A DNA stretch of 24,988 nt, from IMG/VR virus record IMGVR_UViG_3300042934_000522, positions 1 through 24,988 of that record; one strand, given 5' to 3'. Under the pieces are notes generated by a model. The model worked only from the letters and a program-made list of their open reading frames with translations, did not search any database and was not told the origin of the DNA. This document shows, piece by piece, positions 1 through 24,988 of this stretch. The translations under genes were made by a program, and so were the position numbers. Each line of letters starts with the position of its first letter. The first letter of the stretch is position 1. The stretch is from a virus.

Positions 1-1
1 G

Positions 2-994
2 AAGGGTTCAGGAAACATCCTCGAACGAGGCAACAAGTTCATGGGACACCTCTTCTCGGGGGAGAACATGAACAAGATCCTGACTGGCTTCTTCAAGGGC
101 ATCGTGGAATCCGGCAAGGGTATTTGGGACATGGGCAAAGCCCTCGTCACCGACCCCTTCGGGACAGTGGAAGACGCCGTTGGTGGCGTCTTCGACCTGG
201 TGTCGTCCGAATACAACTCCCTGACTGGAATGGTCCAGGGACTTCGGGAAGTGTGGCGGTCCCCCAAGGACTATGCCGCACGAGTCATCGCAGACACCTT
301 CACCACCGCCAAGGAATCCCTTCCGAACCTGGAAGGTCTCTTTGACTTCAGTGGAAACAAGCTCGACGCCAAGCGTCCTGATGTTGAAGGTGCGGCGGAC
401 ATCACGATGGGGATTCCTGGTGTGGGAGACAACGTCTCCCGCTGGACCCCTCAGGTCAAGATGGCTCTTGCCCAGCTCGGGCTTCCTATGTCTGACGTTC
501 CTCTGATCCTCCACCGTATCCAAGTGGAGTCCGGAGGTAACCCGAAGGCAATCAACCTCTGGGACATCAACGCGAAGATGGGCCACCCCAGCCAGGGTCT
601 GATGCAGACCATTCCATCCACCTTCAATGCGTATGCCGGCCCTTACCGCTCCCGCGGGATCACTGACCCCATGGCGAGCATCTACGCCGGCATCAACTAC
701 GCAACCCACCGATACGGCTCTAAGTGGCGTCAGGCTCTTTCTGGAGTCAAGGGCTACTGGACTGGAACGCTTTCTGCGTCTCCTGGTCTCGCCCTGGTGG
801 GCGAGAGGGGTCCGGAGTTGGTGGACTTCGGCAGGGGCGGTCAGAGGGTCTACAGCAACGAGGAGACCTCCTCAATGATGACCGGCGCCCGGCCCGTGTA
901 TCTCACGGTCCAGGAGGCTAAGTCGGAGAACACTCCCCAGGCCGTTATGAAGGCATTCCAGTGGTACGACTCCATGTATGGAGACAGGCTCTAG
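2..994 (+). CDS. Tail tape-measure protein, C-terminal part with transglycosylase domain (5' partial)
   Basis: The frame is open from the left window edge, so the true start lies upstream and about 330 residues are visible. The middle has a soluble lytic transglycosylase (SLT/lysozyme-like) fold: the RIQVESGGNP segment contains the expected catalytic Glu, followed by a GLMQT motif and an AGINYA segment. The C-terminus has the GERGPELVDFGRG type of ending common in tape-measure proteins. In siphoviruses this protein sets tail length, and its muralytic domain opens peptidoglycan locally during DNA entry. The Dit-like gene follows directly, which matches the standard tail order. The full length cannot be judged here. 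An ATG at 41 is internal and should not be taken as the start. Confidence 0.9.
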   Translation, partial: KGSGNILERGNKFMGHLFSGENMNKILTGFFKGIVESGKGIWDMGKALVTDPFGTVEDAVGGVFDLVSSEYNSLTGMVQGLREVWRSPKDYAARVIADTFTTAKESLPNLEGLFDFSGNKLDAKRPDVEGAADITMGIPGVGDNVSRWTPQVKMALAQLGLPMSDVPLILHRIQVESGGNPKAINLWDINAKMGHPSQGLMQTIPSTFNAYAGPYRSRGITDPMASIYAGINYATHRYGSKWRQALSGVKGYWTGTLSASPGLALVGERGPELVDFGRGGQRVYSNEETSSMMTGARPVYLTVQEAKSENTPQAVMKAFQWYDSMYGDRL

Positions 995-1009
995 AAATGA
1001 GGTGACCGT

Positions 1010-2026
1010 ATGCCAATTCCGGTGCTACGGAGGCCCCCTACGGTCCCTGTACCGACAGGGCCTCAGCCTCCTCAGAAGGTGCACTGGGGGAGGACATACG
1101 TATCCATCACGGGGAAGAACGGTGAGGGCGAGGAAATCGCCCTCACTAACTTCCGTGACTCTCGTTGGCCGGGCATCTTCATGATGCCCGGCGCCACGGG
1201 ATTGGATGCGCCTCCTTTTGAACTGCACGCGGATGACAGTCCGAATCTTGATGGCGGGATCTTCCGGGATGCCAGGGCAGTTTCCAGGGAGATCATGATC
1301 CCTATCTTCCTGCACGGCATCGACAGGAAGACTATCCGGGAGTTGAAGCGAAAGCTTGTGTCCTCACTGAACCCCAAGAAGGGGTTCTGTGTCCTCAAGT
1401 TCGTTGAAGGCGATGCCGTACCGCGTTACCTCAAGTGCTACTACAAGGGTGGTATGGAGGGCAGTGAGACCGAGGACCAGAGCGGCTTCACATGGAAGAA
1501 GTACGGCCTTCAGTTCACTGCTTATGACCCCTGGTTCTACGGGGACGATGTCCAGGTTGCTGAGTGGGCATTTGGAACGGGTGAGGCCTTCCTTCATCCA
1601 ACCTCGTTCTTCCCTCTGCACCTGAACGCCGGCATCGTGATCGGCACTGAAGTCGACGTGGACAACATCGGTGACGTAGAGGCTTGGCCTCGTTGGGAAC
1701 TGACAGGCCCCATCAAGGGCTTCAAGTTCACCAGTCCGGAGATTGAGCTTCCGGATGGCTCCAAGGTTACTTACTCCTTCGGAATCTCCCCGGACGGCTC
1801 AGGTACGGACATCGTCCCCGCGGGACGTGTACTGACCATTGACACACGTCCTGGCTTCAAGTCCTTGAGAGACAACCTCAACACGAACTACTGGCCGTTG
1901 CTGGACGACAGTCCCCAGCTCTGGCCTCTCCCCGAGGGTGAGTCCGTGTGTTCGGTGGACATCCTCCCTGGCTCCAGCAATGCGAAAGTCCGGCTGATAT
2001 TCCAGCCCAGATATGAGGGGTACTGA
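1010..2026 (+). CDS. Distal tail (Dit-like) protein
   Basis: This 338-residue protein has the look of the siphovirus tail-component family (Dit-like). After a Pro-rich N-terminus comes a beta-rich stretch including DARAVSREIMIPIFLHG, then a YDPWFYGDD segment, then a second beta domain. Dit forms the hexameric hub joining the tail tube to the tip. GAGGTGA at 998-1004 is a well-placed ribosome binding site for the ATG. The order tape measure, Dit, Gp37-like supports the assignment. The family call rests on residue pattern and context, not a search. Confidence 0.8.
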   Translation: MPIPVLRRPPTVPVPTGPQPPQKVHWGRTYVSITGKNGEGEEIALTNFRDSRWPGIFMMPGATGLDAPPFELHADDSPNLDGGIFRDARAVSREIMIPIFLHGIDRKTIRELKRKLVSSLNPKKGFCVLKFVEGDAVPRYLKCYYKGGMEGSETEDQSGFTWKKYGLQFTAYDPWFYGDDVQVAEWAFGTGEAFLHPTSFFPLHLNAGIVIGTEVDVDNIGDVEAWPRWELTGPIKGFKFTSPEIELPDGSKVTYSFGISPDGSGTDIVPAGRVLTIDTRPGFKSLRDNLNTNYWPLLDDSPQLWPLPEGESVCSVDILPGSSNAKVRLIFQPRYEGY

Positions 2027-2027
2027 T

Positions 2028-3494
2028 GTGGCCTACAGGATTGAGGTACGGGACAGAGACCTGAACCGTGTTGGTGTTATTGATACTTGGATTCAACTGG
2101 ACATGGTGGTTCAGTTCAATGACCAGGGCTCATGGAAGCTTCTGGTCAAGGCAGGAACCCCTCAGGCTGAACTTCTTCAGCAAGGAGGAGGGGTGGCCAT
2201 CTACCAGGATGGGGTACAGACCCCCATCCTGACTGGTCAGATTGAGGACTTCCAGACTTACTGGACTGTCCAGCAGCATTCCTCTCAGGGCTCCATCTTC
2301 GTTGGAGGGAAGACAGACAACAAGCTGGCTTACCAGCGTCTTGCCTTTCCTGAGCCAGGCCTACCTGTTTCACAGCAGTACTCCTCACCCAACGACACCA
2401 GGAACGTGAAGAAGCAAGCGAACGTTCTGATGTTTGACGAGGTTCGAAGGTCCCTGGGATCGGGTGCTCTGGCCAACCGTCAGGTGGCCGGCGTTGACGC
2501 GGGGTCTTCCCCAACGCCGTTTGGCTCAGTCAAGTCAGACACCCTTCGCTACGACGTGATCGGGGAGAAGTTCGCTGAGTGGTCCTCGGACAAGAAGACC
2601 GGTTGGCGGTTCATCTACAACCCCAATACCAAGTCCATTGAGTTCAGGACGTACCAGCCTCGGGACCTTTCAGGGAAGATTCGGTTCTCTCCTGAGCTGG
2701 GAAACCTGAGGGAGTACATCTGGACTCTGAGTGCCCCGAAGGTCACTCGGGTCATTGTCGCCTGCCAGGGCGAAGGCAAGGAACGCTACATCTGGCAGAA
2801 GATTGACTCCGCTTCGGAGACTGAGTGGAATCTCCAGATTGAGCAGCTCGTAGACCGCAGGGACATCCCCCTCAAGACGGATACCAATGGCAATCCCGTT
2901 CTAGTAGTCAAGAAGGACGCGGACGGTTTTGACGACCTCGGACAGAACCCCTCTGGTGAGGACTGGACTTCAGACCTAGATAGGGCCCGGAGGGACTACC
3001 AAAGTGCGGTACTCGAAAGGGATGCGGCGCAGGCTCAGCTAGATGCAGCCGAGACCGACGAGGAGAAGGCTGCTGCCAACGCCCGGCTCTCGGCAGCCAA
3101 TACGGCCCTCAATGACGCGAAGTCGGACCTGATTAACGAGATCAACGCAGCCAAGGCCACCGTAGTGGCCTACTACCTGGAAGTCATTGAGCAGGCCGCG
3201 GATGAAGTCCTCAAGGAGGGCGAGAAGTCCGGCAACTTCCAGATCTACCCCATCGACACTGAACAGATCATGTTCGGCCGTGACTACTTCGTTGGAGACA
3301 TCGTCTCTGTTGAGGTCAATGGCGTCACGTACAAGGACATGGTCCGGGAAGTCAATATCACCGTAGATGACGGAGGAAACGCCCTCACTGTGTCTCCCAA
3401 GATCGGAGACCAGGGTAGTGGGGACCCCTTGAATCTCTATCAGACCGTATTCGACCTGCGTAGGAAGCTGCGCAAACTGGAAGCGAGGATGTGA
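2028..3494 (+). CDS. Minor tail protein, siphovirus ReqiPepy6 Gp37-like
   Basis: The opening (YRIEVRDRDLNRVGVID, then FNDQGSWKLLV) fits the Gp37-like tail-tip family of actinobacteriophages, which functionally resembles Tal/baseplate hub proteins. I chose GTG at 2028 because TGAGGGG lies 8 bases upstream and the Dit stop (2024-2026) sits directly before it. An ATG at 2013 is in frame but has no ribosome binding site. Residues about 315-375 form an Ala/Asp-rich heptad-like region (LDRARRDYQ to NALNDAKSD type) that looks like an inserted coiled coil before the C-terminal beta domain. The product is 488 residues. Confidence 0.8.
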   Translation: MAYRIEVRDRDLNRVGVIDTWIQLDMVVQFNDQGSWKLLVKAGTPQAELLQQGGGVAIYQDGVQTPILTGQIEDFQTYWTVQQHSSQGSIFVGGKTDNKLAYQRLAFPEPGLPVSQQYSSPNDTRNVKKQANVLMFDEVRRSLGSGALANRQVAGVDAGSSPTPFGSVKSDTLRYDVIGEKFAEWSSDKKTGWRFIYNPNTKSIEFRTYQPRDLSGKIRFSPELGNLREYIWTLSAPKVTRVIVACQGEGKERYIWQKIDSASETEWNLQIEQLVDRRDIPLKTDTNGNPVLVVKKDADGFDDLGQNPSGEDWTSDLDRARRDYQSAVLERDAAQAQLDAAETDEEKAAANARLSAANTALNDAKSDLINEINAAKATVVAYYLEVIEQAADEVLKEGEKSGNFQIYPIDTEQIMFGRDYFVGDIVSVEVNGVTYKDMVREVNITVDDGGNALTVSPKIGDQGSGDPLNLYQTVFDLRRKLRKLEARM

Positions 3495-3495
3495 A

Positions 3496-4569
3496 ATGGC
3501 AGAAACTAGCTACCCGTTTGCAGCAGACAGTGCCGGCGGTGGAGGCAAGCTCGTCTCCGTGGGTCAGTGGCAGAACATGTCGCACCTCTGGGCCCCTGAT
3601 GCAATTGACCACCAGCTTGTTCTTGGGGACACCGCTACCGGACTCCCCTTCCACTGTGCCCTGAACGGTTCCAATCTGGTAATCCAACCCGGGGAAGCCT
3701 GGGTTGGGGGGTTCAGGTACAAGCTTGACGCACCTCTGACCATCCCTGCTCCAACCAATAGCTCCCTCTCTCAGCGCCGGATTGACCTGGTGGTTATCCG
3801 AGCTGACATGGCCACCGGCTCAGTCAACATCAAGGTCGCCGAAGGCCAGCCGGCCATTGTTGCTCGGGAGCCTGAACCCAAGCGAGAGCTTGGCGGGATC
3901 TGGGAACTGCCTATCTGGTCTGTTGAGCTGGCCACCAACAACCAATCCCGGACGCTGAATGACCGGCGACGGTACAGCCAGTCCGGGTCTGTAGACGTGG
4001 CCTGGAACAGGGACAGCGTCTCCAGCTCGCTACCTGTAGGCACCTTCACCGTGGATCTGGACATCAACAGCTCCGGAGGACAGCAGGAGGGCTTCCGCGG
4101 TATCGACGGGGACATGGTCACCCGGGGTCTTGGTGCTCGTAGGAAGTGGACTCCTGACATCCTCACCGCATCCAACAAGCCTCCCTCGGCTAACAGAGAG
4201 GGCTACTGGCGTGTCATTGCCCCGGGAACTGCGTCCTTCTCCTTGCAGATCAGAAACACCTCTTCTACTGAGGTGAAGTCCTCGTCTGCCCTGGTGGTCA
4301 CTCTTCCCGAGATTCCTGCCAACACCATCCCCACGATTCTCACTGGCTACATCGATAACCCGGAGTCCAGGAACGGCCTCCCCAACATTGTGCACATCGT
4401 AGCCAAGACATCTGCTGTGGGACAGAACTACTTGTATTTGTACTACCCCGCAACGAGCACCCTTGATGAGGGTCTGAACGTTCTTACGACCATCCCGGGC
4501 AAGTCAACGCTGATTATCTCTGGAGTCTATGAGACGGGGCAATTCGAGGGGGCTTCGCTGAATGGCTAG
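3496..4569 (+). CDS. Minor tail / baseplate-like protein
   Basis: This 357-residue protein starts one base after the previous stop, with GAGGATGTGA as a likely ribosome binding site. The N-terminal half (LWAPDAIDHQLVLGD, then QRRIDLVVIRADM, then GGIWELPIW) resembles the N-terminal domain shared by many baseplate upper and minor tail proteins that assemble on the tail tip. The C-terminal half is Ser/Thr-rich beta sequence and may be a carbohydrate- or partner-binding domain. Its stop overlaps the next gene by 8 bases, implying translational coupling with the fibre gene. The exact role is inferred from position. Confidence 0.7.
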   Translation: MAETSYPFAADSAGGGGKLVSVGQWQNMSHLWAPDAIDHQLVLGDTATGLPFHCALNGSNLVIQPGEAWVGGFRYKLDAPLTIPAPTNSSLSQRRIDLVVIRADMATGSVNIKVAEGQPAIVAREPEPKRELGGIWELPIWSVELATNNQSRTLNDRRRYSQSGSVDVAWNRDSVSSSLPVGTFTVDLDINSSGGQQEGFRGIDGDMVTRGLGARRKWTPDILTASNKPPSANREGYWRVIAPGTASFSLQIRNTSSTEVKSSSALVVTLPEIPANTIPTILTGYIDNPESRNGLPNIVHIVAKTSAVGQNYLYLYYPATSTLDEGLNVLTTIPGKSTLIISGVYETGQFEGASLNG

Positions 4570-6487
4570 AAACCTATTTGGTGGTACCGCGGCTGATGCC
4601 GCAGAAGACATTACTGGCGCCCGTGTGCCTGGGGCTGAGGGGACCGTTTGGGATGGTCCTGGTGCTGAAGCACTTCAGGTGACTGACCTTCTTGACGCCA
4701 ACAAGAATCCGATCATGGCTCTGACGGCCAACCCGGAGGGCATGGTGAGCCACTTCTACGGGCCTGACGGAGTCGCTCTTCTCTACGTGGACTTCGGAGC
4801 CGGCCGAGTGGCCATGACTCCCATCAACACAGCCACGGACCTGGCTGCCCACCTCACCGCGGCTGATCCTCACGGTTCCAAGGCTGGTGCCCTGGCTGAG
4901 ATCACTGCTCAGAAGGGGGCTGCCAACGGCATTGCAACCCTTGGGCCTACTGGCAAGGTGCTGCCTGCTCAGCTTCCCACATCCCTTGGAGAGGGGGGCG
5001 GGTCCGTTGACTGGCTCAACGTCAAGTCTGCCTCCTATGGGGCTCTGGGAGATGGCGTCCAGGACGACACCGCTGCAATCTTGGCTGCTTATGAAGATGC
5101 TAAGTACGGAGACGTTGTCTACCTTCCTCCGGGTGTTTACAAGATTTCTCAGCCCATTGACCTCTACAAGCGGGGTGTGACCCTTCGGGGGTCTCACTCC
5201 AACCTGATGCTTGGTCCTGGGATGGTGGCTGATGAGTGGGCCTGTTACCTCCAGGCTGCCCCTACTTTCACCGCGGGTGCAATGATCACCATCATTGGTG
5301 AGGACGACGGGGACCACCCTGCTATCAACGGTGAACAGCGTATCGAGAATCTGATGCTTGACGGTTCGAAGGTACCGACTGGTGGCCTTGACGGAATTTA
5401 CGCCCGAGGCAACGTACAGAACGTTGTCCTTCGGGATGTCTGTATCCGTCAGATGCCGAACAACGGCATCGTCACTGCGTCTGTTGGTACTACCTGGCCG
5501 TATTCCTGGCGTCTGCATTCCGTCATGGTCGACAACTGCCATGTGAACGGGATGGTGTTTGAGGGCAACACTGACCTAACCCTTGAAGACTGTCAGGTTA
5601 TTGGATGCTGGTCTACCGGATTCAAGCTAACCAACTGTGCCAACACCATCGTCACGCACTCTCGTGCGGAGTGGAACGGCAATTACGGATTCCACCTGAC
5701 TGGTGGCTGGGGTAACTGGCCTGGCAGTGGCTCTATGACCTTGACTGGTTGTTCTACGGACCGAAACGGGTGGGATGGCGTCCGACTGGACGCCAGTGGC
5801 AACGGACCCTTCCTTATTCAGGGTCTGATGACCCGACGAGACGGCCGAAATGGGGGTCCGGGCGGTGGAGGTTACGCCGGCTTGCGACTCAGCAACACGG
5901 CTCCCGTCGTAGTCAATGGCGTGACCTGCTACGTGGGGACTGATGACGGGGGAACCGCCAACACGTCTCCTGCTTACGGAGTTCGGGTCACAGACGCCAA
6001 GGATGTGCAGATGGACTCGGCCTACCTGCATGGGTTCACGGCTGGCCTGTTCCAGGACGGGACCAACACGAGAATCAACTTCGGCACCAACATCACCACT
6101 GTGGCTGGGAACAACTTCTCAGAAGACAGAACGGTTGTTGGTGGAGCTGTGTCAAAGACGGGCGCTACCACAGGCGTTGCCGCGACGCTCACCGGTAATG
6201 GAACTGCTGATCCGGTCACCATCATCGGAGGCCCCTCAACGTCTGATCGGTTCGTTGTTCGGGCTGACGGTTCCACGTACAGCAACAGCTATAAGAACAC
6301 CTTCTACAACTTGGGTATCGGGCCGGGATCTACTCCGTTTGGTGGAGGCAGGTACGTACTGGGAATGCAGAACGTAACTGTAGCGCCAACAGGGACTCCG
6401 GGCACTGGAGGCATTCTCTACGTTGAAGGTGGTGCTCTCAAGTTCCGTGGGTCAAGTGGCACGGTGACAACCATTGCGCCTGCTTAA
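4562..6487 (+). CDS. Tail fibre with right-handed beta-helix (pectate lyase-like) domain
   Basis: The 641-residue product has an N-terminal attachment-like domain (about 1-90), a short linker, and from about residue 150 a pectate-lyase-3-type beta-helix start: YGALGDGVQDDTAAI followed by VVYLPPGVYKIS. Short repeating beta turns then run to about residue 430. Such proteins bind or cleave surface polysaccharide and act as receptor-binding spikes. Catalytic residues cannot be assigned by eye, so binding without cleavage is possible. The C-terminal part (about 520-641) looks like a separate trimer tip. It is the last gene before a strong terminator, closing the tail operon. Confidence 0.8.
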   Translation: MARNLFGGTAADAAEDITGARVPGAEGTVWDGPGAEALQVTDLLDANKNPIMALTANPEGMVSHFYGPDGVALLYVDFGAGRVAMTPINTATDLAAHLTAADPHGSKAGALAEITAQKGAANGIATLGPTGKVLPAQLPTSLGEGGGSVDWLNVKSASYGALGDGVQDDTAAILAAYEDAKYGDVVYLPPGVYKISQPIDLYKRGVTLRGSHSNLMLGPGMVADEWACYLQAAPTFTAGAMITIIGEDDGDHPAINGEQRIENLMLDGSKVPTGGLDGIYARGNVQNVVLRDVCIRQMPNNGIVTASVGTTWPYSWRLHSVMVDNCHVNGMVFEGNTDLTLEDCQVIGCWSTGFKLTNCANTIVTHSRAEWNGNYGFHLTGGWGNWPGSGSMTLTGCSTDRNGWDGVRLDASGNGPFLIQGLMTRRDGRNGGPGGGGYAGLRLSNTAPVVVNGVTCYVGTDDGGTANTSPAYGVRVTDAKDVQMDSAYLHGFTAGLFQDGTNTRINFGTNITTVAGNNFSEDRTVVGGAVSKTGATTGVAATLTGNGTADPVTIIGGPSTSDRFVVRADGSTYSNSYKNTFYNLGIGPGSTPFGGGRYVLGMQNVTVAPTGTPGTGGILYVEGGALKFRGSSGTVTTIAPA

Positions 6488-6499
6488 AGCTCGACTGAG

Positions 6500-6532
6500 G
6501 GGGCCGTTCTGTCGGGGAACGGCCCCTTTTTT
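6500..6532 (+). terminator. Rho-independent terminator after tail genes
   Basis: A perfect 10-bp stem, GGGGCCGTTC (6500-6509) with GAACGGCCCC (6517-6526), has a 7-base loop and is followed by six T (6527-6532). It lies 13 bases after the fibre stop. Confidence 0.92.
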
Positions 6533-6556
6533 CATGCCTGAATGAGGGGACCCCAC

Positions 6557-6826
6557 ATGCTTGAAATCCTCAACTATGGAGGGGCCCTTGCCGGTGTAGC
6601 CGGCGCCGTGTCCCTCATCATTGCCTCCATTCGAACCAATGCTGCTCGCATCTGGAAGGAAGAGGCGGAAGCACACAAGGCGAGAGCCGACAGACTTATT
6701 GAAGAGCTGGAGGAAGTGAAGGGGAAGCTGTCTGACCTTGAAGACAAGACTGAGGTTCTGATCAGCCTTCTCTCCGCAATCGATCCTCAGAAGCTCGAAA
6801 ACCTCAGACCTTATGGGAGGCCCTAA
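6557..6826 (+). CDS. Small membrane-anchored coiled-coil protein (possible holin or lysis accessory)
   Basis: The 89-residue product has one N-terminal hydrophobic segment (about residues 8-25, GGALAGVAGAVSLIIASI). A strongly charged helix follows (about 30-70) with heptad-like Glu/Lys/Leu spacing. ATG at 6557 is preferred because GAGGGGA sits 6-7 bases upstream; the in-frame ATG at 6542 lies before that site. The stop overlaps the lysin start (TAATG), so it is co-translated with the endolysin. That position suggests a lysis role (holin, XhlA-like or spanin-like), but one TM plus a coiled coil does not decide between these. Confidence 0.75.
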   Translation: MLEILNYGGALAGVAGAVSLIIASIRTNAARIWKEEAEAHKARADRLIEELEEVKGKLSDLEDKTEVLISLLSAIDPQKLENLRPYGRP

Positions 6827-7875
6827 TGGCTAGGTTCAGTGGAGCAACTTGGAAGCCTATATCTATCAATCACACCAAGGGCGGGCAGGATTCTGTCCGG
6901 GGTGTTGTCATCCACATCATGGCAGGCACTCTGGCCGGTACTGACTCTTGGTTCCGCAACGCTAAGGCTCGGGCGTCCAGTCATTTCGGTACCGGGAAGT
7001 CCGGTCAGCTCTATCAGTGGGTTGACACGAAGGACAAGGCTTGGGCTCAGGCCAACGGCAACTCTGACTGGCTGTCTGTCGAGAACGAGGGCCAGGGCGG
7101 TGACAAGCTGACTGACGCTCAGCTTGACCGGTGTGCTGATGTCCTCCGCTGGGCTCATGAGGTCTATGACGTGCCTCTCAAGGTGGCCTCGGGCCCGGGT
7201 GACAGGGGTCTTGGCTGGCACGCAATGGGCGGCTCTTCCTGGGGGAGCCACCCTTCCTGTCCGGGATCAAAGATCGTTGCACAGCTCCCTGAGATCGTTC
7301 GCCGTGCCGGTGGCAAGCCGTCTGGTGGTTCCCCTGGAGGCTCTGGTGTTGCCCGGTACAAGGTGACGATCAACGGTCTGGAGTACGGCTACGGAGCCGA
7401 AGGCTCTCACGTCACTGCTGTTGGTAAGGCCCTGGTCAGCAAGGGTTTTGGTAAGCACTACAAGTCTGGTCCTGGTCCCAACTGGAGCGACGCGGACACG
7501 AAGAACTACCAGGACTTCCAGGAGTCCCTTGGGCTCAAGGGCAGCGACGCCGATGGTGTCCCTGGTGAGTCGTCCCTGAAGAAGCTCCTGGGCAAGCTGC
7601 CTACGGTCTCGAAGCCGCGGCCTGTCTCCTACGAGCCCTTCCCCGGGACTGCCTACTTCAAGAAGAACCCCAACTCCTCCCTGGTGACTCGTATGGGGAA
7701 GCGGCTGGTTGCTGAGGGGTGTTCGGCCTACTCCTCTGGGCCTGGTGCTCAGTGGACTGAGGCTGACCGGAAGAGCTACCGGAAGTGGCAGCTCAAGCTT
7801 GGTTACAGAGGCAGCGATGCCGATGGCTTCCCCGGTAAGGCTTCGTGGGACAAGCTGAGGGTTCCGAAGGCCTGA
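6826..7875 (+). CDS. Endolysin: N-acetylmuramoyl-L-alanine amidase with two C-terminal wall-binding repeats
   Basis: This 349-residue protein begins with an Amidase_2/PGRP-type domain (about 1-165). Candidate zinc ligands are H30 (VVIHIM), H132 (GWHAMGG) and C145 (HPSCPG), with E86 in SVENEG. It cleaves the amide bond between MurNAc and the stem peptide. After a Gly/Ser/Pro linker (about 166-178) come two related repeats, about 180-258 and about 270-345. Each carries an SGPGxxW(S/T) motif and a GSDADG(V/F)PG motif, typical of peptidoglycan-binding modules in actinophage lysins. GGGAGG at 6815-6820 is the ribosome binding site. No signal peptide is visible, so export needs a holin. Confidence 0.9.
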   Translation: MARFSGATWKPISINHTKGGQDSVRGVVIHIMAGTLAGTDSWFRNAKARASSHFGTGKSGQLYQWVDTKDKAWAQANGNSDWLSVENEGQGGDKLTDAQLDRCADVLRWAHEVYDVPLKVASGPGDRGLGWHAMGGSSWGSHPSCPGSKIVAQLPEIVRRAGGKPSGGSPGGSGVARYKVTINGLEYGYGAEGSHVTAVGKALVSKGFGKHYKSGPGPNWSDADTKNYQDFQESLGLKGSDADGVPGESSLKKLLGKLPTVSKPRPVSYEPFPGTAYFKKNPNSSLVTRMGKRLVAEGCSAYSSGPGAQWTEADRKSYRKWQLKLGYRGSDADGFPGKASWDKLRVPKA

Positions 7876-7899
7876 CCAGGTCGTGAGGGGTCGGGCCCT

Positions 7900-7943
7900 C
7901 GCGGGGGTGCACGTGTGTGGGCAGGCACTTAGGCGCCCCCGCG
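7900..7943 (+). other. GC-rich hairpin after the lysin gene
   Basis: CGCGGGGGTGC (7900-7910) pairs with GCGCCCCCGCG (7933-7943) over 11 bp with one G-T pair and a 22-base loop. A smaller GAGGG/CCCTC hairpin precedes it. There is no T tract, so termination is uncertain; it may protect the 3' end of the lysis mRNA. The rest of 7944-8127 holds only a short CCGGC-TACG-GCCGG hairpin and no gene I can support. Confidence 0.5.
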
Positions 7944-8127
7944 CGCGAGTTGCAGTTCTCTTTTCGGAAAATGAGTGGATTTGAAAACATTCAAACTTCT
8001 GGGCAAGTTCGAAAAGTTGGGCTCGGCCGAAAGCATTTGAGAGTACTCACTTCCGGCTACGGCCGGCACCCCTATTCCTCTATTCCCTTTCACCTTTCCC
8101 CCGGGCACCCCTCCGCTTTCCTGTTGT

Positions 8128-8163
8128 GAATGAATGAAGCAACGCCCATTAGATCATTCATTC
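8128..8163. repeat. Inverted repeat of GAATGAATGA
   Basis: GAATGAATGA (8128-8137) and its exact complement TCATTCATTC (8154-8163) are separated by 16 bases. A variant, GAACGAATGAA, lies at about 8228-8238 over the next start codon. The same motif recurs in the 14.9-15.8 kb control region, which suggests a shared binding protein. Confidence 0.6.
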
Positions 8164-8182
8164 CTGTTATGCACATGAGAAA

Positions 8183-8207
8183 GCCCCTGCCCAGAGAGGG
8201 CAGGGGC
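8183..8207 (-). terminator. Hairpin, possible leftward terminator
   Basis: GCCCCTGCCC (8183-8192) and GGGCAGGGGC (8198-8207) form a perfect 10-bp stem with a 5-base loop. Read leftward it is followed by TTTCTC, a weak U tract; read rightward there is none. It may be a back-up to the 8537-8569 terminator for the leftward operon. Confidence 0.5.
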
Positions 8208-8233
8208 CAGGTCTACCGAAGGGTTGTGAACGA

Positions 8234-8440
8234 ATGAAGGAACGTGCTCTGCGTCATGTCGTCCGATTGTCCGCGGTCGTTACTGCGGCTGCTCCTGTCG
8301 TCGTGTCAGTGCTTAGCTCCCTCCCCTGGGAGTGGGCAGTGTCCCTGTCTGCTACCGCGCTTGCCGCGGGTGAGGTTGCTCAGCGGGTTGAGAATGCCAA
8401 GACCCTCCGTGCCTTTGTCGATGGCGCCTACGGCGAGTAG
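8234..8440 (+). CDS. Small hydrophobic protein, holin candidate
   Basis: The product is 68 residues. A basic N-terminus (MKERALRHVVR) is followed by a hydrophobic segment (about 12-29), a short WEW turn and a second mildly hydrophobic segment (about 34-48), then a charged tail. That is the outline of a small two-TM holin, and it lies downstream of the lysin in the same direction. The second segment is Ala/Ser-rich and weak, so a one-TM protein is also possible. The ribosome binding site is poor (GAAGGG about 10 bases upstream). It ends before a strong bidirectional terminator. Confidence 0.6.
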   Translation: MKERALRHVVRLSAVVTAAAPVVVSVLSSLPWEWAVSLSATALAAGEVAQRVENAKTLRAFVDGAYGE

Positions 8441-8536
8441 GCGCTAAGCCTGCCGGCACGCCCCCTAGTCTGTGGTCGGTGGAGACTGGCCACACGGGGA
8501 CTCTGGAGAGTCCCTGAGAGTGAGAGAACACAAGAA

Positions 8537-8569
8537 AGCCCCCTAGCCATCAAGGCTAGGGGGCTTTTT
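8537..8569. terminator. Bidirectional terminator between convergent operons
   Basis: AGCCCCCTAGCC (8537-8548) and GGCTAGGGGGCT (8554-8565) form a perfect 12-bp stem with a 5-base loop. T residues follow on the right, and A residues on the left give U for leftward transcripts. Just upstream, GGGACTC (8497-8503) and GAGTCCC (8508-8514) form a second small hairpin in otherwise non-coding sequence 8441-8536. Confidence 0.92.
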
Positions 8570-8581
8570 CTCGTTTCCGGA

Positions 8582-8842
8582 TCAATCAATAATGAAGTGA
8601 TCCGGCCTCAACCTTCTAACGTCTACGCGGTAATGCAACTCACCAGAGGGGAATTCGTCGTCCAACTCAGCAAGATGCAGAGGGATACGAACATGCACCA
8701 CACTCTCCCCGTAGCCCGTTGCTTGTCCATTGCGTTCCGTGGAAAAGTACACTTCCCCAGAATTCTCGCGGGAGATCATACGTCGTTCACGCATGATCAA
8801 TTCTGCTGACTCGGGTGTAGTGCGGTGATACAGGTCAATCAT
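8582..8842 (-). CDS. Small protein with possible ADP-ribosyltransferase-like fold
   Basis: The ATG at 8842 follows GGAAGGA at a good distance; the longer upstream frame lacks a site and overlaps the next gene, so I take 86 residues. The order of motifs recalls small ART-like domains: LYHRT near the N-terminus (basic/aromatic site), VYFST in the middle (aromatic-Ser strand), then a beta strand (VVHVRIPL) and an acidic EFPSGELHY segment where the catalytic Glu would lie. If real, it could modify a host target using NAD, or be an inactive relative. It is the last gene of the leftward operon. The fold call is by eye only. Confidence 0.6.
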   Translation of the reverse strand: MIDLYHRTTPESAELIMRERRMISRENSGEVYFSTERNGQATGYGESVVHVRIPLHLAELDDEFPSGELHYRVDVRRLRPDHFIID

Positions 8843-8874
8843 GATCTGTTCCTTCCCTTGCTGTGATGTGCAGT

Positions 8875-9060
8875 CTACCGCCGGTTGTGTCTCAGCACGT
8901 CTATCACCCCCCATGGGATGAGCAGGCACGGACTCCACTTGACCAGGAACCAGAGTGTATCGGAGTCCGTGACGTAGGCCATGACGAACAGTGCCCACCA
9001 CACAAAGAACATGGAACCGAGGATTACGCCTACTCCTGAGACACTGAATCTACCGGGCAT
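8875..9060 (-). CDS. Small two-TM membrane protein
   Basis: This is a 61-residue protein. The first hydrophobic segment (about 8-28) is rich in Val, Phe and Trp (GVILGSMFFVWWALFVMAYV). A second (about 35-52, LWFLVKWSPCLLIPWGVI) is followed by a basic tail, LRHNRR. ATG at 9060 is preferred because AGGAAAGGAAG lies just upstream; earlier in-frame starts do not have it. It sits between the ATPase gene and the ART-like gene. The function is unknown; a host-envelope or superinfection role is only a guess. Confidence 0.7.
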   Translation of the reverse strand: MPGRFSVSGVGVILGSMFFVWWALFVMAYVTDSDTLWFLVKWSPCLLIPWGVIDVLRHNRR

Positions 9061-9109
9061 GCTGACTTCCTTTCCTCGTACTGCCATTGGCCGGATGACC
9101 ACTTACGGA

Positions 9110-9132
9110 CCAGGGCCGCATAACGGCCCTGG
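9110..9132. other. Perfect hairpin between leftward genes
   Basis: CCAGGGCCG (9110-9118) pairs with CGGCCCTGG (9124-9132) with a 5-base loop. It lies between the ATPase stop and the 9060 start, with no U tract on either side. It could be a weak terminator or an mRNA-processing or stability element. TGCCGGCATG follows at 9153-9162, a core also seen in the 15.2 kb palindromes. Confidence 0.6.
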
Positions 9133-9172
9133 ATTACTCGCAAAGGCTTGTGTGCCGGCATGCTTCCCGGGC

Positions 9173-10516
9173 TCATAGCCAGCCCTCAGACAGCATGAGT
9201 TCTTGCGTCTCTGGGTTGTCCAGAGTACGCGTCTCCTGACGTGGTTCGGGGATCGTAAGTGTCAGTGGAGTGGGCTCAGAGGCAGTCTCTTGCTCCTGCT
9301 CTGTTTCCGCGGGGACAGACTCCGTGTTGGCCCAGCGGTACTCAACTCCGGGTCGACCACGCCCGGAGGAGACAGTGGCGGAATGAACATCAGGCATGTT
9401 TGCAAGGGCTCTTCGAATGCTTGCCGCATCTGCCCTGTTTACCAGTCGCCGCAACAGAACCGAGTGAGGAAGCTTCCCTTCGAACTGAGTAAGAGCCTCA
9501 CGGATCATCTCAGGCAGGGTCTTGACTGCCCTACCAGACACCTTTGTGTCCTCCCGAACCAACTTCCCTACGCTCTGAGTGGAGTACTGGACGAACGCCC
9601 AAGCAGCATCGATAGCCTTTCGGCTGATGACTGTTTGACATTCTGTCGCGGTGAGTACCGCGGCCACCCTCAGAATCTGTTCAGGGGTCCGCTCAACGTA
9701 GCAGGACAAGTGCTTAGGAGTCTCCTCCTGTTTCAGCTCGAACTGAACACGGAGTTCGTCAAAGCGCTCACCGGCCACGGGATCGAGCGTCATCACACGA
9801 GGACGACTACGGGCCCAGTCATAGGCCTCAGCAAGCCCCTGCACTTCCGGATACAGTTCCCTGTTGTTGTAGGGCAGGATCTTGGACCGATGTACCAGGA
9901 CGGGAAGCAAACGGTTGTAGCTACCGCCCCTGGCATCCCGCGGCTTAATGTAGTCAGTCCACTCCCCCGGTGTGATGTGGGAGTGAAAGCCCAATCGCGG
10001 GTCGGGAACGACCATAGACACCTTAGTCGTGGTGTGCCTGATAGTCGATCCGTCCCAGCAATTCCGGAGCTTAGATGCGAATGTAGGGCACCTGTTCTGC
10101 CGTTTCAGGTTCTCTGACCACTCTTCATCAATGGTGATGACTCGTGTGTCCGGTCCCCCTTCGCTCCCCTCCGTCCGCTCCTGCTGTTCGTAGAGAACCT
10201 GCGTGAGGGACGGACCGGACGACACACCCCCCGCGGTACGTTCTTCCAGGAACGTACCGATGGATGGCTGAAGCATGCCGCGGGCAACACGGAGTGCCGT
10301 GCCCTTACGACCAATAGCAGACTCACCGGCCAGCACGGTCCAGACGACGACAGGACGCCCGTTCCACAGAGTCACGTGCCCACCGATGGCACTGGACCAC
10401 AGAGCCAGAACCGAGGCATAGACACCTACCGGGTCTGCCTCGGTATACGGGTCTGCCTCCAGGACTGCGTCACCGATGGGCCCATACCTCATGGGCTCGA
10501 ATGCTTCCAGGCTCAC
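9173..10516 (-). CDS. DUF3987-like ATPase (helicase/primase-associated)
   Basis: The 447-residue product resembles DUF3987-type proteins, which carry a RecA/DnaB-like ATPase fold and are often fused to or encoded near primases. A degenerate Walker A (LAGESAIGRKGTA, about residues 62-74) and a Walker B-like strand (RVITIDEEW, about 125-133) are visible. The C-terminal part (about 320-395) looks like a winged-helix domain; the last 50 residues are a Pro/Glu/Thr-rich tail. No primase active-site motifs are seen, so a separate primase would be needed. The GTG start at 10516 overlaps the upstream stop as GTGA. It is much longer than its neighbours. Confidence 0.75.
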   Translation of the reverse strand: MSLEAFEPMRYGPIGDAVLEADPYTEADPVGVYASVLALWSSAIGGHVTLWNGRPVVVWTVLAGESAIGRKGTALRVARGMLQPSIGTFLEERTAGGVSSGPSLTQVLYEQQERTEGSEGGPDTRVITIDEEWSENLKRQNRCPTFASKLRNCWDGSTIRHTTTKVSMVVPDPRLGFHSHITPGEWTDYIKPRDARGGSYNRLLPVLVHRSKILPYNNRELYPEVQGLAEAYDWARSRPRVMTLDPVAGERFDELRVQFELKQEETPKHLSCYVERTPEQILRVAAVLTATECQTVISRKAIDAAWAFVQYSTQSVGKLVREDTKVSGRAVKTLPEMIREALTQFEGKLPHSVLLRRLVNRADAASIRRALANMPDVHSATVSSGRGRPGVEYRWANTESVPAETEQEQETASEPTPLTLTIPEPRQETRTLDNPETQELMLSEGWL

Positions 10517-10710
10517 TTGTTCTCCTCCGGGTCTCCGAGAATCTGAGTGAACTGATCAGCCCACATCTGCTCATGCACTGCACACAAGAACCAAGTCTTG
10601 CCGGCCAGGGTGAGTTCCATAACGGAATCCGTTGCGGAACCATCCTTCTTGTAACAGGCATCGCATGCGTTCTCTATGATCTGTTCGACCACTCTCACTA
10701 CTCGTGCCAT
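10513..10710 (-). CDS. Small zinc-finger protein
   Basis: This is a 65-residue protein with C16-X2-C19 and C43-X2-H46, a plausible single zinc site holding a beta hairpin (MELTLAGKTWFLC). The layout is like small actinobacterial and phage zinc-ribbon proteins, some with an Lsr2-like N-terminal fold, so nucleic-acid binding is possible. A GGAGGAGCA ribosome binding site precedes the ATG. It is translationally coupled to the ATPase by a GTGA overlap, so the two may act together. Confidence 0.75.
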   Translation of the reverse strand: MARVVRVVEQIIENACDACYKKDGSATDSVMELTLAGKTWFLCAVHEQMWADQFTQILGDPEENK

Positions 10711-10744
10711 TGCTCCTCCATTGACTGACCAACCATGAACGCAA

Positions 10745-10774
10745 GCAGTCCCCCGCGGTTAGGAGGGGGACTGC
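10745..10774 (-). terminator. Leftward hairpin, possible terminator
   Basis: GCAGTCCCCC (10745-10754) pairs perfectly with GGGGGACTGC (10765-10774). Read leftward it is followed by only TTGCG, so termination would be weak or partial. It separates the upstream small genes from the zinc-finger/ATPase pair. Confidence 0.55.
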
Positions 10775-10791
10775 GCACGAACACGAAAGGC

Positions 10792-10989
10792 TCAGTACGC
10801 CGATGCTTTGAACCATCCGGTCATGAGTGCTCTTCCCACACGGTCAACGAACACGCGCCGAATGGTTCCGTTAGGGAACTCCCGGGAGATGCAACCCGCG
10901 GGAACGTCACCCCAACCTGGGTAGTAGTAGCCAACCCCAATGGCTTCCCCGTTGTCCTTACCGTTCCTGGTGAGGATTCGCCGTTCCAT
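10792..10989 (-). CDS. Hypothetical protein
   Basis: A 65-residue protein starting at ATG 10989, behind GAGGGAGGCAG. It is basic and rich in Gly and Tyr (VGYYYPGWGDVP), with an FPNGTIRRVFVDRVGR strand pair suggesting a small beta fold. No family is recognised. It follows the 56-residue gene by 14 bases in the leftward series. Confidence 0.65.
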   Translation of the reverse strand: MERRILTRNGKDNGEAIGVGYYYPGWGDVPAGCISREFPNGTIRRVFVDRVGRALMTGWFKASAY

Positions 10990-11003
10990 CACACTGCCTC
11001 CCT

Positions 11004-11174
11004 CTACTCTGAGAAACGGTGAACGGTTTCCCAATCGCCTTTTACTTGCCGAACCACCCTTACCGTGTTGCTGCCGTAGCTCCGAGAGAATCCGTACACC
11101 GTTCCGTTGATCTCTCGGTGCCACACGTAATGCTTGGTTCCCTTGTGCTCCCAGAACTTCTCACTGACCTTCAT
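11004..11174 (-). CDS. Hypothetical 56-residue protein
   Basis: A short gene read from the minus strand: it begins MKVSEKFWEHKGTKHYVW and ends TVHRFSE. A strong GAGGGAGGCGGT site precedes the ATG, and the start overlaps the upstream stop as ATGA. The alternating hydrophobic/polar pattern (YVWHREINGTVYGFSR) suggests a small beta sheet. It is basic overall. The function is unknown. Confidence 0.7.
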   Translation of the reverse strand: MKVSEKFWEHKGTKHYVWHREINGTVYGFSRSYGSNTVRVVRQVKGDWETVHRFSE

Positions 11175-11413
11175 ACCGCCTCCCTCTGTGCCATGAATTC
11201 CTTGGCGTAGGTCTCACTGACCAGGTTGACGAACAGAGCACACACCGACGCAGGATCGGCATAGACCGCTGCGGCTGTACCGCAGTCCTCGAACAGTTCC
11301 GTGATGAGTTCGGCTCTGTCCTTAGGGTCTGGGTTCCAGGCAATCCCAACTGCCCTGAGCTGGAATCCCTCGCAGTCTTCCTTGTACCGCTTCATCAGAC
11401 TCATTTGGATCAC
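11171..11413 (-). CDS. Hypothetical protein
   Basis: An 80-residue, mostly helical, acidic protein (ELITELFEDCGTAAAVYAD). I place the start at GTG 11413 because it overlaps the upstream stop as GTGA, the pattern used across this operon; ATG at 11404 is the alternative. No family is recognised. Confidence 0.65.
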   Translation of the reverse strand: MIQMSLMKRYKEDCEGFQLRAVGIAWNPDPKDRAELITELFEDCGTAAAVYADPASVCALFVNLVSETYAKEFMAQREAV

Positions 11414-11871
11414 ACCCAATACTTTCCCTCAGCGCGACAAACGGCACGGAGTACGCGGGAAATCTCTGCTTCGATGAACGACCACTCAGCGCGAATGACG
11501 TGCCTTACATGAATGTCTGTTGTGCCGGCATCCCTCTTTGCCTTACGCCATTCCAGTGCTCTGTGAATGGTCGTGAGTTCCGTCCTGGTCAGTTCCCACA
11601 CCGACTCATCAGGAAGTCGATTGGTGGTGTAGGTGTTGGGGACCATGCCGCGGGCGGCATTGACGTACTCCGTTCCGGCCCACACGTTGTCTCGTGACTG
11701 GAGTTCCAGTGCTCTACGGAGTGTGGTTCGGACGTAGGCCGTACATGCATAGCTGTAGGTCGTTACGCGGTACACCTGCTCTGGCTTATGACCACACTGA
11801 GGACCGATGCTTGATTCGCAGCACGCCCACCCCGTGTCTCCGTGTGCGTTCTTACGTGGGTAGTCACTCAC
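11410..11871 (-). CDS. Hypothetical protein with N-terminal Cys cluster
   Basis: A 153-residue protein. Near the N-terminus WACCESSIGPQCGHK gives Cys/Cys/Cys/His that could hold a metal, and the rest is largely helical with many Arg and Thr. The GTG at 11871 has GAGGTAAGG upstream. It is the largest of the small leftward proteins in this stretch. No family is recognised. Confidence 0.7.
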   Translation of the reverse strand: MSDYPRKNAHGDTGWACCESSIGPQCGHKPEQVYRVTTYSYACTAYVRTTLRRALELQSRDNVWAGTEYVNAARGMVPNTYTTNRLPDESVWELTRTELTTIHRALEWRKAKRDAGTTDIHVRHVIRAEWSFIEAEISRVLRAVCRAEGKYWV

Positions 11872-11880
11872 TGCCTTACC

Positions 11881-12024
11881 TCACTTCTTGATTCCGTAGA
11901 AGCGTTCCATACTGTGGTTCTCTCGACAGGAGCAAGGGATCTTGCTCCACTTGTTTCGGTCGCACATATGGACTCGGCCCTTCATGTGCTTGCACGTGGA
12001 ACACGTGTTGTCCTTACCGATCAC
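11881..12024 (-). CDS. 47-residue Cys-rich protein, probable zinc binder
   Basis: Reading from GTG 12024 gives a 47-residue protein with CSTC, then CDRN, then CSC: five Cys at about 8, 11, 21, 31 and 33, with His 13, 19 and 37 nearby. The rest is basic. AGGAGGTAAGG precedes the start at an ideal distance. This resembles small phage zinc proteins that bind nucleic acid or a host factor; no specific family is recognised. Confidence 0.75.
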   Translation of the reverse strand: MIGKDNTCSTCKHMKGRVHMCDRNKWSKIPCSCRENHSMERFYGIKK

Positions 12025-12113
12025 TTCCTTACCTCCTGTTTGTGCACTAAGTGATTCCTAGCGACTCGGCAACGGGGCCGGACTTGCCGGCACCCTCTAT
12101 TCACCCCACCGAC

Positions 12114-12326
12114 TCATCCGTGACGGTAGAACTCCCGCAGCTCCCGCAGGTCGTTGTTCCTGAGGTAGTACGCCCATTCCGCGGAGACTCGTGCGCCGTT
12201 GTTGTACCTGATCTGAGCCAACACCCACTCAGGTACCGATCCGTCCGCGTTCTTTGTGTAGAACGTCTGGGAGTTGTGCCCCCCGTAGGGGGACTTGTCC
12301 GAGGCCTTGTCCAGGGTGACGCTCAT
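12114..12326 (-). CDS. Hypothetical protein
   Basis: A 70-residue protein from ATG 12326 with AAGAAGG upstream. It contains VPEWVLAQIRYNNG and ends in a charged helix (YYLRNNDLRELREFYRHG). A 15-bp box shared with three other sites lies 16-30 bases upstream of the start. Between its stop and the next gene (12025-12113) there is a small GCCGG hairpin and a possible 27-codon frame I do not trust. Confidence 0.65.
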   Translation of the reverse strand: MSVTLDKASDKSPYGGHNSQTFYTKNADGSVPEWVLAQIRYNNGARVSAEWAYYLRNNDLRELREFYRHG

Positions 12327-12341
12327 GCCTTCTTACCTTTC

Positions 12342-12356
12342 ATGTCGCATTTCAAC
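12342..12356 (-). promoter_or_regulatory. Copy of 15-bp box (leftward GTTGAAATGCGACAT)
   Basis: The box reads GTTGAAATGCGACAT leftward and lies just upstream of the ribosome binding site of the 12326 gene. A GGGCA/TGCCC hairpin with an A/T loop sits immediately upstream of it (about 12361-12379). See the other copies at 13614, 14284 and 14897. Confidence 0.5.
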
Positions 12357-12388
12357 TGGTGGGCAAAAAATATATGCCCCTGGGTGGA

Positions 12389-12556
12389 CTACCGAGAGAG
12401 GTACTTGCGGATGGACTGACGGAACTTGTTCTCGTCACCGCGCTTGACGCTGCGACGTTTGGCCTTACGTCCCTTACCCGGAGGCTGACCACAGCAGTAG
12501 CAGTCTCGCCCCCCGGGGCCGTCCGGACACTGCTTGCCAGGCATTCGTGCGTTCAC
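12389..12556 (-). CDS. 55-residue basic Cys-rich protein
   Basis: GTG at 12556 overlaps the last base of the upstream TAG and has GGGGAGGG upstream; ATG at 12544 is in frame but has no site. The protein has CPDG, then CYCCGQPPGKGRK, then a very basic C-terminal half (KAKRRSVKRG to IRKYLSR). The four Cys could bind zinc and the basic tail nucleic acid. The family is unknown. Confidence 0.7.
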   Translation of the reverse strand: MNARMPGKQCPDGPGGRDCYCCGQPPGKGRKAKRRSVKRGDENKFRQSIRKYLSR

Positions 12557-12762
12557 TAGCCCTCCCCTACAACCAGGAAGAAGGAAAGGACACGCTCCCC
12601 GTTGAACGAACGCAGAACGTCAACCAACACGTTCCGAGGAGACCAGTACATACGCACCTTGTGCGTCTTATTGTTGGTCAGTCGGCTGATCTCCGCATCC
12701 GCGGAGTCTGCGGAGACATAGTCGATGCCTCCGTTTTGCAGTCGAACGATGGGTGTGCTCAC
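12556..12762 (-). CDS. Hypothetical protein
   Basis: A 68-residue protein starting at GTG 12762, overlapping the upstream stop as GTGA. The sequence suggests a small alpha/beta domain: DYVSADSADAEISRL, then a YWSPRNVLVDVL strand, then VLSFFLVVGEG. Function unknown. Confidence 0.65.
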   Translation of the reverse strand: MSTPIVRLQNGGIDYVSADSADAEISRLTNNKTHKVRMYWSPRNVLVDVLRSFNGERVLSFFLVVGEG

Positions 12763-12944
12763 TGCCCCTCCACCTTTGCCACCAAACGAGCGTCGATCTC
12801 TGCCCCGTAGAAGTTCATCAGCACAGCAGCCGCGTGCTTAACGTGGTCCGGGGTGTCCGGGTGGGTACGGATAAGATCCGTCCTACTTCGAGCGTCGTAC
12901 AGATGATTCAGGGTCCATGTGTTGAGGGCGGGTATGTTCTTCAC
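12759..12944 (-). CDS. Hypothetical protein
   Basis: A 61-residue, mostly helical protein (VKHAAAVLMNFYGAEIDARL). The GTG start at 12944 overlaps the upstream stop as GTGA, and its stop overlaps the next start the same way. No family is recognised. Confidence 0.65.
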   Translation of the reverse strand: MKNIPALNTWTLNHLYDARSRTDLIRTHPDTPDHVKHAAAVLMNFYGAEIDARLVAKVEGQ

Positions 12945-13180
12945 TTGCTTGTCCCCTTGTACTCAGTGACCTTGACCGCCCCCACGAGACCCGGATACCC
13001 GATAGCCTCACGAACGATTTGGGCTAGGTGATGTGCGCAAGCCCAACTTTCAAAAGTAGTTCCGTTATTGGGGACACCCCCTTTGTTTGTGGTCCACTCA
13101 AGGTAGAAAGCGGGTTTGTTGGTGCATGCTCGGTACAAGCCATGCCCCCTCTTGGGGTACTCCCCTAGGCACTTATCCAT
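12941..13180 (-). CDS. Small Cys/His protein, possible zinc ribbon
   Basis: A 79-residue protein from ATG 13180 (GAGAGGAC upstream). Cys4, Cys19 and an ACAHH cluster at about 47-51 could make one zinc site around a beta hairpin (KPAFYLEWTTN), a layout like the 10513-10710 protein. It is coupled downstream by a GTGA overlap. Function unknown. Confidence 0.7.
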   Translation of the reverse strand: MDKCLGEYPKRGHGLYRACTNKPAFYLEWTTNKGGVPNNGTTFESWACAHHLAQIVREAIGYPGLVGAVKVTEYKGTSK

Positions 13181-13193
13181 GTCTTGTGTCCTC

Positions 13194-13469
13194 TCAGACC
13201 GCACGCTTGACGAACTTGTAGGGCCCGCTGTTGCCGGCACGCATCATCAGTCGACCGTTCTTGCTCCATCGGGTCTCGTAGCCCTCGTAGAGGGCCGTGA
13301 ACACGTCGCTGTGCTCCTTGTACGCCTCAGCGTGGAATGCCGCCCACTCCTGCTCAACCGTCATGTCCGGGGCCTGATGTGTCATGCCCACAGGGGGAGC
13401 TGTGACCATGCCGCCGATACCGAGACCGAGCACCACGGTCATGACCGCGGAAATAACCCACGTGATCAT
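13194..13469 (-). CDS. Small protein with N-terminal membrane or signal segment
   Basis: A 91-residue protein from ATG 13469 with AATAGGAGCAAGC upstream. Residues 1-24 (MITWVISAVMTVVLGLGIGG) form one hydrophobic helix with no basic start, so a membrane anchor or signal peptide is possible. The rest is soluble, helical and charged (EQEWAAFHAEAYKEHSD). It may face the outside of the host membrane. Structured element 13515-13569 lies upstream. Confidence 0.7.
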   Translation of the reverse strand: MITWVISAVMTVVLGLGIGGMVTAPPVGMTHQAPDMTVEQEWAAFHAEAYKEHSDVFTALYEGYETRWSKNGRLMMRAGNSGPYKFVKRAV

Positions 13470-13514
13470 TGCTTGCTCCTATTCCTGCTAGTCGCTGCAT
13501 ACTGCGTATTCAGG

Positions 13515-13569
13515 TAGACGGAAGTAAGAGGGCGCCTGTACGAGACAGGCACCCGATACCTCTTATCTA
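13515..13569 (-). repeat. Structured intergenic element, copy 3
   Basis: On the plus strand: TAGACGGAAGTAAGA (13515-13529), stem GGGCGCCTGT (13530-13539), loop ACGAG, stem ACAGGCACCC (13545-13554; one C/A mismatch), then GATACCTCTTATCTA (13555-13569). The flanks match two other elements at 14007 and 14300, while the stem sequence differs. Confidence 0.65.
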
Positions 13570-13613
13570 GGTCAGTGCATGAGCGTGTGAATGATGTTCC
13601 TGAACTGTGCGAT

Positions 13614-13628
13614 ATGTCGCCTGTCAAC
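13614..13628 (-). promoter_or_regulatory. Copy of 15-bp box (leftward GTTGACAGGCGACAT)
   Basis: It lies 5 bases after the stop of the 13634-13990 gene, in the leftward sense. It contains TTGACA, but no good -10 follows at 17 bases, so promoter activity is doubtful. The 13470-13633 gap holds only this box and element copy 3. Confidence 0.45.
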
Positions 13629-13633
13629 CCTGA

Positions 13634-13990
13634 CTAGTCTGTCGTCTCTACGTAAATCAGGTAGCCGTTCTTGCTCTCCCAGTGGTAGCCCTGCTTCACA
13701 AGTCCGTCGAACACGAACACCGACCGACCGCAGTCGGCGCACTGGTGGGGGTGGCTGCTCGTGCTGGCCTTGATAGGGCCCTGGTCCACCACGCAACGCA
13801 CCACGTTGCTGGGGATGGTGCTGTCCTGCTTGGCCTGCGGCTCAAACTTGCTGTGGTCCACGTTGTGGCCAATCAGTGTCAGGTTCGAGTAGAGACGAAC
13901 CGAGGAAAGCATCTGTGCTGCTTCGAGTTCATCCGTGAACTCAGGGCGGAAGACGTTGTCCTGGTCGTCCTTGTACTGCACGTAGAACAT
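13634..13990 (-). CDS. Hypothetical protein
   Basis: ATG at 13990 with AGGAGCACC upstream gives 118 residues; a longer in-frame extension runs into the stem-loop element and is rejected. It has a beta-rich start (MFYVQYKDDQDNVF), a central helix, and a CADC pair at about 84-87 before an aromatic C-terminal strand pair. A single Cys pair could join a metal site in a dimer. The family is unknown. Confidence 0.7.
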   Translation of the reverse strand: MFYVQYKDDQDNVFRPEFTDELEAAQMLSSVRLYSNLTLIGHNVDHSKFEPQAKQDSTIPSNVVRCVVDQGPIKASTSSHPHQCADCGRSVFVFDGLVKQGYHWESKNGYLIYVETTD

Positions 13991-14006
13991 TGGTGCTCCT
14001 GTTGTG

Positions 14007-14085
14007 TAGGCGACAGTAAGGGAGTGCACGTAGTCGGCATCAGCGATGCTGACGCCTGAGACGTGCACTCGATACTGCTTACCTA
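14007..14085 (-). repeat. Structured intergenic element, copy 1
   Basis: Plus strand: TAGGCGACAGTAAGG (14007-14021), outer stem GAGTGCACGT (14022-14031) with ACGTGCACTC (14061-14070), inner stem GTCGGCATC (14033-14041) with GATGCTGAC (14045-14053; one G-T pair), then GATACTGCTTACCTA (14071-14085). It is the most elaborate of the three copies and fills the gap between the 14090-14272 gene and the 13990 start. Confidence 0.68.
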
Positions 14086-14089
14086 GTTG

Positions 14090-14272
14090 CTAGCCCTTGG
14101 TGACGATGGCTCGCTGAACTACAGCCACCGTGCTGCCCGATGCGTTGACGATGCAGAACATTCGGCCATCACTGCCGTTCCACCAGGCCCCCTTAGCTCC
14201 CCGGATGGCCTCCTCCAAGGTGTTGGAGTGAGACGTAACCTCTCGGTGATCCATGGTCTTGTACTTGCTCAT
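14090..14272 (-). CDS. Hypothetical protein
   Basis: A 60-residue protein from ATG 14272 with AGGAGCGGTC upstream. It holds a helix (SNTLEEAIRGAKGAWW) and a strand pair (RMFCIVNASGSTVAVVQRAIV), suggesting a compact alpha/beta fold. It is flanked on both sides by the structured elements and preceded by a copy of the 15-bp box. Confidence 0.7.
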   Translation of the reverse strand: MSKYKTMDHREVTSHSNTLEEAIRGAKGAWWNGSDGRMFCIVNASGSTVAVVQRAIVTKG

Positions 14273-14283
14273 GACCGCTCCTA

Positions 14284-14298
14284 ATGTCGCATTTCAAC
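14284..14298 (-). promoter_or_regulatory. Copy of 15-bp box (leftward GTTGAAATGCGACAT)
   Basis: Identical to the 12342 copy. It lies directly before the AGGAG of the 14272 gene and directly abuts structured element copy 2. The spacing leaves no room for a normal -10 before the ribosome binding site, so a role in translation or as a protein site is as likely as a promoter. Confidence 0.5.
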
Positions 14299-14299
14299 C

Positions 14300-14356
14300 T
14301 AGGCGGAAACAAGAGGGCGCACGGCGTGTATCCGTGCGCCCGATGCTTCTTACCTA
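14300..14356 (-). repeat. Structured intergenic element, copy 2
   Basis: Plus strand: TAGGCGGAAACAAGA (14300-14314), stem GGGCGCACGG (14315-14324), loop CGTGTAT, stem CCGTGCGCCC (14332-14341; perfect), then GATGCTTCTTACCTA (14342-14356). It begins 1 base past the upstream gene's stop in the leftward sense. Leftward, TCTTGTTT follows the stem, so terminator function is possible. Confidence 0.68.
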
Positions 14357-14357
14357 C

Positions 14358-14507
14358 TCAGCTACCAGCGTGACACAAGTCACGCCATTCCCAGTATTGG
14401 TGCAGGTCTTCCACGCTGCGTAGCGTTGGTCCGTCAATCGCAGGATCGAACAGACTGTCGCTCATCTCTGGGTAAAAGACTCCAGGGACATACAACTCCG
14501 GAACCAT
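14358..14507 (-). CDS. Hypothetical 49-residue acidic protein
   Basis: A short gene read from the minus strand: it starts MVPELYVPGVFYPEM, continues LFDPAIDGP and ends WEWRDLCHAGS. GGGAG lies upstream of the ATG. It is acidic and rich in Pro and aromatic residues. It is the first confidently called gene downstream of the leftward promoter at 14882-14910. Function unknown. Confidence 0.65.
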   Translation of the reverse strand: MVPELYVPGVFYPEMSDSLFDPAIDGPTLRSVEDLHQYWEWRDLCHAGS

Positions 14508-14519
14508 CACTACTCCCTA

Positions 14520-14717
14520 CTACGTTGGGACCACAGGGGGTTGATCAACCTTCACAGCGTGACCGGTACGGAGATATCCACGGTACGTCGGGAGAACCGC
14601 CCCCGGGGAGCCTCCCACAGGGAGGCTATCCCTAGCCTGTGTCAGTCTCACAGCGGGGACGCAAACCAAGATCACCTCGCCCAATGGGTTGCCACTGTAC
14701 CCAATGGTTCTGATCAA
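14520..14717 (-). CDS. Doubtful small gene inside an inverted-repeat element
   Basis: A 65-codon frame from TTG 14717 (LIRTIGYSGNPLGEVI at its start, DQPPVVPT at its end). AGGGGG abuts the start too closely for a good ribosome binding site, and both ends are encoded by the 17-bp inverted repeats. A non-coding leader RNA explains the stretch as well. Confidence 0.25.
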   Translation of the reverse strand: MIRTIGYSGNPLGEVILVCVPAVRLTQARDSLPVGGSPGAVLPTYRGYLRTGHAVKVDQPPVVPT

Positions 14718-14727
14718 CCCCCTGTGG
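14531..14727. repeat. 197-bp element bounded by 17-bp perfect inverted repeats
   Basis: CCACAGGGGGTTGATCA (14531-14547) and TGATCAACCCCCTGTGG (14711-14727) are exact complements. Inside are an 8-bp hairpin (AGCCTCCC 14609-14616 with GGGAGGCT 14620-14627) and a TGGGT/ACCCA pair. It lies in the leader of the leftward transcript from 14882-14910. No clear target-site duplication flanks it, so a structured leader RNA fits better than a transposon. Confidence 0.65.
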
Positions 14728-14881
14728 AGTCTAGGGGAATGTACTGCGCTTTAGCAGTCGTTCTAGGCGGCTTCACTGTTGAGTTCTCAATGTACTGAGG
14801 CTTCCTTGGCTGGCACCCTGTTGGGTGCTTCCCTTCCGGGCCCTGTCCTCCGGGGGCTACTGCCCCCTTCCGACATGTAGA

Positions 14882-14910
14882 ACGCTACGCCTGCTCATGT
14901 CGCATGTCAA
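14882..14910 (-). promoter_or_regulatory. Leftward sigma70-type promoter
   Basis: Leftward: TTGACA (complement of 14905-14910), 17-base spacer, TAGCGT (complement of 14882-14887), a near-ideal match to Streptomyces housekeeping promoters (TTGACR, TAGRRT). The -35 lies within the fourth copy of the 15-bp box (14897-14911). Transcription would begin near 14875 and run through about 370 bases of structured leader to the 14507 start. The GGGGGC/GCCCCC and GCACCC/GGGTGC hairpins at 14816-14870 lie in this leader. Confidence 0.7.
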
Positions 14911-15225
14911 CCTGGACCCCCAGGCTTCTTTCATTCATTCATGATCCTGTGGGGAGGGAGCGCAGTAGCCCACATCTGTATGCAGGGGCCTACCTCTACA
15001 TACGCGCGTATGCGCGCACGCGTATAGCACAGTACGTGGACATGCACAACCCACAAGGTCATGGGCATAGAGGGACCTAGTAGGCCCTCATGAGGACACC
15101 AGGCAAGGTGGACTAGCTCCTGCCTGAGGCAGGGGTGTGGCTCGCTCCCTGGGCCTTGCATGCCTCCAGGCATGCCTCCTGCCCATCCCGTCCGAATGCC
15201 CATTGAATGAATGAACTCAGGCATT

Positions 15226-15256
15226 CAATGCCGGCATGTATTGAATGCCGGCATGC
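15226..15256. repeat. Paired 10-bp palindromes 17 bp apart
   Basis: ATGCCGGCAT occurs at 15228-15237 and 15245-15254, each a perfect palindrome, within the 12-bp direct repeat AATGCCGGCATG. The spacing is about 1.6 helical turns. GGCATTCAAT (15220-15229) and ATTGAATGCC (15240-15249) also form an inverted repeat across them. Such layouts are typical of operators for dimeric regulators. Confidence 0.6.
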
Positions 15257-15520
15257 TATCCCGCCACACCTGCCCGCCTTTATTCATTCATTTGCATTGC
15301 TGTGCGCACACCCGGGGTAATGCATTTGTACATACACAACGGACCCGCCGGGGGCACCTTCCTTCGATCGCGTACGGGTAATGAAGCCTTCAGAGCCTCC
15401 CTAACGGCCTAACAGCCCTGTGCCCGCCCAAGTCCCTCCAGGCCCCCTAAAAGCCCCTCTGAGAGCCTCTCAGGCCCTTTCTCGGCTCCACAGAGCCTCT
15501 CCCCCACCCTCGGGACCGTA

Positions 15521-15537
15521 AATGAATGAAAGAAGTG
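15521..15537 (+). repeat. 17-bp direct repeat AATGAATGAAAGAAGTG, copy A
   Basis: Identical to 15723-15739. A 15-base version (AATGAATGAAAGAAG) lies on the minus strand at 14925-14939, just upstream of the leftward promoter. It could start a 24-codon frame (MNERSALNC...), but no ribosome binding site is visible. Confidence 0.65.
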
Positions 15538-15616
15538 CCCTCAACTGTGTGATTCGGGTCTCAGTTTCAGGGATTCTGTCACCAACCACCGCGTAGTGAC
15601 ACCGACATATATATTG

Positions 15617-15765
15617 TAAGGGGTTTGGAATATACCCCCTTAGTGATCTTGAGGGAGACCCTAGAGCCCCGCCGGGGGAGGCGGGGCGACAGAGGTAGTG
15701 CCGGACCCCTGAAGTCCGGCACAATGAATGAAAGAAGTGTGATCCGACCCCCCGAAGGGTCGGAT
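15617..15765. other. Array of four perfect hairpins
   Basis: Stems: TAAGGGG 15617-15623 with 15636-15642; GCCCCGCC 15666-15673 with 15680-15687; TGCCGGAC 15699-15706 with 15714-15721; ATCCGACCC 15742-15750 with 15757-15765. Loops are 6-12 bases. None has a proper U tract. Repeat copy B lies between the third and fourth. A compact structured RNA or a set of protein sites is possible. Confidence 0.6.
15723..15739 (+). repeat. 17-bp direct repeat AATGAATGAAAGAAGTG, copy B
   Basis: Exact copy of 15521-15537, 202 bp downstream. It could start a 17-codon frame (MNERSVIRPPEG...) whose codons overlap the fourth hairpin of the array; no ribosome binding site is visible. A partial copy (GAATGAATT) follows at 15772. 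Confidence 0.65.
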
Positions 15766-15854
15766 GGGACAGAATGAATTAATTAGCTAGCCCCGGAATG
15801 AGGATCTTGTGCTACCCTGGTATTTCCACGTACTAAATCCCCCGTTAGGGCGTG

Positions 15855-15889
15855 GAAAAGCCCCCAGGTAGTTTGGCGACCTGGGGGCT
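15855..15889 (-). terminator. Leftward terminator of the 16705-15905 genes
   Basis: AGCCCCCAGGT (15859-15869) pairs perfectly with ACCTGGGGGCT (15879-15889); leftward a TTTTC tract follows. A second nested hairpin, TTTCCACG (15823-15830) with CGTGGAAA (15851-15858), begins immediately after, giving a tandem structure. Confidence 0.85.
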
Positions 15890-15904
15890 CTACCTATTTG
15901 GTTG

Positions 15905-16093
15905 TCAGACTGTTGTCACTCCGGGTCTCTTCAGGCTCTGGTAGTGGTCCCAGAGCCTCTGACCCTCTTCGCACCCCTCTCTGGGGTGGCTGCCTTCGAG
16001 GCAGCCGGCACAGGGTTCGCCTCCATGAGGCTGGACGTGCTCCAGATATGAGCCCCAGGCCATCCAAAAGGCCATGGACTCGTCCTTGGTCAT
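15905..16093 (-). CDS. Small Cys-containing hypothetical protein
   Basis: A 62-residue protein whose ATG at 16093 overlaps the upstream stop as ATGA. It contains HGGEPCAGCLEGSHPREGC: three Cys and two His that could hold one zinc. The rest is helical with several Trp (MAFWMAWGSYL). It is the last gene before the 15855-15889 terminator. No family is recognised. Confidence 0.65.
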   Translation of the reverse strand: MTKDESMAFWMAWGSYLEHVQPHGGEPCAGCLEGSHPREGCEEGQRLWDHYQSLKRPGVTTV

Positions 16094-16404
16094 CCCTGGC
16101 CTTGAGTCAGGGACTCATAGAGGTTGATCTGAGCTGCCACGACTTGGTGTAAACCGTGCCAGGTCATTGCTGAGACCGTGGCTTCCAGACCGTTTGAGGC
16201 TGGCCCGTGCTCGTCCTTTAGATCCTGGACGTTGTAGGGCGGTACTGCGTACCAGTGAGGCCCGTGCTTGTCGTCTGGCTTCGAGCAGAATGAAGCCCAT
16301 CCGTCCGGCAGGGGTGTCTTGATGGTCACTGACCCCGGCCCAGGGATGGGCTTAGAGTCAAGCGACCTTCGCAACGCCACTACAGCGTTGTCCGCTTGGG
16401 TCAT
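16090..16404 (-). CDS. Hypothetical protein
   Basis: A 104-residue protein from ATG 16404 with GAGGAC upstream. The N-terminal third looks helical, the middle has LPDGWASFCSKPDDKHGPHWYAV (aromatic/His-rich, possibly beta), and the C-terminal third is helical (MTWHGLHQVVAAQINLYES). Coupled to the next gene by ATGA. No family is recognised. Confidence 0.65.
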   Translation of the reverse strand: MTQADNAVVALRRSLDSKPIPGPGSVTIKTPLPDGWASFCSKPDDKHGPHWYAVPPYNVQDLKDEHGPASNGLEATVSAMTWHGLHQVVAAQINLYESLTQGQG

Positions 16405-16459
16405 GTTTGGTTGTCCTCATACAAGGGCCCGGCCCGTTGCCGGACCTCCTGACAAGATG

Positions 16460-16705
16460 TTAGCGCTCTGTGTGGTCTGCGTCACCAGATTCGTCAACCA
16501 GGGTGTAAGTAGTACGTCCTACGGTGACGACAGCGGCGCCTTCCCTTACCTGTTGGGCAGCACGTTCGAAGTCCTCCGCGCGCTCTTTGGCGTCACGTCC
16601 CACCCTCTCCCACATCGCTGCCTTACCTTCGAGCTTGGCCAGCAGCTCGTAGATGTTGGTGTAGGGCCTGACCTTGGCCGGCATGGTTGGAGTCTCGGAA
16701 TCCAT
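16460..16705 (-). CDS. Small helical, coiled-coil-like protein
   Basis: I take ATG 16705 (81 residues); ATG 16684 (74 residues) is the alternative and neither has a strong ribosome binding site. A charged helix (YELLAKLEGKAAMWERVGRD, then KERAEDFERAAQQV) is followed by a beta hairpin, VVTVGRTTYTLVDE. It is transcribed divergently from the GntR-type gene, with 136 bases between the starts. That placement suggests the regulator may control it. Confidence 0.6.
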   Translation of the reverse strand: MDSETPTMPAKVRPYTNIYELLAKLEGKAAMWERVGRDAKERAEDFERAAQQVREGAAVVTVGRTTYTLVDESGDADHTER

Positions 16706-16740
16706 GTCAGCAGAGTAGCCGTCAGGTAGTCTCTCGGTCA

Positions 16741-16799
16741 GACCCCTGGACTCCTCGTCTGGGCTGCCGGCCCGTGCTGGTGGCTGAGGACCAGGGGTC
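16741..16799. promoter_or_regulatory. Inverted repeat in divergent intergenic region, operator candidate
   Basis: GACCCCTGG (16741-16749) and CCAGGGGTC (16791-16799) are exact complements separated by 41 bases, between the divergent starts at 16705 and 16842. It could be paired operator half-sites for the GntR-type regulator or an RNA stem. Direct evidence of binding is absent. Confidence 0.4.
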
Positions 16800-16841
16800 C
16801 CCTTCTGTCTCTGGTCAGGTCCACTCGGAGGAAGACATCCC

Positions 16842-17444
16842 ATGCCGCCTAAGTGGCGAACCCTAGCTGACCGACTTGCAGAGGAAATCAGGGCAGGAGC
16901 GTACGCCCCGGGTGACCATCTGCCTTCGATCAGAGACCTGGTTAGGGCAGGCGAAGGGTCCAAGACCACAGTCCTTGCTGCCATCAGGGCCTTGGAGGAT
17001 GAGGGACTGGTTGTCTCGTCCCGGGGACACGGGATTGTGGTGCAGGCACTGCCAGCAGAGGGGCCTACACAGCCCCATGGCGCGGTTCGAGTCCCTGACG
17101 CAGTGGCAACAGCCCTTGGTGTTCCCAGAGGCACTGAGGTGCCGTGCCGGCACCAGCTCTTCAAGGAGAAGGGAAAGCCAGCCTGTTCCTTGACCAAGTA
17201 CTCCCACCCTGAACATGTCAAGGCGTCGGAACCACCCGTGATCGATAGCTTCAGGGAGACCTTGATCCCCAGGGAACCGTCCTACGAAGAGGTCCGAGCC
17301 CTAGACCTCACCCACCATGAGTGGGTGGTAGAGATCATCCGGACATCGTTCACCGCTGATGGTTCAGCGGTGGAGGTTGATGTAGAGGTCTATGCAGCTT
17401 CGAAGTTCACTTGGACACACGACTCCCCGGTTTCACACGAATAA
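16842..17444 (+). CDS. GntR-family transcriptional regulator
   Basis: A 200-residue protein with the N-terminal winged helix of GntR regulators: WRTLADRLAEEIRAGAYAPGD, LPSIRDLV, then TTVLAAIRALEDEGLVVS (residues about 5-62), ending in the RGHGIVV wing. The C-terminal part (about 70-200) is shorter than a full UTRA domain but shows similar strands (RHQLFKEKGKPA, then EWVVEIIRTSF). GGAGGAAG lies before the ATG. It is the only DNA-binding regulator recognised here and lies near the integrase, so a lysogeny role is plausible but unproven. A host-derived origin is also possible. Confidence 0.85.
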   Translation: MPPKWRTLADRLAEEIRAGAYAPGDHLPSIRDLVRAGEGSKTTVLAAIRALEDEGLVVSSRGHGIVVQALPAEGPTQPHGAVRVPDAVATALGVPRGTEVPCRHQLFKEKGKPACSLTKYSHPEHVKASEPPVIDSFRETLIPREPSYEEVRALDLTHHEWVVEIIRTSFTADGSAVEVDVEVYAASKFTWTHDSPVSHE

Positions 17445-17452
17445 GGACAGCA

Positions 17453-17477
17453 GAAAGCCCCCGCCGAAGCGGGGGCT
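17453..17477 (-). terminator. Terminator between convergent genes
   Basis: AGCCCCCGC (17456-17464) pairs perfectly with GCGGGGGCT (17469-17477) around a CGAA tetraloop. Leftward it is followed by TTTCT, so it best serves the 17996-17493 genes; it may also stop the GntR transcript. Confidence 0.8.
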
Positions 17478-17492
17478 GGTGTCTGTTTCGGG

Positions 17493-17675
17493 TTACGCGG
17501 GGCCTACATTGTCTACCTGAACCTCTCCGCTCAGGTTGTGGGCTACAAAGACCTGCCCTTCCCCCACGTCGTGGTCCTGGTCCCTAAGTGCCTGAAGCAT
17601 CTGCTGCTTTATGGAGTCGAGTTCCTGGAGCTTGGCTACAGCCGACTCAACTTCCTGGGACAGGTCGTCCTGCAT
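17493..17675 (-). CDS. Hypothetical helical protein
   Basis: A 60-residue protein from ATG 17675 with GGAAGGAGAG upstream; it overlaps the previous gene by 29 bases. An N-terminal amphipathic helix (VESAVAKLQELDSIKQQMLQ) is followed by a beta hairpin (EGQVFVAHNLSGEVQVDNV). It may oligomerise through the helix. Function unknown. Confidence 0.65.
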   Translation of the reverse strand: MQDDLSQEVESAVAKLQELDSIKQQMLQALRDQDHDVGEGQVFVAHNLSGEVQVDNVGPA

Positions 17676-17892
17676 CGGGGCTCTCCTTCCTCCGGTACTG
17701 CACCCTCATGTCAGGTACCGTACCGCGGTCGGCATAGCCAGCGATCCACGCGTACTCCAGGATGCGGGCAGCTAGCTTGAGAGCCTCCCTGGTGGCCTTG
17801 GACTGATCCTTGTACGCCTCCATGAGGATCTTCAAGTGCTTGTCGGACTCATCCGTCCGCATCACCGAGAGGTTCTTGACGACCTTGGTCAC
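17647..17892 (-). CDS. Hypothetical helical protein
   Basis: An 81-residue protein starting at GTG 17892, overlapping the upstream stop as GTGA. It is largely helical (DKHLKILMEAYKDQSKATRE, then ALKLAARILEYAWI) with a basic C-terminus. No family is recognised. Confidence 0.65.
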   Translation of the reverse strand: MTKVVKNLSVMRTDESDKHLKILMEAYKDQSKATREALKLAARILEYAWIAGYADRGTVPDMRVQYRRKESPDAGRPVPGS

Positions 17893-17996
17893 TCGTCCTC
17901 CTCAGCAGTCAGGATCTCGTGGATGCTGTCCAGGGACTCCCCTGACAGGGCTGGAGCCTGCCTCACCCAGAGTTCCAACCACTCACTGTCTGTCAT
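17889..17996 (-). CDS. 35-residue acidic protein, paralogue of the 19717-19815 product
   Basis: Reading from ATG 17996 gives MTDSEWLELWVRQAPALSGE and then a helix ending EILTAEEDE. It aligns without gaps to the 32-residue product on the other side of the integrase: shared EWLE-x-W, AP-x-L, E, D and I positions, roughly 12 of 27. No strong ribosome binding site is visible, so support comes from the GTGA overlap and the paralogue. Confidence 0.6.
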   Translation of the reverse strand: MTDSEWLELWVRQAPALSGESLDSIHEILTAEEDE

Positions 17997-18025
17997 CTTG
18001 CCTGTTCACCGCCCTGCCTGTCATA

Positions 18026-18045
18026 CGGAGTTCTTTCAAACTCCG
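18026..18045. repeat. Inverted repeat upstream of integrase, possible att-region element
   Basis: CGGAGTT (18026-18032) and AACTCCG (18039-18045) are perfect complements around a 6-base centre. Serine integrase attP sites are usually near the gene and contain imperfect inverted repeats, so this 128-base gap is the obvious place to look. The crossover dinucleotide cannot be identified from this window. Confidence 0.35.
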
Positions 18046-18057
18046 CGCATCCGAAGT

Positions 18058-18088
18058 TTGACACAGGTACGTACTCCAGCGCTACTCT
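18058..18088 (+). promoter_or_regulatory. Candidate integrase promoter
   Basis: TTGACA (18058-18063) is followed after 19 bases by TACTCT (18083-18088). The -35 is perfect, while the -10 is mediocre and the spacing long. A hairpin CACTCCC (18089-18095) with GGGAGTG (18107-18113) then overlaps the edge of the ribosome binding site and could limit translation. Confidence 0.4.
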
Positions 18089-18124
18089 CACTCCCCAGGA
18101 ACCTATGGGAGTGGGTGAGTTGCT

Positions 18125-19657
18125 GTGGCACTTGCAGACCTGCCACTAGCAGGGTACTGCCGGATCTCGGATGCAGACCTAGCAGACATCAGAAGAGCCC
18201 TGAGGAACGGGGACATCACCCCAGAGGAAGCCGCGGAACTGGAGCGCAAGGGCGTTCTCAAGCAGAGGGACGATGTCAAGATCCTTGCCGACAGGCACAA
18301 CCGTGAAGTGATCTTCTACGAGGACAACAACCTCAGCGCCTTCAAGAGGAACGTGGTCCGTCCTCGGTTCCAAGACATGGTGAGGGACCTCAAGGCCGGC
18401 AAGCTGGCTGGCATGGTGCTGTACGACATCGACCGTGGGTTCAGACAGCCTAAGGACCTTGAGACTGTCATCGACATCTACCAGAGCTTCTCCGAAAGGA
18501 AGAAGCCTGTACGACTGATCTTTGACACCATGTCCGGCCAGAACTTCGATCTAGCCTCTCGTGATGGTCGGTTCACAGCTCGTCTGTACGTCAACATCGC
18601 CAACAAGAGCAGTGAGGACACCAGCCGGCGCATCATCCGGGACAACGCCTCCAAGGCCCGGAAGGGTGTCTACCACGGCGGAGGACCCTCCTTTGGATGG
18701 AAGGAGGACGACAGGACGAAACTGGACCCTAAGGCCGCGGGCCTGGTCCGGGACATCGTCCTCGGTCACCTCAAGGGTGACAAGATCGCTACTTGCATGG
18801 AGTACCTGAGTGACGAAGGGGCAGTGAACCCCAGCACTGGGAAGCCCTTCACCTGGGCAGGCACCAAGACCCTCATCTTCAGGGCCCGTAACTTCGGCAT
18901 CAGGATCTACCAGGGAGAGCCCCAGCTAGACGACGAGGGCAACTACATCCTCGGAGACTGGGAACCGATCTTCACCAAGGACGATGACACTCCGGACTTT
19001 GACCTATGGGAGCGCCTGGAGGCGCTGAGGAAGGGCAAGAGCCCTGAGGGCTCGCAGGAGAAGAGCGCGGTCAAGTACCTGCTCTCACGCATCGTCAGGT
19101 GTGGGCGATGTGGCTACCCCATGGTGGGTAAGACCGTGTGGGTCCGCGGAACCAAGTCCCAGTCCTTCGCCTACAACTGCAACAAGAGTCACCCGGATGC
19201 CTGCGGGAAGATGGGGGTCACTGGTCTGCGGGTGGATGAGCTGGTGAAGTCCCTAGTCTGGGCTCAAGTCCTCCGAGCCAGCAAGAACCGGCAGGTTCCA
19301 GAACCTCACGAGTCCTGGTCCAAGGAAGCCGAACTCAAGGACGTTGAGGGTCAGATTGCGGAGCTGAAGGCTCTGTGGGAGGCCAAGAAGGTTCGAGCCG
19401 CTACGTACGTCACCACTCTTGATGACCTGGAGTCCCAGAGGACTCAGCTCAAGGCTGAGCGAGCCTTCCACACGGCTACGCCGGCCATCAGGGTCATCAC
19501 ACCCGAGCTGTTGAAGAACGGCTGGGAAGGTCTCTCTGTCGAGAGACAGCGGATCATCATCCGCTCTGTCTTGAAGGCAGTCATCATCCATCCTGCCAGG
19601 GATGGCAGAAAGGGTGGGCCCTTCGACCCCGCCCGAGTAGAACCCGTCTTCGCCTAG
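18125..19657 (+). CDS. int: Large serine recombinase (phage integrase)
   Basis: A 510-residue protein with resolvase fold, recombinase domain, zinc ribbon and coiled coil in the order of phage serine integrases. Ser15 in GYCRIS is the expected nucleophile; an Arg in YDIDRGFRQPKDL and another in DTSRRI fit the active site. Compared with usual family members, about 25 extra residues lie between the first strand and first helix (ADIRRALRNGDITPEE). CGRCGY and later Cys (about 326-365) bind zinc; residues about 400-445 are the coiled coil. An in-frame TGA at 18116 makes GTG 18125 the first start. It integrates phage DNA at attP/attB; a separate directionality factor is expected. Confidence 0.93.
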   Translation: MALADLPLAGYCRISDADLADIRRALRNGDITPEEAAELERKGVLKQRDDVKILADRHNREVIFYEDNNLSAFKRNVVRPRFQDMVRDLKAGKLAGMVLYDIDRGFRQPKDLETVIDIYQSFSERKKPVRLIFDTMSGQNFDLASRDGRFTARLYVNIANKSSEDTSRRIIRDNASKARKGVYHGGGPSFGWKEDDRTKLDPKAAGLVRDIVLGHLKGDKIATCMEYLSDEGAVNPSTGKPFTWAGTKTLIFRARNFGIRIYQGEPQLDDEGNYILGDWEPIFTKDDDTPDFDLWERLEALRKGKSPEGSQEKSAVKYLLSRIVRCGRCGYPMVGKTVWVRGTKSQSFAYNCNKSHPDACGKMGVTGLRVDELVKSLVWAQVLRASKNRQVPEPHESWSKEAELKDVEGQIAELKALWEAKKVRAATYVTTLDDLESQRTQLKAERAFHTATPAIRVITPELLKNGWEGLSVERQRIIIRSVLKAVIIHPARDGRKGGPFDPARVEPVFA

Positions 19658-19667
19658 ACACAAGTCA

Positions 19668-19700
19668 GCCCCACCTCCCTTCTCGGGAGGTGGGGCCTTT
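19668..19700. terminator. Terminator after integrase
   Basis: GCCCCACCTCCC (19668-19679) and GGGAGGTGGGGC (19685-19696) form a perfect 12-bp stem with a TTCTC loop, followed by CTTTT. It separates the integrase from the convergent leftward operon. Confidence 0.9.
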
Positions 19701-19716
19701 TGTCGTTCAGCAACGA

Positions 19717-19815
19717 TTACTTCAGCTTCATCAACTCAAGGATCTCGTCCGCGGTTTCCTCATCAAGTTCAGGAGCCTCGGAGAGCCACTTCTCAAGCCA
19801 CTCCTCTTGGCTCAC
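19717..19815 (-). CDS. 32-residue acidic protein, paralogue of the 17889-17996 product
   Basis: GTG 19815 overlaps the upstream stop as GTGA. The product starts VSQEEWLEKWLSEAPELDE and ends EILELMKLK: a single amphipathic acidic helix with two Trp. It is the last gene of the right-hand leftward operon. Together with its paralogue across the integrase it suggests a duplicated or split small-gene block. Confidence 0.6.
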   Translation of the reverse strand: MSQEEWLEKWLSEAPELDEETADEILELMKLK

Positions 19816-20036
19816 TCGTCCTCCTCTTCCCAAGGGTTTCCGAAGGACAAGTCCCCTCGGTAGTCACCAACCATGTAGTGCAGGTTGAAAACCTCAACAG
19901 CCTTTACGTCAGACCCACCTCGAAGACTCTCGACAAAGTCCTCAACCTCGTCCATGTTGTGGGTCTCAGGTTCGTCGGGGTCCTCCCCCTTCCAGTAGAC
20001 ATTGACTCGGTAAGCACTACCGTCAAAGACGCCCAT
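19812..20036 (-). CDS. Hypothetical acidic protein
   Basis: A 74-residue protein from ATG 20036, which overlaps the upstream stop as TGATG with GAGGGG upstream. It has strand-helix-strand character (YRVNVYWKGED, then MDEVEDFVESLRGG, then VKAVEVFNLHYMVGDYRGD) and an acidic end. No family is recognised. Confidence 0.7.
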   Translation of the reverse strand: MGVFDGSAYRVNVYWKGEDPDEPETHNMDEVEDFVESLRGGSDVKAVEVFNLHYMVGDYRGDLSFGNPWEEEDE

Positions 20037-20209
20037 CAGTGTGACCCCTCAATCAGCGTGACACCAGCAACGATGGCTCCCAGTACACCCACCACAATCC
20101 CAGTGAGCACAAAGAAGGTAAGGAGCCCCCCGAGGTACATGACAAGGACAGACCAGGCAACGAACGGACTAGCTACCAACAGCCAACCGGCTACCTTACG
20201 AAGCTCCAT
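20036..20209 (-). CDS. 57-residue two-TM membrane protein
   Basis: Read from ATG 20209: MELRKVAGWLLVASPFVAW starts the first hydrophobic segment (about 8-27), and FFVLTGIVVGVLGAIVAGV the second (about 32-51). A short charged tail follows. TGATG junctions on both sides support it. It sits in the early operon, so a membrane-directed accessory role is possible; a lysis role is less likely. Confidence 0.7.
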   Translation of the reverse strand: MELRKVAGWLLVASPFVAWSVLVMYLGGLLTFFVLTGIVVGVLGAIVAGVTLIEGSH

Positions 20210-20394
20210 CAGACTTCCTCCCAGCCAATAGGACGCACTTCAACGATCGGGCCAAAGGACTCAGAGACCTCGTACCAGGGCTGAGGAATACCTACCGCGG
20301 TATCTCCCTCGTCGTCGGGGTCAACGATGCAAAGAAGTCGACCACCCATACCGTCCTGCCAGATAGCACCATCAGAGTCTCGGTAAAAGGCCAT
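20209..20394 (-). CDS. Hypothetical protein related to its upstream neighbour
   Basis: A 61-residue acidic protein. The start FYRDSDGAIWQDGMGGRLLC resembles MKVRDCDGDIWESDEEGGWEC in the next gene upstream: both have RD-x-DG-x-IW near the N-terminus, a Gly turn, then Cys. They look like tandem duplicates. TGATG overlaps flank it. Function unknown. Confidence 0.68.
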   Translation of the reverse strand: MAFYRDSDGAIWQDGMGGRLLCIVDPDDEGDTAVGIPQPWYEVSESFGPIVEVRPIGWEEV

Positions 20395-20549
20395 CAGTCC
20401 TCCAGCTCAGTCAGAGGGCCCCAGACGATTTCCAGGGACTCTCTATTGGGCAAGTAGGAGTAGCCGTGGGGGCCAGGGTCAGATGTGCACTCCCAGCCCC
20501 CCTCTTCGTCTGACTCCCAAATGTCGCCATCACAGTCCCGAACCTTCAT
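20394..20549 (-). CDS. Hypothetical protein, tandem relative of the previous gene
   Basis: ATG 20549 with GGGAGGGGGAC upstream gives 51 residues; a longer frame starts inside the upstream gene and is rejected. It shares RD-x-DGDIW with its downstream neighbour and also has an acidic C-terminus (PLTELED). Function unknown. Confidence 0.68.
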   Translation of the reverse strand: MKVRDCDGDIWESDEEGGWECTSDPGPHGYSYLPNRESLEIVWGPLTELED

Positions 20550-20824
20550 CAGTCCCCCTCCCCTGCCGTCTCCCAGCACCGAAGGAAGTAATCAACTTCC
20601 TCGTGGTAGTGGTCCAGTCCGTCTTCCTCTCCGTTCTCTATGCCCTTGTGAATGTCGTAGTCCAGTTCTGAGACGTACATCCGAAGAGCCGACTCCAGCC
20701 GACTCGGGTCAAGCTCCTGGAGCTTCTTCAACTCCTCGTTCTGGTCTTCAATGTCTACAAGCCACTCAGCAAGCTCACGAGTACCGTGGTGGTAGTACTC
20801 CTCAATACGCTCGTCTCGGTTCAC
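20549..20824 (-). CDS. Hypothetical helical acidic protein
   Basis: A 91-residue protein from GTG 20824, overlapping the upstream stop as GTGA. It is almost all helix (RELAEWLVDIEDQNEELKKL, then SRLESALRMYVSELDYD) with many Glu and Asp. It may form a helical bundle or mimic nucleic acid charge, but nothing proves this. Confidence 0.65.
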   Translation of the reverse strand: MNRDERIEEYYHHGTRELAEWLVDIEDQNEELKKLQELDPSRLESALRMYVSELDYDIHKGIENGEEDGLDHYHEEVDYFLRCWETAGEGD

Positions 20825-21024
20825 TGCTCTTCCTCCAAAGTGGCTCCAAGGATGTGATCCTTGATGAAGTCTCGGCACTCCTCTTCAGTGGCGAACCAGA
20901 TGTCGAGTCCAGTGGAGACGAAGCCTCCATCGTTAACAAAGAGACACGGATACCAAGGAAATTCAGGGTTAGCGTCATCTTCCTTCTCAGCAACGCTGTT
21001 GACCGCAGCCCATTCACTCTTCAC
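20821..21024 (-). CDS. Hypothetical protein
   Basis: A 67-residue protein from GTG 21024 (GTGA overlap with the SLOG gene). It contains PWYPCLFVNDGGFVSTG, then FATEEECRDFIKDHI: a small alpha/beta domain with an acidic end. An upstream in-frame start at 21114 lies deep in the SLOG gene and is not preferred. Confidence 0.65.
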   Translation of the reverse strand: MKSEWAAVNSVAEKEDDANPEFPWYPCLFVNDGGFVSTGLDIWFATEEECRDFIKDHILGATLEEEQ

Positions 21025-21389
21025 TTGATCACCTTCACGGGGATACCAGCCTTCTTGCACTCGTTGACACAGTTCCAGGTACCTCGGGATTCCCCGAGGG
21101 GGAAGGCTAGGCAAAGGTCTGCGCCGGCCTGAGCCATCTCCCGGTTTCGGATAGGGCCTGCGGCCTTGCCGTGCTGTTCCCAGTCCGCGGGATAGACGAC
21201 TTCGTAGACCCCACCGTTAGGACCGAACTCCTTGGTGTAGTCACTGGCGAATCGGTCAGCTCCAGTAGGACAACCTCCGTGAACCACACGAAGTGCTCCG
21301 TAGGTGACCTCCAAGAGGTTGTCCAGCTCCCTCCAAACATCTGTCTGGTATTCGTAATCCCGACTCCCAGTCACAATGACCGTGAACAT
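21021..21389 (-). CDS. SLOG-superfamily (DUF2493/YspA-like) nucleotide-binding protein
   Basis: A 122-residue protein with the Rossmann-like DUF2493 pattern: MFTVIVTGSRDYE at the N-terminus, VVHGGCPTGADRFASDY in the middle (GG-x-x-x-GAD signature), then RNREMAQAGADLCLAF and a final strand IPVKVI. SLOG proteins bind nucleotides or nucleotide-derived ligands; several act in nucleotide metabolism or signalling, and some take part in defence systems. Here it lies near dCMP deaminase in the replication operon, favouring a nucleotide role. ATG 21389 overlaps the upstream stop as TGATG. Confidence 0.85.
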   Translation of the reverse strand: MFTVIVTGSRDYEYQTDVWRELDNLLEVTYGALRVVHGGCPTGADRFASDYTKEFGPNGGVYEVVYPADWEQHGKAAGPIRNREMAQAGADLCLAFPLGESRGTWNCVNECKKAGIPVKVIK

Positions 21390-21559
21390 CAGCCATCCCT
21401 CCAACGCTTGGTCTGACCCATGTAGTAGGTCTTGAAGGCGTAGTTCAGGGCAGAGACGCAGTGCTCAAAGGTTCCAGCGGTCAGAGGTCTGGTCTCGTAG
21501 GGCATGTAGAGGAACCATTGACCACTCCACATCTTCTTGATCCGCCATTTGGTGTACAT
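21389..21559 (-). CDS. Hypothetical basic protein
   Basis: A 56-residue basic protein rich in Tyr and Trp (MYTKWRIKKMWSGQWFLYMP). ATG 21559 overlaps the deaminase stop as TGATG. An in-frame start at 21571 lies inside the deaminase gene and is less likely. Function unknown. Confidence 0.65.
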   Translation of the reverse strand: MYTKWRIKKMWSGQWFLYMPYETRPLTAGTFEHCVSALNYAFKTYYMGQTKRWRDG

Positions 21560-21969
21560 CAGTGACTCCAAAACCCTTCGTATCCGTCAGCATCAATCCA
21601 GAACACCTGAGCAATGCCCGCGGCTCTGATGAGCTTCGAGCAGTCCTTACAGGGCTCTCGGGTTACATAGAGCGTCGAGCCCTGGCAGTCTTCCCAAGAC
21701 GCATAGAGGAGCGCGTTGGCCTCTGCGTGGACTTCAATACAGGATTCATAGCCTGACCCCGACGGCTGGTCAGAAAGGCATCGCTCGCATTCTCCAGCGC
21801 CGCAAGACGGGCCTCCCGGATACGATCCGTTGTAGCCTGTGGACCGAATCCGAAGATCTCGTCCCACAAGAACGGCCCCCACCTGACATCGAAGGCAGTC
21901 ACCTCTTGCTGAGACCGCCTGTGCGATTCCGAGGAAATAGGTCGTCCACTCAGGTCGTACATTGGTCAC
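21559..21969 (-). CDS. dCMP deaminase
   Basis: A 136-residue member of the cytidine/deoxycytidylate deaminase superfamily: HAEANALLYA gives the zinc His and the catalytic Glu, and PCKDCSK gives the two zinc Cys. CLRC, then CGAGECERC, with the region before HAE, could hold a second structural zinc as in T4-type dCMP deaminase. It converts dCMP to dUMP, feeding dTTP synthesis for phage replication. GTG 21969 overlaps the upstream stop as GTGA. It is shorter than T4 Cd but complete in its motifs. Confidence 0.9.
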   Translation of the reverse strand: MTNVRPEWTTYFLGIAQAVSARGDCLRCQVGAVLVGRDLRIRSTGYNGSYPGGPSCGAGECERCLSDQPSGSGYESCIEVHAEANALLYASWEDCQGSTLYVTREPCKDCSKLIRAAGIAQVFWIDADGYEGFWSH

Positions 21970-22136
21970 TCGTCCTCTCCAAGAACATCAAGAGCCGTAG
22001 CAACCAGGATCATGCTTAGCTGAATGGCAGCGCGAGGAGTCAGAAGAACGTCCTCCATGCCCTCCATGTCCAGGCTGATATCGCCAATACCCTTTTCCAC
22101 TGTGACAGTGGTTCCATAGATCGACTTGACGTTCAC
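21966..22136 (-). CDS. Hypothetical 56-residue protein
   Basis: Read from GTG 22136 (GTGA overlaps on both ends). It starts VNVKSIYGTTVTVEKGIGDI, likely a beta pair, and ends in a hydrophobic helix (AIQLSMILVATALDVLGED). Function unknown. Confidence 0.68.
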   Translation of the reverse strand: MNVKSIYGTTVTVEKGIGDISLDMEGMEDVLLTPRAAIQLSMILVATALDVLGEDE

Positions 22137-22360
22137 TGACCCTCCCCAGAGTCGAACACAGTCTCTTCCTTGACGACACGGATTCGGTAACGACCTCCGT
22201 GCTTGGTGACAAGACGCTCAGCAACGCCCCTGGCTCTCTCAGTCATCTCGATACTTCCAAGACCCCAAGCCTTTGTAAGGCTGGCCTTCTCATGCCAGAA
22301 GGTCTCATTTCCAAGGTCAACGAACTGCTCGACAAGCCAATACTCGTAAGAGTCGTTCAC
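22133..22360 (-). CDS. Hypothetical protein
   Basis: A 75-residue protein from GTG 22360 (GTGA overlap). The opening SYEYWLVEQFVDLGNETFWH and the later RARGVAERLVTKHGGRYRIR suggest a beta-helix-beta fold. It is basic near the C-terminus. No family is recognised. Confidence 0.68.
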   Translation of the reverse strand: MNDSYEYWLVEQFVDLGNETFWHEKASLTKAWGLGSIEMTERARGVAERLVTKHGGRYRIRVVKEETVFDSGEGQ

Positions 22361-22614
22361 AGCCCCTCAACCTCTCCGTCGATGATGTAAGTCGTTGTGG
22401 CCCCAGGCTTCATCTCGTAGTTCCAGTAGTCCATGGCAACCTTCTCCGCGGCCTTCCTGGAGAGGCCGGCAGACCGAGCCGTCTTCTTGAGGCTGCCAAC
22501 GTGAATAGCCACCGTTCGAGCAATCTCAGCTCGAACGTTGAGAGCTTCGATAAGCTGCTCTGTCTTCAGACCCTCAGTGAGCTGCTCAAACTTGTGGTTG
22601 TAGTCCTGGTCCAT
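22357..22614 (-). CDS. Hypothetical helical protein, possible helix-turn-helix
   Basis: An 85-residue protein from ATG 22614 with AGGAG upstream. VGSLKKTARSAGLSRKAAEK (about 39-58) has the spacing of a small helix-turn-helix, though such short segments are easily over-read. The N-terminus is a charged helix. It lies just downstream of the HNH gene in the replication operon. Confidence 0.65.
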   Translation of the reverse strand: MDQDYNHKFEQLTEGLKTEQLIEALNVRAEIARTVAIHVGSLKKTARSAGLSRKAAEKVAMDYWNYEMKPGATTTYIIDGEVEGL

Positions 22615-22622
22615 CAGTTCTC

Positions 22623-23111
22623 CTAAACGTGGGCCCAGCTCTGCTTGTGTATGACCTGAAACACCTTGGACTTCGAAATGTTGAACTTCGTTGCCAGTTC
22701 ACGCATCTTGTAATCGCCAGTGCTGTAAAGCTCTCGAATCTCCTTGACAGCCTTCTCATCCAACTTGGAAAGAGGGTGCTGCTCTCCGGAAACTTGCGTC
22801 CCGTGTTCTACACGCTCTTGAGCATTCTCAGGCCGTGTCTTCCAACGAACGTTCTCGGCCCTGTTGTCCGTTCGAATCCCGTTCTTGTGTGCTACCTCCT
22901 GACCCGGATCAGGCAGGCCGTGAAAGGCTAGGCAGACTCCTTTGTGCACAGTAAGCAGTCCTTGCTTCCCTCCCACATGAACAGTGACTCCCATATAGCC
23001 GGTGCTCTTGGCCGTATGGGGGCTCATCTCCTTCCCTTTCTTACCGATGATTCGTCCATCACTTGTTGCCTTGTATCCGGGGTAGCCCGGTATATCTCTG
23101 GTCTCGGTCAA
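22623..23111 (-). CDS. HNH homing endonuclease, NUMOD4-type
   Basis: A 162-residue protein with an N-terminal NUMOD4-like motif (IPGYPGYKATSDGRI), a central HNH domain (VHKGVCLAFHG, then EVAHKNGIRTDNRAENVRW), and a C-terminal DNA-binding helix-turn-helix (MRELATKFNISKSKVFQVIH). This is the standard layout of free-standing HNH homing endonucleases, which cut intronless or related sites and spread. It directly follows the polymerase gene; TTG 23111 overlaps the polymerase stop as TTGA. No intron or intein is seen in the visible polymerase. Confidence 0.87.
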   Translation of the reverse strand: MTETRDIPGYPGYKATSDGRIIGKKGKEMSPHTAKSTGYMGVTVHVGGKQGLLTVHKGVCLAFHGLPDPGQEVAHKNGIRTDNRAENVRWKTRPENAQERVEHGTQVSGEQHPLSKLDEKAVKEIRELYSTGDYKMRELATKFNISKSKVFQVIHKQSWAHV

Positions 23112-24988
23112 TGCTTAGAGCCCTCCTTATCAAGGCAACTTCCCCAGCTTCTGTCTCCAACTTCGTAGTCAGCGGGGATTGTCAACCCCTTGTAAGTGAA
23201 CGCCATAATCTGAGCAACCTTGGCAGCCATCTCCTCCGCTCTCTCCCTTGGGAGAGACATCACGATCTCGTCGTGGACTGGCAGTCTCATGTAGGGCGTG
23301 AATCCAGCCTTGTCCAGCTCGATCAGGGCCCGAGCCGTGATGTCTCGGCACGTGCTCTGAATCCGGTAGTTCATTCCGGCATAGGGACGATTCTCATCAG
23401 TGAGAATGCGTCGGCCAGTGGCTGTGTAGATGTAGCCATTACGCCTCGCCTCTTCACTGAACTTATTCGAGCACCTCTTGGTGGCAGGGAAGGTGTCCCA
23501 GAACGCCTTCACTGCTTTCTTAGCGTCCTGCTCCTCAATATCCCACTGAGTAGAGACAGCGTTCCAGCCACCGCCGAAGCAGATGGTGTAGTTGGTGCCC
23601 TTTCCTGCCTTCCTCTTAGGGTGGTAAGCCTCCTTACCGTTCTCATCCCTCTGAGAGTCATCCCATCCCATCGAGCCAAATGCACTGGCCGCGGTGATAT
23701 TGTGGATGTCCTTACCTTCTCGATAGGTCTGGAGCATCTTGCGATCCCCAGACTCCGCCGCAAGGAACATCAGCTCCATGGACGAAAAATCGGCCGTAGC
23801 GGAGACGTGGCCTTCCTCGGCCAGGAAGGCGTGTCGGACGTAACCAGTGCCGGCCGGAAGGGTCTGAGCTGCAATAGCCCCCGTCACTGTCATACGGGCA
23901 CTTCTGGCCTGACAGGAGTTGATGGAGACGTGGACCCGTCCATCACGGTCCACGTTCTTCAGGATGTTCTCGAACCACGTAGACCGCTTCTTCTCAGCCG
24001 ACTTGGCCTTGAGAATGGCCTCAGTCAAGGGATGGTCGATACCACTGAGAACAGACTCATCCGTAGAAAGCTGTCCCTGAGGATGAGCCTCAGTAGGCTT
24101 GGTCCTCTTGGTGAGCTTGAAACCAAGGCCCTGGAGGGCCTCAATGATCTGTTCAGAGGAACCGATGAGGTCGACACCCCACTCAGCAGCTACAGCCCTC
24201 CACTTGGCCTCTTCCTCCTTAAGCTCCTCAATCCGCATCTTGACGTACGGAACGTCAACTAGGTAGCCGGTCCGCTCCATCTGGTAAGTCACCCAGTGAA
24301 GTCGGTGTTCCCAGCCAATCAGTCCATACTGAAGGGACTTCTTGGGGATGAGAGGAAACAGGATCTTGACCAGCCGATAGGCAAAGATCGGGTCCATGCC
24401 GGCGTAGAGGTTGTAGCCCTCATGCTGAAGAGGGACCTTGTTCCATACCGTGTCCTTGGTGACCTTGCCGTAGATACCTTCCTTGAACTCCCGGATGTAG
24501 GAGTAACCTTCGGCTTTCAGGTCTTCCTTGGTCAGTCCGGGACGCTCAGAAAAGCGGAACTCGTGAGTGACCTTGTCCTTGTCACGAGCCTTGAAGCCAA
24601 CGACCTCCTTCTGAGCGTTCATGCTCTTGGCTATCTCAGTCATGGAGCCCTTGATCCGGGCTCCAAGCCCATCATCGATGTAGTGCTTGACCAGCTCTTC
24701 GAGCTTGAGACCGATCCCACCTTCCTTGACCGCTCGCCCATCAACGAGGTGGGCAAGGATCTTGGTGTCCCAGGTCTTCTGAATCAGAGGGAAGGGGTCA
24801 ACACCGAAGCAGGACTCGATAACGTGGAAGTCGAAACCGCGGTTCTGGGCAGACAGCCTCTTGGCCTTGTCCAGAGCCCACTTCATCGCCTCAACGAAAC
24901 GGCCCCCATACTCCACAGGGAGAATGAAGGCCGTGTCCCAGTTGCCAAACTGCACTAGCCGGCAACCGTAGTTGTCTGGGGCATCCCA
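23108..24988 (-). CDS. Family A DNA polymerase with 3'-5' exonuclease (5' partial)
   Basis: The frame runs off the right edge, so about 626 residues are visible. The exonuclease domain keeps KTWDTKILAHL and the ExoIII-type YAGMD. The palm has motif A (ADFSSMELMFLAAE, about residue 398), motif B (RKAGKGTNYTICFGGG, about 456) and motif C (VHDEIVMSL, about 569). In motif B the position equal to Phe762 of E. coli Pol I is Tyr, as in T7 polymerase. It is the replicative polymerase candidate of the phage. The GTG at 24955 is internal to the frame and need not be the start. Confidence 0.93.
   Translation of the reverse strand, partial: WDAPDNYGCRLVQFGNWDTAFILPVEYGGRFVEAMKWALDKAKRLSAQNRGFDFHVIESCFGVDPFPLIQKTWDTKILAHLVDGRAVKEGGIGLKLEELVKHYIDDGLGARIKGSMTEIAKSMNAQKEVVGFKARDKDKVTHEFRFSERPGLTKEDLKAEGYSYIREFKEGIYGKVTKDTVWNKVPLQHEGYNLYAGMDPIFAYRLVKILFPLIPKKSLQYGLIGWEHRLHWVTYQMERTGYLVDVPYVKMRIEELKEEEAKWRAVAAEWGVDLIGSSEQIIEALQGLGFKLTKRTKPTEAHPQGQLSTDESVLSGIDHPLTEAILKAKSAEKKRSTWFENILKNVDRDGRVHVSINSCQARSARMTVTGAIAAQTLPAGTGYVRHAFLAEEGHVSATADFSSMELMFLAAESGDRKMLQTYREGKDIHNITAASAFGSMGWDDSQRDENGKEAYHPKRKAGKGTNYTICFGGGWNAVSTQWDIEEQDAKKAVKAFWDTFPATKRCSNKFSEEARRNGYIYTATGRRILTDENRPYAGMNYRIQSTCRDITARALIELDKAGFTPYMRLPVHDEIVMSLPRERAEEMAAKVAQIMAFTYKGLTIPADYEVGDRSWGSCLDKEGSKH

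Follow-up and report, generated by a model that had tools for sequence, protein, structure and literature searches.

A covarying family of RNA elements between the early genes of Streptomyces phage Ibantik and related viruses

The DNA analysed here is a virus record of 24,988 bases (the window), and the features of interest lie at the beginning of a leftward early operon, whose sense strand is the minus strand. A promoter-like motif is followed in this region by small genes with RNA elements between them, a last element, and a conserved gene that we call Mem91 (Table 1). The same order is common to nine related genomes. Mem91 has relatives of 91-93 aa across the family but no confident match in Pfam or PHROG. 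There is no tRNA and no tmRNA in the window.

Table 1. Features of the early leftward region (positions are those of the window; fold z is relative to shuffled sequences, and scores in bits are those of the covariance model).
Feature	Position	Strand	Remarks
Repeated motif overlapping TTGACA of the putative early leftward promoter	14898..14911	-	-10 box TAGCGT after 17 nt, by eye
Small early gene, 49 aa, upstream of copy 3	14358..14507	-	Own gene calling; 1 nt separates its stop codon from the element
RNA element copy 3, transcribed first	14300..14356	-	57 nt; fold z -5.3; model score 71.2 bits
Small early gene, 60 aa, between copies 3 and 2	14090..14272	-	Own gene calling
RNA element copy 2, long tip with palindromic insert	14007..14085	-	79 nt; fold z -7.7; model score 64.1 bits
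Early gene, 118 aa, between copies 2 and 1	13634..13990	-	PHROG 16954
RNA element copy 1, transcribed last and followed by Mem91	13515..13569	-	55 nt; fold z -5.2; model score 75.6 bits
Mem91, conserved 91-aa gene after the last element	13194..13469	-	Relatives in all nine genomes

No promoter was returned by a sigma-70 scan of 11800-15300, and the putative early promoter therefore rests on the repeated motif and on a reading by eye. This directional 14-nt motif (GTTGAMWNGMGACM) is found in the window at 14898-14911, 14285-14298, 13615-13628 and 12343-12356, always on the minus strand, and it recurs in all nine genomes, each with a genome-specific variant. Its first copy overlaps the promoter-like TTGACA and the others are present in short intergenic gaps, often right behind an element. 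A stricter form of the motif occurs in Ibantik 10 times on the minus strand and once on the plus strand. The motif looks similar to the stoperator sites of cluster A mycobacteriophages. Also, a perfect 17-bp inverted repeat (14531-14547 and 14711-14727, 163 nt apart) lies between the promoter-like motif and the first gene, and AATGAATGAAAGAAG-type repeats in both orientations are present at 14925-15737, near the match to the right end of Ibantik at 15356; this is perhaps an origin or end region.

A preliminary description of the locus, given for the plus strand, had reported three stem-loops with conserved flanks, each between a stop codon and the next start of the leftward operon. Pattern matching and folding agree with it on the coordinates, flanks and pairing, and gene calling agrees on the placement. 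With a tolerance of up to 2 mismatches, the window contains 4 matches to the left-flank pattern (chance mean 0.90), of which 3 are exact and lie at the elements; to the right-flank pattern it contains 3, every one exact and at an element, where chance gives a mean of 0.12 and no shuffle out of 100 yields as many. Folding of both strands, a check proposed in the same description, gave better pairing on the minus strand (Table 1) than on the plus strand (shuffle z -3.9, -5.5 and -3.6 for copies 1, 2 and 3). The elements are real, and the evidence favours the minus strand, that is, the operon's own mRNA, over the strand on which they had been described. Some details also changed on folding. The one mismatch attributed to copy 3 falls in copy 1 in the plus-strand fold, and the extra inner stem attributed to copy 1 belongs to copy 2. 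Also, the central stems are not wholly different in sequence as had been stated; in the minus-strand reading, copy 3 shares 6 of the 10 bases of its 5′ arm with copy 1 and 7 with copy 2, as judged by eye.

On the minus strand, the three copies have a common frame of 21 pairs, each element consisting of 5 bp, an AA/C internal loop, 6 bp, a UC/YCU internal loop, a 10-bp stem and a free tip. Copy 2 is long because its tip carries a palindromic insert of about 25-27 nt, which was found again elsewhere in related phages. The sites of the insert are 14033-14060 in the window (copy 2 tip), 3496-3522 in Ibantik (NC_073462) and L035:2641-2661 in genome G002. The copy 2 tip is identical at 27 of 27 bases to the loop of a hairpin after the integrase gene of Ibantik, and the G002 insert (21 of 21 identical) interrupts a stretch that is continuous in Ibantik. 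There is one copy per genome, the exact 20-mer is present in no other viral contig, and the insert is possibly a tiny mobile hairpin.

A megablast search of the phage collection returned a single relative of the window, Streptomyces phage Ibantik, in two records that align over 32% of the window with 81.8% identity; this phage carries three such elements at the corresponding end of its genome. A first covariance model was built from six copies and located further copies in IMG/VR contigs reached by pattern; a second, built from 25 copies, was run over the whole records of nine genomes. The family comprises 26 copies, all scoring at least 28 bits, in the window (3 copies), Ibantik (3) and seven IMG/VR contigs (G001, 2; G002, 3; G003, 3; G004, 2; G005, 3; G006, 4; G008, 3). 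Three pattern scans of viral contigs returned seven genomes altogether, while a hand-written structure scan was too loose for use alone. An independent route, a scan guided by a Mem91 profile, gave 11 loci, of which six were known before, one lies in a newly found close genome (G008) and four belong to distant relatives that lack elements; it reached six of the seven genomes from the pattern scans. One copy of G008 (L046:2284-2338) needed the filters to be switched off for its detection (28.7 and 30.6 bits) and is absent from two model runs.

Beyond these copies, the 25-copy model found no further convincing one in the nine records: four extra hits scored at most 18.2 bits, and of these, three fall on known elements but on their opposite strand. 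Three of the distant phages with Mem91 (G009, G010, G012) have no copy by the model, the best hit with filters off scoring 13.4 bits. The G011 contig, from the fourth such phage, stops at the gene and has hits of 19.9 and 9.7 bits elsewhere, the better of which matches the upper stem alone. BLAST of one element against plasmids and other phage records gave none apart from Ibantik, a search with limited reach for divergent copies. One pattern scan of bacterial genomes gave a single match, in an Ignavibacteriae MAG. A whole-genome model search, in which 150 of 336 candidates were scored, listed no match for it at E ≤ 1; the site scored directly gave 17.2 bits (E 0.0017), below all 26 accepted copies, and we take it as a chance match because it was picked by pattern from a very large collection. 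The elements thus seem to be absent from prophages, which is only suggested since the pattern recovers just 10 of the 17 elements in its six matching contigs.

Standard pairs make up 96.8% of the 525 pair cells in an alignment of 25 copies, and 12 of the 21 pairs are altered on both sides (1 of 500 shuffles gets there). The covariation score is 0.544 against 0.269 for shuffled and 0.064-0.117 for slid alignments, though it is raised both by the fitting of the alignment to the structure and by the relatedness of the copies. One of five covariation measures, that of further pair types, is not above the shuffles (28 against 29.0). RNAalifold predicts 20 of the 21 pairs unaided from this alignment, and single-sequence folding had already given the 21-pair frame in the three copies of the window. 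A covariance search of related phages had been named in the preliminary description as the test of its proposal that structure is under selection, and the strong covariation seen here supports that proposal.

To which molecule the structure belongs can be read from the pairs that are not Watson-Crick. In 483 cells from 23 copies we counted 389 Watson-Crick pairs, 77 G-U pairs and 17 unpaired cells, of which 5 are A-C, equivalent to G-U on the other strand. Pairing is kept in 96.5% of the cells in sense RNA, 81.6% in antisense RNA and 80.5% in DNA, and the sense fold is more stable than the antisense fold in 25 of the 26 copies. The 77 G-U cells as against 5 A-C cells indicate that the sense RNA is kept, rather than the DNA or the antisense RNA. 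Sequence comparison thus shows the structure of the element, its strand and its conservation, and the covariation supports selection on that structure.

Conservation is unevenly distributed within the element. Mean column conservation over 23 copies is 0.84 in the internal loops, 0.77 in the lower helix and 0.59 in the upper stem, which is the most variable paired part; the 21-pair frame is constant and the tip varies. At the three positions of the AA/C loop, A is found in 22 of 22 and in 22 of 23 copies and C in all 23, and the pair adjoining this loop is U-G in 24 of 25. Four divergent copies, each first in the transcript of its genome (G002, G004, G006, G008), have the upper loop placed or sized differently.

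Gaps between genes were examined one by one in seven genomes (all except G001 and G008) using our own gene calls and the Ibantik annotation. From the first gene to Mem91, all 17 gaps longer than 12 nt hold one element and none of the 4 gaps of up to 12 nt does; four more elements precede the first gene. After Mem91 none of 34 gaps holds an element, though 12 of these measure at least 40 nt. In the same genomes the elements begin 204-1563 nt past the promoter-like motif. The distance from the element end to the start codon is 13-64 nt (median 18.5), and no Shine-Dalgarno match was seen ahead of Mem91 in G004. On the upstream side, the first three bases of the element (UAG) are the stop codon of the upstream ORF in 9 of the 26 copies, made up of 7 among 23 and 2 among the remaining 3, the starts of these ORFs being Shine-Dalgarno-like, and in 2 more a UAA at offset 4 of the element is the upstream stop. 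An unannotated 43-aa cysteine-containing ORF of Ibantik (L004:14008-14139, minus strand) has the first three bases of an element as its stop codon.

Copy 1 of the window is 96% like an element of G006, a genome that has an extra gene with its own element ahead of Mem91. Judged from such comparisons, the genes between elements are exchanged, and this exchange may be a by-product of the repeated sequence. That the element subtype tracks the downstream gene is weakly supported: elements before Mem91 agree in their lower part at 0.82 compared to 0.78 for other pairs, and the copy preceding Mem91 has another such copy as nearest neighbour in 5 of 9 cases. A chimeric 86-aa gene was noticed in G008 (L046:2352-2609), which by eye starts like the first early gene of G006 and ends like the small early genes of G003 and G004.

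The mRNA is probably cut or controlled at this element. The short list offered in the preliminary description, namely regulatory RNA, processing site or specialised terminator, is still the right one, with no single member proved. We rank RNase III first since the elements resemble T7 signals in having a constant two-turn frame and in lying in early mRNA near ribosome-binding sites; on this likeness we tentatively predict that they are RNase III-type processing sites of the early mRNA, the cleavage being something we infer. The immediate-early transcript would carry, in its sense strand, one cis-acting hairpin in each larger intercistronic gap, and the host double-strand endonuclease RNase III would cut these hairpins as it does in the early mRNA of T7. 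Two helices of one turn each, with 11 bp on the lower and 10 bp on the upper side of the UC/YCU loop, would be held by the enzyme, which would cut within or next to that loop; the AA/C loop next to the U-G pair may set register or affinity, and the tip would be free. The early mRNA would thereby be split into one-gene or two-gene mRNAs, each starting just upstream of a ribosome-binding site, and the upstream piece would end in a stem. The consensus does contain such a duplex, of roughly two turns and with an internal loop interrupting it (11 bp + 10 bp). Against RNase III is the fact that the elements stop at Mem91 despite the 12 long gaps that follow. In T7, RNase III sites are present among later genes too. 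Moreover, RNase III generally reads shape more than sequence, so that the conserved AA/C loop, U-G pair and lower helix exceed its needs, and the conserved loops suggest a reader with more sequence preference than RNase III.

A phage or host RNA-binding protein other than a nuclease, which binds the element and controls translation or stability of the next gene, is the next explanation, rather unlikely but still a serious rival. The internal loops are on average the most conserved class, as expected of a binding site, and the elements end shortly ahead of the start codon, but the ribosome-binding site is outside the element. Mem91 itself occurs also in phages that have no element, and it is therefore no obvious partner protein. 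We regard as unlikely a more specific proposal, in which the family is a new class of mRNA element, a dedicated protein reads the AA/C loop and the U-G pair, and the element serves as a standard connector for exchangeable early genes. If this were true, the RNA joint would often give the preceding gene its stop and the following gene its leader, and any gene inserted in the immediate-early segment would be processed and expressed separately.

The elements might also be U-poor terminators of the actinophage type, or attenuators, that grade early gene expression, which we find unlikely although this too is a serious rival. A consensus scan for terminators does list the upper stem of copies 1 and 3 on the minus strand, with tails TCTTACTT and TCTTGTTT, and copy 3 on the plus strand too, and 12 of 25 copies have at least 5 T in the 8 nt past the upper stem. 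However, the other 13 have at most 4, and column 83 within this tail is a purine in 25 of 25 copies and covaries with column 12 (UA in 17, CG in 8), which argues that pairing is kept there and not a U run. The outer 5-bp helix and the AA/C loop would also be superfluous in a terminator. The early region of phiC31 is said to have terminators without poly-U tails, reportedly described by Ingham et al. in 1995, and these early hairpins are likewise intergenic and in an actinophage early region; yet phiC31 has no homologue of the elements (no model match; best 13.5 bits, E 0.41).

A signal for antitermination in the nascent RNA, letting polymerase read the long early operon, would fit the presence of all copies near the start of that operon and of none later. 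The HK022 put RNA is such a signal and has two stem-loops. Here, though, there is one stem-loop, and two to four copies are tied to start codons and often to the preceding stop instead of one copy in the leader, which makes this role very unlikely. Finally, it is highly improbable that the element acts in DNA, whether as a recombination joint of gene cassettes, a protein operator or a folded single-strand site, because, although the genes between elements are exchanged (window copy 1 and G006), Watson-Crick pairing explains only 80.5% of the cells and 77 further ones are G-U in the sense strand. Two further candidates were rejected, stop-codon readthrough as 22 of the 26 element lengths are not multiples of three, and a self-cleaving ribozyme by judgement of loop size.

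Repeats upstream of start codons are known in several actinophage groups and are given as of unknown function in the cited passages (PMC3203893, PMC7302621). In one such family, covariation and the strand test now clearly indicate the sense RNA, and a direct experiment thereby becomes possible. The first genes, which are small and exchangeable, form a segment marked by the elements, and this is a likely place for host-takeover functions.

On comparison with known systems, Rfam 15 gave no match at gathering level in the window and none up to E 5 in 13480-14400. Searches of open-licence PMC literature, in which subscription papers are mostly not covered, found no account of these elements by title or abstract start. 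The nearest described actinophage repeats that we found are the ESAS of cluster K mycobacteriophages, which are presented in the cited passages as imperfect inverted repeats with a variable spacer, upstream of non-structural gene starts, tied to gene families and of unknown function, and as making up about half of the SAS sites (PMC3203893). Unlike our elements, the ESAS are built of two arms whose 17-bp sequence is conserved, and they accompany a 13-bp SAS (same passages). The SAS (GGGATAGGAGCCC) has 12 matches in the window at up to 3 mismatches against 10.5 expected, none with fewer than 2, and the model has no match in the right parts of the cluster K phages TM4 and Anaya (best 12.8 bits). 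When the 56 nt ahead of each of 25 SAS sites were folded, the sense strand did better in just 6. The repeats of clusters O, EC, EF, EG and EI, several of them near starts and of unknown function, are set apart by their description as short intergenic DNA motifs in the passages cited (PMC4351075, PMC7302621).

A hairpin with an internal loop between rpsO and pnp of S. coelicolor is cut by Streptomyces RNase III according to the cited passage (PMC10126417), and by this description it is, like our elements, intercistronic, but it belongs to a chromosomal gene pair. The elements do not share sequence with T7, whose genome has no homologue (best model score 9.9 bits). RNase III sites are reportedly present in the early mRNA of the Bacillus phage SP82 (Panganiban and Whiteley are said to have found them in 1983), which by description alone is alike in having several processing sites in one phage early transcript. 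Ten T7 sites were folded at their presumed positions, of which one gave a clean fold, five poorer or other folds and four none; the leader of T7 gene 4.7 folds into 10 bp, a loop and 10 bp, and ends 23 nt before the gene. The T7 R1.1 signal, located between early genes 1.0 and 1.1, is given in the cited passage (PMC6121014) as an RNA of 60 nt whose internal loop is asymmetric (4/5). From that passage and our own fold, the T7 signals are, like our elements, intercistronic hairpins of an early transcript near ribosome-binding sites, with two helices of about one turn and an internal loop, and our family differs in its conserved lower helix and loops and in the extra AA/C loop. Should RNase III indeed cut the elements, processing of early mRNA in the manner of T7 would extend to the Streptomyces phages.

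Follow-up and report, generated by a model that had tools for sequence, protein, structure and literature searches.

The 24,988-base IMG/VR virus fragment analysed here (the window), which comes from an Ibantik-like Streptomyces phage, carries a family of nine short intergenic sites, six of them arranged around cos. The family is well supported by sequence comparison as a set of genome-wide putative binding sites of a phage-encoded protein. Our preferred reading, to which we give a probability of about 45%, is that these are iteron-like, cos-linked recognition sites of a phage DNA-binding protein, most likely gp88, which would act as an initiator of the SaPI Rep kind. A preliminary description of this DNA had proposed a regulator or initiator site family; the binding-site family stands and the initiator is favoured, but the GntR-type protein named there as a possible binder is not. 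No description of these sites was found in the open-access literature searched, and they are neither annotated nor described in the Ibantik record (NC_073462).

The nearest named relative, Streptomyces phage Ibantik (NC_073462, 56,362 bp), is 82% identical over 32% of the window. It is a temperate phage that encodes a serine integrase and whose record annotates an immunity repressor. The first base of its linear record corresponds to window position 15357 and the last to 15356, and cos therefore lies inside the region 14925–15784. The larger cluster of sites had been assigned to the boundary of the rightward genes, where it does lie, but this region is more than a gene boundary and contains the physical genome end, which had been overlooked. 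Between sites 7 and 9, a row of hairpins occupies window positions 15671–15765, and one stem differs from its Ibantik counterpart by a compensatory change (GCCGGAC/GTCCGGC in the window, GCCGCAC/GTGCGGC in Ibantik). No tRNA or Rfam element was found in the window, a scan with a long pattern from the left of cos gave no match, and the gene at 16090–16404, a neighbour of cos, retrieved no relative when used as bait in viral contigs.

Searching the window for GAATGAATGA with at most one mismatch gave 14 matches, which fall at nine places, some of them in two registers, and almost nowhere else. In shuffled sequence the mean was 0.97 and the maximum 5, so that none of 100 shuffles reached 14. All nine places had been listed beforehand, correctly to within a base or two. 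The exact 17-bp pair AATGAATGAAAGAAGTG at 15521 and 15723 is real, as is the third match, which covers 15 bp at 14926–14940. As had also been noted, every site lies between confident genes, and only the variant copy at 8229 overlaps the start of an ORF (8234). Three of sites 4–9 are to the left of cos and three to the right (Table 1). Exact AATGAATGAAAGAAGTG matches elsewhere in IMG/VR were mostly chance occurrences in AT-rich contigs, and only one (L012) belonged to a relative.

Table 1. Sites and associated features in the window, with the corresponding positions in Ibantik and in IMG/VR 3300042934_000106 (G001)
Feature	Position	Strand	Ibantik	G001	Remarks
Site 1, AATGAATGAA	8129..8138	+	49108	35961	between lysin A and ORF at 8234
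Site 2	8153..8162	-	49132	35985	inverted relative to site 1
Site 3, AACGAATGAA	8229..8238	+	49208	36070	over ORF start 8234
Site 4	14930..14939	-	55916	43554	about -427 from cos
Site 5	15206..15215	+			-151 from cos
Site 6	15283..15292	-			-74 from cos; left member of pair kept in distant relatives
Site 7	15521..15530	+			+165 from cos; right member of conserved pair
Site 8	15723..15732	+			+367 from cos
Site 9	15773..15782	+			+417 from cos; AATGAATTAA in window, AATGAATGAA in Ibantik
gp88 homologue	9173..10516	-			DUF3987 AAA+ helicase with C-terminal winged helix (DUF3987 match and structure model); proposed binder
Cys/His (zinc-like) protein, 65 aa	10513..10710	-			adjoins gp88; possible partner
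CGGGGTAATG	15313..15322	+			35-45 bp left of cos cut; nearly invariant across all site types, relatives and satellites
cosN, GGACCCGCCGGGGGCA/CCTTCCT	15341..15363	+			genome end between 15356 and 15357 (the slash), from ends of Ibantik NC_073462
CGCGTACGGGT	15369..15379 (+13..+23)	+			shared by all site types; TerS probably contacts it, by analogy with HK97 (+15..+29)
Stoperator-like site TGTCGCATTTCAACT	12343..12357	+			separate family; presumed repressor site
Stoperator-like site TGTCGCATGTCAACC	14898..14912	+			presumed repressor site
Further stoperator-like copies	13615, 14285	+			same repressor family in window

The sites are kept in close relatives. All nine are syntenic in Ibantik, with order and orientation preserved and spacing nearly so, and the 56-kb genome holds one further near-match, in coding DNA. 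The nine are also present in two IMG/VR relatives, 3300042934_000106 (G001, 57.6 kb) and 2934411495_000001 (G002), whereas their absence from close relatives would have spoken against the family. The offsets from cos (about -427, -151, -74, +165, +367 and +417) hardly shift despite the divergence of the flanking DNA. In Ibantik and G001, a weight matrix located one more copy, the tenth (GGGAATGAAAAAA), which lies upstream of the late operon.

To extend the comparison, we used gp88, the DUF3987 protein, as bait, fetched 31 viral and 8 genome loci, and read the whole records of the relatives; cosN could be recognised in many of them. In 15 phages outside the training group, GAATGAA was 11.5-fold denser at -700 to +600 of cos than elsewhere (39 merged sites near cos versus 137 in 790 kb, p = 6e-26), and it gave 52 raw matches near cos compared with at most 7 for any of the other 104 permutations of this 7-mer. 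Among 29 cos loci, GAATGAA is found at -85 to -65 in 15 and at +140 to +220 in 14 (all on the plus strand), and in four more GGTAACA occupies both places of this pair; the reversed-sequence control had no match at either place. In some G-type phages, sites at cos are few or absent. In most motif-bearing phages another copy precedes terS by about 200 bp; it lies in a small gene's leader and, in several phages, immediately follows a terminator. A small gene before terS in relatives (for example, L022:22136-22312) codes for CxxxCxDCPYDFC and, after it, a conserved GWRQDALFELEELGDLYG tail; copies of this gene in the Success group are without the Cys part.

While the places are fixed, the letters vary between phage groups. 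One form is TGAATGAA, whose tails vary; the Ponzi group has GGAATGAA, and the Success group carries GGTAACAACAA-like sequences at the same three places. For the latter, TGATGCA was at one point taken as the motif and dropped in favour of GGTAACAACAA, which occupies three syntenic places. Fixed places combined with changing letters are the trace that would be expected of a trans-acting protein of drifting specificity. We then compared the five site types, which were first labelled by hand (T, N, C, G and V) and then checked objectively by the base preceding GAATGAA, with the genes of the same phages. Of 36 gene families, only gp88 and gp27 match the site types without error. On gene trees, where the minimum is four changes, both need four, and eleven other families need five to nine, including TerS (7), TerL (8), HNH (6) and the repressor, DnaB and primase (5 each). 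Agreement of nearest neighbours with site type was 100% for gp88, 88% for the repressor and 85% for TerS. Two mosaic phages (G010 and G023) separate these genes: most of their genes, TerS included, resemble the Ponzi group, and their TerS, HNH and repressor are G-type, but the winged helix of their gp88 is N-type and so are their sites (TGAATGAA). Computation shows the site family itself, how it is laid out around cos and conserved, how its letters switch, and that it covaries with gp88. Because gp27, a DUF3310-like protein that in our judgement does not look like a DNA-binding protein, fits the site types as perfectly as gp88, such a fit can arise without binding; and part of the gp88 fit could be due to linkage, since the sample was gathered by gp88 homology and gp88 is the nearest conserved gene to the sites.

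The structure model of gp88 (pLDDT 83) has its best Foldseek matches among MCM2-7 (E 1e-7) and predicts a winged helix at residues 334–397. The sequence of this winged helix carries group signatures, which in G010 and G023 match the group of their sites. Sites 1–3 are located 0.9–1.05 kb downstream of the gp88 stop codon. DUF3987 domains have been predicted to be replicative helicases (PMC5862659), and a gene recognised by DUF3987/DUF5906 models has a supporting role in the replication of PICMI satellites (PMC10803314). The family of the adjoining Cys/His protein was the sole one to match in a presence/absence screen, being found in 21 of 21 GAATGA-type phages and in none of the seven others; these seven may be a single clade, and the pattern may go back to a single event. 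In G009 and in satellites L154 and L156 this protein occurs as a fusion with BRCT and Lsr2 DNA-binding domains, and it possibly represents a variant form of the Lsr2 N-terminal domain.

Packaging offers a different explanation, in which the sites would be cosB-like TerS contacts that nucleate packaging from both sides of cosN, with the terS-leader copy being autoregulatory. Six sites lie beside cosN at conserved offsets, one copy is conserved just upstream of the terS operon, and a single TerS family is common to all relatives. However, TerS has a better candidate in the cosN-adjoining element CGTGTACGGGT at +13 to +23, since this element is invariant across site types and the HK97 TerS site lies at +15 to +29 (PMC11331095). 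The TerS tree exceeds the minimum number of changes, with misfits in G009, G010, G017 and G023, and three copies are 7 kb away from cos. Moreover, seven elements that keep cosN and have no close TerS are mostly without the motif: near cos, GAATGAA is absent from L146–L149 and L152, occurs once in L144 (at +254) and is present to some extent in L145. At the level of sequence, these satellite loci show that cosN can be retained without the motif, the packaging of such elements being a separate matter. Taken together, we regard TerS as quite an unlikely binder.

An unlikely reading, too, is transcription control, with a protein at operon ends and leaders serving as a roadblock or as a switch between leftward early and rightward late expression. 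Where the late operon ends and to the right of cos, copies adjoin terminator-like hairpins, and before terS a copy comes directly after the terminator, an association seen by inspection. Against this, the sites have mixed orientations with respect to transcription, no hairpin accompanies the copies at -74 and -151, and Ibantik has no copy close to its central divergent promoter or its repressor gene. Alternatively, the sequence might function as RNA or prolong intrinsic terminators (hairpin, T-run, CATTCATT) instead of binding protein as DNA, and TTTTTTCATTCATTCA does lie directly 3' of a hairpin upstream of terS in several phages. We consider this very unlikely: around cos there are hairpin-free sites in both orientations, and the change of letters (GAATGAA to GGTAACA) affects unlinked places together, an indication of a trans-acting factor.

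These temperate phages encode a PHROG 357 repressor, which we take to be L5-like, and the sites could in principle be its operators or stoperators. In every phage examined, however, there is a distinct set of stoperator-like intergenic repeats, presumably the sites of that phage's repressor: TGACAGTTTCAAGTT in Ponzi, ATGTCTCGTGTCAACC in Ibantik, ATGTCGCATTTCAACC in the window and TACCCAGGAGGCAACTAA in Success. Since these different families fit the repressor, and no GAATGA site lies near the repressor gene, we deem it extremely improbable that the repressor binds the motif. The GntR-type protein was rejected because its gene (16842–17444) has no homologue in Ibantik, G001 or G002, the three relatives that carry all nine sites.

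As for the satellites, Streptomyces genomes contain compact elements (L153, L154, L155, L156 and in part L157) with an integrase and an Ibantik-type cosN, which also encode a scaffold-like protein, a DUF3987 helicase, a Cys/His-BRCT-Lsr2 fusion and a major capsid protein that is 76–93% identical among four of them. No TerS, TerL or portal was detected in them by tblastn, and a search for iterons downstream of their DUF3987 gene gave none. By their gene content these elements are probably cos-type, capsid-encoding phage satellites, comparable to the cos SaPIs that have a capsid homologue (PMC8569155).

Returning to gp88 as the initiator, we infer gp88 binding, origin function and any effect at the terS leader as follows. 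The helicase would act like the SaPI Rep and Cch2 initiator helicases, perhaps together with the adjoining Cys/His protein. Its C-terminal winged helix would contact several GAATGA-core sites, namely sites 1–3 downstream of its own gene and sites 4–9 around the joined cos ends, where it would open the DNA and so start lytic replication. The pair at -74 and +165 would mark the junction of both genome ends and, more speculatively, the site in the terS-operon leader might tie late-gene expression to the level of initiator. Several observations count against this reading. GC skew tracks transcription and made no origin visible, the DUF3987 gene of the satellites has no iterons downstream, the phages encode DnaB-like helicase and primase genes as well, and sites at cos are sparse or lacking in some G-type phages. 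An origin alone leaves the conserved terS-leader site without explanation. That one site family and one MCM-like helicase do three jobs, as origin, as mark of the joined cos and as switch in the terS leader, is in our view improbable; if it were true, replication initiation would be coupled to late expression and packaging, and the recognition letters would have turned over several times (GAATGAA to GGTAACA) within a fixed architecture. If the initiator reading is right, a concrete candidate origin and initiator would be available for a whole group of temperate Streptomyces phages, the cos region would do more than packaging, and the group-specific sites with their matching winged helices would be natural protein–DNA pairs for studying how initiator specificity changes.

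The stoperators of mycobacteriophage L5 are asymmetric, intergenic and about 10–14 bp long. The sites described here are likewise asymmetric intergenic sites in an actinobacteriophage, but the repressor has a separate site family and the early operons are without GAATGA sites. As with the lambda cosB R-sites and the HK97 TerS site (PMC11331095), copies lie beside the packaging cleavage site at fixed offsets; in contrast to those systems, a separate conserved element lies proximal to cosN, the motif type does not track TerS, and copies also occur far from cos and are absent from most cos-bearing satellites. SaPI Rep uses its C-terminal domain to bind iterons that lie downstream of its gene (PMC7581432). 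Compared with SaPI Rep and SCCmec Cch2 (PMC7581432), the setting here is a complete temperate phage with its own DnaB-like helicase and primase genes, and the predicted sites are in three places, with six around cos and one before terS. The likeness to both lies in an AAA+ helicase with a C-terminal DNA-binding domain (for gp88 by fold only) and in short non-coding repeats downstream of the helicase gene, here with a larger cluster at cos. A recognition sequence tied to the helicase type may be a further likeness, for gp88 fits perfectly, but so does gp27.
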